Of a DNA stretch of 64,000 nucleotides, positions 1-64,000 are shown one piece after another (position 1 is the stretch's first letter; each line of letters begins with the position of its first letter). The DNA lies in the NCBI RefSeq assembly GCF_900119165.1, contig NZ_FPJG01000006.1, forward strand, positions 6,138,001 through 6,202,000, given 5' to 3'. This stretch comes from Amycolatopsis australiensis. GTDB lineage: Bacteria; Actinomycetota; Actinomycetes; Mycobacteriales; Pseudonocardiaceae. Below the pieces are notes generated by a model. It worked only from the letters and a program-made list of their open reading frames with translations, searched no databases and was not told the origin of the DNA. The position numbers and the translations under genes were made by a program.

Positions 1-17
1 ATAGCACCGGCTGCAGG

Positions 18-46
18 TTGTTTCAAGTGCCTGTCCGACATAATGT
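18..46 (+). promoter_or_regulatory. Promoter of the first gene
   Basis: TTGTTT at 18-23 and TAATGT at 41-46 are separated by 17 bases. Transcription would start about seven bases after the -10 box, at the GTG at 53, so the mRNA is probably leaderless. This is a sequence match only. Confidence 0.45.
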
Positions 47-52
47 GAAGCC

Positions 53-370
53 GTGGCGGACATGAGCAAACTGGACGACGACGACTACCCCACTTACACC
101 ACCGGCCAGGTCGCGGCCGTGCTCGGCGTCCAGGAAGCGTTCCTGCGCAGCCTCGACACGGCGGGCCTGGTCTCCCCGCACCGCTCCGGCGGCGGCCACC
201 GCCGCTACACCCGCCGCCAGCTCGGCCTGGTGGTGCGCGTGCGCGAGCACCTGGACCACGGCCACACGCTCGCCGCCGCCGCGCGGATCATCGGCCTGGA
301 GGACGAGCTGACCGCGGCGCACGCGGAGATCGCCGAGCTGCGCGCCGAGGTCGCCCGGCTCAGCGGATGA
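53..370 (+). CDS. MerR-type small DNA-binding protein
   Basis: A 105-residue protein with a MerR-like helix-turn-helix in its first half (TTGQVAAVLGV, then GGGHRRYTRRQ as the wing). It ends in a short coiled coil rich in Glu, Ala and Leu (about 82-104). MerR proteins bind DNA as dimers, and no ligand-binding domain is present here, so it resembles the small HTH-plus-coiled-coil regulators common in actinomycetes. The GTG at 53 is preferred because it coincides with the predicted transcription start; the ATG at 62 is the alternative. The last 64 bases of the gene are repeated three more times downstream. The target genes are unknown. Confidence 0.75.
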   Translation: MADMSKLDDDDYPTYTTGQVAAVLGVQEAFLRSLDTAGLVSPHRSGGGHRRYTRRQLGLVVRVREHLDHGHTLAAAARIIGLEDELTAAHAEIAELRAEVARLSG

Positions 371-619
371 CCCGGGCCGGTCGAAGCCCTGCGGACGTGC
401 TGACCGCGGCACACGCGGGAGACCGCCGAGCTCGGCGCCGAGGTCCCCTCGGCTCAGCGGATGACCAGGCCGATCGAGACCCGCGGGCCCCGGCCTGGGC
501 GCCGAGGTCGCCCGGCTCAGCGGATGACCAGGCCGGTCGAGACCTCGCGGACAGGCTGACCGCGCCACACGCGCGAGACCCGAGCTAGGCGCCCCAGTCC
601 CCCGGCTCAGCGGATGACC
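307..619 (+). repeat. Degenerate tandem repeat seeded by a gene 3' end
   Basis: The unit is about 92 bases. Copy 1 (307-372) is the coding 3' end and stop codon of the MerR-like gene. Copy 2 is 399-466, copy 3 (truncated) is about 495-529, and copy 4 is 555-619. Each copy ends in a version of GGCTCAGCGGATGACC, and copies are joined by spacers resembling AGGCCGGTCGAGACC. The copies differ by substitutions and small indels. No convincing separate gene lies between 371 and 769. Confidence 0.8.
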
Positions 620-769
620 GGGCTGGGCCTGCCGCCTTGGCCGCCGAAGGCCGCCCGGCGCGCGGACCGGCCGGCGCGCGCCACCTGGCCACCGTCGACC
701 GCGCGCACGCCCGCCCGGTCCCGGCGAGTCGCGCGAGCCGTGCTGCCGGCCGGGCAGGGGGATGCCACA

Positions 770-1246
770 GTGGAGCCCGTGGATCGATCCCGCGAGCAGC
801 CCGCCCCCGACGGGGCGGCGGCCGTGGCGAGCCTCGCCGAGCTGTTCGAGGCCGTGCTCGAAAGCGTGCGGGACGTGTCACCGCGGCCGCTTTCGGTGTC
901 GCAGCTGCGGGCCGTGGTCGCGCTCGACCGCCACGACGGGGTCAACCTGCGGGAACTCGCCGAGCAGCTCGACTCGACGCCGCCGCTGGTCAGCCGGCTC
1001 TGCGACCGGCTGGAGGCCGTGGGGTTCCTCGAGCGCCTGCCCAGCGCGCGCAGCCGGCGGGAGCTCACGCTGCGCCTGTCCGACCGCGGCCGCGCCTACC
1101 TGCGTGACCTGCGGGCCCGGCGCCGGGAACGCGTCCAGACGCTGCTGGCGAAGATGAGCCCGGCCGGCCGGGCCGCGCTCAGCGCCGGCCTGCGGGAGTA
1201 CCGGGACCTCGCCGACGCCGACGGTGACCCGCCCGGAACGCGGTGA
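770..1246 (+). CDS. MarR-family transcriptional regulator
   Basis: A 158-residue winged-helix regulator. The HTH lies around residues 45-90 (NLRELAEQLDSTPPLVSRLC, with the conserved recognition-helix pattern), followed by the wing (LPSARSRRELTLRLSDRG) and a C-terminal dimerisation helix. MarR proteins usually repress efflux or stress genes and release DNA on binding small phenolic ligands. The open frame runs back to 614, but the upstream part is Pro/Arg-rich and lies in repeat-derived DNA. The GTG at 770 has an AGGGGG ribosome-binding site about nine bases upstream, so it is chosen. Targets cannot be assigned. Confidence 0.8.
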   Translation: MEPVDRSREQPAPDGAAAVASLAELFEAVLESVRDVSPRPLSVSQLRAVVALDRHDGVNLRELAEQLDSTPPLVSRLCDRLEAVGFLERLPSARSRRELTLRLSDRGRAYLRDLRARRRERVQTLLAKMSPAGRAALSAGLREYRDLADADGDPPGTR

Positions 1247-1255
1247 GCCGGCGCG

Positions 1256-1636
1256 TCACGAGGCGAACGGGACCTCCGCCCACACCGTCTTGCCGCCGTC
1301 GGGCCGGTGGAAGTGCCCGCGCCGGCCGGCGCACGCCGCCACCAGCGTGAGCCCGGTCCCGGTCGGCGCGACGTCGGGGGCGACCGGGTCGAACCACGCC
1401 GACCCACCGGAGTCCTCCACCCCGATCCACACCGCCGCGTCGGCGCGGACCAGCAGCGCCCGCAGCGGCCCGGCCGCGTGCCGGACCGCGTTGGCCGCCA
1501 GCTCGCCCGCGATCAGCACGACGTCCGCGACGACCTCGGCCGGGACGTCGCCGCCGGCCAGCCGCTCGCGCACCCACGACCGCACGAGCCCCACCTGCGC
1601 CGGCTCGGCGTCGAACTCGAAACTTCCCCGCGTCAC
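1256..1636 (-). CDS. RsbW-like ATP-binding protein (HATPase_c)
   Basis: A 126-residue GHKL-fold protein with the N box (ELAANAVRHA, about 45-54), the G1 box (VEDSG, about 73-77) and the G2 box (GTGLTLV, about 93-99). Stand-alone proteins of this type in actinomycetes act as anti-sigma serine kinases or as partners of STAS proteins. A STAS protein is encoded 25 kb away, but pairing is not implied. The GTG at 1636 is preceded by GGGGGAGG at good spacing. The frame continues to 1816, but the added part has no family features. It converges with the MarR gene, with nine bases between the stop codons. Confidence 0.8.
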   Translation of the reverse strand: MTRGSFEFDAEPAQVGLVRSWVRERLAGGDVPAEVVADVVLIAGELAANAVRHAAGPLRALLVRADAAVWIGVEDSGGSAWFDPVAPDVAPTGTGLTLVAACAGRRGHFHRPDGGKTVWAEVPFAS

Positions 1637-1830
1637 CTTCGGTACCTCCCCCGGACGGCCCGGGAACAGGATTTCCCAACCGGGGCCGTGATCACACCCG
1701 CAGTAGCACGAATGGACGCATCCCGGCTGCCACTGGCCGGGTAGTCCCCGCAGATCGGCCGCCGGTGTTGTTACACATTGCCTCCGGCGCGCGACACCAC
1801 TGTGGAACGTAGCCACGGAAAGCGGGGTCG

Positions 1831-2082
1831 ATGACGGGCGAACGGCAGGTGCGGCTGCAGCTGGGCACCCGTGCGGTCTCGGTCCCCGCCGGGCACGGCC
1901 ACGAGATACTCGAGTACGCCGGCGTGACGGTCGAGCGCGTGGAGGACGGGGAACCCGTCGACCGGACCTGGGTGCCGGTCGGGTCGTGCCCCACCTACGC
2001 CGACGACGAGGCGCTCATCCAGGCCTGGCACGAGGCGCTGCGGTGGAGCGACGGGCGCGTGACGCGCCACGACCCCACGTAA
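1831..2082 (+). CDS. Small protein of unknown function
   Basis: An 83-residue acidic soluble protein without signal peptide or membrane segment. I do not recognise a family. The N-terminal half looks like beta strands (VRLQLGTRAVSVPAGHGHEI) and the C-terminal half contains a helix rich in Ala, Leu and Trp. The ATG follows AAAGCGGGG, an acceptable ribosome-binding site. It is divergent from the RsbW-like gene, with 194 bases between the starts. Codon use is typical of the window, which supports it being a real gene. Confidence 0.6.
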   Translation: MTGERQVRLQLGTRAVSVPAGHGHEILEYAGVTVERVEDGEPVDRTWVPVGSCPTYADDEALIQAWHEALRWSDGRVTRHDPT

Positions 2083-2148
2083 CGCAGGACGGCCGGTCCC
2101 GGCTCGCCCGTTTGCGGTTTCCGCGCACTTCCGGCCGGGTCTTCGCGA

Positions 2149-3036
2149 TCATCCGGCCGCTCCGGCGCGGCGGGTCAGGCCGAACCGGTCCGCGAAGGCC
2201 GCCAGCTCGTCGCGCCGGGCCGCCGGGTCCGCGCTCGACGGGCTGACCACGACCCGGTCCACGCCCTCCGCCGCGAGGCGTCCGGCGTCCGCTTCGGACA
2301 TCGCGATCGAGCCCCACCGGGTGTACTGCAGGGCTTCCGGGTCCCGGCCCGCTTCACTCGCGGCCGTCCGGGCGAGGTCGAGCTGCCGTCGGCGCTCGTC
2401 CGGGGTCAGCAGGCCGCCGGGGAAATAGCCGTCCCCGCGCCGCCCGGCCCGGCGCGCCGCGGCCGGGCTCGCCCCGCCGACGTGGATCGGCAGCCGGCCG
2501 GAGGGCTTCGGGAAGCTGCACACGTCGTCGAAGGCGAAGAACTCCCCAGCGTGGCTCACGCCGTCCGCGCCGCCGGCAAAGAGCAGCCGCAGGACGTCGA
2601 TCGCCTCGTCGGCCCGCCTGCCCCGGCTGCCGAAGGCGACCCCGGCCGCCGCGGCCTCGCCGGGCAGCGCCCCGACGCCGACGGTCAGCAGCCGCAGGCG
2701 CCCGCCGGAGAGCAGGTCGACCGTCGCGAGCCGCTTGGCGAGCAGCACCGGGTGGTGGTACGGCAGCAGCAGGACGCCGGTGCCGAGCAGCAGCCGCCGC
2801 GTCCCGGCGGCGACGAAGCTCAGGCAGTCGAGCGGGTCGCCGTAGGGCAGCGCCGGGTCCAGCTCCATCGCCCCGATCTTCGCCCCGGGGTACAGCGCGA
2901 CGTGCTCCGGCAGGTACAGCGACTCGAAGCCGAGGTCTTCGGCGTCCCGCGCGAAGCGCATGAGCGTGTCAGGGTGCACGCCGAAATGGGGCGTGCTGTA
3001 GCTGATTCCGAATTCCACGCGGGCGACGCTAGACAT
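2149..3036 (-). CDS. LLM-class F420/flavin-dependent oxidoreductase
   Basis: A 295-residue TIM-barrel enzyme of the luciferase-like monooxygenase family. The start EFGISYSTPHFG, the motif GFESLYLPEHV, the GTGVLLLPYHHP segment and RLATVDLLSGGRL are characteristic of actinobacterial F420-dependent oxidoreductases. These cytoplasmic enzymes transfer hydride between F420H2 and a substrate that cannot be predicted here. The ATG at 3036 gives MSSVARVEFG; the GTG at 3018 is the alternative, and neither has a strong ribosome-binding site. The frame extends upstream to 3519 but there it is only antisense to the next gene. It is divergent from the gene at 3115. Confidence 0.85.
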   Translation of the reverse strand: MSSVARVEFGISYSTPHFGVHPDTLMRFARDAEDLGFESLYLPEHVALYPGAKIGAMELDPALPYGDPLDCLSFVAAGTRRLLLGTGVLLLPYHHPVLLAKRLATVDLLSGGRLRLLTVGVGALPGEAAAAGVAFGSRGRRADEAIDVLRLLFAGGADGVSHAGEFFAFDDVCSFPKPSGRLPIHVGGASPAAARRAGRRGDGYFPGGLLTPDERRRQLDLARTAASEAGRDPEALQYTRWGSIAMSEADAGRLAAEGVDRVVVSPSSADPAARRDELAAFADRFGLTRRAGAAG

Positions 3037-3114
3037 CGACGTCCGCGTCAAGGCAACACGGCGCCGTCGGGAGGTCACCCAATCGTGACAGACCGGCTGG
3101 GCCACACTGGGACC

Positions 3115-3561
3115 ATGACCGCGACGCCGACCGAGCTGCTCATCGCCCGCCAGCTGGAGGTCCACGACCACGTGCTGGCGCGCGGCTGGCGGCTCGACGG
3201 GGACACCGGTCCCGGCGACGCCGGGTTCCTCGACGACGCCACGGCGGGCTGGTCCTACCCGGCCAGCTTCGGCGGCGCGCGCACCAACACGGTCGCCGAC
3301 GCCACCCCCGTGCTCCTGCACTGCTACTTCACCTTCGGCGACGAGGGCGACGTGGTCTTCGCGGTCGTCCCGGCGGGCAACCTCCGCGGCAGCGGCTGCC
3401 CGGTGCACGACACGCGCGAGCGCCGGTTCCCGCTCACCGAAGCGGGCCGGGTGGACCTGGTCACGCTCACGACGGTGCTGGACGAGCTGGAGCCGCGGGC
3501 CCGCGCCCACGACGTCCACGCTCTGGTCGAGTGCCTGTACTTCGGCCCCTGCACCCGCTGA
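3115..3561 (+). CDS. Conserved-looking hypothetical protein
   Basis: A 148-residue soluble protein I do not recognise. It begins with a helical segment (ELLIARQLEVHDHVLARGW) followed by alternating strands, including LLHCYFTFGDEGDVVFAVVP, and a C-terminal VECLYFGPC. There is no signal peptide. The ATG at 3115 is 78 bases from the divergent oxidoreductase start, so the two may share a control region. The frame runs back to 2482, but that part is antisense to the oxidoreductase and is excluded. Confidence 0.6.
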   Translation: MTATPTELLIARQLEVHDHVLARGWRLDGDTGPGDAGFLDDATAGWSYPASFGGARTNTVADATPVLLHCYFTFGDEGDVVFAVVPAGNLRGSGCPVHDTRERRFPLTEAGRVDLVTLTTVLDELEPRARAHDVHALVECLYFGPCTR

Positions 3562-3603
3562 CCCGCGCTCGCACCGTCACCGTCCGACCGCACAACGTAG
3601 TCC

Positions 3604-3632
3604 TTGACGCGCGTGCCGCGGCCTCCTTAGGT
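3604..3632 (+). promoter_or_regulatory. Promoter of the sialidase gene
   Basis: TTGACG at 3604-3609 and TTAGGT at 3627-3632 are separated by exactly 17 bases, a good match to housekeeping actinobacterial promoters. The expected start of transcription is near 3639, immediately upstream of an inverted repeat. Confidence 0.6.
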
Positions 3633-3642
3633 TGTCGAGACA

Positions 3643-3668
3643 TAGGACGTCAGACATCCCATGTCCTA
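3643..3668. promoter_or_regulatory. Operator-like inverted repeat before sialidase
   Basis: TAGGACGT (3643-3650) is mirrored by ATGTCCTA (3661-3668), with one mismatch and ten bases between. It lies just after the predicted transcription start and before the ribosome-binding site, where a bound repressor would block transcription. The repressor is not identified in this window. Confidence 0.5.
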
Positions 3669-3691
3669 CCTCGACGAGGAGGTCGAACCCG

Positions 3692-4891
3692 GTGTCCCCG
3701 ATTCGCAGGTTCAGCACCGTTCTCCTGGCCGCCGCCACGCTCGGGCTGCCGTTCACCCCCGCCGCCACCGCCGCCACTCCCGGCTGCGCTTCCTCCGTGC
3801 CGTTCACCTCGGGCGCCGACGGCTACCACACCTTCCGCATCCCCGCGGTGGTCCGCGCCGGCGACGGGGCGCTCGTCGCGTTCGCCGAGGGGCGGCGGGA
3901 CTCCGCCGGGGACTCCGGAGCCATCCAGACCGTGTCCCGCACCTCCCGCGACGGCGGCTGCACCTGGGGCCCGCTGTCGGTGGTGGACAGCAACGGCGAC
4001 GCCACCGCCGGCAACCCCACGCCGGTCCTCGCACGGGACGGGTCGCTCGTGCTGCTGACCGTCCACAACGGACCGGTGTCGGAGAAGCAGATCATGACCG
4101 GGCAGGTGTCCGATCAGGACAGCCGCCGGGTGTTCGTCCTGCGCAGCCGCGACGACGGGCGCACCTGGAGCGCCGCGCGCGACATCACCGCCGACACGAA
4201 GCTGCCGGCCTGGCGGTGGTACGCCACCGGTCCCGGGCACGCGACGCTGCTGCAGCACGGCCCGCACGCGGGCCGGATCGTCGTGCCGGCCAACCACTCC
4301 AGCGCCCCGCCCCCCGGCTCGCCCGACGCCGGCACCGAGGCGAAGTACTACGGCGGCCACGACCTGTACAGCGACGACGACGGCCGCACCTGGCACCTCG
4401 GCTTCACCGACGACCGCACCGACGGCGTCGTCGCCGCGAACGAGACGACGGCGACCGAACTGCCCGACGGCACCCTCTACTTCTCCAGCCGCAACCAGGG
4501 TTCCGCCGCCGAGCACCGCGTCGACGGCTACAGCACCGACGGCGGCGAGACGCTCGTGCGGCCGTACCGGGTGCAGCCGTCGCTGTCCGGGCCGAAGGTC
4601 GAGGGCAGCGTGCTGCAGACGACGATCCCCTGGCTGCTGGTGTACTCCGGCCCGGCGGACCCGGCCACGCGCAAGACGATGCAGCTGCGGCTGAGCACCG
4701 ACCGCGGGCGCACCTGGCGGCCGGGCCCGGTCGCCGCCGCCGGACCGGCGGCCTACTCCGACCTCGTCCAGGCCGGCCCCGGCAGGGTCGGGCTGCTGTA
4801 CGAGACCGGCACGGCCGGACCCTACGAGACCATCGTGTTCCGGCGGATCCCGCTGGGCAGCCTGGCTTCGGGCGGCCCGGGGAACGGCTGA
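3692..4891 (+). CDS. Secreted exo-alpha-sialidase (GH33-type)
   Basis: A 399-residue secreted neuraminidase that would release terminal sialic acids from glycoconjugates. Residues 1-28 form a signal peptide ending near ATAA. The arginine-containing FRIP motif is at 48-51. Asp-box repeats are visible as SRDGGCTW, SRDDGRTW, SDDDGRTW, STDGGETL and STDRGRTW, which mark the six-bladed propeller. A late LLYETG segment carries the expected nucleophile Tyr and its partner. The GTG at 3692 follows GAGGAGG at good spacing; the frame upstream to 3632 overlaps the promoter and is rejected. No sialic-acid catabolic genes are adjacent, so uptake would rely on genes elsewhere. Confidence 0.9.
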   Translation: MSPIRRFSTVLLAAATLGLPFTPAATAATPGCASSVPFTSGADGYHTFRIPAVVRAGDGALVAFAEGRRDSAGDSGAIQTVSRTSRDGGCTWGPLSVVDSNGDATAGNPTPVLARDGSLVLLTVHNGPVSEKQIMTGQVSDQDSRRVFVLRSRDDGRTWSAARDITADTKLPAWRWYATGPGHATLLQHGPHAGRIVVPANHSSAPPPGSPDAGTEAKYYGGHDLYSDDDGRTWHLGFTDDRTDGVVAANETTATELPDGTLYFSSRNQGSAAEHRVDGYSTDGGETLVRPYRVQPSLSGPKVEGSVLQTTIPWLLVYSGPADPATRKTMQLRLSTDRGRTWRPGPVAAAGPAAYSDLVQAGPGRVGLLYETGTAGPYETIVFRRIPLGSLASGGPGNG

Positions 4892-4964
4892 CCGGCACGA
4901 CGCCACCCGGCCGCGCCGGGCGGAGCGCCGCGATTGTCGGACCCGCCCGGTAACGTCCTGAGGC

Positions 4965-6956
4965 GTGGAAGCTCGCGAACGCATTCAGGAACTCGCCGAC
5001 CGCGTCGTCGTCCTCCGCGACGCCTACTACCGGGGCTCGCCGCTGGTGGCGGACGCGGAGTACGACGCGGTCGAAGACGAGCTGCGCGCCCTGATCGAGG
5101 CGAACCCGGACCTCGCGCCGGACCCGAACCCGCTCGAGCAGGTCGGCGCGCCCGCGGTGCTGCACGCGCCGATCCGGCACGCGCGGCCCATGCTGTCGCT
5201 GGAGAAGGCCACCAAGCCCGAGCAGGTCGAGGCGTTCTTCGCCCGCTTCCCCGGCCAGGCCGTCGTGGTCATGCCGAAGCTTGACGGCCTGTCCCTGTCC
5301 GTGGTCTACGAGAACGGCCGCCTGGCCAGGGCCGTCACCCGCGGGGACGGCACGACCGGCGACGACGTCACCGTGCTGGTCAAGGCCCTGACCGACGGGA
5401 TCCCGGACCGCGTCGGCGCGCCCGGCCGCGTCGAGGTGCGGGGCGAGGCCGTCATGCTGCGCTCCACCTTCGCCGCCTACAACACCGCGCACCCGGACAA
5501 GCCGCTGATCAACCCGCGCAACGCCGCCGCCGGCACCCTGCGGGCCAAGGACCCGGCGACCGTCGCCGAGCGGCGGCTGCGGTTCTTCGCCTTCGACCTG
5601 GACACCGACCCCGACAGCGCCGAAACCGATCTGGCCGCCGCGCTGGGCACGCTCGGGTTCACCGCCGCCGACATGCGCCGCTGCGCCGGCGCCGCCGAAG
5701 CCCAGGCGGTGATCGCCGAGATCGAACGGCAGCGCAACGACCTGGACTACGACCTCGACGGTGCCGTCCTGCGGCTGGCCGACCGCGACGCCTATGCCGC
5801 CGCCGGCACGCGGTCGAGCTCGCCGCGCGGAGCGCTCGCCTACAAGTTCGCCGCCGAGGAGAAGACGACCGTGCTGGCCGACGTGGTCTGGGACGTCGGC
5901 AAGACCGGCAAGATCGCCCCGGTCGCCTGGCTCGAGCCGGTGTTCGTCGGCGGCACCACCGTCACCCGCGCGACACTGGCCAACCAGGAGGTCATCCGCG
6001 CCCGCGGCATCAAGATCGGCGACACGGTCCTGGTGCGCCGCGCCGGTGACGTCATCCCGTTCGTCGCGGGCGTGCTCGACGCGTCCCGGCGCACCGGCGC
6101 CGAGCGGGACATCGTCCCGCCGACCACCTGCCCGTCGTGCGGGCAGCCGCTGACCGAGCAGGGCAACAGCCGGGAACTGTTCTGCACCAACGTCTCCTGC
6201 CCCGCCCAGACCGTGCGGCGGCTGATCCACTGGGCCTCGCGCGCCGCGGCCGACATCGACGCCATCGGCGGGGTGTGGATCGAACGGCTCGCCGAGTCCG
6301 GCGACCTCGAGCACCCGTCGGACTTCTACCGGCTGACGAAGGAGCGGCTGCTGGAGTTCGACCGCATCGGCGAGGTCTCGGCCACGCGCATGATCGAGTC
6401 GATCGAGCACAGCAAGTCCGTCGGGCTGCGCCGGGCGCTGATCGGGCTGGCGATCCCGATGGCGTCGGAAGGCACCGCCGCCCGCCTGTGCCGCGCGGGC
6501 TTCGGGTCGCTGGAAGAGGTCGCCGGCGCGGGGGTCGACGGGCTCGTCGCCGTCGAGGACATCGGGCCGAAGGTCGCCGCGTCGCTGATCGAGCACCTCA
6601 CCCGGCTGCGGCCGGAGCTGGAGCGGCTGCGGGAGCGGGGCGTGTCGCTGGACGTCCGCGAGGAAGACCTGCCGCCGGTCGTCGCGGCCGGCGCGCCCCT
6701 GGCCGGCAAGACCGTGGTCGTCACCGGCGCGATCAGCGACCCCCGCTCCGGCGAGAAGGTGCCCAGGCCGACCTTCCAGCGGCTCTGCGAGAAGGCCGGC
6801 GCGACCATCGCGTCGTCGGTGTCGGCGAGCACGGACCTGCTCATCACCGGCGCCGACGTCGGAGCCGCCAAGCTGACGAAGGCCGAGAAGCACGGCGTCG
6901 AGGTCGCCGACCAGAGCGAAATCTGGCCGCGGCTGATCGAAGCCGGGATCGTCTGA
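4965..6956 (+). CDS. ligA: NAD-dependent DNA ligase
   Basis: A 663-residue ligase that seals nicks using NAD+. Domain order is an Ia region (about 1-60), the adenylation domain with catalytic Lys105 in PKLDGLSLS, the motif RGDGTTGDDVT (about 126-136), the OB fold, a four-cysteine zinc finger (CPSC ... CTNVSC), helix-hairpin-helix repeats and a C-terminal BRCT domain (about 585-663). The usual C/E-x-K-x-DGLA pattern is altered here to MPKLDGLS, and the HhH region reads LIGLAIPMASEGTA rather than the common LGIRHVGE. This suggests a divergent paralogue rather than the essential copy. Whether another ligA exists lies outside the window. It stands alone, starting at GTG 4965. Confidence 0.9.
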   Translation: MEARERIQELADRVVVLRDAYYRGSPLVADAEYDAVEDELRALIEANPDLAPDPNPLEQVGAPAVLHAPIRHARPMLSLEKATKPEQVEAFFARFPGQAVVVMPKLDGLSLSVVYENGRLARAVTRGDGTTGDDVTVLVKALTDGIPDRVGAPGRVEVRGEAVMLRSTFAAYNTAHPDKPLINPRNAAAGTLRAKDPATVAERRLRFFAFDLDTDPDSAETDLAAALGTLGFTAADMRRCAGAAEAQAVIAEIERQRNDLDYDLDGAVLRLADRDAYAAAGTRSSSPRGALAYKFAAEEKTTVLADVVWDVGKTGKIAPVAWLEPVFVGGTTVTRATLANQEVIRARGIKIGDTVLVRRAGDVIPFVAGVLDASRRTGAERDIVPPTTCPSCGQPLTEQGNSRELFCTNVSCPAQTVRRLIHWASRAAADIDAIGGVWIERLAESGDLEHPSDFYRLTKERLLEFDRIGEVSATRMIESIEHSKSVGLRRALIGLAIPMASEGTAARLCRAGFGSLEEVAGAGVDGLVAVEDIGPKVAASLIEHLTRLRPELERLRERGVSLDVREEDLPPVVAAGAPLAGKTVVVTGAISDPRSGEKVPRPTFQRLCEKAGATIASSVSASTDLLITGADVGAAKLTKAEKHGVEVADQSEIWPRLIEAGIV

Positions 6957-7013
6957 ACCCGTGGCCCGTGAGATGCTGCGACCGCGCAGCAGGTGCGGAG
7001 AGAGGCGGAGCGC

Positions 7014-7406
7014 GTGACCACCTGGACCGAAGTGATCACCTATGTCCGGACGCGGTACGAGGTCCTGGAGGAGTCCGACGGCTGGCTCCGGTTCCGGCTG
7101 GAGGGCCCGGACTCCCGGACGCAGCAGGTCACCGCGCACCACGTGGAAGACCTGCACGGCGGCGCGTGGGTGGAGCTGTCTTCACCGGTCGGCTGGGCCG
7201 ACAAGATCGACCTGCGGCGCCTGCTGGAGCTGGCCGGCACCTCACCCGTCGGCGGCGCGGCGGTGGTCGACGGGGTGGCGCTGCTCAAGCACACGGTGCC
7301 GCTGGAGGACCTGAGCATCCAGCACGAGTTCGAACGCCCGCTGAAGGCGGTCGTCGCCCGGGCCGACGCCCTCGAACACGAGCTGACCAGCTCCGACGAG
7401 TTCTAG
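7014..7406 (+). CDS. YbjN/CesT-like small protein
   Basis: A 130-residue soluble acidic protein. The pattern of an N-terminal helix, a strand block (WLRFRLEGPDSRTQQVTAHH, WVELSSPVG) and C-terminal helices with HTVPLEDLSI resembles YbjN or type III secretion chaperone-like domains, which are widespread as uncharacterised actinobacterial proteins. That assignment is tentative. The GTG at 7014 follows GAGAGGCGGAG; the frame back to 6993 adds only MRREAER. It lies 57 bases after the ligase gene on the same strand and ends at a strong hairpin. Confidence 0.6.
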   Translation: MTTWTEVITYVRTRYEVLEESDGWLRFRLEGPDSRTQQVTAHHVEDLHGGAWVELSSPVGWADKIDLRRLLELAGTSPVGGAAVVDGVALLKHTVPLEDLSIQHEFERPLKAVVARADALEHELTSSDEF

Positions 7407-7414
7407 TCCCGCGT

Positions 7415-7441
7415 GGGGCGCGGAGCCGGGCTCCGCGCCCC
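7415..7441. terminator. Hairpin between convergent genes
   Basis: GGGGCGCGGAG (7415-7425) pairs perfectly with CTCCGCGCCCC (7431-7441) around a five-base loop. There is no T-run, as is common for actinobacterial hairpins. It sits between the converging genes ending at 7406 and 7451 and could serve both. Confidence 0.65.
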
Positions 7442-7450
7442 GGCGCGGTC

Positions 7451-7693
7451 TCAGGAAACCGCCGGGCCCGACTGCGAGCTGCCGGACAGTTCCTTGAGGA
7501 ATTCGTGGCACTGCTTGGCGCGGGCGGAGTCCTCGTCCATCACGCGCCGGAAGAAGTCGGCGATGTCCTTGCGGCCCGCGTTGTCCGCGTCGCGGACGTA
7601 CTGGCCGTAGTCGTGCCCGGCCTTCAGCGCGTGGTACTGCACCGAAACCAGGTCGTAGGTCACGTCGTCGAAACCGGTCTCTCCGGTCGCCAT
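7451..7693 (-). CDS. Small helical protein, function unknown
   Basis: An 80-residue protein predicted to be almost entirely helical, with HALKAGHDYGQYVRDADNAG and a late DSARAKQCHEFLKEL. The arrangement of Asp, Glu and His hints at a ferritin-like or four-helix fold, but I cannot name the family. The ATG at 7693 is preceded by GGGAGG, a strong ribosome-binding site. It lies downstream of a tiny membrane ORF and the PhyH gene on the same strand, so co-transcription is possible. Confidence 0.65.
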   Translation of the reverse strand: MATGETGFDDVTYDLVSVQYHALKAGHDYGQYVRDADNAGRKDIADFFRRVMDEDSARAKQCHEFLKELSGSSQSGPAVS

Positions 7694-7718
7694 GTCCGTT
7701 CCTCCCTTCACCGGGACC

Positions 7719-7859
7719 CTAGAGATGCATCGCGAGCCAGAGCGCCATCCAGGCGAGGCACGCGAGCGCGCCGCCGACTCCGAACGCCAGCAGGACACGT
7801 CGCAAGCCCGCGACGACCCCGGCCCGGCCCGACATCTCGGTGATCCCTGCTTCAGCCAT
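7719..7859 (-). CDS. Tiny single-span membrane protein
   Basis: A 46-residue frame with an amphipathic N-terminus followed by one hydrophobic segment (about 22-44, VLLAFGVGGALACLAWMALW). The ATG at 7859 has AGGGGG only two bases away. The internal ATG at codon 9 has AGGGATCACCGAG upstream and may be the true start. It sits in the 208-base gap between the PhyH stop and the start of the 80-residue gene, in the same direction. There is no family assignment; support comes from the hydrophobic pattern and position. Confidence 0.4.
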   Translation of the reverse strand: MAEAGITEMSGRAGVVAGLRRVLLAFGVGGALACLAWMALWLAMHL

Positions 7860-7901
7860 GGCCCCCTGATGCCCGGGTCCGCGGCCGACAAACATCGGGA
7901 T

Positions 7902-8747
7902 TCACGCCTCCCCCATCACCAGCCCCTCGATCGTGTGCTTCTGGGTGATCGGCCGCAGCGTGTCGACGACCGGGCAGCCCAGGTGGGCGCGCACGGACTC
8001 CGGCAGCGACGCCCAGTACTCGCGCGTCACGGCGGCGTCGTGGCGTTCGTCGTTGCCGGCGCCCGGCGCGTCGAGGCCGAGGACCAGCACCGGCCGGGAC
8101 TTGGCCGAGTGGTTGGCCGTGCCCCGGTGGATCGTCAGCGCCGAGCGGATCGAGATGTCCCCCATCTTGGGGTACTTGCGGACGGCGAGCTCCCGGTAGC
8201 GCGGGTAGGCCTCGCGCGGCGGGAACATGCCGTGGTCGAAGGCGCTGCCGTCGTCGAAGTGGGTGCCCGGCGCGATCTCGAACGGCCCCATGTCCGGTTC
8301 GGTGTCGACGGCGGTCACGTTGACGGCCAGCGAGTTCAGCCTGCGGTGGCGCGCGGTCTCCTCGGGCATCGGGAAGTCGCGGTGCCACGGCTGGTCGACC
8401 GCGCCGGCCAGCGGGACGTCGAACCCGACCTCGACGATCTTGTACTCCGGGCCCAGCACGGCTTCGGCGATCGCGGTGATCCACGGGTGGCCGGCCAGGT
8501 CGGCGAACCCGCGCAGCTGCTCGGGGTGGATCTCGACGTAGAACCGGTTCGGCCCGCGGCCGACGGCGCCGCCCGGCCGGGCGCGGGCCTCGGCGAACGC
8601 CGTGTCGATGTCTTCGCCGAGCTGCTTGACCCAATCCCGCGAAAACGCCTGGGGCAGGCCGATGATGCCGTCCTGGTACAGGCGGGCGGTCAGCGACTCG
8701 GCTTCGGCGGCGCCGAGCGGGGCGGGGGCGGTCCGGTGCACGGTCAT
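7902..8747 (-). CDS. Phytanoyl-CoA dioxygenase (PhyH) family protein
   Basis: A 281-residue Fe(II)/2-oxoglutarate oxygenase of the PhyH family. The iron-binding H-x-D is in WHRDFP and the distal His in IHRGTANHS, followed by the 2-oxoglutarate-binding Arg (KSRP). Bacterial members hydroxylate small molecules, often in secondary metabolism, and the substrate is not predictable. The ATG at 8747 has GGAGG six bases upstream; the longer start at 8768 lacks a site. It faces a LacI-family gene across a perfect 26-base palindrome, which strongly suggests repression by that regulator. Confidence 0.88.
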   Translation of the reverse strand: MTVHRTAPAPLGAAEAESLTARLYQDGIIGLPQAFSRDWVKQLGEDIDTAFAEARARPGGAVGRGPNRFYVEIHPEQLRGFADLAGHPWITAIAEAVLGPEYKIVEVGFDVPLAGAVDQPWHRDFPMPEETARHRRLNSLAVNVTAVDTEPDMGPFEIAPGTHFDDGSAFDHGMFPPREAYPRYRELAVRKYPKMGDISIRSALTIHRGTANHSAKSRPVLVLGLDAPGAGNDERHDAAVTREYWASLPESVRAHLGCPVVDTLRPITQKHTIEGLVMGEA

Positions 8748-8788
8748 TCTCGGCCTCCGAGTGGTCACGACGGCGTGGCGACCTCAGT

Positions 8789-8814
8789 TTGCAACGTGGC
8801 ATGCCACGTTGCAA
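8789..8814. promoter_or_regulatory. Perfect 26-bp palindromic LacI-type operator
   Basis: The half-site TTGCAACGTGGCA (8789-8801) is followed at once by its exact reverse complement (8802-8814). It lies between the divergent PhyH (start 8747) and LacI-family (start 8831) genes, 17 bases from the regulator start codon. Position and symmetry fit an autoregulated LacI operator. Confidence 0.85.
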
Positions 8815-8830
8815 GAGGTACGCTGCGGGC

Positions 8831-9826
8831 GTGAACCCGAAACTGCGGGATGTGGCCGAGCACGCCGGGGTGTCCGTGCGCACGGTGTCCAACGTGGTCA
8901 ACGGCTTCCGCTACGTGGCCCCGGCGACCCGCGAGCGGGTGCAGGCGAGCATCGACGCGCTCGGCTACCGGCCCAACCTGGCCGCGCGGACGCTGCGGCG
9001 CGGCCGGACCGGTCTCGTGGCGCTGGTCGTCCCGGAAATCGACTCGCCGTACTTCGCCGAGCTGGCCGCGCGGACCGTGCGCATCGCCGGCCGCCGCGGG
9101 CTGACCGTCCTCATCGACCAGACGGACGGCGACGCCGAGCGCGAGAAGGAGCTGCTGCACGGCAAGCGCAGCCAGCTGGTCGACGGCGTGCTGTTCAGCC
9201 CGTGGGCGGTGGCCCCGGCCGAGCTGACGGCCCGGACCGACACCGTCCCGCTCGTGCTGCTCGGCGAGCACGACGGGACGGGCGGCGTCGACCACGTCGC
9301 GATCGACAACGTCGCCGCCGCGCGCGAGGCCACCGGGCACCTGCTGGCGGCCGGCCGGCGGCGCATCGCGGCGCTGGGCATCCAGCCGAAGTCCCTCAAC
9401 GCGACCGCTCGCCAGCGGCTGGCCGGGTACCGCGAGGCGCTCGCCGCCGCGGGGGTGGCCGCGGACCCGGCGCTCGAGGTGCCGGTCCGGCGCCTGCACC
9501 GGGCCGACGGCCACCGCGCGATGCTGCGGCTGCTGGACCGGCCCGAGCCGCCGGACGCGGTGTTCTGCTTCACCGACGAACTGGCACTCGGCGCGCTGCG
9601 GGCGGCCGCCGACCGCGGCGTCCCGGTGCCCGCCGGCGTGGCGCTGGTGGGGTTCGACGACATCGAGGACGGCCGGTTCAGCGTCCCGGCGCTCACGACG
9701 GTGGCACCGGACAAGGACCGCATCGCCGAGCTGGCCCTCGACCGGCTGGCCCGCCAGGCGGCCGAGCCGGAGCCGCCGCGCTCGATCGTCGCGCCGCACC
9801 GGCTGGTGGTGCGCGGGACCAGCTGA
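8831..9826 (+). CDS. LacI-family transcriptional regulator
   Basis: A 331-residue repressor. The N-terminal HTH (LRDVAEHAGVSVRTVSNVVN) and hinge helix (YRPNLAARTLRRGRTG) match LacI/GalR. The rest is a periplasmic-binding-like effector domain ending in VGFDDIEDGRFSVPALTTV, typical of the family. It probably binds the 26-base palindrome just upstream and controls itself and the divergent PhyH gene in response to a small ligand. The GTG at 8831 is chosen; the frame upstream runs through the operator. Its stop lies one base from the convergent membrane gene. Confidence 0.93.
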   Translation: MNPKLRDVAEHAGVSVRTVSNVVNGFRYVAPATRERVQASIDALGYRPNLAARTLRRGRTGLVALVVPEIDSPYFAELAARTVRIAGRRGLTVLIDQTDGDAEREKELLHGKRSQLVDGVLFSPWAVAPAELTARTDTVPLVLLGEHDGTGGVDHVAIDNVAAAREATGHLLAAGRRRIAALGIQPKSLNATARQRLAGYREALAAAGVAADPALEVPVRRLHRADGHRAMLRLLDRPEPPDAVFCFTDELALGALRAAADRGVPVPAGVALVGFDDIEDGRFSVPALTTVAPDKDRIAELALDRLARQAAEPEPPRSIVAPHRLVVRGTS

Positions 9827-9827
9827 G

Positions 9828-10277
9828 TCAGGTGTCCCGGTTCACCACCCGCAGGATCAGCCACTGGTCGAACCACGCCCCGGCCGTCGTCACCACGAGC
9901 ATCACCAGGCCGAGGATGAGGTGCGTGTAGCTGTGCAGCGGCGCGGCCCGGTCGGTCAGCTTCGTCAGCCCCACCTGCAGCAGCAGCCGCAGCGTGAAGA
10001 GGACGACGACGAGGGTGAGCGCCTGCTTGCTGCGCCACACCGCGCGCAGGTACTTGCGGCGCCGCGCCAGCAGCGTGAACCACAGCACCAGGTGCACCGC
10101 CAGGAGCGCGACCGGCAGGAACACCACCCACCGGTACCGGTCGCCGAACTGCAGGCTGAGGTCGTTGCTGGCCACCAGCAGCCCGACGAGCACGAAGTAC
10201 CAGCCCGGCAGGCCCTCGATCTTCCCGGCCCCGGTTCCGGCCGCTCGCGTGGGAACTGCTCCGCTCGGATCGGTCAT
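9828..10277 (-). CDS. Four-span membrane protein, function unknown
   Basis: A 149-residue integral membrane protein with a disordered N-terminus (about 1-22) and four hydrophobic segments near 27-45, 49-70, 84-103 and 114-135. Arg/Lys-rich loops (LARRRKYLRAVWRSK) suggest cytoplasmic connections. I do not recognise the family. The 133-base region between it and the divergent histidine kinase gene contains GGTACGA repeats, so it could be a target of the adjacent two-component system. Confidence 0.7.
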   Translation of the reverse strand: MTDPSGAVPTRAAGTGAGKIEGLPGWYFVLVGLLVASNDLSLQFGDRYRWVVFLPVALLAVHLVLWFTLLARRRKYLRAVWRSKQALTLVVVLFTLRLLLQVGLTKLTDRAAPLHSYTHLILGLVMLVVTTAGAWFDQWLILRVVNRDT

Positions 10278-10320
10278 GATCCGAGCTTTCCCGGATCGCC
10301 GGTGTCCGCGATCGACCTGC

Positions 10321-10359
10321 GGTACGAGATTGCGCGCCGCGTCTCGTACCCAGGTACGA
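10321..10359. promoter_or_regulatory. Three GGTACGA half-sites upstream of the kinase
   Basis: GGTACGAGA (10321-10329) is mirrored by TCTCGTACC (10342-10350). The latter forms a second palindrome with GGTACGA at 10353-10359, giving TCGTACC-CA-GGTACGA. Seven-base inverted half-sites with two bases between are an architecture used by NarL-family regulators, and one is encoded next door. Confidence 0.55.
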
Positions 10360-10410
10360 ACTCACCGCGCGAGAGCGGCACCCGGCCGCCGGGTGCGGCA
10401 CCATCGGCGG

Positions 10411-11592
10411 ATGACCTTCGCAGGCGCGGCACGCATTCCGTGGACCGGCCGCCGGGGGCCGCTGGTCGCCGAAGCCGTCGTTCTGGGCGCGCTCGTCGTG
10501 CTCGACACGGTCCTCGCCGCCCGGGCCGGCCCCGGCCGGGGTCAGCTCACGACGATCGCCGTCGAGTTCGCGCCGGGCGTCGGGCCGGTCGTGGCGCTGC
10601 TGGCCGTGCTGCGGCGCCGGTTCCCCGCCCACATCGCGGGGCTGGCCACTGCCGTGTCCGGGCTTTCCCTGCTGGGCACGGCGATCGCCGCCGCGCTCGC
10701 CGCCGCGGACGCGCGGCTCCCGCCGCAGCCCGGCGCGGCCGAAGCCCTCGCGATCGCGTTGCTGGTCGGGGCCTGCTGCCACCGGCTCCCGCCCCGGACG
10801 GCCACGGTCCAGGCCGTCCTCGGGGGCTGCGCGGCCACGCTCGCCCCGATCCTGCGCTACGGCACGGATTCCCCGGCCGCGCTCTACTCGGCCGGCGCCG
10901 CGCTGCTCTGGGGCGGCGCGCTCGCCGGCGGCCTGGTCCTGCGCGACGCCGACGTCCGGCACCGCGTCGAGGTGCTCGAACTCCGCTCCGCCGAACGCCT
11001 CCGGCTCGCCCGCGAGCTGCACGACCTCGTGGCCCACCAGATCACCGGCATCGTCGTGCGCGTGCAGGCCGCGCACCGCGTCGCCGAGCGCACCGGCGGC
11101 GACACCGCGACGTTCGCCGAGCTGGAAGCCGCGGGCACGGCGGCCCTGTCCGCGATGCGCCGGCTGGTCGGTGCCCTGCGCACCGGCGATGAAGACCTCT
11201 TCGTGCCGCCGGCCGACCTCGCCGCCGCCGTCGACCGCGCAGTGCCCGACGACGAGCGCGTCCACCTCGACGTCAGCCCGGACCTCGCGAGCCTGGCGGT
11301 CGCGCCCGAAGTGGTGACCACCGCGCACCGGCTGCTCACCGAGTCGCTCACCAACGTCCGGCGGCACGCGCCCGACGCCGCCGAAGTCCGGGTGCTCGTC
11401 CACCACGAACCGCCCGGCGAGCTCCGCGTCGAAGTGGTCAACGACGGCGCTGCCCGGCCCGCGCGCCGGGGCGGCTACGGCCTGCTCGGGATGGCGGAGC
11501 GGGTGGCGGCGGTGGGCGGTACGGTGCAGGCGGGACCGGCGGCGGGCCGGCGCTGGCGCGTGGTCGCGCGGCTGCCGCTCGAGCCGGGCTGA
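10411..11592 (+). CDS. NarL-type sensor histidine kinase
   Basis: A 393-residue membrane kinase. Roughly five to six hydrophobic segments occupy residues 15-180. The HisKA_3 dimerisation box follows, with the phosphoacceptor His in ARELHDLVAHQ. The HATPase domain ends with the G box region (GGYGLLGMAERV). It would phosphorylate the response regulator encoded 20 bases downstream. The ATG at 10411 follows CATCGGCGG; the open frame upstream to 9994 overlaps the divergent gene. The signal sensed is unknown, and the membrane region is unlike well-known sensor domains. Confidence 0.9.
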   Translation: MTFAGAARIPWTGRRGPLVAEAVVLGALVVLDTVLAARAGPGRGQLTTIAVEFAPGVGPVVALLAVLRRRFPAHIAGLATAVSGLSLLGTAIAAALAAADARLPPQPGAAEALAIALLVGACCHRLPPRTATVQAVLGGCAATLAPILRYGTDSPAALYSAGAALLWGGALAGGLVLRDADVRHRVEVLELRSAERLRLARELHDLVAHQITGIVVRVQAAHRVAERTGGDTATFAELEAAGTAALSAMRRLVGALRTGDEDLFVPPADLAAAVDRAVPDDERVHLDVSPDLASLAVAPEVVTTAHRLLTESLTNVRRHAPDAAEVRVLVHHEPPGELRVEVVNDGAARPARRGGYGLLGMAERVAAVGGTVQAGPAAGRRWRVVARLPLEPG

Positions 11593-11612
11593 CGCGGCAG
11601 AGGGGAGCGCGG

Positions 11613-12263
11613 GTGCCGACGCGAGTGCTGATCGCCGACGACCAGGCGATGGTCCGCGCGGGGTTCCGCCTGATCCTCGAGGGCGAACCGGACATCGAGG
11701 TGGTCGGCGAGGCCGCCGACGGCGACCAGGCGGTCCGCCTGGCCCGGGAGCTGCGCCCGGACGTCACGCTGATGGACATCCGGATGCCCGGCGTCGACGG
11801 GCTGCGCGCGACGGAGCTGCTGGCCGGCGCGGGCGTCCCGGACCCGCTGCACGTCGTGATGGTCACGACGTTCGGGCTCGACGAGAACGTGCACGCCGCG
11901 CTGCGGGCCGGCGCCTGCGGGTTCCTGCTCAAGGACGCCGGGCCGAACCTGCTCGTCGAAGCCGTGCACGCGGCCGCCCACGGCGAGGCGCTCGTCTCCC
12001 CCGCGATCACCACCCGGCTGCTCGCCCACTTCGCGCGCCGCGACACCCGGCGTGCCGCCGAACCCACGACCCCGCTCACGCCGCGGGAGCTCGACGTCGT
12101 GAAGGCCGTGGCGCGCGGCGCGACGAACGACGAGATCTGCCGCTCACTCGTGGTTTCGCTGCCCACCGTCAAGACCCACATCGGCGCGGCCAAGCGCAAG
12201 CTGGGGGCCCGCAACCGCACCGAGATCGCCATCTGGGCGTGGGAAAGCGGACTCGTCGGCTGA
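11613..12263 (+). CDS. NarL/FixJ-family response regulator
   Basis: A 216-residue regulator with an N-terminal receiver (acidic pocket IADDQ, phosphorylatable Asp55 in TLMDIRMPG, Lys in LLKDAG) and a C-terminal LuxR-type HTH (LTPRELDVVKAVARGATNDE, then SLPTVKTHI). It is the cognate partner of the kinase 20 bases upstream. The GTG at 11613 follows AGAGGGGAGCGCGG. Likely targets include its own operon through the GGTACGA sites at 10321-10359. An antisense gene overlaps the last 120 bases. Confidence 0.93.
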   Translation: MPTRVLIADDQAMVRAGFRLILEGEPDIEVVGEAADGDQAVRLARELRPDVTLMDIRMPGVDGLRATELLAGAGVPDPLHVVMVTTFGLDENVHAALRAGACGFLLKDAGPNLLVEAVHAAAHGEALVSPAITTRLLAHFARRDTRRAAEPTTPLTPRELDVVKAVARGATNDEICRSLVVSLPTVKTHIGAAKRKLGARNRTEIAIWAWESGLVG

Positions 12264-12725
12264 GCCGCCGGAGCCGTCACGGCGCCGCGGGACCCGCACG
12301 ACGACCGTGCGCGCGACGACGTCGCCGAACCGCTGCCGCCGTCGCGTCACCAGCATCACCACCACGCCGGTCAGTCCCCACGCGAAGCCGTCGACCACCA
12401 TCAACAGGTCCCGGACGACGAACGCCCCCAACGACGGGTGGCCGCCTTCGACGGTCCTGACTCGCAGGCGCAGCCAGCGCATCGCCGGTGTCTGGCCGCC
12501 GTGCCGGTACGGCCACCACGTGTTGAGCAGCTGGAGGCCGGCGAAGTCGAGCGCCAGCATGGTGTAGAGGACGACCTTCAGGAACGTCAGCAACCCGGGG
12601 CCGTGCGGGTGGAACAGCCAGACCACGGCGATCGCCAGCAGCAGCATGGGCACGAAGACGAGCATCTCGTCCAGCACGAACTGCGCGAGGCGGCGCCCGA
12701 CGACACCGATCCCCGAACCGGTCAT
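12144..12725 (-). CDS. RDD-family membrane protein
   Basis: A 193-residue protein with the RDD Pfam pattern: an Arg near the N-terminus (GRRLAQFVLDEMLVF), Asp in the second hydrophobic segment, and QTPAMRWLRLRVR. Three membrane segments are visible at about 18-40, 47-68 and 100-125. The family is linked to ion transport or housekeeping of the membrane but is poorly characterised. The ATG at 12725 is chosen over upstream Arg-rich sequence. The last 40 or so residues extend beyond the usual RDD end and run antisense to the response regulator for 120 bases. Confidence 0.75.
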   Translation of the reverse strand: MTGSGIGVVGRRLAQFVLDEMLVFVPMLLLAIAVVWLFHPHGPGLLTFLKVVLYTMLALDFAGLQLLNTWWPYRHGGQTPAMRWLRLRVRTVEGGHPSLGAFVVRDLLMVVDGFAWGLTGVVVMLVTRRRQRFGDVVARTVVVRVPRRRDGSGGSADESAFPRPDGDLGAVAGPQLALGRADVGLDGGQRNHE

Positions 12726-12883
12726 GCGCCCATGATCGCGGCTGCGGCGGGCGGCCGCGCGCTGAGTGGCCTCATACCCCGGGCGGAGGCGGGCGGCGCG
12801 ACTTCGTCCCACGGGCTGATCACCGCCGGCCGCGGCCGGGCCAGGCTCGGGCGCACCCCACCCGGCGACGGAAGGAACCCCCG

Positions 12884-14545
12884 GTGCGCATTTCCCGGAC
12901 AGGACTGGCGGCCGCGACGGCTGCCCTCTTCGCGGCCGCGGTGCCCGCTGCGGCCGCGGACCCGCTCACGCCGTACACGACCCAGCAGCTCCAGTGGGGC
13001 GACTGCCCGTTCAAGCCGGGCGCGGACGACGCCGCGGTGCAGTGCGCGCTCGTCACCGTGCCGCGCGACTGGGCCGACCCGGCCGCGGGCACCGACCTGA
13101 CGGTGTCGATCAGCCGTGCCGCCGCGACCGGCGAACGGCGGGGCGCGCTCCTGCTCAACCCGGGCGGGCCGGGCGGCCAGGGCACCACGCTGGCCGGCCC
13201 GCTCGCCGCGCTGGAACCGTCCGTGCACCGGCTCTACGACTTCGTCGGCATGGACCCGCGCGGCACCGGCCATGCGGGCACCGACGACAAGGGCTTCCAG
13301 TGCCAGGTCCCGGTCGGCAGGCTGCCGCAGGGCCCGCTCGACGCCCGCGACCGTTCGGCCGCGAGCATCGCGAACCACCAGCAGGTGCCGCGCGCGGTCG
13401 CCGAGGCGTGCCAGAGCGACGCGCTCGCGCCGTACGTGACGACGTGGCAGACCGCGCACGACATGGACCTGATCCGCACGCTGCTGGGCGACGAGAAGCT
13501 GAACTACCTCGGCTACTCCTACGGCACGTGGCTCGGCGCCAAGTACGCGTCGCTGTTCCCGGAGCACACCGGCAAGACCGTGCTCGACTCCAGCGTGAAC
13601 TTCGAAGGCCGGCTGCAGGCGGACTTCGAGGCGTTCCCGGTGATCGACCAGCGGCAGTTCGACGACGTCTACCTGCCGTGGCTGGCCCGCAACTTCACGG
13701 CCCAGCTGGGTGGCACGGCGGCCGCGGTCAAGGCGAAGTGGGAACGCGTCCGCGCGTACTACGGCAGCCACGGCGTCTCCCCCGACACCTACGACGGCAT
13801 CTTCGTCGGCAACGGCAGCGAACTGCGCTGGCTGCTCGGCGCGCTGGTCCTCCTGCAGGGCGCGGCGGCGCTCGACGGCACGCCGGCCACTCCCCCGCCG
13901 GTGCTGGCCGGCCGGCTCGACGCCGCGGCGCGCCAGGCGTTCGGCGTCCCGGCCGCCGCGGTGACCCCGGCCGTGGTGGCCGCGTCCGCGCCGGACTACA
14001 CCCGGGCGCCCGGCACCCGCTACGCCGTCGCGTGCGGTGACCAGCCGACCCGCCCGGCCCCCTGGTACAAGCGGCTGTCCGACCGGCAGGGCCCGGCGTA
14101 CCCGCTCTTCGGCTGGGCCTACGGCCTCGGCGAGACGTGCGGCTTCTGGTCGGACGAGCCGCGGCACGCGCTGCCGGACGTGCCCGCGTCGGTGGCGGGG
14201 AACATCCTGGTGGTGCAAGGGGAATTCGATCCGCAGACCGGCTACGAGCAGGCTTCGTCGGCGGCGCGGGCGGCCGGCGTGCCGCTGGTGTCGGTCGACG
14301 ACTCGCCGTTCCACGGCCAATACGCGCTGGGCGGCAACCCGTGCGTCGACGGGCTGGTGAACGTGTTCCTCACCAGGAACTCCCGGCCCGGCAGCACGAC
14401 GTGTCCCGGTGTCCCGCTGCCGGGCGAGGACGAGGTCCACCCCGTCGCCGGGCCGGTGCGCGGCACGGCGGCCGTCCAAACGCGACTGTCCGGCGACGCC
14501 GTGCGCACCCGGGTGCAGGACGAAGTCAGCGCGGTGAACCGCTGA
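12884..14545 (+). CDS. Secreted alpha/beta-hydrolase, tripeptidyl aminopeptidase type
   Basis: A 553-residue exported peptidase of the Streptomyces TAP/SlpD-like group. Residues 1-25 are a signal peptide ending in AAAA. The oxyanion-hole region LLNPGGPGGQG, the nucleophile elbow GYSYGTWLG and a C-terminal TAP-like domain with the Asp in VVQGEFDPQTGYEQA and the His in DSPFHGQYALGG are all present. It would trim peptides outside the cell for nutrition. The GTG at 12884 follows GGAAGGA. Its last 20 bases overlap the convergent MFS gene. Confidence 0.9.
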   Translation: MRISRTGLAAATAALFAAAVPAAAADPLTPYTTQQLQWGDCPFKPGADDAAVQCALVTVPRDWADPAAGTDLTVSISRAAATGERRGALLLNPGGPGGQGTTLAGPLAALEPSVHRLYDFVGMDPRGTGHAGTDDKGFQCQVPVGRLPQGPLDARDRSAASIANHQQVPRAVAEACQSDALAPYVTTWQTAHDMDLIRTLLGDEKLNYLGYSYGTWLGAKYASLFPEHTGKTVLDSSVNFEGRLQADFEAFPVIDQRQFDDVYLPWLARNFTAQLGGTAAAVKAKWERVRAYYGSHGVSPDTYDGIFVGNGSELRWLLGALVLLQGAAALDGTPATPPPVLAGRLDAAARQAFGVPAAAVTPAVVAASAPDYTRAPGTRYAVACGDQPTRPAPWYKRLSDRQGPAYPLFGWAYGLGETCGFWSDEPRHALPDVPASVAGNILVVQGEFDPQTGYEQASSAARAAGVPLVSVDDSPFHGQYALGGNPCVDGLVNVFLTRNSRPGSTTCPGVPLPGEDEVHPVAGPVRGTAAVQTRLSGDAVRTRVQDEVSAVNR

Positions 14546-15728
14546 CGGCGCGGCCGCGGCGCGCCAGGTGCGCCGCGGCCAGCACGCCCGCCACGAGCGC
14601 GGCCAGCACCCCGGCGAAGACGTACGTCCGGCCCAGGCCGGCCGCGTCGATCACCGGCTGGGCGAGCAGGGGTGAGGCGAACTGGCCGAGGAACAGCGCC
14701 GAGGTGAGCAGGCCCAGCGCCTTCGTCCGGGCACCCGGCGCCACCGACGCGACGACCCAGCCGTTGACCGTCGGGTTCTGCAGGCCGATGCCGAGGCCGA
14801 CCACGACCATGCCGATCGCCGCCGTCGCGAGGCCACCCGCCAGGCCGATCACCACCAGGCCCGCCGCGAACGCGGCGAACATGCCGGTCGCCAGTCCCGG
14901 GAAGCTCCACCTCGTCCGCAGCCGCGGGAAGTTGAGCCCCACCAGCGTCATCACCAGGTTGACCGCGGCGATGAGCGCGCCCGCGGCGGCCGGGCCCGCG
15001 CCGCCGACCTGCGCCAGCCAGAACGGCGCCTGCGTCGGCACGGTGTAGAACACCACCACGCCGAGGAACATCACCGCGTACAGGCCGAGCAGCCGCGGCT
15101 GCCACGGCGACTCCGCCGTGGCCTCTTCGGCGGCGGGCTGGGCGACGGCCTCGGGCACGAACCGGAGCACCAGGACCAGCAGCGGCACCGCGAGGAGGTA
15201 GACCGCGAACGGCCCGCGCCAGCCGGCCGCGGCGAGCAGGCCGCCCAGCAGCAGCGCGACGACGCCGCCGAACCCCATCGCCGCCCCCTGCAGGCCCAGC
15301 ACCCGGCCGTGCTCGGTGACCGGGTGGTGGTCGGCGAGCAGCGCGGTCGACGTCGTCATGACACCCGCGATCCCGACGCCGAGCAGCGCCCGCCCGGCCA
15401 GCAGCGCGGGCAGCGAGTCCAGCACCAGGCCGGAGCCACCGCCCACGGTGTACAGCACGAGGCACGCGGCCAGCACGCGGACCCGGCCGATCCGGCCGCC
15501 GAGCCGCGCCAGCAGCGGCGCGGACACCATGATCGCCAGCCCCGGCAGGGTCAGCACGAGCCGCACCAGCAGCTCGGCGTGCGCTTCGGCGGCGAAGTGC
15601 CGTTCCATCCCGGGCAGCGCCGGGGTGATCGTGGCGCTGGCCATGATGGTCATGGTGCTGACGCCGAGCAGGGTCGCCAGCAGGGACCGCGGCGGGCGGC
15701 GCACCTCGGTGAGCATCGTCTCCGTCAT
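14526..15728 (-). CDS. MFS drug/sugar efflux transporter
   Basis: A 400-residue 12-span major facilitator protein. The conserved loop motif after TM2 (LARLGGRIGRVRVL), the motif around TM5 (GAAMGFGGVVALLLGG) and a long central loop (about 190-215) are visible. It resembles proton-driven drug exporters of the CynX/DHA1 type. It lies 18 bases downstream of an XRE regulator on the same strand, so the two form an operon and the regulator probably controls the pump. The substrate is unknown. Confidence 0.88.
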   Translation of the reverse strand: MTETMLTEVRRPPRSLLATLLGVSTMTIMASATITPALPGMERHFAAEAHAELLVRLVLTLPGLAIMVSAPLLARLGGRIGRVRVLAACLVLYTVGGGSGLVLDSLPALLAGRALLGVGIAGVMTTSTALLADHHPVTEHGRVLGLQGAAMGFGGVVALLLGGLLAAAGWRGPFAVYLLAVPLLVLVLRFVPEAVAQPAAEEATAESPWQPRLLGLYAVMFLGVVVFYTVPTQAPFWLAQVGGAGPAAAGALIAAVNLVMTLVGLNFPRLRTRWSFPGLATGMFAAFAAGLVVIGLAGGLATAAIGMVVVGLGIGLQNPTVNGWVVASVAPGARTKALGLLTSALFLGQFASPLLAQPVIDAAGLGRTYVFAGVLAALVAGVLAAAHLARRGRAVSGSPR

Positions 15729-15746
15729 GCCGCCGACGGTAAGACC

Positions 15747-16598
15747 TCAACCTTTGTCGAGGTCAACATCCGGGGCGCGCAACCGGTCCATCGCGGACTG
15801 GCTCGCCGCGTCCGCGGCCCGGTAGATCACCAGCAGCTGGTCCGGATCCTGAAGGGGCGCAAGCGTTTCGTACTGCACGGCGAACTCGCCGGCGACGGGA
15901 TGCCGCAGCCGCTTGCGCCCGCGTCCGCTGACCTTGACGTCCCGCTCGGCCCACAGCCGGGCGAAGTCCGCGTCACGGGCGGTGAATTCGGCGATGAGAC
16001 CGGACAGGGCCCGGTCGCCGGGGTGCGCGGCCCACGCGGCGCGCAGGTGGGCGATCCCTTCCCGCACCACGCGTTCGCGGTCGACGTAGAACTCGCGCAC
16101 CTGCGGGTGCAGCAGGCACAGCCACATCGCGTTGCGCCGCGACGGCGGCAGGGTGGCGAAGTCCACCAGCAGCCGCGTCATTTCGGCGTTCCAGGCGAGG
16201 ATGTCGTAGCGGTGGTTCATCAGCATGGCCGGCAGCGGTGCCAGATCGGTGACGAGCCGGGCCAGCGGTGGCGCCGCGGCGGTGGCGGGCTCGCCGCCGG
16301 TGCGGGGGCGGTGGCCGGCCAGGTCGAAGAGGTAGGCGCGTTCGTCCGGCGTCAGGCGCAGCGCCCCGGCCAGTGCCTCGGCCACCTCGGCCGACGGCCG
16401 CAGCCCGCGGGCCTGCTCCAGCCGCACGACGTAGTCGACGCTGACGCCGGCCAGTTCGGCGACCTCTTCCCGGCGCAGTCCCGGCGTCCGCCGGGCCCGG
16501 CGCGGCGGGAGGCCGAGGTCGCCCGGGTCCAGGCGTTCCCGCCGGCTCCGCAGGAACGCGGCCAGCTCCTGGGTCCGGTCCACGGTGCTGGTGATCAT
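15747..16598 (-). CDS. XRE regulator with MmyB-like ligand domain
   Basis: A 283-residue regulator. The HTH at about 15-75 contains RRTPGLRREEVAELAGVSVD, the signature of the large actinobacterial XRE/MmyB group. The C-terminal domain (about 110-280, MNHRYDILAWNAEMTRLL) is the MmyB-like ligand-binding fold related to PAS domains. The group regulates transporter and oxidoreductase genes next to it. It is the first gene of an operon with the MFS pump, and is divergent from an aldo/keto reductase 115 bases away, which may be a second target. Confidence 0.9.
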   Translation of the reverse strand: MITSTVDRTQELAAFLRSRRERLDPGDLGLPPRRARRTPGLRREEVAELAGVSVDYVVRLEQARGLRPSAEVAEALAGALRLTPDERAYLFDLAGHRPRTGGEPATAAAPPLARLVTDLAPLPAMLMNHRYDILAWNAEMTRLLVDFATLPPSRRNAMWLCLLHPQVREFYVDRERVVREGIAHLRAAWAAHPGDRALSGLIAEFTARDADFARLWAERDVKVSGRGRKRLRHPVAGEFAVQYETLAPLQDPDQLLVIYRAADAASQSAMDRLRAPDVDLDKG

Positions 16599-16712
16599 GG
16601 CGTGTGCAACGGCCGGGGTGGGACGCGTGTTCCCAGGATGTTCCTTCCCTTACCCCGGGCCCGCGGCGATCGCAGACTCGGTCCCGCACCGATCACGAGC
16701 ACAGGAGGACCG

Positions 16713-17771
16713 ATGTCGCTCACCCTCGACACCTACCGGCTGCTGGGCCGCTCCGGGCTGCGGGTCTCACCGCTGGCGCTCGGCACGGCCACCTTCGGCA
16801 CCGAGTGGGGCTGGGGCGCCGGGCAGGACGACGCGCGCAAGCTGTTCGACACCTACGTCGAGCGCGGCGGCAACTTCGTCGACACCGCCGTCACCTACAC
16901 CGAAGGCAGCGCCGAGCGCATGCTGGGCGAGTTCGCCCGCGGCCGGCGCGAGAGCCTGGTGCTGGCCACGAAGTACACGACGCTGCGCCGTCCCGGCGAC
17001 CCGAACTCCGGCGGCAGCCACCGCAAGAACATGTTCGCGTCGGTGGAGACCAGCCTCCGCCGCCTGGGCACGGACTACCTGGATCTGCTCTACCTGCACG
17101 TGTGGGACTTCACGACCCCGGTCGAGGAGATCCTGCGCGGCATGGACGACCTCGTCCGCCAGGGCAAGGTCCGGTACCTGGCGATGTCCAACGTCCCGGC
17201 GTGGGAGATCTCGCGCATGCAGGCGATCGCCGACCTGCGCGGCTGGTCGCCGCTGATCGCGCTGCAGATCGAGTACAGCCTGATCCAGCGGACCGGCGAA
17301 CGCGACCTCATCCCGATGGCGCGCGAGCTGGGGCTGGGCGTGCTGCCGTACTCGCCGCTGGGCGGCGGGGTGCTGACCGGCAAGTACGGCCGCGCGGACC
17401 TGACCGCGCCGAGCACGGCCGAGAGCACCCGCAAGAGCTTCAACGCCGCCCAGGGCATGGTCACCGAGCGCACCCTGGCCATCGCCGACGTCGTGCGGGA
17501 GGTCGCCGCGGAGCTGGACCGCACGCCCGCGCAGGTCGGGCTGGCCTGGACGCTGCGCAACCCGGCCGTGACCGCGCCGGTCGTCGGCGCCCGCACCCCG
17601 GCACAGCTCGAGGACAACCTGGGCGCCCTCGAGGTCGAGTTCACCGGCGCGCAGCTCGCCCGCCTCGACGAAGCGAGCGCGATCGACCCCGGCATCCCGC
17701 ACGGCCTGCTGACCGGCGGCTTCGGCCGCCAGGTGACCCGCGGCGAGCTGGCGATCGAACCCCGGCGCTGA
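16713..17771 (+). CDS. Aldo/keto reductase
   Basis: A 352-residue NADPH-dependent carbonyl reductase with the AKR barrel. Visible features are the catalytic Asp/Tyr region (NFVDTAVTYTEGSAERMLG), the Lys in LATKYTT, the His in YLHVWD, and the cofactor-binding end VTAPVVGARTPAQLEDNL. It resembles the YajO/Tas-like actinobacterial group. An AGGAGG at 16703-16708 supports the ATG at 16713. It is divergent from the XRE regulator, so control by that protein is plausible. The substrate is unknown. Confidence 0.9.
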   Translation: MSLTLDTYRLLGRSGLRVSPLALGTATFGTEWGWGAGQDDARKLFDTYVERGGNFVDTAVTYTEGSAERMLGEFARGRRESLVLATKYTTLRRPGDPNSGGSHRKNMFASVETSLRRLGTDYLDLLYLHVWDFTTPVEEILRGMDDLVRQGKVRYLAMSNVPAWEISRMQAIADLRGWSPLIALQIEYSLIQRTGERDLIPMARELGLGVLPYSPLGGGVLTGKYGRADLTAPSTAESTRKSFNAAQGMVTERTLAIADVVREVAAELDRTPAQVGLAWTLRNPAVTAPVVGARTPAQLEDNLGALEVEFTGAQLARLDEASAIDPGIPHGLLTGGFGRQVTRGELAIEPRR

Positions 17772-17840
17772 GGATCTCCGTACCCCGGTTCCGTAGTTGC
17801 CCCGACGCCCCGGACGCCGTCCGCGGCGATCGTGTCCGCC

Positions 17841-19037
17841 ATGACGAAACAGCTTGTGGTGACCGAGCGGCGCCGGCTCACGGCGGTCCGGGCGGCTCGG
17901 TTGTTCGACGGCGTGGGTGCGGCCCTGGTCCCGGACCCGCTGGTGGTGCTCGACGGCGCCACGATCCTGGGTGTCGAGTCCGGCGGGACGGTGCCGGCAG
18001 GGGCCGACGTCGTGGACCTCGCCGGGACGACGCTGCTGCCGGGCCTGGTCGACACGCACGTCCACCTGGCCTTCGACGCCAGTGCCGACCCGGTGGCCCG
18101 GCTGGCCGCCCGCGACGACGACCAGGCGCGGGAAGCGATGGCCGAGGCCGGGCGGGCGTCGCTGCGGGCGGGCGTGACGACGGTGCGGGACCTGGGCGAC
18201 CGCGGCTACCTCTCGCTGGCGCTGCGCGAGCGGGCCGGCCAGCCGACGGTGGTCGCCGCCGGGCCGCCGATCACCAGTCCCGGCGGGCACTGCCACTTCC
18301 TCGGCGGAGCCGCCGAGGCGAGCGAGGCCGGGGTGCGGGCGGCGGTGCGCGAACACGTCGAGCGTGGCACCGACGTCATCAAGATCATGGCCAGCGGCGG
18401 GACGATGACGCCCGGCACGCGCCAGGAGGACGCGCAGTTCGACCGGGACGTCCTGCGGGCGGCGGTCGACGAGGCGCACCGCCACGGGCTGCCGGTCACC
18501 GCGCACGCGCACGGCACGGCGGCGATCGTGGACGCGCTCGCCGCCGGTGTCGACGGCATGGAGCACGTGACGTTCTGGTCCCCCGCCGGCGTCGACCATT
18601 CCGAGGAACTGCTGCGGGCCCTGGTGGACCAGGGCGTGGCGATCGGGGCGACGGTCGGCATGGTCCCGGTCGAGGGCCTGGCCCCGCCCGCGGAGATCGC
18701 CCGCCGCCTGCCGGCGGTCACCCGGAACTACCGGCGCCTCCACGAACTGGGCGCGCGGGTGGTGGCGGGCACGGACGCGGGCATCGCCCCGGTGAAGCCG
18801 CACGGCGTGCTGCCGTGGGCACCGCTGATGCTGCGCCAGATCGGGCTGTCCCCGGCGGAGACGCTGCGGGCGATCACGTCGGTCGCCGCCGGCGTCTGCG
18901 GGCTGGCGCACCGCAAGGGCCGTGTGGCGCCGGGCTTCGACGCGGACCTGCTGGCCGTCGACGGCGATCCGCTGGCCGACCCGCGTGCGTTGCTCCGGGT
19001 GCGTGCGGTCTGCGCGCGAGGGACGTGGGTCGCATGA
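17841..19037 (+). CDS. Amidohydrolase (imidazolonepropionase-like)
   Basis: A 398-residue metal-dependent hydrolase of the amidohydrolase superfamily. Metal ligands are seen in DTHVHLAF, the carboxylated Lys in DVIKIMASGG, two His in PVTAHAHGTA and the late Asp in VAGTDAGIAP. It is closest to the prolidase/imidazolonepropionase-like group, which acts on dipeptides or small cyclic amides. The ATG at 17841 is chosen over the GTG at 17832; neither has a clear ribosome-binding site. A 39-codon frame overlaps its stop by ATGA. Confidence 0.88.
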   Translation: MTKQLVVTERRRLTAVRAARLFDGVGAALVPDPLVVLDGATILGVESGGTVPAGADVVDLAGTTLLPGLVDTHVHLAFDASADPVARLAARDDDQAREAMAEAGRASLRAGVTTVRDLGDRGYLSLALRERAGQPTVVAAGPPITSPGGHCHFLGGAAEASEAGVRAAVREHVERGTDVIKIMASGGTMTPGTRQEDAQFDRDVLRAAVDEAHRHGLPVTAHAHGTAAIVDALAAGVDGMEHVTFWSPAGVDHSEELLRALVDQGVAIGATVGMVPVEGLAPPAEIARRLPAVTRNYRRLHELGARVVAGTDAGIAPVKPHGVLPWAPLMLRQIGLSPAETLRAITSVAAGVCGLAHRKGRVAPGFDADLLAVDGDPLADPRALLRVRAVCARGTWVA

Positions 19038-19153
19038 GGGGGTTGCGGAAGGTCTGGGACGTCGTGGTGGCGGGTTTGGCGCGGGCCGCGTGGTTTCCCG
19101 CGCCGATCTGGCCGGCGGGCCCGAAGTCGCGGTGGCCCGGCGAATCTCGCTGA
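19034..19153 (+). CDS. Possible 39-residue coupled ORF
   Basis: The ATG at 19034 overlaps the amidohydrolase stop as ATGA, allowing translational coupling. The peptide starts MRGLRKVWDVVVAGLARAAW and then becomes Pro/Trp-rich. It ends before the terminator at 19175. There is no family match, and it may be chance. Confidence 0.25.
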   Translation: MRGLRKVWDVVVAGLARAAWFPAPIWPAGPKSRWPGESR

Positions 19154-19174
19154 GGCGCGTTGCGGACCGAGGAG

Positions 19175-19216
19175 AGCCGAGCGTCCGTCCGGCCGTGGCC
19201 AGGCGGACGCTCGGCT
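19175..19216. terminator. Strong bidirectional hairpin
   Basis: AGCCGAGCGTCCG (19175-19187) pairs perfectly over 13 bases with CGGACGCTCGGCT (19204-19216). The 16-base loop itself contains GGCC-GT-GGCC. It separates the converging amidohydrolase and papain-like protease genes. Confidence 0.75.
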
Positions 19217-19226
19217 GCCGGATCGG

Positions 19227-20078
19227 TCAGCCCTGGGCGAGCGGGCCCATCGCGTGGATCTCCATCACGTCACCGGTGTCGAAGAAGCTCCACGGCACCG
19301 TCACGAACCCGCCGTCGCCCCAGTTGGCGCCCCACGAGTTTTCGATTTTCACGCCCTGGCTGTTGTAACCGACGATGGTGACCTCGTGACCGCCGACGAT
19401 CGGGTCGCTGCGCTGATCGCCGGGCAGATAGCTGTAGTCCGAAGCGGACCGGGCGTCCAGGTCCATGAAGCTCTGGTGCACCTGGAAACCGATCGGCACC
19501 GGCTTGCCCTGCGAAATCGCGTTTTGGATCGCGGTGCGCGCGGAACTGCCGCTGGTGGGCAGCTCGGTGAAGCCGGAAAGCCGGTAATGGGCGGCGTTCG
19601 CGCGCTCGGCGGCGTCCGGCTGGGTGGTGTAGTCGAAGTCGCCCTGCCAGTAGTCGCTCTTGGTGTCGATGCCCTGGTTCTGTTCCATCGGCAGCGCGAC
19701 GGAGGCGGTGGTGCCCTCGTCGTTGCCCTTCGCGATCTGCGAGTAGATGAACATCGGCGCCATGGGCGCGCCGTCGACGTTCTGCTCGTTCGTCAGGATT
19801 CCGTAGCCGGTGTAACCGGTGGCCCACGTGACGCAGGAGCCGACCTGGCCCTGGTCGCCGGGCGCCGGCGCGTACTGCGAAAGGTCGTAGCTCGCCGGGG
19901 CGCGCAATGCCTGTGGCGCGGCCAGGTGCGCGGTGCTGTGGTGCGCGCGGGCCGCGGCGAGGTTCAGGCCCAGCCCGTGCGCGAGGTGGTGATGCTCGGC
20001 CGCCGCCGCGGCAGCGGTCGTGGCCGACAGCCCGGCCAGCGCGACGGCGACGACGCCGACAGCTTTCTTGAAGTCCAC
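19227..20078 (-). CDS. Secreted papain-like (C1) cysteine protease
   Basis: A 283-residue exported protease. Residues 1-27 form a signal peptide, then a short His-rich pro-segment (about 28-60). The papain triad is clear: oxyanion Gln76 and nucleophile Cys82 in GDQGQVGSCVTWAT, His in GGHEVTIVGYN, and Asn in IENSWGANWGDGGF. C1 peptidases are uncommon in actinomycetes, and the usual long inhibitory propeptide is missing. The GTG at 20078 is preceded by AGGAAAA. It stands alone with a 270-base upstream region and ends at the hairpin at 19175. It probably digests proteins outside the cell. Confidence 0.9.
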   Translation of the reverse strand: MDFKKAVGVVAVALAGLSATTAAAAAAEHHHLAHGLGLNLAAARAHHSTAHLAAPQALRAPASYDLSQYAPAPGDQGQVGSCVTWATGYTGYGILTNEQNVDGAPMAPMFIYSQIAKGNDEGTTASVALPMEQNQGIDTKSDYWQGDFDYTTQPDAAERANAAHYRLSGFTELPTSGSSARTAIQNAISQGKPVPIGFQVHQSFMDLDARSASDYSYLPGDQRSDPIVGGHEVTIVGYNSQGVKIENSWGANWGDGGFVTVPWSFFDTGDVMEIHAMGPLAQG

Positions 20079-20348
20079 CGGTTTTCCTGTTCTCGAAAAG
20101 GGAATGGGGAAAAGGGAGGGAATGGTTCCCGATGTTTGTGCGACGAATCGCGTCGGAGGCGACAGTAGGGTGTCGTTGGAGTTTCACGGAACCCGACGAA
20201 GGTATGTTCCTCGGATACGAAGACACGTCTTACGTCGGAATTCGGGCATCGGGAACGGCGTGCCCTTGCCGGCAACGGGGAATTCGGCGCCGCGCCCTCG
20301 GATGACAGGTGCGGCTGATCAGGCCGGCGCGCCGTATCGTATGGGCGC
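20079..20348. promoter_or_regulatory. Divergent control region, protease and LAL regulator
   Basis: No gene is seen in this stretch. It is the least GC-rich part of the neighbourhood. It holds short inverted repeats: GGAAC/GTTCC arms around 20188-20210 and AAGAC-AC-GTCTT at 20220-20231. Which of the two divergent genes they serve cannot be decided. Confidence 0.35.
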
Positions 20349-23072
20349 ATGGAGCTCGGGCGGGGCTTCGTCGGGCGGGCCGGCGAACTGGACCTGCTGC
20401 GCGGCCGCCTCGACGAGGCCAGAGCCGGCCGCGGCGGGCTCGTGCTCGTCGTCGGCGAGCCCGGCATCGGCAAGACCAGCCTGGCCCGGGAGCTGACCCG
20501 GCACGCCGGGCAGGCCGGGGTGCCGGCCGGCTGGGGGCGGGCCAGCGACGACCAGGGCAGCCCGCCCTACTGGATCTTCCGGCAGCTGGCCCGCTCGCTC
20601 GGCCGCCGGTTCCCCATCGGTGGCGCGGACGGCTCGCCGGAGGCGCGGTTCACCGCCTTCGAGACCTTCGCCGACGAACTCCGCGCCGCCGCTGCGTCCC
20701 ACGGCCTGCTCGCCGTGCTCGACGACCTGCAGTGGGCCGACGCCGCGTCGCTCGCCCTGCTCGTGCACCTGGCCCGCGACCTCGACCGGATGCCGGTGCT
20801 GGTCGTGGTGACCTACCGGGACACCGAGACCACCGGCCGGGAGGCCCTCACCGCCGCGCTGGCGGCGCTGGCCCGCGAGCCGGTCCTGACCCGGATCCGG
20901 CTGGCCGGGCTGTCCGAGGCCGAGGTCGCCGCGCAGATCGGGACCGGCGTCCCGCCCGAATTCGCGAAACTGGTCAGCCGCCGGTCGGGCGGCAACCCCT
21001 TCTTCGTGACGGAGCTGGCCCGGCTCGCCGGCACGGCCGGAGAGGCGCTGCCCGACGGGGTCGCCGACACCGTCCGGGCGCGCCTGGCGCGGCTGAGCGA
21101 GCCGTGCCGCCGGCTCGTCGCCACCGCGGCCGTGCTCGGCGGCGAACTCGATCCGGCCGCGCTCGCCGACGTCACCGGCAGCCCCGTCGCCGACGTCCTG
21201 GCCGGGCTCGACGAAGCCACCGAAGCCGGCATCGTCACCGCGCGCGGCTTCAAGCACGACCTGATCCGCGAGTCCGCGGCGACCGGCCTGCCGACGGTTG
21301 CGCGGCTGACCGCGCACGCCCGGATGGCGGCGTGGCTCGAGCGGCGCGACCCGTCCCGGACCCCCGCGATCGCCCACCACTGGCTGGAATCGCTGCCCGT
21401 CGGCGACGCGGCGCGGGCCGCGCGGTGGGCCGAGCGGGCCGGTGACCAGGCACTCGCGGAACTGGCCTGGGAACGCGCGGCGCAGCTCTACCGGCGCGCG
21501 CTCGACGCGGCACCCGCGTCCGCCGCCTGCCGGGCGCGGCTGCGGCGCCGGGAAGGGATCGCCCGCCTGCGCGGCGGCGAGATCGAACGCGGCTCCCGTG
21601 CCCTGGAAGCCGCCGCGGCGGCGGCGCGGGAAGCCGGTGACCCGGCCGCGCTGGGCGAGGTGGCGCTGGCCGTGGAGGGCCTGTCCGATCCGTGGGGCAG
21701 CTTCAACGGCGGCAAGATCGCGCAGGAGGCGCTCGCGCAACTGCCGCCCGGCCACGACTCGCTGCGGGCGCGGCTGCTCGCCCTGTACGCGGGCGAAGCC
21801 GGATTCCTCGGCGGCGGCGAAGCGGAGGCGGCGTCCGCCGAGGCCCTGGCCATCGCCGAGCGGCTGGGCGACCCGGATGTGCTCCGCTCGGCGTTGCGCG
21901 CCCGGCAGATGGTGCGCTCGGATCCCGGCGGCGTCCACGAACGGCTCGCCCTCGCGCGTCGCATGGTGGCCCTCGGCGAAGCGGCCGACGACGCCGACGC
22001 CATGCAGTGGGGCCGGCTGTGGCGGTTCGACGCGCTGCTCATGCTCGGCAGGCTCGGCGAAGCCGAGCACGAGCTCACCGCGGTCCGGCAGCTGGCCGGA
22101 CGGCTGCGCCGCCCGCTCGCGCGGTGGCACCTGCTGCGCAGCACCGCCACGATCGCCATCGCCCGCGGCCGGTTCGGCGAAGCCGTCGAAGCGCTCCAGC
22201 AGAGCTTCGCGCTCGTCGCCGACGAAGCGCACATGTCCCTGCGCGGGGTGCCGATCACCGTGCTGGCGACCATCGCCGGGCTCACCGGCCGCGCGGAGCT
22301 CGTGACGCCCGCGATGTACCGGGTCTTCGCCGAGCACGCGCCGCCGTTCGTCGGCTTGATGCACGCCGGGTGGCTGCTGCTGGCGGGTGACCGGGCCGGG
22401 GCGTGCGAGCTGTACCGGCGGGCTTCGGTCGGCGAGCCGGTCCCGGTACCCGCGACGCTGCCGGTCGCCGCCACGGCCGTGGAGCTGGCCGCCGAGTTCG
22501 GGCCGCCGGCGGCGGTCGAGTCGGCGGCGGCGATCCTGCGTCCGCACGCGGGGCTGTTCGTCACCGGCGGCGCCGGCTCGATCGTCGTCACCGGCTCGGT
22601 CCGGCGGTACCTGGGTCTCGCCGCCGCGTCCGCCGGACGGCTCGGCGAAGCGGTCCGCGAGCTGAAGCTCGCGGTCGCGGCCAACGACGAAGCCGGCACG
22701 CCGCCGTATGCCGCGCTGGCCCGCTTCGATCTGGCGAAGGTGCTCGCGCGGCGCGACCGTCCGGGCGACGCGGCCGAAGCGCTCGGGCTGGCCGCGTCCG
22801 TGTCGGCCACGGCCGCGCGGCTCGGGATGGCGCCGCTGCGGCGGGCCACCGAAGCTCTGACCGCGTCCCTGCGCGGTGACACCCCGGGCCCGTTGACGCG
22901 GCGCGAACGGGAGGTCGCCGCCCATGTGGCCGACGGGCTGACGAACAAGCAGATCGCCGCCCTGCTGCACATTTCCGAGCGGACGGCGGAAAGCCACGTG
23001 CAGCACATCCTCACCAAGCTCGGCTTCACCAACCGCGCCCAGATCGCGACGTGGGTGACAGCCGGCCGGTGA
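20349..23072 (+). CDS. LuxR-family AAA regulator (LAL type)
   Basis: A 907-residue regulator of the LAL/MalT-like class. The N-terminal ATPase has Walker A (GEPGIGKTS, about 36-44) and Walker B (LLAVLDDLQWAD, about 120-131). A long middle region is made of TPR-like helical pairs. The C-terminal LuxR HTH reads LTRREREVAAHVADGLTNKQ and then ISERTAESHVQ. Such proteins activate biosynthetic or catabolic operons after binding ATP and a ligand. The ATG at 20349 is used. Immediate neighbours are hydrolases on the other strand, so its targets are not obvious. Confidence 0.93.
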   Translation: MELGRGFVGRAGELDLLRGRLDEARAGRGGLVLVVGEPGIGKTSLARELTRHAGQAGVPAGWGRASDDQGSPPYWIFRQLARSLGRRFPIGGADGSPEARFTAFETFADELRAAAASHGLLAVLDDLQWADAASLALLVHLARDLDRMPVLVVVTYRDTETTGREALTAALAALAREPVLTRIRLAGLSEAEVAAQIGTGVPPEFAKLVSRRSGGNPFFVTELARLAGTAGEALPDGVADTVRARLARLSEPCRRLVATAAVLGGELDPAALADVTGSPVADVLAGLDEATEAGIVTARGFKHDLIRESAATGLPTVARLTAHARMAAWLERRDPSRTPAIAHHWLESLPVGDAARAARWAERAGDQALAELAWERAAQLYRRALDAAPASAACRARLRRREGIARLRGGEIERGSRALEAAAAAAREAGDPAALGEVALAVEGLSDPWGSFNGGKIAQEALAQLPPGHDSLRARLLALYAGEAGFLGGGEAEAASAEALAIAERLGDPDVLRSALRARQMVRSDPGGVHERLALARRMVALGEAADDADAMQWGRLWRFDALLMLGRLGEAEHELTAVRQLAGRLRRPLARWHLLRSTATIAIARGRFGEAVEALQQSFALVADEAHMSLRGVPITVLATIAGLTGRAELVTPAMYRVFAEHAPPFVGLMHAGWLLLAGDRAGACELYRRASVGEPVPVPATLPVAATAVELAAEFGPPAAVESAAAILRPHAGLFVTGGAGSIVVTGSVRRYLGLAAASAGRLGEAVRELKLAVAANDEAGTPPYAALARFDLAKVLARRDRPGDAAEALGLAASVSATAARLGMAPLRRATEALTASLRGDTPGPLTRREREVAAHVADGLTNKQIAALLHISERTAESHVQHILTKLGFTNRAQIATWVTAGR

Positions 23073-23078
23073 CGGCCC

Positions 23079-23891
23079 TCAGCGCGGGACGAGCGACAGC
23101 ACGGCGTCGACGATCTCGGGGCCGTCCAGCAGCACCGGATCGTTGTGGTCGGCTCCGGGAATCTCGACCAGCCGGGCCGACGCGGCCGCGGCGACGTCCC
23201 GGCTCTGCGCCGGCGGGACGATCGAGTCGCGGGTGCCCAGCACCACCACCGACGGCACGCGCAGGCGCGTGACCTCGTCCCGGACCGGGAACCGGTCGCG
23301 CAGCAGCAGCCGCACCGGCAGGTACGGGTGGATCTCGGCCGCCACGGCCGCGAGGTCGGCGAACGGCGACCGCAGGAGCAGCCCCGCGGGCGGGTGTTCG
23401 AGAGCCAGCTCGGTCACGACGGCGGACCCGAGGCTTTCGCCGTAGAAGAGGATCCGCCCGGCGGGGACGCGCCGGTCCTCGACCAGGAAGCGGTAGGCCG
23501 CGCGGACGTCGAGAGCCAACCCGGCTTCGCTGGGGTCGCCGGGATTGCCGCCGTAGCCCCGGTAGTCGGGCAGGAGCACGGCCAGCCCGGCCTGCGCGAG
23601 CTTCGCGGCCAGTGGCGCCCGGCCGGCGCGGTTGCCACCGTTGCCGCCCGCGACCAGGACCGTCGCCGCCGGGTCGCCGCCCGGCGGCCGGACGAACCAG
23701 GCGCCCAGCTCCAGTCCGTCGGCGGTGCGGAGGCGGACGTCCTCGCCGCCGGGCAGCACCACGCCGGCGGCGGCCACGGGCGTGGTGTCCGGGACGAAGA
23801 CGAGCCGCCGCTGGAAGGTCCACAGCAGCGCCAGAGCCAGGACGACGACCAGCGCCAGCCCCAGCAGGACCCGCACGAGCGGCTGGGCCAT
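23079..23891 (-). CDS. Membrane-anchored alpha/beta hydrolase
   Basis: A 270-residue hydrolase with an N-terminal membrane anchor (about 5-27). The fold shows LLPDYRGYGGNPG after strand 4, the nucleophile elbow GESLGSAV, Asp in LGTRDSIVPP and His in GADHNDPVL. It resembles the BEM46/YqiA-like group of membrane-tethered esterases. The ATG at 23891 follows AAGGGGG; a TTG at 23897 is the alternative. The gene converges on the LAL regulator, six bases from its stop, and is divergent from an SGNH hydrolase. Confidence 0.85.
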   Translation of the reverse strand: MAQPLVRVLLGLALVVVLALALLWTFQRRLVFVPDTTPVAAAGVVLPGGEDVRLRTADGLELGAWFVRPPGGDPAATVLVAGGNGGNRAGRAPLAAKLAQAGLAVLLPDYRGYGGNPGDPSEAGLALDVRAAYRFLVEDRRVPAGRILFYGESLGSAVVTELALEHPPAGLLLRSPFADLAAVAAEIHPYLPVRLLLRDRFPVRDEVTRLRVPSVVVLGTRDSIVPPAQSRDVAAAASARLVEIPGADHNDPVLLDGPEIVDAVLSLVPR

Positions 23892-23915
23892 GCGCAACCC
23901 CCTTCGCGCCGGGAA

Positions 23916-23939
23916 ACAACGACACGGCGCCGACGTTGT
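23916..23939. promoter_or_regulatory. Inverted repeat between divergent hydrolases
   Basis: ACAACG (23916-23921) is mirrored by CGTTGT (23934-23939) around a GGCGCC-containing centre, in the 56-base gap between two divergent start codons. It could be a shared operator; no partner protein is known. Confidence 0.35.
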
Positions 23940-23947
23940 AGGAGACG

Positions 23948-24553
23948 ATGACCATTCTGCGCTTTTGCGTCCTCGGCGACTCGCTGGCGGCCGGAGTCGG
24001 CAGCAGCCGCGGCGAAGACACGCTCGGGCAGCGGCTCGCCCGGCGGCTGCGCGCCGCGGGCCACAGCGTCCGGCTTCGCGTGACGGGCGTGCCCGGCGCC
24101 CGGTCGGCGGACCTGGGCCGGCAGGTCGGCGCGGCCGTGCGCGACGGCGTGGACCTGGCGCTGATCGTGATCGGCGCCAACGACCTCGCGGGGTTCGTCA
24201 GCCCGGCGGCGGGCGCCCGGCAGCTGCAGGAGGCGGTCGCGCGCCTGGTCCGCGCCGGCGCCCGCGTCGTGGTGGTGCCGGCGCCGGATCTGGGGATCGT
24301 GTCGAGGGTGCCGGGCGCCTACCGAAGCCTGGTCTCGGCGGCGAGCGGCGAATACGCGCGGGTCCAGGCGGAAGCGGCGAGCCGGGCCGGCGGCGTGGTG
24401 GCGACGGCGGGACCGCGGCTCGCGGCCCGGTTCGCGGCGGAACCGGGCTTGTTCTCGGCGGACCGGTTCCACCCGTCGTCGGCGGGCTACGCGGCGATCG
24501 CGGAGGCGCTGGCACCGGAAGTCTTGGCCGCCGCGGCCGATCTCGCCGCCTGA
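23948..24553 (+). CDS. SGNH/GDSL-family hydrolase
   Basis: A 201-residue esterase of the SGNH fold. Block I is VLGDSLAAGVG, block III is IVIGANDLAGF, and block V carries Asp and His in DRFHPSSAGY. There is no signal peptide, so it is probably cytoplasmic, acting on acyl esters. The start ATG follows TAGGAGACG. It is divergent from the membrane-anchored alpha/beta hydrolase. The region after it (24554-24833) carries a duplicated gene end rather than a gene. Confidence 0.88.
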   Translation: MTILRFCVLGDSLAAGVGSSRGEDTLGQRLARRLRAAGHSVRLRVTGVPGARSADLGRQVGAAVRDGVDLALIVIGANDLAGFVSPAAGARQLQEAVARLVRAGARVVVVPAPDLGIVSRVPGAYRSLVSAASGEYARVQAEAASRAGGVVATAGPRLAARFAAEPGLFSADRFHPSSAGYAAIAEALAPEVLAAAADLAA

Positions 24554-24720
24554 GGCCGCTCCGGCAGCGGGCCACGCCGGGCCCGGGCCTGCCCGCTGCG
24601 CTGGGCCGATCCGCGTGGCCACGTCCGGCCCGGATCTCGCCGGCGCCCATGGCGCGGGCGGGCCACCAGTGACCCGGCCACGGCTCCGGCGCCCCCGCCG
24701 GAGCCGCGAACGGAGTGGCC

Positions 24721-24903
24721 GGGCCGATCACTCCGTCGCGGCTGGCCTGAGCTCCACGCAGCACTCACCCGCCCGCGGGCCCAGAACCGCCTCCACCGGC
24801 CCCCGCGAACAGCGTGCGACCGGCCCGGGCCGATCACTCCGTCGCGGCCGGCCTGAGTTCCACGCAGCACTCACCCGCTCGCGGGTCCAGAACCGCCTCC
24901 ACC
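24721..24903. repeat. Direct repeat: duplicated 3' end of the next gene
   Basis: Copy A (24721-24797) and copy B (24827-24903) are each 77 bases, 106 bases apart, and differ at four positions, all C/T. Copy B is the 3' end and stop of the regulator at 24834. Copy A keeps the same frame and stop, reading VEAVLGPRAGECCVEL. The gap between them is unique. Confidence 0.85.
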
Positions 24904-25529
24904 GTGCGTGCCTCGAGCCCCGCCAGCAGGCCGCTCATGAAGGCCTGGTTGATGCCGCACACCAGGTCCGGCGCCTTCGCCGCCAGCGGGTGGAACGGGC
25001 AGTTGCGCAGCCGCAGGCAGGTCGGGGCCTCGCGGCCCGGCTCGAAGCCGTGGCGCTCGACGATCGACGACGCCAGCGTCAGCGCCCGTTCCGTGCCCAG
25101 GCGGCCGGGGCGGGTCTCGGCGCGGGCTGCCGCGCCCAGGCGCTCGCCGTGGCGGTGTGCCGTGCGCAGTGCCGCGTCGCGCGCCGTTTCGTCGCCGCCT
25201 TCGTCCAGGACCGCGTCCAGCAGGATCTCCGCCAGGACGTCGTGGTGCCGCGGCGGGATGCTCACCCGCACCTCGAGATCCGACGGCTCGTACACCTTCG
25301 GCGCGCGCCCGACCTTGCGGACCCCGCCGGCGAACTCGTAGCGCGTCCGCAGCAGCCCGGCGTCGACCAGCTTGTCCAGGTGGAACGCCGCGAGCTTGCG
25401 GGAGATCCCGACCGCCTCCGCGGCCTCGTCGCGCGTCACCGGGTGCCGGGCCTGCCGGATGTGCGCGTACATGCCGCGCCGCAGCGGCTCGTCCAGCGCG
25501 GCCAGCGCGCCGATCGGCTCCCGGTCCAT
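24834..25529 (-). CDS. SufR-like HTH regulator with C-terminal cysteines
   Basis: A 231-residue regulator. The N-terminal winged helix (TRDEAAEAVGISRKLAAFHL, about 32-51) is of the ArsR/DeoR type. The C-terminal domain has Cys171, Cys177, Cys191, Cys221 and Cys222 in CLRLRNCPFH, LVCGINQ and GECCVEL. Spacing resembles SufR and related regulators that hold an iron-sulfur cluster, so an Fe-S or redox sensor is likely. It is divergent from two small membrane proteins 116 bases away, its probable targets. The last 70 coding bases are duplicated downstream. Confidence 0.82.
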   Translation of the reverse strand: MDREPIGALAALDEPLRRGMYAHIRQARHPVTRDEAAEAVGISRKLAAFHLDKLVDAGLLRTRYEFAGGVRKVGRAPKVYEPSDLEVRVSIPPRHHDVLAEILLDAVLDEGGDETARDAALRTAHRHGERLGAAARAETRPGRLGTERALTLASSIVERHGFEPGREAPTCLRLRNCPFHPLAAKAPDLVCGINQAFMSGLLAGLEARTVEAVLDPRAGECCVELRPAATE

Positions 25530-25645
25530 GGCTGCAGGCTAACACCGACGCACGTTTACGTAACTCCGATCGGGTAACGCTCGCCGGGCCGGGTTGACCA
25601 CTCCCGGCAATAAGACCAAACTTCGTTGGCGAAAAGGAGCCTGAC
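25530..25645. promoter_or_regulatory. Control region with TTACGTAA palindrome
   Basis: The 116-base region between the SufR-like regulator and the DUF2231 gene contains the palindrome TTACGTAA (about 25555-25562) and, about ten bases further on, CCGATCGG. Either could bind the regulator. No clean -35/-10 pair was fixed. Confidence 0.35.
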
Positions 25646-26170
25646 ATGACGAACGAACTCGAACACGCGAAGCAGCCGGTGAGCGCCGTGCTGGCCGGCC
25701 CGTACGGACACCCGTTCCACCCGATCCTGGTCACCGTCCCGATCGGTGCCTGGGTTTCCAGCCTCGTGTTCGACATCGGGTCGCTGATCGTCGACGACCC
25801 CGGGTTCCTGGCCCGCGGATCGGTCTGGCTCATCGCGATCGGCGTCGTCGGGGCGCTGGCCGCGGCCCTGATCGGCACCCTCGACCTGCTGGCGGTCCCG
25901 ACCGGTACCCGGGCGTTCCGCACCGGGCTGACGCACATGAGCCTCAACCTCGCCGTCACCGCCGCCTACGTCATCGGGTTCTTCTGGCGCCGGGCGTCTT
26001 CCGACGGGCCGGGAGCGGTCGGGACCGGCCCGCTGGTGCTGTCGGTGGCCGCGCTCCTCGCGCTCGCCGCGTCGGGATACCTCGGGGGAAAGCTCGCCTA
26101 CCACTACGGCGTCCGCGTCGCCGCCGAATCGACCCAGGCCGAGGGCTACGCGACCCGCCACCCCGCCTGA
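25646..26170 (+). CDS. DUF2231 membrane protein
   Basis: A 174-residue membrane protein with four hydrophobic segments and the DUF2231 hallmark GHPFHPILVTVPIGAW at about 22-37, whose two His may bind haem or metal. Its function is not established, though the domain is sometimes found in redox-linked membrane proteins. AAAGGAG precedes the ATG. It is followed after 27 bases by another membrane protein, forming an operon that faces a cysteine-containing regulator, which fits a redox or metal role. Confidence 0.8.
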   Translation: MTNELEHAKQPVSAVLAGPYGHPFHPILVTVPIGAWVSSLVFDIGSLIVDDPGFLARGSVWLIAIGVVGALAAALIGTLDLLAVPTGTRAFRTGLTHMSLNLAVTAAYVIGFFWRRASSDGPGAVGTGPLVLSVAALLALAASGYLGGKLAYHYGVRVAAESTQAEGYATRHPA

Positions 26171-26197
26171 CCCACCACCACACCGAGGAGACCGATC

Positions 26198-26602
26198 ATG
26201 AACATCGCCGCGCTCATCGCCTGGCTCGTCACCGCCGTGGGCGGCTTCGTGATGCTGGGCACGTGGATCGCCAAGGGCGGCACCCGCGAGCCGGCGCGCA
26301 GCCGCTTCTCCCCCGGGCTGATCTTCGGCCACTTCGCGCTCGCCGCGGCCGGGCTGGTCCTGTGGATCATCTACCTGATCGCCGGCGGCAAGACGCTGGC
26401 GTGGATCGCGTTCGTCCTGCTCGTGCCGGTGGCGGCGCTGGGCTTCACCATGCTGGCCCGGTGGCTCCCCGGCCGCCGCGCCCGGACCACCGACGCGCCG
26501 GAGCAGCACTTCCCCGTGGTCGTGGTCGGGGCGCACGGGCTGGTCGCGGTCGCGACGGTCGTCCTCGTGCTCCTCGCCGCGCTCGGCGTCGGCAACAGTT
26601 GA
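26198..26602 (+). CDS. Four-span membrane protein in DUF2231 operon
   Basis: A 134-residue integral membrane protein with hydrophobic segments at about 5-22, 43-63, 69-87 and 108-131. His-containing stretches (FGHFALAAAG, EQHFPVVVVGAHGLVA) could be metal or haem ligands. A GAGGAG precedes the ATG. It is probably co-transcribed with the DUF2231 gene. I do not recognise a named family. Confidence 0.75.
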   Translation: MNIAALIAWLVTAVGGFVMLGTWIAKGGTREPARSRFSPGLIFGHFALAAAGLVLWIIYLIAGGKTLAWIAFVLLVPVAALGFTMLARWLPGRRARTTDAPEQHFPVVVVGAHGLVAVATVVLVLLAALGVGNS

Positions 26603-26635
26603 CGCAGGCAACAGTTCGCGGGGTTGAGAGTCACG

Positions 26636-26683
26636 CGGTTTCCTCGTAGGTTCGAAGGAGCAGCCAGGACACACGAGGAACCG
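26636..26683 (+). promoter_or_regulatory. Leader hairpin before the STAS gene
   Basis: CGGTTTCCTCGT (26636-26647) can pair with ACGAGGAACCG (26673-26683), with one bulged base. The stem ends five bases before the start codon at 26688, so it could occlude translation. Function is inferred from pairing only. Confidence 0.4.
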
Positions 26684-26687
26684 GGAC

Positions 26688-27032
26688 ATGGACGCCGAAC
26701 CGAACATTCCGGCACTGGCCGGACCGCTGGAGATCCACACCGAGACCCGAGGCGACGGCGTCCGGACGATCCGGCTCGACGGCGCCGTCGACCTGACCGA
26801 CCGCGACCGGCTGCACGCCGAGTTCGACGCGGCGCTGGCGGCCCGTCCCACGGCCGTGGAAGTCGACATGACCGGGGTCGGCTTCTGCAGCTCGACCGGC
26901 CTGGAGGCGCTGGTGCGCCTCCAGGCCAGTGCGCGCGAAGCCCAGGTGCCGGTGCGGATCCGCCCGACGGCCCGCCTGCGCCGGCTCATCGACATCACGG
27001 GCTTGAGCGACGCCCTGAACCTGACCTCCTGA
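26688..27032 (+). CDS. STAS-domain anti-anti-sigma factor
   Basis: A 114-residue SpoIIAA-like protein. The core strand-loop is VEVDMTGVGFCSSTGLEAL (about 58-75). The position aligned with the phosphorylated Ser58 of SpoIIAA is Thr70, and the preceding Asp of the usual DSSG is Ser68. Unphosphorylated STAS proteins bind anti-sigma kinases and release a sigma factor. The kinase partner is not adjacent; an RsbW-like ATPase is encoded at 1256 but pairing is unproven. A hairpin precedes the start. Confidence 0.88.
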   Translation: MDAEPNIPALAGPLEIHTETRGDGVRTIRLDGAVDLTDRDRLHAEFDAALAARPTAVEVDMTGVGFCSSTGLEALVRLQASAREAQVPVRIRPTARLRRLIDITGLSDALNLTS

Positions 27033-27095
27033 CCTCCTGACCCCGCCAGGGTGCGGGCGCGTCCGCGCGGGGGCCTGCGCCGCTAGGGTGCGGGC

Positions 27096-27503
27096 ATGAC
27101 GACGTTGCCGAGCAGCCCGGTCCTCGTCCGCACGTGGTTCGGGGACGACGACGCCTGGGCCGCCCTCGCCGAAGAAGCCCGCACCCCCAGCGAAGACGGC
27201 TTCCTCGCGCATCTCAGCCTCGTCGACGACCGGGCGTTCGAAGGCATGGACGCGGACGCGTTGCGGGCGAAGCAAACGGCCGGGCCGATCGTCTCCTTCC
27301 TCGCGGACGAGACGACCCTCACCAGCGCGGAGCACCCCGTCCTGGCGGTCTGGGTGCTGCCGCGCGCGGACGGCGGCTTCCGGCCGTTCCGGGTGCTGCC
27401 CGCCCACCTGTGGAGCGTGGAGAACAACATCAACCTGGCCAACATGGACTGGGCCGACTTCACCACTTCGACCGGCGAGGACGGCGTCTTCCGCGGGTTC
27501 TGA
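27096..27503 (+). CDS. DUF6924-like protein
   Basis: A 135-residue soluble protein. LVRTWFGDDDAWAAL at the start, the middle LSLVDDRAFEGMDADAL and the end HLWSVENNINLANMDWADF match my memory of the DUF6924 family, widespread in actinomycetes and of unknown role. Family identity is from recall, not a search. It is monocistronic, 63 bases after the STAS gene, and converges on an SDR gene. Confidence 0.7.
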   Translation: MTTLPSSPVLVRTWFGDDDAWAALAEEARTPSEDGFLAHLSLVDDRAFEGMDADALRAKQTAGPIVSFLADETTLTSAEHPVLAVWVLPRADGGFRPFRVLPAHLWSVENNINLANMDWADFTTSTGEDGVFRGF

Positions 27504-27525
27504 CGAGCCGCTCCACAGTGGACGG

Positions 27526-28245
27526 TCAGCGCGTGGTGTGCGCGCCGCCGTTGACGTGCAGGGTCTGGCCGGTGATGTGCCGGGCGCCCGCCGAGGCCAG
27601 GAAGTACGCGGTTTCCGCGATGTCGCGCGGGTGCCCGGCCCGCCCGTTGTGCGTCGCCGCGATGAGCGCCTCCCGCCGCTGCTCGCTGAGCTGCCCGCGG
27701 AAGAAGTCCGTTTCGGCGATGTAGCCCGGCGAGATCAGGTTGGCGGTGAGGCCCTTCGGGCCGACCTGCGCGGAAAGCCCGGCCGTCCACGCGGCCAGCG
27801 CGGCTTTCGCCGCACCGTAGGACGAGGACGCGTATTCGGCGCCGATCGACCCGACGTTGACGATCGTGCCGCCCGGGCGCAGCTTGCCGAGCACCGCGGT
27901 GGTCGTCAGCACGGCGCTGAGCAGGTTGGCGTCCAGGTTCGCCCGCCACGCCGCGAGCACGCCCGGCAGCCCCGGCTCCGGTTCGGCACCGAGATCGGTG
28001 TTGCCGCCGGCCATGTTGACGACCACGTCGAGCTCCGGGCCCAGCTCGTCCGCCAGCCGGGTGACCTGCGCGGGATCGGTGGCGTCGCACGGGATGGGCC
28101 GGACGTCGAGCTCGGCGGCCGCGCGGTCGAGCTTGGCGGCGTCGCGGCCGGTGACGACGACGCTGTCGCCGTCCGCGCGGAACCGCGCGGCGACGGCCTT
28201 GCCGAGGCCGGACCCGCCTCCGGTGACCAGCACGATGCGACTCAC
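27526..28245 (-). CDS. Short-chain dehydrogenase/reductase
   Basis: A 239-residue SDR with the cofactor motif TGGGSGLG near the N-terminus, NMAGG (NNAG variant), catalytic Ser in NVGSIGA and YGAAK (Y-x-x-x-K). The basic residues after strand 2 (GRDAAKL) favour NADP. It probably oxidises or reduces a small alcohol or ketone. The GTG at 28245 follows GGAGGT; the frame upstream to 28308 crosses the operator. It is divergent from a MarR regulator and is its likely target. Confidence 0.9.
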   Translation of the reverse strand: MSRIVLVTGGGSGLGKAVAARFRADGDSVVVTGRDAAKLDRAAAELDVRPIPCDATDPAQVTRLADELGPELDVVVNMAGGNTDLGAEPEPGLPGVLAAWRANLDANLLSAVLTTTAVLGKLRPGGTIVNVGSIGAEYASSSYGAAKAALAAWTAGLSAQVGPKGLTANLISPGYIAETDFFRGQLSEQRREALIAATHNGRAGHPRDIAETAYFLASAGARHITGQTLHVNGGAHTTR

Positions 28246-28261
28246 AGCTACCTCCACCTCT

Positions 28262-28285
28262 GCTACGTTTAGCTCTAAACATAGC
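28262..28285. promoter_or_regulatory. MarR operator between SDR and regulator
   Basis: GCTACGTTTAG (28262-28272), CT, then CTAAACATAGC (28275-28285) form a 24-base palindrome with one mismatch. It lies between two divergent start codons and is AT-rich relative to its surroundings, which suits a MarR dimer site. Confidence 0.75.
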
Positions 28286-28300
28286 AACGGGAGGGCGACG

Positions 28301-28852
28301 GTGTCCAACGACAGCTACCCGATGGAAGCGATCCTGCGCTGGCCGGCCGCGGACATCGCGGCGGCGTGGGAGCGCGAGCTCCCCGGTGTGCGCACCGAAT
28401 CGATCGAGGTCATCACGCCGGCGTGGCGCGTCGCCAAGCTCCTGGCCGACGACCGCCGCCGGACGCTGGCCGCATTGGGGATCGACCCGTCGACCCTGGA
28501 CCTGCTGAGCGTGATCCGGCGGGCGGGACCGCCCTACGAGCTGACGACTCGCGAGATCACCCGCCGGACCCTGGTGACGGCGGGCGCGGTCTCGCAGCGG
28601 GTGGCGCGCGCGGAGGAGGCGGGGCTGGTCGAGCGAGCACCGTCGACGGCCTCGCGCCGAGCGGTGGGGGTCAGGCTGACGGAAGCGGGACATACGCTGA
28701 TCGAGGCGACGGTACGCCGCCTGCTGGAGCACGAGGCGGACCTCATCGGCGCCTTGACGCGCGAGGAACGCACGACACTGACCGGCTTGCTCGCCAAGCT
28801 GGAGGCGAGCTTGCACGCCCGCGCGGAGTCCCGGGCCCGCGGGGAGAGGTGA
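28301..28852 (+). CDS. MarR-family regulator
   Basis: A 183-residue winged-helix regulator. The HTH lies at about 75-120 (LTTREITRRTLVTAGAVSQR), the wing at APSTASRRAVGVRLT, and a long C-terminal dimerisation helix follows. The GTG at 28301 is preceded by GGAGGG; the ATG at 28322 is the alternative. It faces the SDR gene over a near-perfect palindrome, the usual layout for an autoregulated MarR repressor of a detoxifying reductase. Confidence 0.88.
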   Translation: MSNDSYPMEAILRWPAADIAAAWERELPGVRTESIEVITPAWRVAKLLADDRRRTLAALGIDPSTLDLLSVIRRAGPPYELTTREITRRTLVTAGAVSQRVARAEEAGLVERAPSTASRRAVGVRLTEAGHTLIEATVRRLLEHEADLIGALTREERTTLTGLLAKLEASLHARAESRARGER

Positions 28853-29178
28853 GGTTCGAGGGCGCCGGGGCACGGCCGGAGCGGCCCGCAAGGAGGCGAA
28901 CCTCGACGCCCGCACGGCCACGCCCGGCCTAGCCACTCCCCCGCGAATCCCGTCCCGAACTCCACCGGCCGCGCGGCCCTCCCGCGAATACCGCGGCCGC
29001 AAGCACCACCGACCACCCGGCCCAGGCCCCCGGCTACCGCAGCCCCAAGCACCACCGGCCCCCAGGTCACCCTGCACCCGGTCGCCGTCACCTCCGCGTG
29101 CGGAGCCGCCACCTCCGCGAGGTGTAGCTCGGCCGCCGGGCGGGTATCACTCCCGCCACCTGCAGAAGGGAAGCGGTC
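28853..29178. other. Non-coding GC-rich stretch with short repeats
   Basis: No credible gene. An 8-base inverted repeat (GAGGTTCG at 28851-28858 and CGAACCTC at 28897-28904) may terminate the MarR transcript. Between about 28970 and 29070 there are loose repeats around CCGCGAATMCCG and CGCAAGCACCACCG. The frames crossing it are Pro/Arg-rich artefacts. Confidence 0.5.
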
Positions 29179-29340
29179 ATGGGACTTCTCATCGGGCTAC
29201 TCGTGATCTGGGCCGTCCTCGTGGTCCTCGGCATCGTCATCAAGGGCCTCTTCTGGCTGATCATCGTGGGCGCGGTGCTGTTCGTCGCCACCGCGGTGAT
29301 CGGCTTCGTCAAGCGGGAGGCGCTCGGCAGGCGACACTGA
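29179..29340 (+). CDS. Small two-span hydrophobic protein
   Basis: A 53-residue protein made almost wholly of two membrane segments (about 3-22 and 24-46), ending in KREALGRRH. Short hydrophobic proteins of this form are common in actinomycetes and poorly understood. GAAGGGAAG upstream of the ATG is a reasonable ribosome-binding site. It precedes another membrane protein gene on the same strand by 58 bases. Confidence 0.7.
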   Translation: MGLLIGLLVIWAVLVVLGIVIKGLFWLIIVGAVLFVATAVIGFVKREALGRRH

Positions 29341-29398
29341 CCAGCCAGAAATGGTCGCTCGATCAGCGGGTCATCCGAAAGAGTGCTATTCGATCTCC

Positions 29399-29899
29399 AT
29401 GACTGATTCAGCGAACTACCCGAACCACCCCGATTCCGCGACCACCGGCCACCCCGTTGCCGCCGAGCGGCCCAGCACCGTCGAAGGCGCTTTCTGGGCG
29501 TTCATCGCCTCGACGGTGCTCGGGCTCGTCGGCGGCGTGCTCATCTTCGCCAGTCGCGACGCGATCGCCGCCGCGTTGCGCGATTCCACCAGACGAAGCG
29601 GCGGCACCCTCACCGACGCGCAGATCGACCAGGCGGTGAACATCACGATGATCGTGGCGCTCGTGATCGCCGTGATCATCGCCGCGCTGTACCTGCTGTT
29701 CGCGTTCAAGCTGCGGGCCGGCCGGAACTGGGCGCGGATAGTGCTCACGGTCATCACCGCCCTGCAGCTGATCTCGCTGCTGGCCGGGCAGAGCACGGTC
29801 CTCGGCTACGTCAGCGTGGCCGCCGCCGTCGTCGGGGTGATTCTGTCGTTCCTCACCCCGTCGAATGCTTATTTCGCGGCGGCCGCGCGGATCCGCTGA
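29399..29899 (+). CDS. Four-span membrane protein
   Basis: A 166-residue protein. The first 35 residues are polar (NYPNHPDSATTGHP), then four hydrophobic segments at about 38-58, 82-104, 111-130 and 132-150. The motif RAGRNWARIVLTV matches a group of uncharacterised actinobacterial membrane proteins. The ATG at 29399 lacks a ribosome-binding site, but a TATTCG at 29387-29392 would place the transcript start at the ATG, so it may be leaderless. Confidence 0.75.
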   Translation: MTDSANYPNHPDSATTGHPVAAERPSTVEGAFWAFIASTVLGLVGGVLIFASRDAIAAALRDSTRRSGGTLTDAQIDQAVNITMIVALVIAVIIAALYLLFAFKLRAGRNWARIVLTVITALQLISLLAGQSTVLGYVSVAAAVVGVILSFLTPSNAYFAAAARIR

Positions 29900-29904
29900 C
29901 CGAT

Positions 29905-30069
29905 TCACCCTTCCGGTTCGTCGTCGTCCTCGCCGGGGACGATCACGTCGGGACCGGTGGCGCCGGGGCCGAATCCGTCGGCCGTTTCCGGCGCTCCCGG
30001 TCCCGGGTCGGCGGCCGCGATTTCCTGCTCGCCCACGTGCGGATCCGGTTCGAACGGCGAAGTCGTCAT
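29905..30069 (-). CDS. Small acidic disordered protein
   Basis: A 54-residue Pro/Gly/Asp/Glu-rich peptide ending in GEDDDEPEG. It is probably disordered. The ATG at 30069 lies 32 bases after the DinB gene on the same strand, with no clear ribosome-binding site. No family is known to me. It ends five bases from the convergent membrane gene. Confidence 0.45.
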   Translation of the reverse strand: MTTSPFEPDPHVGEQEIAAADPGPGAPETADGFGPGATGPDVIVPGEDDDEPEG

Positions 30070-30101
30070 GCGGCCGGCATACCCGGCAGGCGGCGTTTCA
30101 T

Positions 30102-30578
30102 TCACCGGCCGGTCGAGCCGTCGATCAGTTCGCGCAGGATGTCGGCGTGACCGGCGTGGCGGCCGGTCTCCTCGATCATGTGGACCAGCGCCCAGCGCAT
30201 CGACGGCGGTGTGCCACCCGGCCGGGCCACCGGCTCGGTCAGGTCGGTGCACGCGTCGATCACCGCGTTGGCCTCCCGGACGGCGGCGCGGTAGCCCGCC
30301 AGCACCGCCGCCGCCGTCTCGTCCGGACGCGGCCGGAACGTGCCCGGCCAGTCCCGGGGACGTTCACCGAGGAAGGTGAACCGTTCGACGTGGGTGAGGT
30401 GCCGCACCAGGCCCAGCAGGGACGTCCCTGACGGCACGCCCGGCGCGCGGACGCGGGGTTCCGGCACGCCTTCGGCCTTGGCGGCCACGGCGGCACGCAG
30501 CTGGTCGAGAAAACCGCGCAGGACGTCCTTCTCGCCGGGCCCGGTCCGCGGGGGCGGGGTGTCACGTCGGCGGGGCAT
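30102..30578 (-). CDS. DinB-family protein (DUF664)
   Basis: A 158-residue four-helix protein of the DinB/DUF664 group, related to mycothiol-dependent enzymes. The metal-binding His are seen in LVRHLTHVERF and near the end in HMIEETGRHAGHADILRE. Members may carry out thiol transfer or isomerisation, but most are uncharacterised. Its start overlaps the methyltransferase stop by 17 bases, so the two are co-translated. Confidence 0.82.
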   Translation of the reverse strand: MPRRRDTPPPRTGPGEKDVLRGFLDQLRAAVAAKAEGVPEPRVRAPGVPSGTSLLGLVRHLTHVERFTFLGERPRDWPGTFRPRPDETAAAVLAGYRAAVREANAVIDACTDLTEPVARPGGTPPSMRWALVHMIEETGRHAGHADILRELIDGSTGR

Positions 30579-31215
30579 GAAAATCCTCCTCGGAGGTCCA
30601 GCGCGTCCGGCGGATCAGCAGCAGCTGGTCGACGACTTCGGCGCGCTGCCCGCCGGGCCCGGCCGCCCGCCGGGGAAGCACGTCGGCGCGTTCGACCGTC
30701 CACTCCCGGGGGTCGAGCGAGAGCGTCCCGGCCACTTCGCGCGGGGACGGCAACCGGTCGCCGGAGCTCCAGGACCACGGCGTGACCGACCCGTGGTCGA
30801 CGACCAGCAGCCGTCCCCCCGGCGAGAGCGCCTCCGCGGCCCGCCGCAGGACCCGGGCTCGCGCGAGGGGGAACGGCGTGTGCAGGTACGGCACCGATAC
30901 GAGGTCGAAGCGGCCCTCGGGGAACGTCTCGGCCAGATCGTGGCGCTCGGCCTTGACGCGGTGGCCGAGCCCGAGGCCGCGGGCCCGGCCGGTCAGGCGG
31001 GCGATCGCGACGCGGGAGAGGTCGGCCGCGGTCACGCGCCAGCCGCGCCGGGCGAGCCACAGCGTGTCACCGCCGGCGCCGCAACCCAGGTCGAGCGCCG
31101 TGCCCGGGCCGAGGGTGGCGGCGACTTCGGTGAGCCGGACGTTGGCGCGCGGCGCGGGCCGCCGGGTCCCGTAGTGCCGGTCCCAGAAGCGGGCGGCCTC
31201 TTCGGTGACGGTCAT
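30562..31215 (-). CDS. Class I SAM-dependent methyltransferase
   Basis: A 217-residue methyltransferase. Motif I is ALDLGCGAGGDTLWL, followed by Asp in TAADLS and motif II VSVPYLHTPF. The fold and length resemble the thiopurine/tellurite-resistance type. The ATG at 31215 is chosen over longer frames reaching 31437 that run antisense to the XRE gene. It overlaps the DinB gene, forming a two-gene operon divergent from the XRE-cupin regulator 58 bases away. Confidence 0.85.
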   Translation of the reverse strand: MTVTEEAARFWDRHYGTRRPAPRANVRLTEVAATLGPGTALDLGCGAGGDTLWLARRGWRVTAADLSRVAIARLTGRARGLGLGHRVKAERHDLAETFPEGRFDLVSVPYLHTPFPLARARVLRRAAEALSPGGRLLVVDHGSVTPWSWSSGDRLPSPREVAGTLSLDPREWTVERADVLPRRAAGPGGQRAEVVDQLLLIRRTRWTSEEDFHAPPT

Positions 31216-31273
31216 GCGGCCCACCTTGCCCCGCACCTGCCGGGGTGGCACGCCTTCTTGCGGTTTCGGCAAG

Positions 31274-31870
31274 ATGGCCGGGGTGAGCGACGACTTCGAG
31301 GACGTGCTGCACGCCGTCGGCCCGCGGCTGCGGGCACTGCGCCGCGCCCGCGGGCTGACGCTCGCCGAGCTGGCCGTCACGACCGGCGTGTCGGAAAGCA
31401 CGCTGTCCCGGCTGGAAAGCGGGCAGCGGCGAGCCACCCTGGAACTGTTGCTGCCGCTGGCCCGCGCCTACCGCGTCCCGCTGGACGACCTGGTGGGCGC
31501 GCCGCCGACCGGCGACCCGCGGATCCACTTGACGCCGATCCACCGGCACGGCATGACGTTCGTCCCGCTGTCGCGGCGGCCGGGCGGCATGCAGGCGTAC
31601 AAGATGATCATCCCCGGCGACGGCCCGCGCGAGCCGGACCACCGGTCGCACGACGGCTGCGAATGGCTCTACGTGCTCCACGGGCAGCTGCGGCTGGTCC
31701 TCGGCGAACACGATCTGGTGCTGCCGGCGGGCGAGGCGGCGGAGTTCGACACGACGCTGCCGCACTGGCTGGGCAGTGCCGACGGGAATCCCGTCGAGCT
31801 GCTGATCCTCTTCGGACAACACGGCGAACGGGCCCACCTGCGCGCCCGCGCGGCGGCCCGCCGCCGGTGA
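31274..31870 (+). CDS. XRE regulator with cupin domain
   Basis: A 198-residue two-domain regulator. The HTH spans about 15-70 (LRALRRARGLTLAELAVTTG, then SESTLSRLESG). The C-terminal cupin (about 115-190) has DHRSHDGCEWLYVLHG, the metal- or ligand-binding strand pattern. Such proteins sense small metabolites through the cupin. The ATG at 31274 or GTG at 31283 are both possible. It is divergent from the methyltransferase/DinB operon, its likely target, and converges on lutC. Confidence 0.88.
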   Translation: MAGVSDDFEDVLHAVGPRLRALRRARGLTLAELAVTTGVSESTLSRLESGQRRATLELLLPLARAYRVPLDDLVGAPPTGDPRIHLTPIHRHGMTFVPLSRRPGGMQAYKMIIPGDGPREPDHRSHDGCEWLYVLHGQLRLVLGEHDLVLPAGEAAEFDTTLPHWLGSADGNPVELLILFGQHGERAHLRARAAARRR

Positions 31871-31879
31871 CCGAGCCCG

Positions 31880-32473
31880 TCAGGGGGCCACGAGGATGAC
31901 GTGCAGGGTTCTCGGCCCGTGCACGCCTTCCACCCGCGTCAGCTCGATGTCGCTGGTGGCGCTGGGGCCGCTGATCCACGTCTGCGGGCGCGCCGGATCC
32001 AGCGCGGCGACGGCGTGCGGCACCCCCGGCACGATCTGGTCTTCGCGCAGCACGCACATGTGCACGTCCGGCACGAGGCTCAGCGCGCGACGGCCCTGTC
32101 CGCGGCCGTGGTCGAGCACGATGGTGCCGGTGGCGGCGATGCCGAGCGCGGCCGTGGTGACGACGGCGTCGAACCCGGCCAGCTCCGCCGTGGTCCGGAC
32201 CGCGGACGCGGGCACGCCGTCCACCTCGGCCGGAAACCCGTCCGGCACCAGAACTTTCCGCGCGGGGCCCAGCGCCGCCCGGATCGTCTCCGGCAGCGAA
32301 GCGGTCGTGCAGCGGGTGAGCGTGGCGCGGTAGCCGGCCACTCGCTCGGCGAACAGCTCGACGAAGTCGTTCGCCACAGCCGAACGGTACCCGCGTGGAA
32401 CGTCCACTTCGGACCGGTCGGCGTTCCGCAGCGCACCACGGACGGCCGCCAGGATCTCTTCGCGCGCGCTCAT
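31880..32473 (-). CDS. lutC: Lactate utilisation protein C (LUD domain)
   Basis: A 197-residue LUD-domain protein, the third subunit of the LutABC L-lactate oxidase complex. The family motif GIAATGTIVLDHG and the end HGPRTLHVILV are present. LutC has no cluster-binding cysteines of its own. The ATG overlaps the lutB stop as ATGA, so the genes are translationally coupled. The complex oxidises L-lactate to pyruvate on the cytoplasmic face of the membrane. Confidence 0.88.
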   Translation of the reverse strand: MSAREEILAAVRGALRNADRSEVDVPRGYRSAVANDFVELFAERVAGYRATLTRCTTASLPETIRAALGPARKVLVPDGFPAEVDGVPASAVRTTAELAGFDAVVTTAALGIAATGTIVLDHGRGQGRRALSLVPDVHMCVLREDQIVPGVPHAVAALDPARPQTWISGPSATSDIELTRVEGVHGPRTLHVILVAP

Positions 32474-33933
32474 CGCTTCCGCCACCACACGCGGAACGGC
32501 TCGCGCGGCGGAGCGGGCAAGTCACGGGCGTTCGTCCACAGTGAACCGGGCCACGGCAGCCACGACACCGCGCGGCGGCCGCCCGGCAGCACCCGGCGCC
32601 CGAACCGGGTCACGGCCCGGTTCGCCACCGCCAGCCCGCGTTCGGCCCACCCGAGCCGCCGGACGTCGGACAGCACCCAGGAGGCCGTCTTCATCGCCAC
32701 CGCCTCGGGTTCCGGCGGCCGGCCGCGGTGCGCGTCCACCACCCGGGATCGCAGGTGCACCAAGACTTCGGGGATGTCGATCCGCACCGGGCACGCCTCG
32801 AAGCAGGCCCCGCACAGACTGGAGGCGTAGGGCAGCGAGTCGGTCTGCTCGTCGACACCGACGCCCTTGAGCAGCGGGTTGAGGATCGCTCCGATCGGTC
32901 CCGGGTAGACCGAGCCGTAGGCGTGGCCGCCGGTGCGCTCGTAGACCGGGCACACGTTCAGGCGCGCCGAGCACCGGATGCACCGCAGCGCCTGACGGCC
33001 GACGTCGTCGGCGAGCGCCCGCGTGCGGCCGTTGTCCAGCAGGACCACGTGCATCTCCCGCGGCCCGTCCGCGGGGGCCGGTCCCGACCAGGTCGAGGTG
33101 TACGGGTTCATCCGCTCCCCCGTGCTCGACCGCGGCAGCAGCTGGAGGAAGACGTCCAGGTCGGACCAGGTCGGGACGACCTTCTCGATGCCGACCACCG
33201 AAACGAGCACCTCGGGCAGCGTCAGGCACATCCGGCCGTTGCCCTCCGACTCGACGACGACCAGGGTGCCGCTCTCGGCGACCGCGAAGTTCGCCCCCGA
33301 CACGGCCATCTTCGCGCGCAGGAACTTCTCCCGCAGGTGCAGCCGGGCGGCGCCGGCCAGCTCGGCCGGGTCGTCGGTCAGGCCCGCGGGCGCCGGACGT
33401 CCCGCCGCGGCCATCTCGCGCCGGAAGATCTCCCGGATCTCCGCGCGGTTGCGGTGGATCGCCGGCACCAGGATGTGGCTGGGCAGGTCGGCGCCGAGCT
33501 GCACGATCAGCTCGGCCAGGTCGGTCTCCCACGCCGTGATGCCGTGCCCGGCGAGAACTTCGTTGAGCCCGATTTCCTGCGTCGCCATCGACTTGACCTT
33601 GACGACCTCGTCGGCACCGTGGTCCCGCGCGATCCCGGCGACGATCTCGCACGCCTCCCGCGCGTCCCGCGCCCAGTGCACGGTCGTGCCCCGGGCCCGC
33701 AGGGCGGCTTCGAGGGTCAGCAGGTGCTCGTCGAGCCGCCGCAGGGTGTTGTCCTTGATCGCCGCGCCGGCCAGGCGCAGTTCCTCCCACTCGACCACCT
33801 CGCCGACCACGGCCGCGCGCTTGGCGCGGATCGTGCCGGTGGCGTGCGCGAGGTTGCGGCGCAGCTGCGTGTCGGCCAGCGCTCGCCTGGCCGCCTCGGG
33901 AAACGCGGGCATGCCGACGAACGTGGCGCTCAC
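32470..33933 (-). CDS. lutB: Lactate utilisation iron-sulfur protein B
   Basis: A 487-residue protein with an N-terminal LUD domain (about 60-300) and a C-terminal ferredoxin-type domain holding two 4Fe-4S motifs: CIRCSARLNVCP and CGACFEACP. It passes electrons from lactate to the quinone pool as part of LutABC. The GTG at 33933 follows GAGGAGG and overlaps the lutA stop as GTGA. The length matches the family. Confidence 0.93.
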   Translation of the reverse strand: MSATFVGMPAFPEAARRALADTQLRRNLAHATGTIRAKRAAVVGEVVEWEELRLAGAAIKDNTLRRLDEHLLTLEAALRARGTTVHWARDAREACEIVAGIARDHGADEVVKVKSMATQEIGLNEVLAGHGITAWETDLAELIVQLGADLPSHILVPAIHRNRAEIREIFRREMAAAGRPAPAGLTDDPAELAGAARLHLREKFLRAKMAVSGANFAVAESGTLVVVESEGNGRMCLTLPEVLVSVVGIEKVVPTWSDLDVFLQLLPRSSTGERMNPYTSTWSGPAPADGPREMHVVLLDNGRTRALADDVGRQALRCIRCSARLNVCPVYERTGGHAYGSVYPGPIGAILNPLLKGVGVDEQTDSLPYASSLCGACFEACPVRIDIPEVLVHLRSRVVDAHRGRPPEPEAVAMKTASWVLSDVRRLGWAERGLAVANRAVTRFGRRVLPGGRRAVSWLPWPGSLWTNARDLPAPPREPFRVWWRKR

Positions 33934-34649
33934 GCGTCCTCCTCGGTCGAAGCCAGCACGTCGGCCAGGTGCAGCACGCGGACACCGGAACGCTGCCGCG
34001 AGAGCAGGCCGCCGATGTGCAGCAGGCACGAGTTGTCCCCCGCCACCAGCACCTCCGCCCCGGTCTCCCGCACGTGCCAGGTCTTGTCCGCGCCCATCGC
34101 GGTCGACGTCTCGGCGTTCTTCACCGCGAACGTCCCGCCGAACCCGCAGCACTCCTCCGCGGCGGGCAGCTCGGCGAGCTCGAGCCCGCGGACCGCGCGC
34201 AGCAGCCGCAGCGGCTTGTCGCCGACGCCCAGCATCCGCAGCGAGTGACACGTCGGGTGGTAGGTGACGCGGTGCGGGAAGCAGGCGCCCACGTCGGTCA
34301 CGCCGAGCACGTCCACGAGGAACTCGCTCAGCTCGTAGACCGCCGGGCCTTCGCGGGGCGGGTCGCCGGCCCGCCGGGCCACGAGCGCGTGCTGGTGCCG
34401 CGCCGACCCGGCGCACGAACCCGACGGCGTCACGACGGCGTCGTAGCCCGCGAAAGCTTCGGTGAACGCGCGGACCACGGGCACGGCCTCGTCGAGGTAG
34501 CCGGTGTTGATCATCGGCTGGCCGCAGCAGGTCTGCGCCTGCGGGAAGTCCGCGTCCACGCCGAGGCGCCGCAACAGCCGGAAGACGGCCTTGCCGGTGT
34601 CGGGGAAGAGCGCGTCGTTGAGGCAGGTGACGAGCAGGGCGACCTTCAT
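33930..34649 (-). CDS. lutA: Lactate utilisation protein A (CCG domains)
   Basis: A 239-residue protein with two cysteine-rich CCG domains: QTCCGQPMINTGY in the first half and EECCGFGGTFAVKN in the second. These bind Fe-S clusters and probably form the lactate-oxidising core. It is the first gene of the lutABC operon. The ATG at 34649 lies 31 bases from a 12-base palindrome (34681-34692), and 78 bases from a small wHTH gene on the same strand. Confidence 0.92.
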   Translation of the reverse strand: MKVALLVTCLNDALFPDTGKAVFRLLRRLGVDADFPQAQTCCGQPMINTGYLDEAVPVVRAFTEAFAGYDAVVTPSGSCAGSARHQHALVARRAGDPPREGPAVYELSEFLVDVLGVTDVGACFPHRVTYHPTCHSLRMLGVGDKPLRLLRAVRGLELAELPAAEECCGFGGTFAVKNAETSTAMGADKTWHVRETGAEVLVAGDNSCLLHIGGLLSRQRSGVRVLHLADVLASTEEDA

Positions 34650-34680
34650 GCGTGCCTGCCGCGCATCGTGACCTCCGCGT

Positions 34681-34692
34681 TGAAAGCTTTCA
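34681..34692. promoter_or_regulatory. Palindrome upstream of lutABC
   Basis: TGAAAGCTTTCA is a perfect 12-base palindrome in the 78-base gap before lutA. Its TGAAA/TTTCA arms resemble LacI-family or other dimer sites and are unusual in this GC-rich context. The binding protein is unknown. Confidence 0.5.
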
Positions 34693-34727
34693 CAAGTTGA
34701 GCGTCCCGACGCTACTACGGCAGCTTA

Positions 34728-35009
34728 TTACGTTTCAAGACGTCCGAAGGCGGCGATGAGGTCCGCCACCCGGTGGTGCGCTTCCAGCGGGTGGCGCAGC
34801 CGTCCTTCCGGATGCAGCGTGTAGTGGTTGCGCCGGCCGACCCGCTCGCGCTCGACGTAGCCGCCGTCGATGAGGTCCGCGAGGATGAGCTGCACCCCGC
34901 GTTCGGTGATGCCCACCCGCTCGGCGATGTCGTGCAGCTTGTGGTCCGGGTTTTCCGCCAGGCACAGCAGGACGTGCGCGTGGTTGCTCAGGAACGTCCA
35001 CGAAGCCAT
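34728..35009 (-). CDS. Small winged-HTH regulator
   Basis: A 93-residue single-domain DNA-binding protein. The HTH is HDIAERVGITERGVQLILAD (about 26-45) and the wing is VGRRNHYTLHPEG. It resembles short MarR/ArsR-like regulators common in actinomycetes. It lies upstream of lutABC on the same strand and is divergent from the riboswitch-controlled TerC gene, so it could regulate lut genes, but nothing proves this. Confidence 0.75.
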   Translation of the reverse strand: MASWTFLSNHAHVLLCLAENPDHKLHDIAERVGITERGVQLILADLIDGGYVERERVGRRNHYTLHPEGRLRHPLEAHHRVADLIAAFGRLET

Positions 35010-35032
35010 GGCGGCAGCCTAGCCGTCCACAC

Positions 35033-35061
35033 TTGACAGACGAAGCGCAGTTCGTCATTCT
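35033..35061 (+). promoter_or_regulatory. Promoter of the riboswitch-TerC transcript
   Basis: TTGACA at 35033-35038 and CATTCT at 35056-35061 are 17 bases apart. The start of transcription would fall near 35068, directly at the 5' end of the predicted aptamer. Confidence 0.65.
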
Positions 35062-35069
35062 GGAGTGGA

Positions 35070-35190
35070 CGGAGGGGAGTACCCGTCTCGGTCCGGCATC
35101 GTCAATCCGGCTGCCCCGGCGCAGACCCGGTGCCGGCGCCACCTTCGGGTGGCCGGGAAGACCTCCGGTTCGCCACCGAACCGGAGGAGT
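35070..35190 (+). ncRNA. Probable yybP-ykoY Mn2+ riboswitch
   Basis: The leader of the TerC gene carries the conserved GGGGAGTA (35074-35081), a central GTCAATC and GGGAAGACC before CTCCGG, matching the yybP-ykoY manganese aptamer. P1 would be CGGAGG (35070-35075) with CCTCCG (35162-35167). The same CCTCCGGTTCG (35162-35172) pairs perfectly with CGAACCGGAGG (35177-35187), which contains the ribosome-binding site. The two pairings exclude each other, so Mn2+ binding would free translation. Confidence 0.8.
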
Positions 35191-35195
35191 GTGCC

Positions 35196-36110
35196 GTGAC
35201 CGTTCCGTTCTGGGCCTGGGCCGCTGTGCTCGGCGTCATCCTGCTCATGCTCGCGGTCGACCTGTTCGCCCACCGCAAGGCGCACGTCGTCGGCGTGCGC
35301 GAGGCGCTGGCGTGGTCCGGCGTGTGGGTGGCGCTGGGGGTCGCGTTCGGCGCCGTCGTCTGGTGGGCCTGGGGTGCGGAGTTCGCCGGCCAGTACTTCG
35401 CCGGCTACCTGATCGAGAAGTCGCTGGCCGTGGACAACGTGTTCGTCTTCGCGATCATCTTCGGGTACTTCGCCGTGCCGCGCGAGCACCAGCACCGCGT
35501 CCTGTTCTACGGCGTGCTCGGCGCCCTGGTCTTCCGCGCGGTCTTCATCGCCGCCGGCTCGGCGCTGCTCGCGAGCTTCGGCTGGGTCCTGTACGTGTTC
35601 GGCGCGTTCCTGGTGCTCACCGGCGTCCGGATGGCCCGGCACCGCGAGCAGGCCGTGGACTACGAGCGCAACGTCGTGCTGCGCGTGTTCCGCCGCCTGG
35701 TCCCGTCGACCGACACCCGCCACGGCGGCAAGTTCGTCGTCCGCGAGGCCGGCCGCCGGGTGGCGACGCCGCTGCTGGCGGTGCTGGTGCTGGTCGAGGT
35801 GACGGACATCGTCTTCGCGATCGACTCGATCCCGGCGATCTTCGCGGTGACGCAGGAGCCGTTCCTCGTGTTCACCTCGAACGCCTTCGCCATCCTCGGC
35901 CTGCGCGCGCTGTACTTCCTGCTCGCCGACCTCATGCACCGGTTCGTCTACCTCAAGCTCGGCCTCGCTCTGATCCTCGTCTGGGTCGGCGCGAAGATGC
36001 TGCTGCTGGAGGTGTGGAAGATCCCGACCACGCTGTCGCTGGCCGTGATCGGCGTGATCCTCGCGACCGCCGTCACCGCCAGCCTGCTCCGGACCCGCAC
36101 CGCGAGCTGA
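35196..36110 (+). CDS. TerC-family membrane protein (Alx/MntP-like role)
   Basis: A 304-residue membrane protein with about seven to eight spans. The TerC hallmarks are visible: EKSLAVDNVFVFAIIFGYF and later VEVTDIVFAIDSIPAIFAVT, with acidic residues in membrane helices that are proposed metal sites. Members such as Alx and its relatives export or balance manganese. The GTG at 35196 follows GGAGGAG, which is part of the switching hairpin. The upstream aptamer supports Mn2+ control and a Mn2+ export role. Confidence 0.9.
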   Translation: MTVPFWAWAAVLGVILLMLAVDLFAHRKAHVVGVREALAWSGVWVALGVAFGAVVWWAWGAEFAGQYFAGYLIEKSLAVDNVFVFAIIFGYFAVPREHQHRVLFYGVLGALVFRAVFIAAGSALLASFGWVLYVFGAFLVLTGVRMARHREQAVDYERNVVLRVFRRLVPSTDTRHGGKFVVREAGRRVATPLLAVLVLVEVTDIVFAIDSIPAIFAVTQEPFLVFTSNAFAILGLRALYFLLADLMHRFVYLKLGLALILVWVGAKMLLLEVWKIPTTLSLAVIGVILATAVTASLLRTRTAS

Positions 36111-36188
36111 CCGGGTGTAACGGATCACCCCTCCGGCCGATACCCCGTTCGTGTCCGGGACGCCCGGACCCTGCACGAATGGAATCCC

Positions 36189-36917
36189 ATGTCTCGTTCT
36201 CACCTGGCGGTGCTCGTCGCCGTCGCCGCTGTCTGCGCGGCCTGCTCGAGCGCTCCCGCCACCCCGGCCCCGGCCGCCGGCACGTCCTCGTCCTCGTCGG
36301 CCGCCCCGGCGAGCGCCGCGCCCGCGGGCCTCGAGGCCGCCAAGGCGGGCTCCGCCGTGGCCGACGCCGCCAAGCAGGCCTCCGCCGTCCACGTCCGCGG
36401 CACCATCTCGCAGGAGGGCACGATCAACCTCGACCTGCAGCTCAACCAGGACAGCGCGAGCGGCACGGTGGTGAAGGACGGCATCGAGATCCCGGTCCTG
36501 CGCGTCGGTGACAAGTACTACTTCCGGTTCACCGCCTCGCTGATCAAGGAGGCCGGGATCCCGGCCTCGGCGGGCAAGCTGCTGCAGGACAAGTGGGTGC
36601 CGTCCACGGCCAAGGTCGGGGCCGGCATCGCCGACGCCTTCAAGCAGTTCCTCGACTACCGGACGTTCACCGACAACACCGTCGGCCAGCTCGCGACGTC
36701 GACCTTCACCGGTGGCGAGCAGACCACCGTCGGCGGCACGCCCGCCCAGACCTTCACCAGCACCGACGGCACCCTCACCGTGGCCGCCGCGGAGCCGCAC
36801 TACCTGCTCCGCATGCAGCAGCCGAAGGACGGGACGATGGAGTTCAGCGACTGGAACAAGCCGACGACCGTCGAGGAGCCCGCGGGCGCGGAGGTCTACT
36901 CCGGCCCCGGCGCCTGA
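36189..36917 (+). CDS. LppX/LprG-like lipoprotein
   Basis: A 242-residue lipoprotein. The signal ends at a lipobox with Cys19 (VCAAC), followed by an Ala/Ser/Pro linker (20-45). The mature domain begins with SAVADAAKQASAVHVRGTI and fits the antiparallel sheet-plus-helix fold of LppX/LprG, which bind lipids at the cell surface. Charged residues are few in the first strand, as in that family. A strong terminator follows 11 bases after the stop. Confidence 0.78.
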   Translation: MSRSHLAVLVAVAAVCAACSSAPATPAPAAGTSSSSSAAPASAAPAGLEAAKAGSAVADAAKQASAVHVRGTISQEGTINLDLQLNQDSASGTVVKDGIEIPVLRVGDKYYFRFTASLIKEAGIPASAGKLLQDKWVPSTAKVGAGIADAFKQFLDYRTFTDNTVGQLATSTFTGGEQTTVGGTPAQTFTSTDGTLTVAAAEPHYLLRMQQPKDGTMEFSDWNKPTTVEEPAGAEVYSGPGA

Positions 36918-36928
36918 ACCACCGTCGA

Positions 36929-36960
36929 GGCGGCGGGCCCGGCCGGGCCCGCCGCCTTTT
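36929..36960 (+). terminator. Rho-independent terminator
   Basis: GGCGGCGGGCCC (36929-36940), a GGCC loop and GGGCCCGCCGCC (36945-36956) form a perfect 12-base stem followed by TTTT. It ends the lipoprotein transcript and insulates the TetR operon. Confidence 0.9.
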
Positions 36961-36972
36961 CGGTCTTCCCTT

Positions 36973-36994
36973 CTGTACCTACTAGTATGTACAG
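36973..36994. promoter_or_regulatory. TetR operator across the start codon
   Basis: CTGTACCTACT (36973-36983) is followed by AGTATGTACAG (36984-36994), a 22-base palindrome with one mismatch. The ATG at 36987 lies inside it. Binding by the TetR protein encoded here would block its own operon. Confidence 0.75.
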
Positions 36995-37565
36995 TGCGAG
37001 TGTGGACACGAGGGACCAGCTCATCGACAGCACCCGCGAGCTGCTGTGGGAACGCGGCTACGTCGGCACCAGCCCCAAGGCCATCCAGCAGCGCGCCGGC
37101 GCCGGCCAGGGCAGCATGTACCACCACTTCAGCGGCAAGCGACAGCTCGCGCTGGAAGCCGTGCGCCGCAGCGCGGACGAGCTGCTGGCCGCCGCCGAGG
37201 CCCAGCTGAGCCGGCCGGGGACCGCGGTCGAGCGGATCACCGCGTACCTGCGCCGCGAGCGCGAAGTGCTGCGGGGCTGCCCCATCGGCCGGCTCACGCA
37301 GGACCCGGAGATCGTGGCGGATCCGGAGCTGCGCGCGCCCGTCGACGAGACACTCACCCGTCTGCGGGCGCGCCTGGCCGGGGTCCTCGACGACGGCCGG
37401 GACGCGGGTGAGCTGCCCGCCGCACTGGACACCGCGGCGCTGGCCGCCACGGTCGTCGCCGTGCTCCAGGGCGGTTACGTGCTCGCCCGCGCGGCGAACG
37501 CGCCCGAGCCGTTCGACCAGGCCGTTTCCGGAATTCTCGCCCTGCTCGCCACCCACACCGACTGA
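36987..37565 (+). CDS. TetR-family regulator
   Basis: A 192-residue repressor. The HTH (about 13-50) reads STRELLWERGYVGTSPKAIQ and then AGQGSMYHHFSGK. The C-terminal ligand domain has a conserved CPIGRLTQDPE, found in one subgroup of actinobacterial TetR proteins. The ATG at 36987 sits within the palindrome; the GTG at 37002 is an alternative start. It is the first gene of an operon with a cupin and an SDR, which it probably controls along with itself. Confidence 0.88.
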   Translation: MYSASVDTRDQLIDSTRELLWERGYVGTSPKAIQQRAGAGQGSMYHHFSGKRQLALEAVRRSADELLAAAEAQLSRPGTAVERITAYLRREREVLRGCPIGRLTQDPEIVADPELRAPVDETLTRLRARLAGVLDDGRDAGELPAALDTAALAATVVAVLQGGYVLARAANAPEPFDQAVSGILALLATHTD

Positions 37566-37575
37566 GGAGCCCGCC

Positions 37576-38325
37576 GTGCACGTCCGTCCCGTTCCGCCGG
37601 CCAGCGTGGCCGCGCCCGCCGATGCCGTCACCGGCAGCGCCTGGATCACGTCGCTCGCCGTGCCCGAAGGCCCGTCGCGGACCCGGGTGGACCGGGTGCA
37701 GTTCGCGCCCGGCGCCCGGACCCGCTGGCACCGGCACCCGCTCGGGCAGGTGCTCGTCGTCACCGAAGGCACCGGTTACGTGCAGCGCCGGGGCGGTCCG
37801 GCCCAGCTGGTCCGGCCGGGCGACACCGTCCGCGTCGGCGCCGGGGAATGGCACTGGCACGGCGCCACCGACACGTCCGCGATGACCCACCTGGCAATCG
37901 AGGAAATCCCCGGCGACGGCACCCCTACCGAACTCGGCGACGCCGTGGCCGGTGCCGATGCCGCCGCGGTCCCGGCCGAGCCCGTCACCCGGACCCTGGT
38001 GCTGGAGCAGCGGCTCCCGCAGCCGCGTCTGGTCGACCACGTCGAGATCCGCCGCATCACGATCGCCCCCGGCCACGGGTCGGGCCTGCACGTCCACAAC
38101 GGACCGGTGTTCGGCAGCATCGAAACCGGTTCGGCCGTCTACCAGGTCGAGGGCGAACCCGCCTCGGTGCTGCGCGCGGGCGACGTGTTCCATGAGCCGG
38201 AAGGAGCGCGGATCGCCCGGTTCGACGCCGGGGAAGACGGGGTCACGTTCATCGCCCACTTCCCCGCCGGCCCGGGCGAGACGCCGCAGCTGTTCGCCCT
38301 CAGCACCCGGGGAGAAGACGGATGA
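37576..38325 (+). CDS. Double-cupin protein
   Basis: A 249-residue bicupin. The N-terminal cupin has TRWHRHPLGQ and GEWHWHGAT, a full metal-binding His set. The C-terminal cupin has GLHVHNGPVF and ends with a strand EPEGARIARF. Such proteins act as isomerases, oxygenases or binding proteins for small carbonyl compounds. The GTG at 37576 is ten bases after the TetR stop and follows GAGGAGC. Its stop overlaps the SDR start as ATGA. Confidence 0.8.
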   Translation: MHVRPVPPASVAAPADAVTGSAWITSLAVPEGPSRTRVDRVQFAPGARTRWHRHPLGQVLVVTEGTGYVQRRGGPAQLVRPGDTVRVGAGEWHWHGATDTSAMTHLAIEEIPGDGTPTELGDAVAGADAAAVPAEPVTRTLVLEQRLPQPRLVDHVEIRRITIAPGHGSGLHVHNGPVFGSIETGSAVYQVEGEPASVLRAGDVFHEPEGARIARFDAGEDGVTFIAHFPAGPGETPQLFALSTRGEDG

Positions 38326-39095
38326 ACCGAGACACCGCCCACGGTGTCCTCGTGACCGGCGGGTCGCGCGGCATCGGCCGGGCCACCGCCCGTGCCTTCG
38401 CCGACCGCGGATACCGCGTCGCGGTCCACTACGCGAGCCGCCGCGAAGACGCCGAGACGACGTTGCGCGAGCTGCCCGGCTCCGGGCACGTCTGCCTCGC
38501 GGGCGACCTCGGCGACCCGGCCGCGGCCCGCCGGATCGCCGACGAGGCGGTCGCGGCGCTCGGCCGGGTCGACGTCCTGGTCAACAACGCCGCCCAGGCC
38601 CCGACCGAGCAGACCCGGCACGCGATCGCCGAGGTCGGCTACGACCGGTGGGTGGAGGTCTGGCGGCGCACCGTCGAGGTCAACCTCCTCGGCGCCGCGA
38701 ACGTCACCTGGGCCGTGGCCCGGCACCTCATCGGACAGGGCCGCCCGGGCAGTGTCGTCAACGTCGGCTCGCGCGGCGCGTTCCGCGGCGAGCCCGAGCA
38801 CCCGGCCTACGGCGCGAGCAAGGCGGCGCTGCAGGCGTTCGGCCAGTCCATGGCGATCGCCTTGGCCCCGCACGGGATCTCGGTGACGTCGGTCGCGCCG
38901 GGGTTCGTCGCGACCGAGCGCCAGGAGACGGCGCTGGCCGGCCCGCACGGAGACCGGCTGCGGGAACAGAGCCCGTTCGGTCGGGTCGGCACGGCCGAGG
39001 ATGTCGCCGCGGCGATCGTGCACCTCGCCTCACCCGAGGCCGCCTGGAGCTCCGGCGCCGTCCTCGACGTCAACGGCGCGTCGTACCTGCGCTGA
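38322..39095 (+). CDS. Short-chain dehydrogenase/reductase
   Basis: A 257-residue SDR with TGGSRGIGRA for cofactor binding, NNAA after strand 4, catalytic Ser in NVGSRGAF and YGASK (Y-x-x-x-K). HYASRRED after strand 2 favours NADP. It closes the TetR-cupin-SDR operon, overlapping the cupin gene by four bases. The pair probably acts on the same carbonyl substrate, released from repression by the TetR ligand. Its 3' end overlaps a convergent gene by 66 bases. Confidence 0.9.
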   Translation: MNRDTAHGVLVTGGSRGIGRATARAFADRGYRVAVHYASRREDAETTLRELPGSGHVCLAGDLGDPAAARRIADEAVAALGRVDVLVNNAAQAPTEQTRHAIAEVGYDRWVEVWRRTVEVNLLGAANVTWAVARHLIGQGRPGSVVNVGSRGAFRGEPEHPAYGASKAALQAFGQSMAIALAPHGISVTSVAPGFVATERQETALAGPHGDRLREQSPFGRVGTAEDVAAAIVHLASPEAAWSSGAVLDVNGASYLR

Positions 39096-39452
39096 CCGCG
39101 CCCGCCAGAGCGTGATCGCGACGAGCACGAGCACCGCCACTTCCGCGAGGACGCTCAGCAGCGCCTCCGGCGCGGGCTGGAACCCCCGCTCGGAGAAGCC
39201 GAACACCCCGATGGTGCGCGACGCGGCGAACCCCGCCAGCGCCCCCGCCGCCAGGCCGGCCGCGGCCGGCCGCAGCAGCAGCGGGCCGCCGGCGGCGACC
39301 AGCACCGCGACCGCGAACGCCGCCGCGGCCTGCGCCAGGAACGCCGGCCCGATCACCGGGATCACCCGGTACCCGCCGACGTAGAGCTCCGCGTGGAGGT
39401 AGCCGCTCACCGCGAGGCACGCGGCCGTCGCGAGGCGGAGAAAGAGGTTCAT
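39030..39452 (-). CDS. Small membrane protein in the sigma-Rieske operon
   Basis: A 140-residue membrane protein with four hydrophobic segments at about 3-19, 33-55, 58-78 and 95-114. Its C-terminal tail (RSAQVRRAVDVEDG) is cytoplasmic by the charge rule. I know no named family. Its start overlaps the metallophosphoesterase stop as ATGA, and it is the last gene of the five-gene operon. The last 66 bases run antisense to the SDR gene. Confidence 0.72.
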   Translation of the reverse strand: MNLFLRLATAACLAVSGYLHAELYVGGYRVIPVIGPAFLAQAAAAFAVAVLVAAGGPLLLRPAAAGLAAGALAGFAASRTIGVFGFSERGFQPAPEALLSVLAEVAVLVLVAITLWRARSAQVRRAVDVEDGAGAPGGLG

Positions 39453-40387
39453 GCCAGCTTCACGTCCTTCACGGCCAGCCCCGGCCGGCCGGGCCGGTAG
39501 GACACCTCGCGGATCCCGAGCGCGTCCGCGAGCTTCCCGGCCGGCAGCGTCACCGGGGTCGGGGCCGGCCGGGTGCCCGGTCGCGGCAAGGGATAGGCCG
39601 TCGTCGTCGCGCTGTGGAAGGTGATGTTGCCTTCGGTTTTGGTGAACAGCTGGTGCACGTGCCCGTTGAGGCAGGTCACCGACGAAAACCGCTTCAAGTA
39701 CGACAGCGCCTGCGCCGCGTCGTCGGTGCCCCAGCCCCACGCCGGGTACATGGCGAACAGCGGGATGTGGCTGAACACCACGATCGGCGTGTCCGAGCCG
39801 AGCTTCGCCACGTCCTTGCGCACGAACTCCAGCTGGTCGGTCCCGAGGTGGCCGAGCTTCTCCAGGCTCAGCGTGTTGACCAGCGCGATGAAGTGGACGC
39901 CTTTGACGTCGAAGCTGTACCAGCCGTCGCCCGCCGTGCCGGCGCCGAACGCCGCGCGGTACTTCTGCCCGGCGTCGTCGACCGAGTCGTGCTCGCCGGG
40001 CACGGTGGACACGTGCCCGGTGTTCAGCGTGCCCATCATCTGCTTGACCTGGTCGAACTGGGCCGGCGTCGACAGGTGCGTCAGGTCGCCGGTGTGCATG
40101 ACGAAGTCCGGGCGGTAGCCGAGGCCGTTGATCTGGGTCAGCGCCCGGGAGAACGACGACTCGACGGCGGTGTTGGCCGGTCCCTTGAACCCCAGGTGGC
40201 TGTCGCTGATCTGGACGAACCGCAGCGCGTTCGGGTCGTCGACGGCGGCGGCTTCGCCCGGGGCGGCGATCCGGCTGATCACCTCGCCGCCGGTCACCGT
40301 CAGGACCACCGCGGCGCCGAACCACGCGGTGTGGCGCAGCAGCTGGCGCCGGGTCATGCCGCCGGGGCCGTGCTCGTCCCCGGTCAC
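39449..40387 (-). CDS. Tat-exported calcineurin-like metallophosphoesterase
   Basis: A 312-residue exported phosphoesterase. The N-terminus holds a Tat motif (MTRRQLLRHTAWF) and hydrophobic segment (about 21-33). Metal-binding blocks are ISDSHLG, HTGDLTH, PGEHD (in place of GNHD), FSHIPL and NGHVH. It would hydrolyse a phosphoester at the cell surface, and the substrate is unknown. The GTG at 40387 overlaps the cupredoxin stop as GTGA. Folding with metal before export fits Tat use and a place beside other Tat/metal proteins. Confidence 0.9.
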   Translation of the reverse strand: MTGDEHGPGGMTRRQLLRHTAWFGAAVVLTVTGGEVISRIAAPGEAAAVDDPNALRFVQISDSHLGFKGPANTAVESSFSRALTQINGLGYRPDFVMHTGDLTHLSTPAQFDQVKQMMGTLNTGHVSTVPGEHDSVDDAGQKYRAAFGAGTAGDGWYSFDVKGVHFIALVNTLSLEKLGHLGTDQLEFVRKDVAKLGSDTPIVVFSHIPLFAMYPAWGWGTDDAAQALSYLKRFSSVTCLNGHVHQLFTKTEGNITFHSATTTAYPLPRPGTRPAPTPVTLPAGKLADALGIREVSYRPGRPGLAVKDVKLA

Positions 40388-40797
40388 GGCGTCACCGTCA
40401 CGGTGGCCGTCATGAACGGGTGGATGGTGCACAGGTACTCGAAGGTGCCCGCGGTGCTGAAGGTGTACTGATAGGACTGTCCGGTTTGGAGGGTCGGGGA
40501 CCGCAGCGGGCCGCCGGACCCGGTGCTGGTGACGGTGTGCGCGTCCTGGTCCTGGTTGGTCCACGTGACCGTGGTGCCCTTCTTCACCGTCGTCGCCGCG
40601 GGCGCGAACGCGAAGTCCTTGATGGCCACGGTGTTCGTGGTGGCGTTCCCGCTCGCGCTCGGCGACGTCGGCGCCATGCTCGCCATGTCCGGCATCGACG
40701 GCGGCGGCGTGGCCGGTGCCGGCGCGGCGCAGGCCGTGAGCGCCAGCGCCGCCACGCTCACGAGCAGGAAGTGTTTCACCCCAAGGGAATTCCTCAT
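40384..40797 (-). CDS. Type-1 copper (cupredoxin) lipoprotein
   Basis: A 137-residue lipoprotein. The signal has lipobox LTAC with Cys23, then a Met-rich linker (SMPDMASMAP) that may bind copper. The cupredoxin fold gives the full type-1 ligand set: His87, Cys123, His126 and Met129 (DAHTV, EYLCTIHPFM). It is a small electron carrier at the outer face of the membrane. A CGTAACC-N6-CGTATTC element ends six bases before the ATG. The GTG at 40779 is an alternative start with a GAGG upstream. Confidence 0.9.
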   Translation of the reverse strand: MRNSLGVKHFLLVSVAALALTACAAPAPATPPPSMPDMASMAPTSPSASGNATTNTVAIKDFAFAPAATTVKKGTTVTWTNQDQDAHTVTSTGSGGPLRSPTLQTGQSYQYTFSTAGTFEYLCTIHPFMTATVTVTP

Positions 40798-40801
40798 GCC
40801 C

Positions 40802-40825
40802 GGGAATACGCGCGGGGGTTACGCC
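40802..40825 (-). promoter_or_regulatory. Bipartite element facing cupredoxin gene
   Basis: On the minus strand CGTAACC (40823-40817), six bases, then CGTATTC (40810-40804). It overlaps the last codon and stop of the Rieske gene and ends six bases before the cupredoxin ATG. It is one of three such elements in the locus. Confidence 0.7.
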
Positions 40826-41502
40826 CCGGCCGGCGGCACCAGCACCTCGACCACTCCCCCCGCTTCACGCACCACCAGGTGCGGCAGCGGCGGCGGCGTG
40901 ACCGGCAGCTGGTGGGTGAGGACGACCCCGTCGACGGCGAACGACGTCCGGTGGCACGGGCAGTTCAGCCGCCGTGCCGGCGCGTCCAGGTTCAGCCGGC
41001 AGCCGAGGTGCGTGCACGTCGCCGACACACCGCGCACCTGCCCGCCGGTGCGGTGCACGAACCCCGCCACCGCCCCGAAGTCGAACGGCAGGACCCCGCC
41101 CTCGGGCAGGTCGTGCGCCGCGACGACGGCGCGCCACTCGCCGTTCTCGGGCTGCAGGGTCTCCTCCGGCGGAGGGGGCGCCGCGGCCGGTTCGGCGGCC
41201 GAGGTGACCAGGTACTCGGTCCCGGCCCCGGCCGCGGCCGCCACCGCGGCGGCCGAGGACACCTGGATGAACCGGCGGCGGTTGCCGCCGCGCGCGGGAG
41301 CCGGCTCGCCGAGCTCCTGGGCGAGCCGCCGGTGCAGCCCGGCGACGAACTCCTCGCCGGGCGCCGCGCCGCCCGGCCGGGCGGCGCGCAGCAGCACCGC
41401 CGTCCGCAGCTCGGCTTCGTCGCCCGGACCGGCCGCGAACGGGCGCGGCCGCCGCCGGCGCAGGAGGTCCTTGACGAACCGGCGGACGCCTCGAGTGCTC
41501 AC
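40819..41502 (-). CDS. Membrane Rieske 2Fe-2S protein, possible anti-sigma
   Basis: A 227-residue protein. Residues 1-74 are cytoplasmic, charged and helical (PGDEAELRTAVLLRAARPGG, EEFVAGLHRRLAQEL). A twin-Arg-type membrane segment follows (RRRFIQVSSAAAVAAAAGAG, 75-94). The extracytoplasmic Rieske domain has C163-T-H165 and C181-P-C183-H184, with C168 and C183 available for the disulfide of bc1-type Rieske proteins. Start GTG overlaps the ECF sigma stop as GTGA, the usual place of an anti-sigma factor. The N-terminus has no zinc HxxxCxxC motif. The anti-sigma role is inference. Confidence 0.9.
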   Translation of the reverse strand: MSTRGVRRFVKDLLRRRRPRPFAAGPGDEAELRTAVLLRAARPGGAAPGEEFVAGLHRRLAQELGEPAPARGGNRRRFIQVSSAAAVAAAAGAGTEYLVTSAAEPAAAPPPPEETLQPENGEWRAVVAAHDLPEGGVLPFDFGAVAGFVHRTGGQVRGVSATCTHLGCRLNLDAPARRLNCPCHRTSFAVDGVVLTHQLPVTPPPLPHLVVREAGGVVEVLVPPAGA

Positions 41503-42080
41503 GTCTCCATCCCTTCCGCCAGCTGAGCCGCCTGACGCAGTGCGCGGTGCTGCAGCACTTTCGCGTTGCCGACGGTCACGCCCAGCTCGGCCGCCGCCTC
41601 CTTGAGCGAACAGGCCTGCAGGAACCGCAGGCGCAGGATCCGGCCGTACCGCTCGGGCAGCTGCGCCAGGATCGCCTCCGCGCGGGCCAGTATGCCCGGG
41701 TCCACGGTGCCTTCCTCGAAGGCGGCGACGTCGCGTTCCTCGTCGAGCGTCGTGATCTCCCGGCCGAGCGTGCGCCGCCAGTGCCCGGCCAGCACCGTCC
41801 GGGCCGTGGCCAGCAGGTATGCCCGTACCTCGCCGACGCTCGCCGAGACGCGCAGCGGCCGCAACGCGGTCAGGAAGACCTCGGTCGTGAGGTCCTCCGC
41901 GTCGGGCCGGTTGCCCACCTTCGAGAACATCAGCCGGTAGACGCGGTCGACGTTGTCGCGGTAGACCGCCTCCCAGTCCGGGTAGACGTCCGCGCCGACC
42001 GCGTGCAGCCGCGGGCGCGGCGCCGCGCCCGCCTCGTCCTGTTCGGCGCGCCTGCGCCGGAACCGCTGTGCCACCGGCAC
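41499..42080 (-). CDS. ECF-family RNA polymerase sigma factor
   Basis: A 193-residue sigma factor with region 2 (DRVYRLMFSKVGNRPDAEDL, then TTEVFLTALRPL) and region 4 (LPERYGRILRLRFLQACSLK, then ELGVTVGNAKVLQHRAL). The GTG at 42080 follows AGAAGG; the frame to 42203 crosses the control region. It is translationally coupled to a membrane Rieske protein rather than a recognised anti-sigma. Targets are probably its own operon and the divergent haloperoxidase gene, both preceded by the same bipartite element. Confidence 0.92.
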   Translation of the reverse strand: MPVAQRFRRRRAEQDEAGAAPRPRLHAVGADVYPDWEAVYRDNVDRVYRLMFSKVGNRPDAEDLTTEVFLTALRPLRVSASVGEVRAYLLATARTVLAGHWRRTLGREITTLDEERDVAAFEEGTVDPGILARAEAILAQLPERYGRILRLRFLQACSLKEAAAELGVTVGNAKVLQHRALRQAAQLAEGMET

Positions 42081-42119
42081 CGCCCGCCTTCTCCCCGCCG
42101 ACTCTTCTCCCACCACCCG

Positions 42120-42143
42120 AGGGATACGCGGCGGGGTTACGCC
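42120..42143 (-). promoter_or_regulatory. Bipartite element facing the ECF sigma gene
   Basis: On the minus strand CGTAACC (42141-42135), six bases, then CGTATCC (42128-42122). It shares 20 of 24 bases with the cupredoxin element. It ends 41 bases from the sigma start codon. Confidence 0.75.
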
Positions 42144-42164
42144 GTAACCGGTGACCGTATCCGG
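42141..42164 (+). promoter_or_regulatory. Bipartite element facing the haloperoxidase gene
   Basis: CGTAACC (42143-42149), six bases, then CGTATCC (42156-42162), ending 33 bases before the ATG at 42196. With the opposite element it forms the palindrome GGTTACG-C-CGTAACC (42135-42149). Confidence 0.7.
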
Positions 42165-42195
42165 GAGCGGACCATCCGACGACCCGGGGAGCGCC

Positions 42196-43464
42196 ATGAC
42201 CACATCGATGTCCCGCCGTCAGCTGCTCGTCTCGGGCGGGACGGCCGCCGCCGTCCTCGCCACCACCGGCCTGCCGGGACCGGCCGCCGCCGCACCGCCC
42301 CGCCCGAACGGCGCGGACGTCGTCCTCGCCTGGAACCGCGAGCTGCTGGCCGTCGTGCGCACGCCCGGCCTGCAGCCCGCGACCGTGCACCCGACGCGGA
42401 GTTTCGCGCTGCTGCACGCGGCGATGCACGACGCCGTCGTCGCGACGGCCGGCACCGGGCGGCCCTACCTGTTCACCGTCGACGTCCCGGGCCACGCGGC
42501 GCCGGAAGCGGCGGCGGCGCAGGCCGCGCACGACGTGCTGGCCACGCTCTACCCGAGCGAGGGCAGCGAGTTCGCGAGCCTGCTGGCCGGGCAGCTGGTC
42601 CGGGTGGGCCCGGCGGGCCGGGACGCGGGCGTGCGGGCCGGGCGGCTGGTCGCCCGGCTGCTGCTCGGCCTGCGCGCGAACGACGGCTCGGCCGCTGTCC
42701 CGCCGGTACCGGCCCCCGGGACGGCGCCCGGGCAGTACCGGCCGGCCCCGCCCGCGTTCGCGCCGGCGGTGTTCACCCACTGGCCCGCCGTGACGCCGTT
42801 CGTGCTCGACCGGGCGGAGCAGTTCCGGCCCGGCCCGTACCCGGCGCTGACCGGCGAGCGGTACGCCCGCGCGGTGCGCGAAGTGGCGGCGGCCGGGCGT
42901 GACACGAGCACGACCCGCACCGCCGACGAGACGGTCCGGGCACGGTTCTGGGCGGCGCCGATCTGGAACTACTGGAACGAGATCGCGCAGGCGGTGGTCG
43001 GCGGTTCCCGCGGCGGCCTGCTGGTCGCGGCCCGCGTGTTCGCCCGGCTCAACCTGGCGTTCGCCGACGCGGTGATCGCGTTGTACGAGGCGAAGTACCA
43101 CTACCGGATCTGGCGCCCGATCACGGCGATCCGCCTGGCGGGCGAGGACGGCAACCCGGCGACGGAGGCGATCCCGGACTGGTCGAGCTTGGCGAACACC
43201 CCGCCCGACCCGGCGTACCCGGGCGCGCACAGCGTCGTCTCGCAGGCGGGGGCGCTGGTGCTGCGCCAGGAGTACGGGCCGCGGTGGCCGCTGGCGGTGA
43301 CGTCCGAGGCGCTGCCGGGCGTGGTCCGCCGGTTCGCGACGTTCCAGGACGCCGCCGACGAAGCCGGGCTGAGCCGGATCGTGGCCGGCGTGCACACGCG
43401 TCTCGACCACGAAGCCGGGCGGCAGCTGGGCCTCGACGTCGCCGCCTTCGTGCTCCGCCCGTGA
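42196..43464 (+). CDS. Secreted vanadium haloperoxidase/PAP2-type enzyme
   Basis: A 422-residue exported enzyme. The N-terminus has a Tat motif (SRRQLLVSGGTAAAVLA). The phosphate or vanadate site is spread over KYHYRIWRPI (Lys and Arg), PGAHSV (Gly-Ala-His-Ser) and GVHTRLDHEAG (Arg and His), as in bacterial vanadium-dependent haloperoxidases and acid phosphatases. It would use peroxide and halide, or hydrolyse phosphoesters; sequence alone does not decide. It is divergent from the ECF operon, with a shared control region, so it probably belongs to the same response. Confidence 0.87.
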   Translation: MTTSMSRRQLLVSGGTAAAVLATTGLPGPAAAAPPRPNGADVVLAWNRELLAVVRTPGLQPATVHPTRSFALLHAAMHDAVVATAGTGRPYLFTVDVPGHAAPEAAAAQAAHDVLATLYPSEGSEFASLLAGQLVRVGPAGRDAGVRAGRLVARLLLGLRANDGSAAVPPVPAPGTAPGQYRPAPPAFAPAVFTHWPAVTPFVLDRAEQFRPGPYPALTGERYARAVREVAAAGRDTSTTRTADETVRARFWAAPIWNYWNEIAQAVVGGSRGGLLVAARVFARLNLAFADAVIALYEAKYHYRIWRPITAIRLAGEDGNPATEAIPDWSSLANTPPDPAYPGAHSVVSQAGALVLRQEYGPRWPLAVTSEALPGVVRRFATFQDAADEAGLSRIVAGVHTRLDHEAGRQLGLDVAAFVLRP

Positions 43465-43631
43465 GTTGCCGGGGCCGTGGTGGTCCGGCGCCTCACGGCG
43501 GCAGGCGTCGGCTCTGACGCCCGTCGGCGCCACAGCGGCCAGGCGGGGCACGTCCCCGCCGGTCCGGCGCCGGACCTCCTCCCCACCGATGAGCGGCAGC
43601 CGCAGGCGTGGTGCAGCCGCCGGCGCCGGCG

Positions 43632-44756
43632 CTAGATCTCCTGCCCGCCGGCGAACGCCGCCACCAAGCCGTGGGGTGCGTCGGCGCCGTAGAGGAACTC
43701 GTGCAGCCGCGTGCCGTCCGCCGCCGCTTCCTTGCCGCGCGGGAACATCGCCGCTTCGTACTCGGCCAAGGCCGACTCCACGTCCTCCGGGTGCGCCGCG
43801 ATCGCCTTCGCGAGTTCCGAGCCGTCGAACATGGCCAGATTGGCGCCTTCGCCGTTCGGTGCCGCGAGGTGCGCGGCGTCACCCACCAGTGTCACCCCCG
43901 GCACCCGGTCCCAGTGGTGCCCGATCGGCAGTGCGAACAGCGGCCGCAGCACCGGGGCGGTGTCGCTGCCGGTGATCAGCGCCGTCAGCTCCGGCGCCCA
44001 GCCGTCGAACTCCCGCGCGACCCGCGCGGCCGCCGCGGCGGGGTCGGTGAAGTCGATGGCGGCGAACCAGTCCTGCGGCTCGGTCAGCGCCACGTAGGCG
44101 TGGAGGGTGCCGCCCTTCTCCCGGTGCGCCTGGATCCCCTTGCCGGGCGCGAGTGCCATCATCGAGCCGCCGCCGACCGCTTTCGCCGCGGCCGGGTGGC
44201 GGGTGTCGCTGTCGAACAGGTAGGTCTCGACGAACGACCGGCCGACGTACTCGGGTATGGCGGCCGAAAGCAGCGGCCGGACGCGCGACCACGCGCCGTC
44301 CGCGCCGACGAGCAGGTCCGCCACCACCGTGCTGCCGTCGGCGAACGTCACCTCGTGGCGGCCCTCCCCCACGGTCCGGGCGCCGGTGCCCCGGTGTCCC
44401 CATCGGACGGTGCCGGCGGGCAGCGCGTCGAGCAGCATCCGCCGCAGCTCGCCGCGCTGCACCTCCGGACGTCCGCCCGTACCGTCGTCGGGCTCGTCGT
44501 GCAGGACGGTGCCGTCGCGGTCCAGCACCCGGGTCGCCTGGCGGCCCGGCAGGACGAGGGCGCGGAACTCGTCCACCAGGCCGGCCGCTTCGAGGGCGAG
44601 CTGCCCGTTGTGCTCGTGGATGTCGAGCATGCCGCCTTGAGCGCGGGCCGCCGGGGACGCCTCCGCCTCGTAGACCGTGGCCGGGATGCCGTGGACGTGC
44701 AGGACGCGGGCGAGGGTGAGGCCGCCGAGGCCGGCGCCGATGATCGTGACGTTCAC
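43632..44756 (-). CDS. FAD-dependent monooxygenase (TetX-like)
   Basis: A 374-residue flavoprotein of the class A monooxygenases. It shows the dinucleotide motif GAGLGGLTLARVL, the DG-type motif LVGADGAWSRVRP, and the FAD-binding GD motif TLVGDAAHLAAPNGEGANLA. The last form is close to TetX and related drug-inactivating hydroxylases. GTG at 44756 follows AAGGAGT. It is divergent from a TetR regulator over two tandem 15-base palindromes. It probably hydroxylates an aromatic compound that also releases the repressor. Confidence 0.9.
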   Translation of the reverse strand: MNVTIIGAGLGGLTLARVLHVHGIPATVYEAEASPAARAQGGMLDIHEHNGQLALEAAGLVDEFRALVLPGRQATRVLDRDGTVLHDEPDDGTGGRPEVQRGELRRMLLDALPAGTVRWGHRGTGARTVGEGRHEVTFADGSTVVADLLVGADGAWSRVRPLLSAAIPEYVGRSFVETYLFDSDTRHPAAAKAVGGGSMMALAPGKGIQAHREKGGTLHAYVALTEPQDWFAAIDFTDPAAAAARVAREFDGWAPELTALITGSDTAPVLRPLFALPIGHHWDRVPGVTLVGDAAHLAAPNGEGANLAMFDGSELAKAIAAHPEDVESALAEYEAAMFPRGKEAAADGTRLHEFLYGADAPHGLVAAFAGGQEI

Positions 44757-44772
44757 GGTGACTCCTTCAGGT

Positions 44773-44805
44773 TGGAATGCCATTCCATGTTGGAACGTCG
44801 TTCCA
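44773..44805. promoter_or_regulatory. Two tandem TetR operators
   Basis: TGGAATG-C-CATTCCA (44773-44787) and TGGAACG-T-CGTTCCA (44791-44805) are both perfect 15-base palindromes, with centres 18 bases apart. They fill the gap between the divergent monooxygenase and TetR start codons. Confidence 0.88.
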
Positions 44806-44824
44806 GATGTGTCAAGATGGCCGC

Positions 44825-45532
44825 ATGGCAACGCGGACGCGCCGGGCCCAGCGGCGCACTGAGGCCCTCACCCGGGAGCGCATCGTCGAGGCGGCCGTCG
44901 AGCTGCTCGACACGGCCGGCGAGAGCGGGCTGACGTTCCGGGCGCTGACCGAGCGGCTCGCGACCGGCGCCGGCGCGATCTACTGGCACGTCGCGAACAA
45001 GAACGAGCTGCTCGACGCGGCCACCGACGGCGTCGTCGCCGCCGCGCTGGCCGTCGAGCCCGCGGACTCGCCCCGCGACGGGATCCGCGCCGCCGCGCTC
45101 GGGCTGTTCGACGCGATCGAGCGTCACCCCTGGCTCGCCGCGCAGCTCGCCCTGCAGCTGTCGCGCAGCCCGTGGGGGTCGGTGACCCCGCGGATCTTCG
45201 AAAGCATCGGCAGGCAGGTGCTCGCGCTCGGCGTGCCGGAAGGCAGCCTTTTCACCGCGACGTCGGCGCTGGTGCACTACGTTCTCGGCGCGGCGGGCCA
45301 GAACGCCGCGAACGCGGGCGGCCCGCCGTCCGAAGTCGACCGTGCCGAGTTCCTCGACGCGGTTTCGCAGGCGTGGGAAGAACTCGATCCCGGCGACTAC
45401 CCGTTCACGCGGGCGATCGCGGCCGAGATCCGCGGGCACGACGACCGCGAGCAGTTCCTCGCCGGGATCGACCTCGTCCTCGCCGGCATCACCGCCGTCC
45501 ACCTGGGAGGCGATGCCGGTGCGGATCGCTGA
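44825..45532 (+). CDS. TetR-family repressor
   Basis: A 235-residue repressor with a Tet-type HTH (about 15-60; LTFRALTERLATGAGAIYWH) and a TetR_C-like domain with HPWLAAQLALQLSRSPWG. It probably binds the two palindromes just upstream and controls itself and the divergent FAD monooxygenase, as tetR does for tetX/tetA. ATG at 44825 is chosen; the frame upstream passes through the operators. The last 20 bases overlap the next gene, suggesting an operon. Confidence 0.9.
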   Translation: MATRTRRAQRRTEALTRERIVEAAVELLDTAGESGLTFRALTERLATGAGAIYWHVANKNELLDAATDGVVAAALAVEPADSPRDGIRAAALGLFDAIERHPWLAAQLALQLSRSPWGSVTPRIFESIGRQVLALGVPEGSLFTATSALVHYVLGAAGQNAANAGGPPSEVDRAEFLDAVSQAWEELDPGDYPFTRAIAAEIRGHDDREQFLAGIDLVLAGITAVHLGGDAGADR

Positions 45533-45980
45533 CGAGGACTACCTGTGGTTCGCCGGGCGCGCGCTCGACGGCATGGCGGCAATCCTGGCCGAGCTCGGCG
45601 ACGAGCGGGCGAACCGCCGTCCGGACCTGCCCGGCGCCAACTCGCCCTACGCGATCGTCACGCACTGCCTCGGCGTGCTGGAGTTCTGGGCCGGCTCGCT
45701 CGTCGCCGGACGCGCGGTGGAGCGTGACCGGGACGCGGAGTTCACCGCGACGGGACCGGTCGCTGAGCTGCTGGACCGGGCGGCCGCCGCCAAGGAGCGG
45801 CTGCGCGCCGACGTGGCCGCCGCCGAGCCCGCGGCGCCGTTGCGGGCCCGGCCGCCGGCGAAGTACGCGGACACGCCGGCGGGCCGTTCACAGGGCGGCG
45901 CGCTGCAGCACGTCTACGAGGAACTGGCGCAGCACCACGGCCAGCTGGAGCTGACCCGCGACGTCCTCCGCCACGTATGA
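45513..45980 (+). CDS. DinB/maleylpyruvate-isomerase-like protein
   Basis: A 155-residue helical protein. The pattern THCLGVLEFWAGSLVAGRAV, then VYEELAQHHGQLELTRDVL places three His where DinB-family enzymes bind metal. In actinomycetes these are mycothiol-linked or uncharacterised. GGGAGG precedes the ATG at 45513, inside the end of the TetR gene, so it is co-translated with it. Confidence 0.78.
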   Translation: MPVRIADEDYLWFAGRALDGMAAILAELGDERANRRPDLPGANSPYAIVTHCLGVLEFWAGSLVAGRAVERDRDAEFTATGPVAELLDRAAAAKERLRADVAAAEPAAPLRARPPAKYADTPAGRSQGGALQHVYEELAQHHGQLELTRDVLRHV

Positions 45981-46005
45981 CACTCAGTGCCAGAACCGGC
46001 CGGCT

Positions 46006-46734
46006 TCACCGCTCGCCGTCGCGCAGGGCCGCGCCCACCTTGGCGACGACTTCGTGCAGGGGCGTCGCCGTGGTCAGGACCGCGACGACCGTCGACCCGT
46101 CGCCCGCCGGGGCGCGGAAGGCGTCGGCGACCAGCGCGAACGCCTCGGCCGCCGCGGCCTTGATGTCGTCCTTGCCGCCGGCGCGCAGCCACCGCCGGAG
46201 CACGTGGTTGTTGGCGGCCGCGATCGCCGCCGCGGCGACGGCCGCGCGCAGGCTCGCCGTCTCGTCGCCCTGTTCCTCGAAGCGGGCCTGCAGGTAGCGC
46301 GCGAGCACGCGCTGGTAGCGATCGACGGTCGCGACCTCCTTGTCGCGCAGCGCGGGCACCGCGCGGGTCAGCGCGAAGCGCTTGAGCGACACGTCCAGCT
46401 CGCCGGCGTAGGAGTCGAGGACCAGGCCGACCGCCGCGCAGGCGACGTCGATCGGGTCGCGCGCCGGGTCCGCGGTGGCGAAGGCCGCCTCCATCTCGGC
46501 CACGATCTCGTCGTGGTTGGCGAAGAGGACGTCGTCCTTGGTGTCGAAGTACCGGAAGAACGTGCGGCGGCCCACCCCGGCGGCGGCCGCGATGTCGTCG
46601 ACGGTCGTGGCCTCGTAGCCGTTGGCCGCGAACAGGTCCACGGCCGCGGAGGCGAGCGCGCGGCGCAGCTGCCGCCGTCCGGCGGGGGTCGCCCCGACCC
46701 GGGTGGCCGGCGCGCGGCGCGGCGAATCGGTCAT
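46006..46734 (-). CDS. TetR-family regulator
   Basis: A 242-residue regulator. The HTH (about 25-70) reads LFAANGYEATTVDDIAAAAG, then VGRRTFFRYFDTKDD. The C-terminal domain carries LRAAVAAAAIAAANNHVLRR, typical of a large actinobacterial TetR group. ATG at 46734 is chosen; the frame continues across the operator to 46866. It is divergent from an unknown gene at 46833, with a perfect 23-base palindrome between them. Confidence 0.88.
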   Translation of the reverse strand: MTDSPRRAPATRVGATPAGRRQLRRALASAAVDLFAANGYEATTVDDIAAAAGVGRRTFFRYFDTKDDVLFANHDEIVAEMEAAFATADPARDPIDVACAAVGLVLDSYAGELDVSLKRFALTRAVPALRDKEVATVDRYQRVLARYLQARFEEQGDETASLRAAVAAAAIAAANNHVLRRWLRAGGKDDIKAAAAEAFALVADAFRAPAGDGSTVVAVLTTATPLHEVVAKVGAALRDGER

Positions 46735-46759
46735 GCCGGGACGGTAGCAGCCGGTCTTG

Positions 46760-46782
46760 CTAACGGCACTCAGTGCCGTTAG
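46760..46782. promoter_or_regulatory. Perfect 23-bp TetR operator
   Basis: CTAACGGCACT (46760-46770), a central C, then AGTGCCGTTAG (46772-46782). It lies 25 bases upstream of the TetR start and 50 bases upstream of the divergent gene. Its core CACTCAGTGCC recurs at about 45981-45991. Confidence 0.85.
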
Positions 46783-46832
46783 ACTGTGTGACGCCCCTCC
46801 CCCCTCCCCGCCCGAGCGGAAAGGCGTCGACG

Positions 46833-47282
46833 ATGTCGCTCGACCAGCAGGTGCAGCCCGCCCCATCCGGCGACCCGGTGGACACGTACTACGGCAGGCT
46901 GTTCGGCTGGCCGGTGCGGTGGCGCGGCGGCCAGCCGTTCCTGGCGCTGGAGCACGGGATGTGCGCGGTGACGCTCCCCAAGCTCAGCGCGGCCCCGGTC
47001 CTGACCCGCCTGGCGGCAACGGGCTGCCAGGGCCCGTCGATGGTCTTGCCGACCCAGCACGGCGCGCGGGTGGCACTGCTGGCGGAGACGGACGGACTGA
47101 TCCCGCCGCGCGACGCGCTGCCGAGGGACGTCGACGTGCTCGCGTGGGGAACACTGCTCCCGTTGCCGGTGGGCACCCGCCGCCGGGAGGTGGCAACGGA
47201 GTGGCTGACGGCCCCGGACCCGCACCGGCGCTGGCTGCCCAGCCTGGGCGCGATCCTGGCGGCCATCCCGGCCCGCCTCTGA
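46833..47282 (+). CDS. Unknown protein facing TetR
   Basis: A 149-residue soluble protein. TYYGRLFGWPVRWRGGQPFL at the start recalls the N-terminal portion of actinobacterial primase/polymerase-like or glyoxalase-like proteins, but the match is too weak to name it. Later it has RVALLAETDGLIPPRDALPR and a C-terminal helix. AAAGG precedes the ATG. Its position across a perfect TetR palindrome suggests that it is the regulator target. Confidence 0.6.
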   Translation: MSLDQQVQPAPSGDPVDTYYGRLFGWPVRWRGGQPFLALEHGMCAVTLPKLSAAPVLTRLAATGCQGPSMVLPTQHGARVALLAETDGLIPPRDALPRDVDVLAWGTLLPLPVGTRRREVATEWLTAPDPHRRWLPSLGAILAAIPARL

Positions 47283-47750
47283 ACCGGCGCGAGCCTGCGG
47301 CGGCCTGGGTCCGCCGCTGGACCGGCACTGCCCGGCCCAGTCCGCCGGCGCGCGACTGAAGTTGCCCGGCTCCGGCCCAAGCCGCCAGCGGCCGGGCTAC
47401 CGCCGCAGCGCGCCGCACCGGCGCCCGCGACTGAACTTGCCCGGCCCCACCCGCCAACGGCCGGGCTACCGCCGCGGCACGCCACACCCGCCCAGCCCAC
47501 CAGCGCCCACACCGAACATGCCCAGCCCCGGCCCAACCCGCCAACAGCCGGACCCGCCGCCGCGGCACGCCACACCGGCCCAGCCCACCAGCGCCCACCA
47601 CCGAACATGCCCAGCCCCGGCCCAACCCGCCAACAGCCGGACCGCCACCCCGGCACGCCACACCGGCGGGATCGTCCTCGCTGGGTGAACCCCCGGCGCC
47701 GGAACGGCTCACCCACCGCGCGCCGCCGATCTCGCAGCCGCCGGATCGTC
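47283..47750. repeat. Degenerate tandem repeat array, non-coding
   Basis: Four main copies start near 47355, 47430, 47512 and 47601, with periods of 75, 82 and 89, and a partial copy lies near 47328. Each contains a version of TGCCCRGCCCCGGCCCAACC, then GCCAACAGCCGGACCGCC, and GGCACGCCACACCGGC. Copies 3 and 4 are nearly identical over about 45 bases. Proline/Arg-rich frames here are artefacts. It separates convergent genes. Confidence 0.75.
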
Positions 47751-49004
47751 CTAACGGGACCCTGCCAGCCACGGCAAGCCCGCCGGGCTGCCGCGGTCGA
47801 TCCAGTCCGCCAGGCGGTCCCGGGCGAACAGCTCGTCCAGCACCATGAACGCCGCACCGACGACACCCGCCCGGTCGCCCAGTCCCGCTCGGGCGATACG
47901 CAGGTCGCGAGTCGCCAATGGCAAGGACCGTCCGTAGATCTCCCGGCGGATCGTCGCCAGCAGCTGGTCGCCCGCGCCCGCCACTCCGCCGCCCAGTACC
48001 ACCAGTGACGGGTTGAAGAAGCTCACCAGCATCGCCAGCTGCTCGCCGATCAGCCTCCCCGCGTGCTCCAGCAGCTCCACCGCCGCGCGGTCGCCGCCGC
48101 TCGCCGCCCACGCGACGTCCTCCGCTTCGACCGTGCCCGTTCGCGCCAGCCGTTGCGCCAGCGCCGGGCTTCTCCCCTCGCGGGCCGCCGCTTCGCCGTC
48201 GCGGGCCAGTGCCGCTCCGCCCGCCAGTGCCTCCAGGCATCCGATGTTGCCGCAACGGCACACCACCGCCGTGGCTTCGCGGGCTGCCGTGTGGCCGATG
48301 TCGCCGGCGCAGCCCTGGCTGCCGCGGTGGAGCCGGCCGCCGGAAATCAGCCCGGCTCCGATTCCCGTGCCCAGCTTGACGTAGACGCAGTCCCCGACGT
48401 CCTTCGCCACCCCCGCCCGGTACTCGCCCAGCGCCATCGTGTTGACCTCGTTGTCCACCCACACCGGCGCGTCGTAGGCCGCCGCGAAACTCTCGCGCAC
48501 CGGGTAGCCGTCCCAGCCCGGCATGATCGGGGGCGCGCTCGGCCGCCCGGTCGCGAACTCGACCGGCCCCGGAAGCCCGAGCCCCACGCCCCAGACCGGG
48601 GCGCCGGGGCGCATCTCGTCGAACAACGCCCGCGCCCGGGCCAGCACGGGTTCCGGCCCGTCGGCGACGTCGATCCGCTCCGCGCGACGGTCCAGCAGCG
48701 AGCCCGCCAGGTCGGTGACGCCGGCGACGAGGCTCGTCGCGCCCAGCTCGGCCGCCAGCACGACCCCCGCTCCCGCCGACAACCGCAGCTCGCGGGGCGC
48801 GCGGCCGCCCGTGGAGGCCCCCAGCTCGCCGTCCTCGACCAGGCCGGCACTCATCAAGTGACCGATGCGCTGGCTGATCGCCGTGCGGCCCAGTCCCGAC
48901 CGCCGGCCCAGCTCCGGCCGGGTGCGGGCCGCGCCGGAGCGCACGAGGTCCAGCACGGTCACGAGGTCGTCGAGCGGCGCGGGCACGCTCCGGGATCCGG
49001 GCAC
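47751..49004 (-). CDS. ROK-family transcriptional repressor
   Basis: A 417-residue ROK protein. The N-terminal HTH ([20 protein letters not shown]) is followed by the sugar-kinase-like domain with GTGIGAGLI and the zinc site [15 protein letters not shown]. NagC/XylR-type members sense a sugar or sugar phosphate. The GTG at 49004 follows GGAGG. It is divergent from a TIM-barrel isomerase and dehydrogenase pair, its probable targets. The C-terminus lies beside the repeat array. Confidence 0.92.
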
Positions 49005-49059
49005 GGGCGGCCTCCTGACACTTCTGTCTCTTCTGCACGCAGTGTACAAAAGCGCGCTC

Positions 49060-49088
49060 TTGACACGCTTAAGTGGCGCGGCAAGACT
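49060..49088 (+). promoter_or_regulatory. Promoter of the isomerase operon
   Basis: TTGACA at 49060-49065 and AAGACT at 49083-49088 are 17 bases apart. CTTAAG lies within the spacer, and a TGTACA palindrome lies just upstream, near 49043; either may be part of the ROK operator. Confidence 0.5.
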
Positions 49089-49134
49089 TCCCGACGACTC
49101 GACCGGAGACCGCGACGACGCCAGGGACCCCGCC

Positions 49135-50142
49135 ATGACCCGACCGATCACGCTCTTCACCGGCCAGTGGGCCGATCTGCCGTTCGAGGAGGTGGCCGGG
49201 CTCGCCGGCGGCTGGGGCTACGACGGCCTGGAAATCGCCTCCTGGGGCGACCACCTCGACGTGTCGCGCTGGGACGACGCCGCCTACGTCCGCGGCCGCC
49301 GCGAGGTGCTGGCGCGCCACGGCCTCGACGTGTGGACCATCTCGAACCACCTCGTCGGCCAGGCCGTCTGCGACGACCCCATCGACGAGCGCCACCGCGG
49401 GATCCTGCCGGACCGCGTGTGGGGCGACGGCGAACCGGAAGGCGTGCGCCGGCGCGCCGCCGAGGAGATGAAGGACACCGCGCGGATGGCCGCCGCGCTC
49501 GGCGTCCGGACGGTCACCGGGTTCACCGGCTCGGCCATCTGGAAGACCGTCGCCATGTTCCCGCCGGTGCCCGACAGCATGATCGAAGCCGGGTACCGGG
49601 ACTTCGCGGACCGGTGGCACCCCATCCTCGACGTCTTCGACGAGGTCGGCGTGCGCTTCGCCTTCGAGGTCCACCCGAGCGAAATCGCCTACGACTACTG
49701 GACGACCCGGCGCGCGCTCGAGGCGATCGGCCACCGCGAGGCGTTCGGCCTCAACTGGGATCCGAGCCACATGGTGTGGCAGCAGGTCGACCCGGTGGGC
49801 TTCCTGCTCGACTTCAGCGACCGGATCTACCACGTCCACTGCAAGGACACGAAGGTGCAGACCGGCGACGGCCGCGCGGCCCGGCTGTCCTCGCACCTGC
49901 CGTGGGCCGACCCGCGCCGCGGCTGGGACTTCGTCTCCACGGGCCTGGGCGACGTGCCGTGGCAGCGCTGCTTCCGCACCCTCAACCACATCGGCTACCG
50001 GGGACCGCTGTCGATCGAGTGGGAGGACGCCGGCATGGACCGGCTCGTCGGCGCGCCCGCGGCGCTGGAGTTCGTCCGCACCAACGCGGTTTCGCCGTCG
50101 GACACGGCTTTCGACGCCGCCTTCGCCACGGACCGCTCGTGA
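49135..50142 (+). CDS. Sugar phosphate isomerase/epimerase (TIM barrel)
   Basis: A 335-residue protein of the xylose-isomerase-like TIM-barrel family. Metal-binding residues are seen in [34 protein letters not shown] and [10 protein letters not shown]. These enzymes isomerise or epimerise sugars or inositol derivatives such as keto-inosose. The ATG at 49135 has a weak ribosome-binding site. It overlaps the next gene as GTGA and is divergent from the ROK repressor, so it is a sugar-induced operon. Confidence 0.9.
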
Positions 50143-51263
50143 GCACGCCGCTGCGCGTCGCGATGATCGGCGCCGGGTTCATGGGAGCGGCGCACTCGCA
50201 GGCGTGGCGCACCGCGCCGCGGGTCTTCGCGCTGCCCCGGGACGTCGAACTGACCGTCGTCGCCGGCCGGGACGCCGGTCGCACGGCGGCGGCCGCCGCG
50301 CGCTGGGGCTGGGCCGAGTCCACTGTGGACTGGCGGAATGCGGTCGCCCGCGACGACATCGACGTCGTCGACGTGTGCACGCCGGGTGACACCCACGCCG
50401 AGATCGCGATCGCCGCCCTGCGCGCCGGCAAGCACGTCCTCTGCGAGAAGCCGCTCGCCAATTCCGTGGTCGAAGCCGAAGCGATGGCCGCGGCCGCGGA
50501 GGACTCGCCCGCCCGGGCCATGGTGGGCTTCACCTACCGGCGGGTGCCCGCGGTGACGCTCGCGCGCGACCTCGTCGCCGACGGCGCCATCGGCGAGCTG
50601 CGCCAGGCCCGCGCGGTCTACCTGCAGGACTGGCTCGCCGACGAGAACGCGCCGCACACCTGGCGCCTCGACAAGGCGATCAGCGGGTCCGGTGCCCTCG
50701 GCGACATCGGTGCGCACATCATCGACGCCGTGCAGTTCGTCTCCGGTCAGCGGGTCGACGCGGTCAGCGGCCTGCTCCGGACGTTCGTCACCGAGCGGCC
50801 GGCCGGCTCCGGGCGCGCGCCGGTCACCGTCGACGACGCCGCCGTGTTCACCGGCACGCTGTCCGGCGGCGGGATCGCGACGTTCGAAGCCAGCCGGGTC
50901 GCCACCGGGCGCAAGAACGCGCTGCGCTTCGAGCTGAGCGGCTCGGCCGGCGCGATCGCGTTCGACCTGGAACGGCTCAACGAGCTGGAGCTCTACCGCG
51001 CCGCCGACGGCCCGACGGCCGGCTTCCGCCGCATCCTGGCCACCGAGCCCGAGCACCCGTACGTCGCCGCGTGGTGGCCGCCCGGCCACGGCCTCGGCTA
51101 CGAACACGGCTTCTCGCACCAGGTGAAGGACCTCGTCGAGGCGATCGACGGCGGTCACCGGCCGCGGCCGTCCTTCGCCGACGGCCTGCAGGTGCAGCGC
51201 GTGCTCGCCGCCGTGGAGCAGAGCGCGGGGCACGGCTCGGCCTGGGTGCCGGTTCCCGCCTGA
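50139..51263 (+). CDS. Gfo/Idh/MocA-family dehydrogenase
   Basis: A 374-residue NAD(P)-dependent sugar or inositol dehydrogenase. The Rossmann motif is [17 protein letters not shown], then [14 protein letters not shown], and the catalytic EKPLANS. The C-terminal sheet follows with [14 protein letters not shown], in which His may be catalytic. It overlaps the isomerase gene by four bases. Together they would oxidise and rearrange one sugar, under control of the ROK protein. Confidence 0.92.
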
Positions 51264-51273
51264 CCCAGGCCGT

Positions 51274-51960
51274 TCAGGCCGCGCGGGTGCCGGTGGCGAG
51301 GAACATCGGGACGGCCACGAAGAGGCGGTCGTCTCGGGCCCGCGCCGCCTGCTCGTCGAGCCACGGGCCGTCGCCGAGGTTCGCCAGGACCGGCAGGACA
51401 CCGGCGTCGGTCCACACGATCGTGTGGACTTCGACGGTGACGTCCGTGAACCCGTTGTCCAGCAGGAGGTTCCGGTACCGGCGGGCGATCCGGGGGTGGG
51501 GCATGCCGTCCGCGCGCGCGTGCACGAGTTCCCGGACGCGGGCCGGATCGTCGGCGTCGATGACGAACGTGTCCCAGTCCTGGCCGACGAGCACGGCCCG
51601 GCCGTCGCGGGCCAGCACGCGGCGTGCCTCGGCGACGGCCTGTTCCGGTTCGGCGAGGGCGTGCAAGACCTTGTCGGCGCGGTAGCCGGTGACCGAGCCG
51701 GCTTCGAGCGGCAGGGCGGTGGCGTCGGCGACGTGGAATTCGCCCGCGGGCCAGCGTTCGGCGGCGATCCCGATCATCGCGGGGTCCCGGTCCACGCCGA
51801 TGGCCCGCACCCCGCGCGCGGCCAGCTCGCCGACGGCCCGCCCGCTCCCGCAGCCGACGTCGACGACCGTTTCGCCGAGGGCTTGATAGGTCCGTTCACG
51901 CAGGTCACGAGCCTGTGGGCGGTCGTCGAGAGCGTCGAGGAGGGGCAGCAGCGTGGACAT
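51274..51960 (-). CDS. SAM-dependent methyltransferase
   Basis: A 228-residue class I methyltransferase. Motif I is VVDVGCGSGRAVGEL, followed by IGVDRDPAMI and a DATALPLEAGSV region. It resembles UbiE/MenG-like small-molecule methyltransferases. The ATG at 51960 lies 28 bases from the divergent MerR start. It converges on the Gfo/Idh gene, ten bases away. Its control by the MerR protein is likely from the compact divergent layout. Confidence 0.87.
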   Translation of the reverse strand: MSTLLPLLDALDDRPQARDLRERTYQALGETVVDVGCGSGRAVGELAARGVRAIGVDRDPAMIGIAAERWPAGEFHVADATALPLEAGSVTGYRADKVLHALAEPEQAVAEARRVLARDGRAVLVGQDWDTFVIDADDPARVRELVHARADGMPHPRIARRYRNLLLDNGFTDVTVEVHTIVWTDAGVLPVLANLGDGPWLDEQAARARDDRLFVAVPMFLATGTRAA

Positions 51961-51988
51961 GGCCGCCAGTCTGCGACTTAATGTCGGG

Positions 51989-52369
51989 ATGAAGTCAATC
52001 GGCGAGGTGGCGGCGAGGTTCGGGCTGCCCGCGCACGTGCTGCGCCACTGGGAGGCGGAGGGCCTGCTGAGCCCGGCCCGCGCCGGCGACCGCCGCCGCT
52101 ACACCGACGCGGACGTGGACCGCGTCGCGGCGATCCTGGTCGCCAAGGAAGCGGGTTTCGGGCTGGCGGACATCCGCACGATGCTGGCGGCCCCGGCCCG
52201 CGACCGCGCGGCGGTGACGGCCCGCCACCGCGACCGCCTGCGGCTGCGGATCGCCCGGGCGCAGGCCGCACTGGCGATGCTGGAGGGCGACTGCCCGCAC
52301 GACGACCTCATGACGTGCCCGAAGTTCCGGAACGTCCTGGCCGGCCGGCTGCGGGAATCGGCGCCCTGA
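51989..52369 (+). CDS. MerR-family regulator with C-terminal cysteines
   Basis: A 126-residue regulator. The MerR HTH reads IGEVAARFGLPAHVLRHWEA, then AGDRRRYTDADVDR, followed by a dimerisation helix and a C-terminal CPHDDLMTCPKF. The last may sense a thiol-reactive or metal ligand. The ATG at 51989 is chosen; the frame back to 51953 crosses the divergent start. GACTTAAT and ATGAAGTC form an imperfect dyad around the start, which may be the operator. Targets are likely the methyltransferase and the hydrolase downstream. Confidence 0.88.
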   Translation: MKSIGEVAARFGLPAHVLRHWEAEGLLSPARAGDRRRYTDADVDRVAAILVAKEAGFGLADIRTMLAAPARDRAAVTARHRDRLRLRIARAQAALAMLEGDCPHDDLMTCPKFRNVLAGRLRESAP

Positions 52370-52391
52370 CCGCACCCGAAGTGGTTCCGGA

Positions 52392-52413
52392 GCCGTGTCA
52401 GGGCCGTGTCAGG
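52392..52413 (+). repeat. Tandem 11-bp repeat upstream of hydrolase
   Basis: GCCGTGTCAGG occurs twice head-to-tail at 52392-52402 and 52403-52413, in the 65-base gap before the hydrolase gene. One helical turn apart, the copies could bind a protein on one face. Confidence 0.55.
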
Positions 52414-52434
52414 CCCTCCGGCGACAGTCGTCGC

Positions 52435-53247
52435 ATGACGAACGACAGCACTGCTCAGACCACGGCGAAGTGGACCGGCCTGGCGCCGGTCGAGGACACG
52501 GCACTGGCCGTCACCGACACCGGTGGCCCCGGAGTGCCCGTGCTCTACCTCAACGGCCAGTTCGCCACCCAGGGCTACTGGCGGCGGGTGCTCGCCGAGC
52601 TCGGCGACGGGTTCCGGCACATCACCTACGACGAGCGGGCGCGCGGCCGGTCGAAGCGTTCGGCCGACTACTCCTTCGCGGCCGCCGTCCGCGACGTCGA
52701 CGCCGTGCTCGCCGCCCGGGGCGTAACCCGCGCGCTGGTCGTCGGCTGGTCCTACGGGGCCGTCGTCGCCGCGCACTGGGCGGCCCGGCACCCGGACCGG
52801 GCGCTCGGCGCGGTCCTCGTCGACGGCGCGTTTCCCTACGACTGGCTCGACGACGCCATGGAACTGCGGATCCGGAAGCTGTTCAAGCGGCTGAACTGGG
52901 TCATGCCGCTGCTGCGCCCCACGGGCCTGACGCCGCGGATGACCGCCGCCCAGCAGGCCGAGAGCAACATCGAGCTCGGGAAACTGTCCCGTGAACGCGA
53001 GCTCGGCCCGGTGCTGGAGGCCATCACCGTCCCCACGCGGTACGTCGTGGCGTCGGGAACGTCGTTCGGCAGCAAGGGCGACGAGCAGGAACGGATCCGC
53101 GCCGGCCTCGACGCCGTGACCGCTCGCAACCCGCACATCGAGGTCAGCGCGAAAGTCGCGAGCAACCACGGTGCGTTGCTGCGCAAGGACTTCCCCGCCA
53201 TCGCGCGGGCCGTCCGCGAGGTCGCCGCGCTCGGCGGGGACCGCTGA
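52435..53247 (+). CDS. Alpha/beta hydrolase
   Basis: A 270-residue hydrolase. The oxyanion loop is LYLNGQFATQGYW, the nucleophile elbow GWSYGAVVAA, and His in SNHGALLRK. There is no signal peptide, so it is cytoplasmic. Its substrate is unknown. It follows the MerR gene by 65 bases on the same strand and may be under MerR control. It converges on the antiporter gene, nine bases away. Confidence 0.88.
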   Translation: MTNDSTAQTTAKWTGLAPVEDTALAVTDTGGPGVPVLYLNGQFATQGYWRRVLAELGDGFRHITYDERARGRSKRSADYSFAAAVRDVDAVLAARGVTRALVVGWSYGAVVAAHWAARHPDRALGAVLVDGAFPYDWLDDAMELRIRKLFKRLNWVMPLLRPTGLTPRMTAAQQAESNIELGKLSRERELGPVLEAITVPTRYVVASGTSFGSKGDEQERIRAGLDAVTARNPHIEVSAKVASNHGALLRKDFPAIARAVREVAALGGDR

Positions 53248-53256
53248 GGACGTGGC

Positions 53257-54810
53257 TCAGTCCTCCAGGCCGGCGTATTCCAGGTCGAGGAGGCGCTGGA
53301 TCCGGCGCCGGGTGCCGTCGGTGATCTCGCCCGCCTCGAACAGGCGCGTCAGCTCCGCGGCTTCGATGTCGACGAGCTCGCGTCGCAGCGCCCGGTGGTC
53401 GATGCCGCGGGCCGGGTCGCCCGCGTCGTCGCCGTCTTCGCGGATGCGGTCCAGGCGCGCCTGCCAGCTCGCCCGCAGCCGGTCGACGGCGAACGCCGCG
53501 GCGGACTCCGTCTCCGCCAGGTGGTCCAGGTGGCTCAGCCCGGCCTCGGCGAGCTTGCGGCGGGCGGTGGTGTACTCGGTCCGCAGGTCGGCCGGGTCGA
53601 GCGCGATGCCGGCCCGCCGCACCAGCGGCGCGAGCGTGAAGCCCTGGACGACGAGCGTCAACACGATCACCGCCGTGGTCAGCAGCAGCACGAGGTCACG
53701 CGCGGGCAGCGCCGAACCGTCCACAGTGGCCACCGGCAGGGACAGCGACGCCGCCAGCGGAACGACACCGCGGGCGCCCGCCCACGAGACGACGGCGGGC
53801 ACCTGCCACGTGATCCGGCCGGCCGCACGCCGTTGCCGCAGCGCCGAAAGGACGAACACCAGCAGCAGCCGCGCGAGCACCAGCGTCGCCGCGATGGCCA
53901 GCGCCTGCAGCAGCCACCACGCGCCGCCGCCGGCCGCGCGCCGGACCAGCGCGGGCAGCTGCAGCCCGATCAGGCCGAACACGACGCTTTCCAGCAGGAA
54001 CACCACGGTCCGCGACACCGCGCCGACCTGCAGCCGGATCCGCGCGGTCGTCAGCCGCTCGGCCTGGGTCCCCAGTATCACGCTCGCGACGACGACCGCC
54101 GTCACGCCCGAACCGCCGACCGACTCGGCCGCGACGTAGCCCGCATACGGCGTCACCAGGGAAATGACCGTCTCGAGGACGGGGTCCTCGGTGCGCCGCC
54201 GGATCACGAACGCCCCGGCGGCGGTCAGGACGCCGACCACCAGCCCGCCGCCGGCGAGGGTGGCGAACTCCCCCAGCGTCCGGCCCCAGGACGCGGCGCC
54301 CCCGGCGACGGCCAGGAACAGCGCCACGCGGAACAGGAGCAGGCTGGTCGCGTCGTTGAACAGGCTTTCGGCCTGGATGAGCGCCTGCACCCGCGGCGGC
54401 AGGGCGAGCCGCCGGGCCAGCGCGGTCACCGCGACCGGGTCGGTGCTGGCGAGGACGGCACCGAGGACGAAGGCCATGCCGACGGGCAAGGGCGTCACGG
54501 CGACGGCCGTCCCGATCACGGCCGCGGCCGAGAGCAGCACCAGCCCGACGGAAAGGACGGCGACCGGCCGCGCGACGGCCCGCAGGTCCCGCCACGGCAG
54601 CTCTTCCCCGGCGGCGAACAGCAGCGGCGGCAGCACGACGAGGCTGATGACGTCCGGGGTGACGGCCACGGCGGGCACGCCGGGCAGCAGCCCGACGACG
54701 ACCCCGACCACGACGAGCAGCGACGGCGCGGGAACCCGCAGCCGCCGGGCGAAGGTGGCCACGACGGTCGCCACGACCACGAGGAAGAGGACGGTTTCGA
54801 CGCCGCGCAT
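53257..54810 (-). CDS. Na+/H+ antiporter (CPA1 type)
   Basis: A 517-residue cation/proton antiporter with about 12 membrane spans. The helix-5/6 motifs ASTDPVAV and LFNDATSLLLF carry the cation-binding Asp/Asn, and WAGARGVVPLAASL is also conserved. The C-terminal 110 residues are cytoplasmic and helical. It exports Na+ or K+ in exchange for protons for pH and salt balance. It is monocistronic, and its ATG at 54810 is supported by the start of the first span. Confidence 0.92.
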   Translation of the reverse strand: MRGVETVLFLVVVATVVATFARRLRVPAPSLLVVVGVVVGLLPGVPAVAVTPDVISLVVLPPLLFAAGEELPWRDLRAVARPVAVLSVGLVLLSAAAVIGTAVAVTPLPVGMAFVLGAVLASTDPVAVTALARRLALPPRVQALIQAESLFNDATSLLLFRVALFLAVAGGAASWGRTLGEFATLAGGGLVVGVLTAAGAFVIRRRTEDPVLETVISLVTPYAGYVAAESVGGSGVTAVVVASVILGTQAERLTTARIRLQVGAVSRTVVFLLESVVFGLIGLQLPALVRRAAGGGAWWLLQALAIAATLVLARLLLVFVLSALRQRRAAGRITWQVPAVVSWAGARGVVPLAASLSLPVATVDGSALPARDLVLLLTTAVIVLTLVVQGFTLAPLVRRAGIALDPADLRTEYTTARRKLAEAGLSHLDHLAETESAAAFAVDRLRASWQARLDRIREDGDDAGDPARGIDHRALRRELVDIEAAELTRLFEAGEITDGTRRRIQRLLDLEYAGLED

Positions 54811-55099
54811 GCTGGTCCTTCCGATCCGGATCCGGATGCCGACCAGACTTCCCGGCGCGCCGCGCTCAGCCTACGCGATCCACCCATCGGGTGAGTCCCG
54901 CACGGCCGGGCTCGCCAGCTGTTGGGTGGCCAGCGCCACCTCGTGCGGTGGCCAGCTTGCCGCGGCGATGGCCAGGAGCGCACCGCCCGCGGCTGGGCAG
55001 CCGACCCACTTCCCACGGCAGCGAACTTCCCCCGACGACCGCCCGTGAGCCCGGCACCGGCGGCCGTCGACGTCGCGCCGACGGCCACCGGGCCGGCCT
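54811..55099. other. Non-coding gap before rhodanese gene
   Basis: No credible gene. It carries short dyads such as CACCC-ATC-GGGTG near 54885 and the repeated GGCCAGC around 54925-54955. It probably contains the antiporter promoter on the minus strand and a terminator for the rhodanese gene. Confidence 0.4.
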
Positions 55100-55426
55100 T
55101 CAGGCGGTCTCGGTGGGCAGGCCCGCCGCCACCCAGTCCTCGATGCCGTCGCGGTACTTCCGGACGTTCACGTACCCCAGCGCGGTGAGCCGGTCGGCGA
55201 CCTGGCCGCTGTTGGGGCACGCGGGGTTCGAGCAGTAGGTGACGATCGCGGCCTCGCGATCCGGGAGCAGGGCGGCCGCCTGCGCGTCGACCTCGCCCGG
55301 GACCAGCGGGACGGCTCCGGGCAGGTGCTGCTTGGCGTAGTACTCGCCGCCGAGCGCGTCGACCACCGTCACGCTGCCGGTTTCCACCGCCGCCTTCAGC
55401 TCGTCGCGGGTGATGAGTGCGGTCAT
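55100..55426 (-). CDS. Rhodanese-domain sulfurtransferase
   Basis: A 108-residue single-domain rhodanese. The active-site loop is VTYCSNPACPNS, with catalytic Cys at about 65. It would move sulfane sulfur to a thiol or handle persulfides. The ATG at 55426 follows GGAGGT; the frame to 56401 is antisense to the TetR gene. It is divergent from a TetR regulator, with operator sites between and inside that gene, so the TetR protein may sense reactive sulfur or another stress. Confidence 0.9.
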   Translation of the reverse strand: MTALITRDELKAAVETGSVTVVDALGGEYYAKQHLPGAVPLVPGEVDAQAAALLPDREAAIVTYCSNPACPNSGQVADRLTALGYVNVRKYRDGIEDWVAAGLPTETA

Positions 55427-55445
55427 GTCGCTACCTCCAGGTAAT

Positions 55446-55494
55446 CGGACTATAGTCCGGATGTGCCTCGTGAACATAGCGGACCGCAGTCCGG
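55446..55494. promoter_or_regulatory. Two TetR operators and a -10 box
   Basis: CGGACTATAGTCCG (55446-55459) is a perfect palindrome containing TATAGT (55451-55456), a -10 box. CGGACCGCAGTCCGG (55480-55494) lies inside the TetR coding region and matches the first site at 12 of 15 positions. The two centres are about 34 bases apart. Confidence 0.8.
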
Positions 55495-56080
55495 TTACGC
55501 AACCCCGTTGGAACTGCTGCGCACGCCGCCGCCCAAGGAACGGGCCGACGCCGCCCGCAACCGCGCCGCGATCCTGGACGCCGCCGCCCGGCTGTTCGCC
55601 GAACACGGCGTCGACGCGGTGTCCATGGACGAGATCGCCGCGGCGGCGGGGGTCGGCAAGGGCACGCTGTTCCGCCGGTTCGGCGACAAGGCCGGGCTGG
55701 CGGCGGCGTTGCTGGACGCGCGCGAACGAGTGCTCCAGGAAGCCGTCCTGCACGGGCCGCCACCGCTCGGGCCCGGCGCGCCGCCCGCCGACCGCCTCGC
55801 CGCCTTCGCCGACGCCTACCTCGACTACCTGCTCGCGCACCTGCCGCTGGTCCGGATGTCGGAGAACGCGGCGCCCGGGGCCCGGTACCGGATCGGCGCC
55901 TACCGGTTCTGGCACCGGCACCTGGCGATCCTGCTCGACGGCGTCCCGGACCCGGAGCACACCGCGCACGCCCTGCTCGCGCCGCTCGCGGCCGAGCACG
56001 TCACCGCGCTCCTGCCGGACCTCGGCGAACAGCGCGTCCGGGCGGGCGTCGCGCGGCTGTGGCGGCGAGCCGTCCCGTGA
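55463..56080 (+). CDS. TetR-family regulator
   Basis: A 205-residue regulator. The HTH (about 34-80) is LFAEHGVDAVSMDEIAAAAG, then VGKGTLFRRFGDKAG. The GTG at 55463 is seven bases after TATAGT, so its mRNA is probably leaderless. It would repress itself and the divergent rhodanese gene via sites at 55446 and 55480. The C-terminal domain has HLPLVRMSENAAPGARYRIG, as in one group of actinobacterial TetR proteins paired with rhodanese genes. Confidence 0.9.
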   Translation: MPREHSGPQSGYATPLELLRTPPPKERADAARNRAAILDAAARLFAEHGVDAVSMDEIAAAAGVGKGTLFRRFGDKAGLAAALLDARERVLQEAVLHGPPPLGPGAPPADRLAAFADAYLDYLLAHLPLVRMSENAAPGARYRIGAYRFWHRHLAILLDGVPDPEHTAHALLAPLAAEHVTALLPDLGEQRVRAGVARLWRRAVP

Positions 56081-56432
56081 CGTGGATGGGGCCGCCGGGC
56101 GCCCACGGCGTGACCGGGTCCCGCGGCTCGGCGGGCATGCCGCGTCCTGCCCGCCGACGACGACCCACCATCCGGGAGCGGCGCAGATCCGCACGGTCAG
56201 CGGCGCCACCACAGACGGGCCACCGTCCATGCGACCCCGGTGGCAGTTGCTCGCGCTCGTGGTGGTGGCGCCAGTGCGGAGGCACGGGGACCGCCACCCG
56301 CACGTTCGGCGGCCCGGCGTCGAAGGCCGTGACGGCGGTGGTCGCCGTGCTCGACGTCCACCGGATCGGCGGTTCCGGTGCGCAGGTCGGTTCAGCGCCA
56401 CGCCGGCCCGGCCGCTGAGGCGGCGGAGTCTT
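56081..56432. other. Intergenic region with a possible broken small gene
   Basis: No intact gene. An ATG at 56229 starts a signal-like MRPRWQLLALVVVAPV. A different frame continues with RTFGGPASKAVTAVVAVLDV to a stop at 56418. Together they could be a frameshifted small secreted protein, but no homologue is known to me. Confidence 0.25.
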
Positions 56433-56813
56433 TCACGCCTCCCGCAGCGCGCGATGCACCCTGCCGCGCAGCAGCTCGTACTCCGTCACGAGGCGCTTCA
56501 GCTTCGGTTGCCGGGCAACGACTGTCGCGGGGACGACGACCTCTCCTGCCGTGAACTGCTCGCGGGTCAGGTCGATCTCCACGCCGGCCAGGCGGTTCCA
56601 CCAGTGGAAGTCCGTCCGGCGGCCGTCGGCGTGGACTTCGCCGCGGACCAGGTCACCGCCCAGGAGGTCGTTGAGCACCAGCGCCGTCACGCCGCACTGG
56701 CCGCGGGCCGGGTTTCCGGGGTGCCAGGCCGGCCGGTCTTCGGGCGCGCACGTGTCCGCGCCCCACGAACGGCGTACGGCGCGCTCGATCTCCGCCAGTG
56801 TCCAGGTTTTCAC
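56433..56813 (-). CDS. YunG-like protein
   Basis: A 126-residue soluble protein. CAPEDRPAWHPGNPARGQCG and then the DLVRGEVHADG ... FHWWNRLAGVEIDLTREQF pattern match YunG-family proteins, which have conserved Cys, His and Asp that look like a papain-like hydrolase core. Their function is unknown. It lies 22 bases downstream of the substrate-binding lipoprotein on the same strand. Confidence 0.8.
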   Translation of the reverse strand: MKTWTLAEIERAVRRSWGADTCAPEDRPAWHPGNPARGQCGVTALVLNDLLGGDLVRGEVHADGRRTDFHWWNRLAGVEIDLTREQFTAGEVVVPATVVARQPKLKRLVTEYELLRGRVHRALREA

Positions 56814-56835
56814 CGGTGTCCCGGACCCGGCGGCC

Positions 56836-57750
56836 TCAGGCGAGGCCCTGCTGCGCGAGCCAGTCCTTCGCCACGTCCACGGCCTTCTCCCCTTCCGCGT
56901 CCACGCGCTTGTTCAGTTCGCGCATGCCGTCCGTCGTCAGCTTCGCGCTCACCGCGTTCACCGTGTTCGCGAAGTCGGGGCCGCGCTCGTCGAGGACCTT
57001 CCTGTTCACCGCCGGGACCACGTTCTCCGTCGGCACCATCGCCCGGTCGTCCTTCAGCACCACGTACTTCGGGTCGCCCGCGGCCGGGCTCACCGAGTCG
57101 ACCGGGACGAGCGTCACCGCTCCGGAGTCGAGCTGCTGGATCCGCGGGCCCAGCTCCTGCACCGTCTGGAACGTCACGTTCGTCAGCTGGTACACGTCCG
57201 TGAGGCCCTTGAAGCACGTCAGCCGCTTCTCGCATTCGGGGCCGCCCGCCAGGACCACCTTGTCGAGCTTCTTCAGGTCGCTGATCGACGCGATGCCCTT
57301 GCTGTGCGCCAGATCCGCCTTGACGATGTAGGTGTTCTTGTCCTCGGCCGCCGCGTAGTCCAGCAACGCGACGCCGCTCGGCTCCAGGAGTTTCGCCAGC
57401 TGCGCGTGCTCGCCCGCGGCGTCCTTCACCGGCTCCTCGCCGAACCCGGCGGCGATCGCCGACCCCTGGTACTCCGGGATGAACTGCAGCTCGCCCTTCT
57501 TCAGCGACGGGTAGATCAGCTCGCGCGAGCCCAGGTTCAGCTTCCGCGTCACCGGGTAGCCCTTGGCCTCCAGCGCACCCGCGTAGATTTCGGCCAGGAT
57601 CTGGCTGTCGGTGAAGTTGAAGGACGCGACGACGATCGGCGCCCCGCCCTTGCCCGCCGCGGCGGGCCGGTCACTGCCGCCGCAGGCGGTCAGGCCCAGC
57701 GTGGCCACCGCCAGCAGCACGGCCACTCGGATGTTCCGGGTCCAGCCCAC
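56836..57750 (-). CDS. Glycine betaine-type substrate-binding lipoprotein
   Basis: A 304-residue OpuAC-domain lipoprotein. The lipobox is LTAC (Cys23), then PIVVASFNFTDSQILAEIYA begins the binding fold. Residues such as FIPEYQGSAI fit the aromatic cage of quaternary-ammonium binding proteins. It would capture betaine, choline or a related solute for an ABC importer, but no permease or ATPase gene is adjacent, so it is an orphan here. GAGGAG precedes the GTG. Confidence 0.88.
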   Translation of the reverse strand: MGWTRNIRVAVLLAVATLGLTACGGSDRPAAAGKGGAPIVVASFNFTDSQILAEIYAGALEAKGYPVTRKLNLGSRELIYPSLKKGELQFIPEYQGSAIAAGFGEEPVKDAAGEHAQLAKLLEPSGVALLDYAAAEDKNTYIVKADLAHSKGIASISDLKKLDKVVLAGGPECEKRLTCFKGLTDVYQLTNVTFQTVQELGPRIQQLDSGAVTLVPVDSVSPAAGDPKYVVLKDDRAMVPTENVVPAVNRKVLDERGPDFANTVNAVSAKLTTDGMRELNKRVDAEGEKAVDVAKDWLAQQGLA

Positions 57751-57823
57751 GTCCCACGCTCCTCGATCGATCGTCCGGTGCCGACCCTAGCCAGCACCAC
57801 CGACAGAATTCACATCGTGGGAC

Positions 57824-59113
57824 TCACCCGGCGAGGTGCCCGCGCAGCGTCGAGCCGGTGTACTCGGTGCGGTACCGGCCCTTCGCCTGCAGGATCGGCA
57901 CGACGTGGTCGACGAACGCGGCCAGCTCGTAGGGCAGCGTCGAGCCCATGATGGTGAACCCGTCGACGGCGCCGGCGTCCTGCCAGGTGAGCACGTGGGC
58001 GGCGAGCTGCTCGGGCGTGCCCACGAAGTGGACCTGGCCGGCTCCCCCGGTGACCTTCTGCGCGATCTCGCGCAGCGGGGCGCCGGGCCGTTCGCGCGCC
58101 GCCGCGGCGAGCTGCTGCAGCCTGCTCGATCCGGCGCCGTCGCGCACTTCGGCCGGCAAGGGGGCGTCCGGGTCGAACGCGTCCGGGTCGAGACCCGCGG
58201 TGTACAGCGCGTTCTGCCAGCGGAACTCGGGGCTGGCCAGCTCTTCCAGCCGTCCGGCCCGCGCCTTCGCCTCGGCCTCGGTGCCGCCCAGGGTCACCAT
58301 CAGCGCGGGCAGTACCCGGACGTTCGCGGGGTTCCGGCCCGCAGCGGCGACCTGGGCGTCCAGCGCGGCGCGGAAGGCGACCGCCGCCTCGAGCGACGGC
58401 GGGCCGGAGAACACCAGCTCGGCGTACCGCGCCGCGAGCCCGATGCCGGCCGCCGACTGTCCCGCCTGGACGAGCACCGGCCGTCCCTGCGGCGACCGCG
58501 GGAACGGCAGCACGCCTTCGACGTCGTAGAACCGGCCGTGGAAGCGCGGCGCGTGCAGCTTGGCGCGGTCGGCCCACACGCCCTTCTCGCGGTCGCCGAC
58601 GATCGCGTCGTCGTCCCAGCTGTCCCACACCCGGGTGACGGCCTCGACGAACTCGTGCGCGCGTTCGTACCGGTCGGCGTGGTCCGGGTGGGCGCGCTCG
58701 CCGAAGTTGGCCGCGGCCAGCGGGGTGATCGTGGTGACGATGTTCCAGCCGGCGCGCCCGCCGCTGAGGTGGTCGAGCGTGGCGAAGCGGCGGGCGAGCT
58801 CCCACGGCTTGCTGTAGGTGGTCGAGCCCGTGCCGATCAGCCCGATCCGCGTGGTGACCGCGGCCAGCGCGGAAAGCACGGCGACCGGGTCGAACTGAGT
58901 CTGCGGCAGGTGGGTGACGCGGTATTCGGCGATGGCGATGTTGTCGGCCAGGAAAACCGAGTCCATCAGCCCGCGTTCGGCGGTCTGGGCGATGCCGGCG
59001 TAGTACGGCAGCCCGAGCACTCCGCGCACGTCGTCGTCGACGACCCGCCACGCGGACTCGTGGTAGCCGTTGGGCCAGACGAAGGCGTTGAAGTGCAGCT
59101 GGTTCCCGCTCAT
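57824..59113 (-). CDS. NtaA/SnaA/DszA-type flavin monooxygenase
   Basis: A 429-residue TIM-barrel LLM enzyme of the NtaA/DszA class. Start HFNAFVWPNGYHESAW, GLMDSVFLADN, RRFATLDHLSGGRAGWNIVT and VLVQAGQSAAG are class hallmarks. It uses FMNH2 made elsewhere to oxidise sulfur- or nitrogen-containing compounds. It overlaps the upstream LLM gene as ATGA, forming an operon. Confidence 0.92.
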   Translation of the reverse strand: MSGNQLHFNAFVWPNGYHESAWRVVDDDVRGVLGLPYYAGIAQTAERGLMDSVFLADNIAIAEYRVTHLPQTQFDPVAVLSALAAVTTRIGLIGTGSTTYSKPWELARRFATLDHLSGGRAGWNIVTTITPLAAANFGERAHPDHADRYERAHEFVEAVTRVWDSWDDDAIVGDREKGVWADRAKLHAPRFHGRFYDVEGVLPFPRSPQGRPVLVQAGQSAAGIGLAARYAELVFSGPPSLEAAVAFRAALDAQVAAAGRNPANVRVLPALMVTLGGTEAEAKARAGRLEELASPEFRWQNALYTAGLDPDAFDPDAPLPAEVRDGAGSSRLQQLAAAARERPGAPLREIAQKVTGGAGQVHFVGTPEQLAAHVLTWQDAGAVDGFTIMGSTLPYELAAFVDHVVPILQAKGRYRTEYTGSTLRGHLAG

Positions 59114-60246
59114 CGGCCCGCTCCCGCCAGCACCGCGGCCGCGTCGGCGACGGTGCGGCCGTGCACGGCCGGGCGGCCGCCGTACGGGTCCTGCGCGGTC
59201 CACAGGTTCGTCGGCGCGGCCGCCCGCACGACGGGGACGACCTCCGCGGCGAAGCGTTCCAGCATGTCCAGCTGCCGCTCGTGCGGGATCATCGTCGGCA
59301 GGCTGAACGACTGCAGGTCGTGGCCGAAGGCTTCGTGCCACCACAGGATCTTCTCGGCGATCCGGCCCGGGCTGCCGACGAGGACGGGTCCGCGCTCGAT
59401 GGCGTCGTCGATGGTCGGGAACTCCATCGCGTTGCCCGGCGTGTGGTTCCCGGGCTGGTTGAAGAAGGCGACGAGCTTTTCGTACGTCGGGCCGAACGCC
59501 TCCCGCGCCTCCTGCGTCGTGTCGGCCAGGTACAGGAAACCCGCGCCGGCGCCGACGAAGGCGTACCGCGGGTCGTGGCCGTGCCCGGCGTACTCCTTGC
59601 GGTAGTGGTCGATCAGGACGGTGTAGTTGTCGCGCGGCTGGATCGCGTTGGCGGAGAAGAGCGGGTCGCCCCACTTGGCGGCCAGCTCGGCGGAGGTGAG
59701 CGTGGTCGCGGAGCCGTGCCAGATCCGGGGCGCGCCGGCGAACGGGCGCGGCAGGCTGGTCACCTCGTGCAGCGGGCCGCGGAACCGGCCGCTCCAGGTG
59801 ACGTCCTCTTCGCGCCAGAGCCGGCGCAGCAGCTCGTACTTCTCGGCGAGCGCGTCCCACTGGTCGCCGTTCTCGATGCCGAACATGGGCAGCTGGCGCA
59901 GCTCGTTGCCCTTGCCGACGACCAGCTCCAGCCGGCCGCGCGAGAGCTGGTCCACGGTGGCGTAGTCCTCGGCGGCCCGCAGCGGGTCCTGGATCGACAG
60001 GACCGAGACGCCGGTCTGGATCCGCACCCGGCTGGTGGTGGCGGCGATGGCGCCGAGCAGCACGGTGACGCCGCTGCTCAGGAAGTGACCGGCATGCCGT
60101 TCCCCGAGCGCGACGGCGTCGAAGCCGAACTCCTCGGCGTAGCGGGCGGAGGTGAGCGCTTGGGCGAAGCGCTCGTCGGTCCGGATCCGGCGACCGGTCA
60201 CCGGGTTCGTCAGGTGAGGCAGGATGTCCAGCACCTGGAATCTCAT
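59110..60246 (-). CDS. LLM-class flavin monooxygenase
   Basis: A 378-residue luciferase-like monooxygenase. DILPHLTNPVTGRR at the start, then DAVALGERHAGHFLSSG, and DYATVDQLSRGRLELVVGKG fit the FMN-dependent LLM subgroup found beside NtaA-like enzymes. It probably acts on the same pathway as its partner. It is divergent from a small winged-helix regulator 121 bases away. Confidence 0.92.
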   Translation of the reverse strand: MRFQVLDILPHLTNPVTGRRIRTDERFAQALTSARYAEEFGFDAVALGERHAGHFLSSGVTVLLGAIAATTSRVRIQTGVSVLSIQDPLRAAEDYATVDQLSRGRLELVVGKGNELRQLPMFGIENGDQWDALAEKYELLRRLWREEDVTWSGRFRGPLHEVTSLPRPFAGAPRIWHGSATTLTSAELAAKWGDPLFSANAIQPRDNYTVLIDHYRKEYAGHGHDPRYAFVGAGAGFLYLADTTQEAREAFGPTYEKLVAFFNQPGNHTPGNAMEFPTIDDAIERGPVLVGSPGRIAEKILWWHEAFGHDLQSFSLPTMIPHERQLDMLERFAAEVVPVVRAAAPTNLWTAQDPYGGRPAVHGRTVADAAAVLAGAGR

Positions 60247-60367
60247 GGCGGTCTCCGTCCGGGTCGTGGAACACGATCATCGTGCCGACACCGGCCGCGG
60301 TGGCGTCAAGTCGTTCCACGCAGCGGGCGTGCTTCGCGCCGCAGTGCCGGAGGTTCACACTCGCGGC

Positions 60368-60820
60368 ATGACGATCGCGACGGCCGAGGTGCTCGAAGTC
60401 AGCATCCGGATCGACCTCACCGGCCGTCCCGGCGACGCGGCGCTGGTCGCCACCCGCCTGGCCACGGCGCTGGACGGCCTGGCGAGCGTCGACGTGACGG
60501 CCGTGCGGCCGCGGCAGGCCACGGACCCGTTGCTGCGCATCGAAACCGGGCCGCGCCGGGCGGTCCTGCTGGGCAGGCAGCTCACGCTGACCCGGCTGGA
60601 GTTCGACCTGCTGCGGTTCCTGCGCGCGCACCCGGACCGCGTCTTCACCCGCAGCGCGCTGAAGACGGCGCTGTGGCCGCGGCCGGACGGCAACGACCGG
60701 ACGGTGGACGTGCACGTCCGCAAGCTGCGGGCGAAGCTCGAGCCGCACCTCGACCCGATCACCACGGTCCGCGGGATCGGGTACCGGTTCGAAGCCTCGG
60801 CGCCGGTGACCCTGGTTTGA
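60368..60820 (+). CDS. OmpR-type winged-helix regulator without receiver
   Basis: A 150-residue regulator. The C-terminal domain (about 70-145) is a full OmpR/PhoB winged helix (LTLTRLEFDLLRFLRAHPDR, then VDVHVRKLRAKLEP, VRGIGYRF). In place of a receiver there are only about 65 residues with a strand-helix-strand look (VLEVSIRIDLTGRPGDAALV). It thus cannot be phosphorylated in the normal way. It faces the LLM operon and may control it through another signal. Confidence 0.88.
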   Translation: MTIATAEVLEVSIRIDLTGRPGDAALVATRLATALDGLASVDVTAVRPRQATDPLLRIETGPRRAVLLGRQLTLTRLEFDLLRFLRAHPDRVFTRSALKTALWPRPDGNDRTVDVHVRKLRAKLEPHLDPITTVRGIGYRFEASAPVTLV

Positions 60821-60841
60821 CCGCTCGGCCGCTTCCGGGGT

Positions 60842-61684
60842 TCAGGGCTTCCGCGCCACCACACCCGCGATCAGCCGCTGCGCCGCGTTGAGCGGCTTGA
60901 GGTTCGGCCCGTCCGGCCACCAGTCGGCCAGCAACGCGACCCCGGGCTCGACCGGCTCCAGCCCCGGCAGCAGTTCCCTGATCTCCTCCTCCGTGCGCGC
61001 GGTCGCGCCGCCGAGGGAGCCTCGGGCCACTGCTTCCTGGAACGCCGCCATCGTTTCGTGGTCTGCGCCTTCGCCCGGGTCGAACAGGTGCGAGATCGCC
61101 ACGTAGGAGCCCGATGGCAGCGCGTCGACGTACTCGCGCATGATCTCCGCCGGGCGGTGGCGGTCTCCCTTGAAGTGGTGCAGGGTCGCCACGAACAGCA
61201 ACGCCATCGGGCGCGTCCAGTCGAGGTGCTCGCGCACCACCTCGTGGTCCAGGATCGACTTCGGCTCGAAGATGTCTCCGGCCACGAACCGCGTGCGGTC
61301 GTTCTCCTCCAGCAGCGCCCGGCCGTGCGCGACGACCACCGGGTCGTTGTCGACGTACACCACCTTCGCCAGCTTCTCGACGCGCTGCACCACCTGGTGC
61401 ACGTTCTCCGTCGTCGGCAGGCCGGACCCGCAGTCGAGGTACTGGTCGATCCCGGCCCGCTCGGCGAGGAACCGGCACACCCGGATGAGGTACCGGCGGT
61501 TCTCCAGCGCCAGGTCGGCGACCTCGGGCATCACCCGCCGCAGCCGCTCCACCTCGTCGCGGTCGACCTGGTAGTGGTCCTTCCCGCCGAGAATGTAGTC
61601 GTACATGCGCGCGACGCTGGCCCGGTTCGGATCGACCCCGACCGGCGTGTTCGCGCCGGCCCCCGCCTCGGATGACACAACCAT
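60842..61684 (-). CDS. DUF574-type SAM methyltransferase
   Basis: A 280-residue protein of the actinobacterial S-adenosyl methyltransferase group (Methyltransf_19). The N-terminus ARMYDYILGGKDHYQVDRDE is the family hallmark, followed by DCGSGLPTTENVH for SAM binding and YVDNDPVVVAHG. The family is large in actinomycetes, with mostly unknown targets. It converges on the winged-helix regulator and is monocistronic. Confidence 0.92.
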   Translation of the reverse strand: MVVSSEAGAGANTPVGVDPNRASVARMYDYILGGKDHYQVDRDEVERLRRVMPEVADLALENRRYLIRVCRFLAERAGIDQYLDCGSGLPTTENVHQVVQRVEKLAKVVYVDNDPVVVAHGRALLEENDRTRFVAGDIFEPKSILDHEVVREHLDWTRPMALLFVATLHHFKGDRHRPAEIMREYVDALPSGSYVAISHLFDPGEGADHETMAAFQEAVARGSLGGATARTEEEIRELLPGLEPVEPGVALLADWWPDGPNLKPLNAAQRLIAGVVARKP

Positions 61685-61728
61685 CTCCCTGCGCTCGTGA
61701 AGATCGAAACCAGGGTAGTCGATTCACT

Positions 61729-62946
61729 CTATTCCGTGAAGGCGGGTTCGGGCCGGTGCGCCCGGTCGCGCTCCGCCCAGCGCACGACGGCCGGAACCGC
61801 CAGCCCGGTCGCGACGAAGAGACCGCCGACCACCCACCAGCCGGGTGTCCCCCAGGTGATGCACAGCGCGATCAGCACCGCCGGCCCCAGCGTCACGCCC
61901 AGGCCCAGCCCCATCCCGAACAGGCCCTGGTACTGCCCGACCGCGTGCGCCGGCGCGAGCGCGAACGACAGTTCGAACCCGCCCGCCGCCTGCCAGATCT
62001 CGCCGACCGTGTGCACGACCACCGCGGCGAGCAGGAGGACCAGGGCCAGCCACGCCGGCGCGCCCGCCATCGCCGCGATCGCCACGCAGGCGGCGAAGAA
62101 CGCGAAGCCGGCGCGCCGGAACGCCACCGCGCCCGACCGCGTCGTCTCGATGCGGCGGCTCGCCCGGACCTGGAAGAACACGACGATGACGGTGTTGACC
62201 ACCATCACGCCCGAGACCGTCCAGCCCGGCGCCGTCGTCCGGGCGACCAGCCACAGCGGGACCGCCGCCGTCAGCACCCGGTACTGGATCGCCATCACGC
62301 CGTCGAGCACGGTCAGCACGAGGTAGGGCCGATCCCGCAGGGCGACCCACCGCGGCCCGGTGCCCGCCGGTTTCGGCGGGACCGGCGGCAGGAAGAGGAC
62401 GACGGCGGCGCTCGCCGCGTATGACACCGCGCTGCCCGCGATGAGCAGCAGGTAGGCGAACCGGGTGTCCGCCGCGACACCCCAGCCGGCCAGCAGCGCG
62501 CCCAGCGCGATGCCGAGGTTGGTCACCGAGCGCAGGTAGCCGCGGAACTCGGCGGGCCGGTCGCCGCCGTACTCCTGCACCAGGGGGCTGCGGGCGGCGG
62601 GCCCGGCGGTCTGGGCCGCCGCGCCGAGGCTCGCGAACACCACGAACGACCAGAACCCCTGCGCCAGGCACAGCCCCGCCATGGAGACGGCGCCGAGCAC
62701 GAGCGTGAGCGCGTAGACCGGCCGCGCGCCGTGGCGGTCGGCGAGGTGCCCGAACGGGATCCCGGCCGACAGCGACACCGCGCCGGCGATCGTGAGCCCG
62801 GCGCCGACCTGCCCGGCGGGCAGCTGGACGACCCGGGTGAAGTACAGGACGCCGGCGGTGAGGTAGACACCGTAGCCGGTCATGGTGACCAGGGTCGCCA
62901 CGGCGAGCAGCCGGGGCGGGCCGCCGCGGGGCAGGAGCGCGGGCAT
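61729..62946 (-). CDS. MFS transporter
   Basis: A 405-residue major facilitator with 12 spans. GHLADRHGARPVYALTLVLG is the loop 2-3 motif, and LRSVTNLGIALGALLAGWG lies in TM5. The substrate is unknown. It lies 12 bases downstream of the ketosynthase III-like gene on the same strand, so the pair could make and export one product. The start ATG at 62946 is consistent with the first span. Confidence 0.88.
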   Translation of the reverse strand: MPALLPRGGPPRLLAVATLVTMTGYGVYLTAGVLYFTRVVQLPAGQVGAGLTIAGAVSLSAGIPFGHLADRHGARPVYALTLVLGAVSMAGLCLAQGFWSFVVFASLGAAAQTAGPAARSPLVQEYGGDRPAEFRGYLRSVTNLGIALGALLAGWGVAADTRFAYLLLIAGSAVSYAASAAVVLFLPPVPPKPAGTGPRWVALRDRPYLVLTVLDGVMAIQYRVLTAAVPLWLVARTTAPGWTVSGVMVVNTVIVVFFQVRASRRIETTRSGAVAFRRAGFAFFAACVAIAAMAGAPAWLALVLLLAAVVVHTVGEIWQAAGGFELSFALAPAHAVGQYQGLFGMGLGLGVTLGPAVLIALCITWGTPGWWVVGGLFVATGLAVPAVVRWAERDRAHRPEPAFTE

Positions 62947-62958
62947 GGCAGGCCTTTC

Positions 62959-64000
62959 TCAGCGGTGGGACAGGGCGCTGGTGCGGTGGTGGACGCCGGT
63001 GCCGCGGCGGGGCGGTGCCGCGGTCCAGCGGCAGAGGCCGACGCCGAGGTTCATGCCGCCGCCGAACCCGGCCAGCAGCACGACGTCGCCGGTGCCGAGC
63101 GCGCCGGCGCGCTGGGCCGCGTCGAGGGTGATCGGCACGGACGCCGCGCCGGTGTTGGCGAACCGGTCGACGGTCAGGTGCAGGGCCGCGTTCGGCAGGT
63201 CGAGCGCGGCCGCCAGCTCGCGCAGCATGACGCCGTTGGCCTGGTGCGGCACGAGATGCCTCACCGCGGCCGGGGCCAGCCCGGTGTCGCGCACCGTCCC
63301 GGCGATCGCCGCCGGGACGTGTTCGGTGACGAACGCGCGCACGCCGCGGCCGTCCATCCGGAAGAAGTGCTCGCCGCCCAGGACCGAGCGCACCGACGCG
63401 GGCAGCCGGCTGCCGCCGGCGCGGACGCCGATGAGCCGGTGATCGTCGCCGTGTCCGCGCAGCCGCGTGCCGATGATGCCCCCTCCCGCCGGGACCGGGC
63501 CGAGCACGACCGCCCCCGCACCGTCACCGAACAGGATCGCGGTCCGGCGGTCACGCACGTCCAGGATGCGGGAGTAGATGTCGGCGCCGATCACCAGCGC
63601 GTGCCCGCCCGCGCGGCCGCGCAGGAGGCCGTGGGCCATCGCGAGGGCGTAGACGAACCCGCTGCACACGGCGTTGACGTCGGCGGCGCTCGCCGAGCGG
63701 GCGCCGATGAGGTGCTGGACCAGGCTGGCCGTGGCCGGCTGCGGGTGGTCCGGGGTCGAGGTGGCGACCACGATGTGGTCGACGTCGTCCGGGCTCAGGC
63801 CCGCCGCGAGCAGCGCCCGGTCGGCCGCGATGGCCGCGAGGTTGGAGGTGGCCTGCCCCGGCGCGGCGTGCCGTCGTTCGCGGATGCCGGTCTTGCGTTC
63901 GATCCACGCCGCGTCGACGCCGGCCGCCGGAGCGATCTCGGCGTTGGGCACGACGCGGTCGGGCAGGTAGGAGCCGGTGCCGATGATGCCGATGTCGGTC
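62959..64000 (-). CDS. Ketosynthase III (FabH-like), 5' end cut by window
   Basis: A partial gene; the frame continues past 64000, reading TDIGIIGTGSYLPDRVVPNA at its visible start, so only a few residues are missing. The KAS III triad is intact: Cys in NAVCSGFVYAL, His in LVPHQANGVM and Asn in RFANTGAASVP. It would condense an acyl-CoA with malonyl-ACP, or act as an acyl transferase in a biosynthetic cluster. It is followed after 12 bases by an MFS pump, which suggests secondary metabolism. No other cluster genes are in view. Confidence 0.9.
   Translation of the reverse strand, partial: TDIGIIGTGSYLPDRVVPNAEIAPAAGVDAAWIERKTGIRERRHAAPGQATSNLAAIAADRALLAAGLSPDDVDHIVVATSTPDHPQPATASLVQHLIGARSASAADVNAVCSGFVYALAMAHGLLRGRAGGHALVIGADIYSRILDVRDRRTAILFGDGAGAVVLGPVPAGGGIIGTRLRGHGDDHRLIGVRAGGSRLPASVRSVLGGEHFFRMDGRGVRAFVTEHVPAAIAGTVRDTGLAPAAVRHLVPHQANGVMLRELAAALDLPNAALHLTVDRFANTGAASVPITLDAAQRAGALGTGDVVLLAGFGGGMNLGVGLCRWTAAPPRRGTGVHHRTSALSHR

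Follow-up and report, generated by a model that had tools for sequence, protein, structure and literature searches.

An ECF sigma factor gene that runs directly into a gene for a Rieske protein raises the question of whether the two form a regulatory pair or whether the Rieske protein is an electron carrier that happens to share the locus. The locus lies in a window of 64,000 nucleotides from Amycolatopsis australiensis (contig NZ_FPJG01000006.1), where genes for the sigma factor, the Rieske protein, a cupredoxin, a metallophosphoesterase and a small membrane protein occupy a single strand and a vanadium-haloperoxidase-like gene is divergent (Table 1). Our recheck agreed with the five-gene layout, coordinates and strands given in an earlier sequence-only reading, and with its junctions: the sigma and Rieske genes overlap by GTGA, 21 bases separate the Rieske stop codon from the cupredoxin ATG at 40797, and the cupredoxin/phosphoesterase and phosphoesterase/membrane protein junctions are GTGA and ATGA, respectively. 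The domains named there for the first four products were likewise recovered by Pfam (Sigma70_r2 and r4, Rieske, Copper-bind/Cupredoxin_1 and Metallophos). The sigma start is uncertain, with in-frame GTG codons at 42116, 42113 or further downstream, and the cupredoxin has an alternative in-frame GTG start at 40779. Twin-arginine starts are found on several exported products, and the small membrane protein has relatives in many related loci.

Table 1. Features of the locus, numbered from the first base of the window
Feature	Position	Strand	Evidence
ECF sigma factor gene	41499..42116	-	Sigma70_r2 + r4 above cut-off; 6dxo_A
Rieske protein, 227 aa, proposed anti-sigma factor with Rieske sensor	40819..41502	-	Pfam Rieske 41.4 bits; sigma adjacency
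Three predicted helices, proposed class III (RsbN-like) anti-sigma domain, codons 1-68	41299..41502	-	AlphaFold2; profile match
Tat-type signal/anchor, codons 73-102, RRRFIQ + hydrophobic stretch	41197..41286	-	TIGR01409
Rieske [2Fe-2S] domain, codons 122-195	40918..41139	-	Pfam PF00355
Exported cupredoxin, lipoprotein-like start	40384..40797	-	Cupredoxin_1, Copper-bind above cut-off
Metallophosphoesterase, twin-arginine start RRQLL	39449..40387	-	Metallophos 42.2 bits
Small hydrophobic membrane protein, no family	39030..39452	-	0 Pfam matches
Divergent vanadium-haloperoxidase-like protein, twin-arginine start	42196..43464	+	4cit_A E 2.6e-29
Box GTAACC-N7-GTATCC before sigma	42122..42140	-	conserved in relatives
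Box GTAACC-N7-GTATCC before haloperoxidase-like gene	42144..42162	+	sequence search
Box GTAACC-N7-GTATTC over Rieske stop codon, before cupredoxin	40804..40822	-	conserved in relatives

The sigma factor has regions 2 and 4 without region 3, as befits an ECF sigma: Sigma70_r2, r4 and r4_2 exceed the Pfam cut-offs, no other region is listed, and TIGR02937 scores 55.2 bits against a cut-off of 42.9. Its best solved relative is 6dxo_A (E 1.1e-12), the sigma-BldN/RsbN complex. In the Rieske protein, Pfam recovered only the Rieske domain and a weak TAT_signal, and no DUF5667 outside domain. The two cysteines and two histidines that ligate the cluster (C163, H165, C181, H184) are invariant, together with C168 and C183, among 89 aligned Rieske sequences. 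These ligands and the extra cysteine pair are shared with the Rieske subunits of cytochrome bc1/b6f and arsenite oxidase, and the PDB relatives of the domain are b6f-type and arsenite-oxidase Rieske proteins. Unlike those subunits, the protein falls below the curated bc1/b6f cut-offs (PRK13474, 33.3 against 154 bits; TIGR01416, 24.2 against 97.4 bits), has an additional, predicted cytoplasmic domain and lacks a partner oxidoreductase in the locus. Residues 74-102 match TIGR01409 (19.8 bits, cut-off 16.7), and this Tat-type signal would, in the predicted topology, supply the membrane anchor that follows the N-terminal domain in class III anti-sigma factors.

One search for relatives kept the best 80 of 507 stretches; the locus survey comprised 111 distinct loci after duplicate removal. 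Sigma adjacency was scored on loci with 300 nt or more of upstream DNA (the contig of locus L062 ends before the sigma position), and in all 108 such loci (108/108) the sigma gene lies directly upstream of the Rieske gene, the placement of a class III anti-sigma gene beside its ECF sigma gene. The linkage exceeds chance and is shared by members of Pseudonocardiaceae, Nocardia, Mycobacterium, Kribbella, Streptomyces and other groups; synteny confined to one strain, which the sequence-only reading had named as refuting it, is therefore not what is seen. For the genes further on, 107 loci had 1.5 kb or more of DNA downstream; 72 of them have a cupredoxin gene no more than 1.2 kb away on the same strand, and 71 a phosphoesterase gene no more than 2.2 kb away. 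Mycobacterial and other relatives of the Rieske protein are annotated as respiratory or ring-hydroxylating Rieske subunits.

These neighborhoods bear on the possibility that the Rieske protein merely carries electrons with the cupredoxin, its N-terminus serving in anchoring or assembly and the sigma factor having another anti-sigma factor or none. Electron transfer between Rieske proteins and cupredoxins is well known from respiration and photosynthesis, and a cupredoxin gene adjoins the Rieske gene in 74 loci; however, the sigma-Rieske pair persists without a cupredoxin in the DNA examined in 28 of 107 loci, and the locus showed no gene for cytochrome b or an oxidase. Covariation offers this explanation some comfort: sigma factor and N-terminus do not covary above the level of sigma factor and Rieske domain, since the N-terminus, with 64 of 219 columns, supplies 40 of the top 200 pairs (Neff 48), and the analysis gave a contact between them no support. 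The similarity of the N-terminus to an anti-sigma domain, presented next, argues the other way, and we regard a mere electron carrier as quite improbable.

The N-terminus of the Rieske protein is conserved among relatives and is predicted by AlphaFold2 to form helices at residues 3-14, 26-41 and 50-64. It had no credible match in Pfam, among PDB sequences or in a fold search, and the class I zinc motif Hx3Cx2C is absent from residues 1-71 of 39 aligned Rieske sequences, a motif that many class I members also lack according to the part of the source consulted (PMC7406223). Profile-profile comparison using hhalign detected a remote similarity to the corresponding region of DUF5667/RsbN-like proteins (Prob 81.8, E 1.1e-5, score 31.8), whereas 100 shuffles reached at most 19.8, the reversed profile 19.3 and 119 decoy windows, one of them empty, at most 13.5. 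The comparison was with RsbN-like DUF5667 proteins rather than RsbN itself; the motif used yielded an N-terminus from 21 of 30 DUF5667 loci, and those of L188, L191, L201 and L203, which are unlike the others, were retained in the profile. Narrower profiles brought the similarity down to just 25-30%. The DUF5667/RsbN-like proteins themselves adjoin BldN-like sigmas in 29 of the 30 loci examined.

The candidate promoter of the system is a GTAACC-N8-TATY box, found upstream of the sigma gene in 87 of 107 loci (as defined, it is missing there in the other 20) and between the Rieske and cupredoxin genes in 71 of 74; the backwards control gave 0. In its strict form it has three copies in the 9.3 Mb genome, all within the locus. 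Its elements do not fit an ordinary ECF promoter, standing 8 bp closer together than is usual, and no conserved second element was seen at -35 around it. Both features would suit an operator of a different DNA-binding regulator, with the sigma factor acting elsewhere. On the other hand, the loci as searched, with the six window proteins only, show no further conserved regulator, and box and sigma-Rieske pair co-occur across Amycolatopsis, with 18 strict copies in 6 genomes that have the locus and 2 in 29 that do not; we consider such an operator rather unlikely. A canonical reading, in which GTAACC is the -35 element and a GG-rich stretch 16-17 nt further on the -10, draws on some conservation of columns 22-27 after GTAACC. 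It is the less likely one: TATY is more conserved, 63 of 80 cupredoxin-side boxes have RTG 5-7 nt after TATY, and in some mycobacterial loci a start codon or ribosome site falls inside the GG-rich stretch.

The divergent protein had been read as a Tat-exported vanadium haloperoxidase/PAP2-type enzyme. Its twin-arginine start and its homology to the solved bacterial vanadium haloperoxidase 4cit_A over residues 168-420 (E 2.6e-29) are in keeping with this, but it scores below the PAP2 cut-off of Pfam (23.8 against 27.2 bits). Like 4cit, this predicted enzyme carries K-x6-RP and R-x5-H, which with SGH we take to be vanadate-site motifs; unlike 4cit, it has PGAH in place of TSGH. The five genes and the haloperoxidase had further been joined into one operon-centered envelope response to oxidative or metal stress. 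This interpretation is partly supported: redox-metal proteins are present, and the three boxes support a predicted common control of the genes here, the haloperoxidase gene among them. Neither the boxes nor the probable anti-sigma role of the Rieske protein figured in that reading. The haloperoxidase is nonetheless outside the core, with one nearby in just 16 of 111 loci in the DNA examined, the cupredoxin is missing in 28 of 107, and an internal box splits the five-gene operon. As that box between the Rieske and cupredoxin genes is promoter-like, two transcription units are likely, rather than one. We find this unitary envelope-stress operon possible but doubtful; an oxidative or metal-stress signal may still act on the locus. 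A TatA gene with a box stands beside one related locus, seen in one genome only; TatA, like DoxX and the haloperoxidase, appears to be a lineage-specific target.

We consider it fairly probable that the Rieske protein is the cognate anti-sigma factor of its neighboring sigma factor and bears an extracytoplasmic sensor in an autoregulated ECF system. The cytoplasmic N-terminal helices, a divergent class III, RsbN-like domain, would hold the sigma factor at the membrane, with the Tat-exported [2Fe-2S] domain sensing on the other side. Any alteration of the cluster, be it in redox state, through damage or by failed loading or export, would free the sigma factor, which may then transcribe its own gene together with those that follow GTAACC-N8-TATY: the cupredoxin-phosphoesterase-membrane protein unit and, in this genome, the haloperoxidase and possibly a single secreted protein encoded elsewhere. 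The sensor might instead report iron-sulfur loading or Tat export capacity and not the extracellular redox state. Rieske domains are exported folded, via Tat, and the boxed TatA and the twin-arginine starts of several exported products fit this alternative; the restriction of that TatA to one genome, and the redox work to which DoxX and the cupredoxin point, speak against it, and we hold it to be unlikely. Our tentative proposal, to which we give only limited credence, is that the exported cluster reports electron-transfer or oxidant status to the sigma factor via the class III domain, and that the sigma factor uses GTAACC/TATY promoters about 8 bp tighter than ordinary ECF ones.

The founding pair of class III anti-sigma factors is sigma-BldN/RsbN of Streptomyces. 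The pair described here resembles it in having a related sigma factor and a single anchored partner gene adjoining the sigma gene, and resembles the RsbN-like DUF5667 proteins in the N-terminal profile; it differs in that the sigma factor is far under the BldN equivalog cut-off (TIGR02952, 69.1 against 206.45 bits) and in that a Rieske domain takes the place of DUF5667 on the outside. An iron-sulfur cluster in a proposed anti-sigma factor is reminiscent of RsmA/sigma-M and RshA/SigH, in which RsmA and RshA are cytoplasmic, unlike the Rieske-type cluster here, predicted on the exported side. The portion of PMC3427169 consulted describes RsmA and RshA as anti-sigma factors with a [2Fe-2S] cluster, RsmA belonging to the HATPase_c family and RshA having the HX3CX2C motif of zinc-type anti-sigma factors. 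Rieske proteins mentioned in the parts consulted of PMC3599157 and PMC5445863 are not placed there beside a sigma factor. Our literature search, with ECF group tables outside its scope, found no report of a Rieske-type anti-sigma factor, and no title in it was recognized as relevant to the GTAACC-N8-TATY box.

If correct, the proposal would add an anti-sigma factor that senses through an extracytoplasmic iron-sulfur cluster and is conserved in Amycolatopsis, Nocardia, Kribbella, Streptomyces and many mycobacteria, and with it a new way of signalling across the membrane. It would give a function to mislabelled proteins, make the regulon readable from sequence and offer a direct test of actinobacterial redox sensing outside the membrane.

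The locus (see table) belongs to an Amycolatopsis-like genome, Amycolatopsis leading the named matches to the Rieske protein. Relatives were collected from named genomes (the best 80 of 507 stretches), from 60 genomes of close relatives and from a class-wide sample of 394 genomes, 26 of which, the 9.3 Mb genome of the window included, carry the Rieske family at E 1e-30. Removal of duplicates left 111 distinct loci. The sigma factor gene lies directly upstream of the Rieske gene on the same strand in all 108 loci that include 300 nt or more upstream of the Rieske gene. Among the 107 loci with at least 1.5 kb downstream, a same-strand cupredoxin follows within 1.2 kb in 72 and a same-strand phosphoesterase within 2.2 kb in 71; the cupredoxin is absent from the stretch examined in 28/107, and in L014, L091 and L110 the effector genes are located elsewhere or divergently. 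A haloperoxidase is close to the Rieske locus in 16/111, namely Amycolatopsis-type loci, two from Kribbella (L045, L046) and L157. Given this invariant versus partial linkage, the core of the locus is sigma plus Rieske and the remaining genes are cargo. The gene junctions described in the sequence-only reading were confirmed on the sequence. The final minus-strand gene overlaps the 3' end of a convergent SDR gene (38322-39095) at 39030-39095.

Genes of the locus (window positions)
Gene	Position	Strand	Remark
sigma	41499 to about 42116	-	ECF sigma
Rieske	40819-41502	-	
cupredoxin	40384-40797	-	
metallophosphoesterase	39449-40387	-	
small hydrophobic membrane protein	39030-39452	-	
haloperoxidase-like gene	42196-43464		divergent from minus-strand genes

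The Rieske protein holds more than the Rieske domain alone. Residues 1-68 are conserved in the alignment of relatives and are followed by RRRFIQ and a hydrophobic stretch scoring above the NCBIfam Tat-signal cut-off; in the cluster domain, C163, H165, C168, C181, C183 and H184 are invariant in 89 sequences. AlphaFold2 predicts helices at 3-14, 26-41 and 50-64 (block pLDDT 56-85), a low-confidence segment at 69-106 (pLDDT <50) and a Rieske domain with pLDDT 85-98. Residues 1-72 alone, used as a query, recovered 72 proteins, of which 70 have a Rieske domain; P0130 and P0138, the remaining two, share the N-terminus and behind it look cut short or out of frame. In several genomes a much longer stretch separates the helices from the anchor, which fits the expectation for a separate domain on a tether.

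The best PDB relative of the sigma factor is 6dxo_A, which we take to be sigma-BldN bound to RsbN. RsbN is the founding member of the class III anti-sigma factors (PMC8103513; PMC7406223, which prints the names sigma-BldN and RsbN the other way round). The window genome also encodes a BldN-like sigma (L120), whose best family is TIGR02952 (179 bits against a cut-off of 206), with a DUF5667 membrane protein behind it. Of the 30 DUF5667 loci fetched from the class sample, 29 contain an ECF sigma match. With hhalign, the Rieske N-terminus matched DUF5667-side profiles from the Amycolatopsis-centred search with a probability of 25% and 30% (the first scoring 23.2 against a maximum of 21.7 among 200 column shuffles), 21 class loci at 59.5% and both sets combined at 81.8% (E 1.1e-5, score 31.8, 55 columns). 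As the combined score is well above those of column shuffles (n=100, mean 10.3, maximum 19.8), the reversed query (19.3) and 119 decoy windows from other alignments (one empty; mean 9.3, maximum 13.5), we take this as remote homology to the N-termini of DUF5667/RsbN-like proteins. Similarity to RsbN-type proteins was not visible in a sequence search of the N-terminus against PDB or in a fold comparison of its isolated helices, and covariation between N-terminus and sigma gave the class III reading no support.

A promoter-like box, GTAACC-N7-GTATYC, was derived from the window locus and then tested on other loci. It occurs at three sites genome-wide, before sigma, haloperoxidase and cupredoxin, and nowhere in the genome backwards; with one mismatch permitted, the chance expectation in the window is 0.03. 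Its generalised form, GTAACC-N8-TATY (scanned as GTAAC[CT]-N8-TA[TC][CT]), is found upstream of the sigma match, by no more than 330 nt, in 87/107 loci; of the 74 loci with a downstream cupredoxin, 71 carry it behind the Rieske gene. The backwards pattern has no match at either position. Over 1.14 Mb, 168 of 184 sense-strand boxes occupy one of these two positions, and backwards matches number three overall. The spacer is fixed, GTAAC-N9-TATY accounting for 155 of 163 matches when spacers of 3 to 17 were tried. An RTG 5-7 nt past TATY (63/80 cupredoxin-side and 50/87 sigma-side boxes) fits TATY as a -10 element of leaderless or short-leader transcripts, which would place GTAACC near -20, not -35. 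Usual ECF promoter spacing is about 8 bp longer, so that the box would fall short of the norm by that much if sigma reads GTAACC.

The sigma-side box is missing from 20/107 loci. In five of these (L006, L095, L101, L106, L109) TATG replaces TATY; ten are of Mycolicibacterium type (L061, L067, L069, L072, L078, L084, L085, L099, L104, L107), nine of them lacking a downstream cupredoxin in the examined DNA, while the contig of L069 ends too early. In L104 and L107 a box is present farther upstream of sigma. The cupredoxin-side box is missing from 3/74 loci (L092, L098, L166). By eye, GC-rich inverted repeats (CCCGC...GCGGG) stand just past this box, where the cupredoxin transcript presumably begins, in L048, L053, L054, L060, L063, L074, L076, L077 and L083; short leaderless frames whose stop coincides with the following start codon or lies close to it were also seen past the box, as in L048 and L151.

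Of 35 Amycolatopsis genomes, six carry the locus; these six contain 18 copies of the strict box (CGTAT) and 25 of the looser one, against two and 37 in the other 29. Elsewhere in the window genome (L148, C6:8995100-8998200), a secreted protein of 145 aa has a GTAACT-type box in front of it; A. xylanica has a similar boxed protein (L137), and a box with a matching downstream pattern was seen at the nucleotide level in L011. This small protein (about 145-154 aa as translated in L148 and L137), for which Pfam gave no match, probably belongs to the regulon as an unlinked member. M. moriokaense has two further cases. In L142, which shows no linked cupredoxin, the gene immediately before sigma-Rieske is a boxed DoxX gene that appears to be leaderless. 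In L143, a second locus with sigma, Rieske, cupredoxin, phosphoesterase and membrane protein, a boxed TatA gene stands immediately in front, which suggests that export capacity is co-regulated. Boxed small secreted proteins of 92-116 aa, alike in sequence, were also seen in Mycobacteroides and M. moriokaense (L141, L151). Boxes at L139, L140, L144-L147, L149, L150 and L152 were judged chance-like. In the window scan, no strict box was found at 43632-45532, where a FAD-binding monooxygenase-like gene (43632-44831) and an opposite-strand frame resembling a TetR-type regulator (44777-45532) overlap at their 5' ends.

Iron-sulfur anti-sigma factors as such are known, RsmA and RshA being examples (PMC3427169); their clusters are not of the Rieske type, whereas that of the window protein is. 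We found no report of a Rieske-type anti-sigma factor in the literature searched, the main ECF classification paper lying outside that search. In the mechanism we consider most likely, the N-terminal helices of the Rieske protein would keep sigma at the inner membrane face, while Tat would export the folded Rieske domain, cluster included. A change at the exported domain would free sigma, via conformational change or proteolysis, and the freed sigma would yield more sigma, more Rieske anti-sigma factor and more exported redox proteins. The sensor may be set by electron exchange between the cupredoxin and the Rieske domain.
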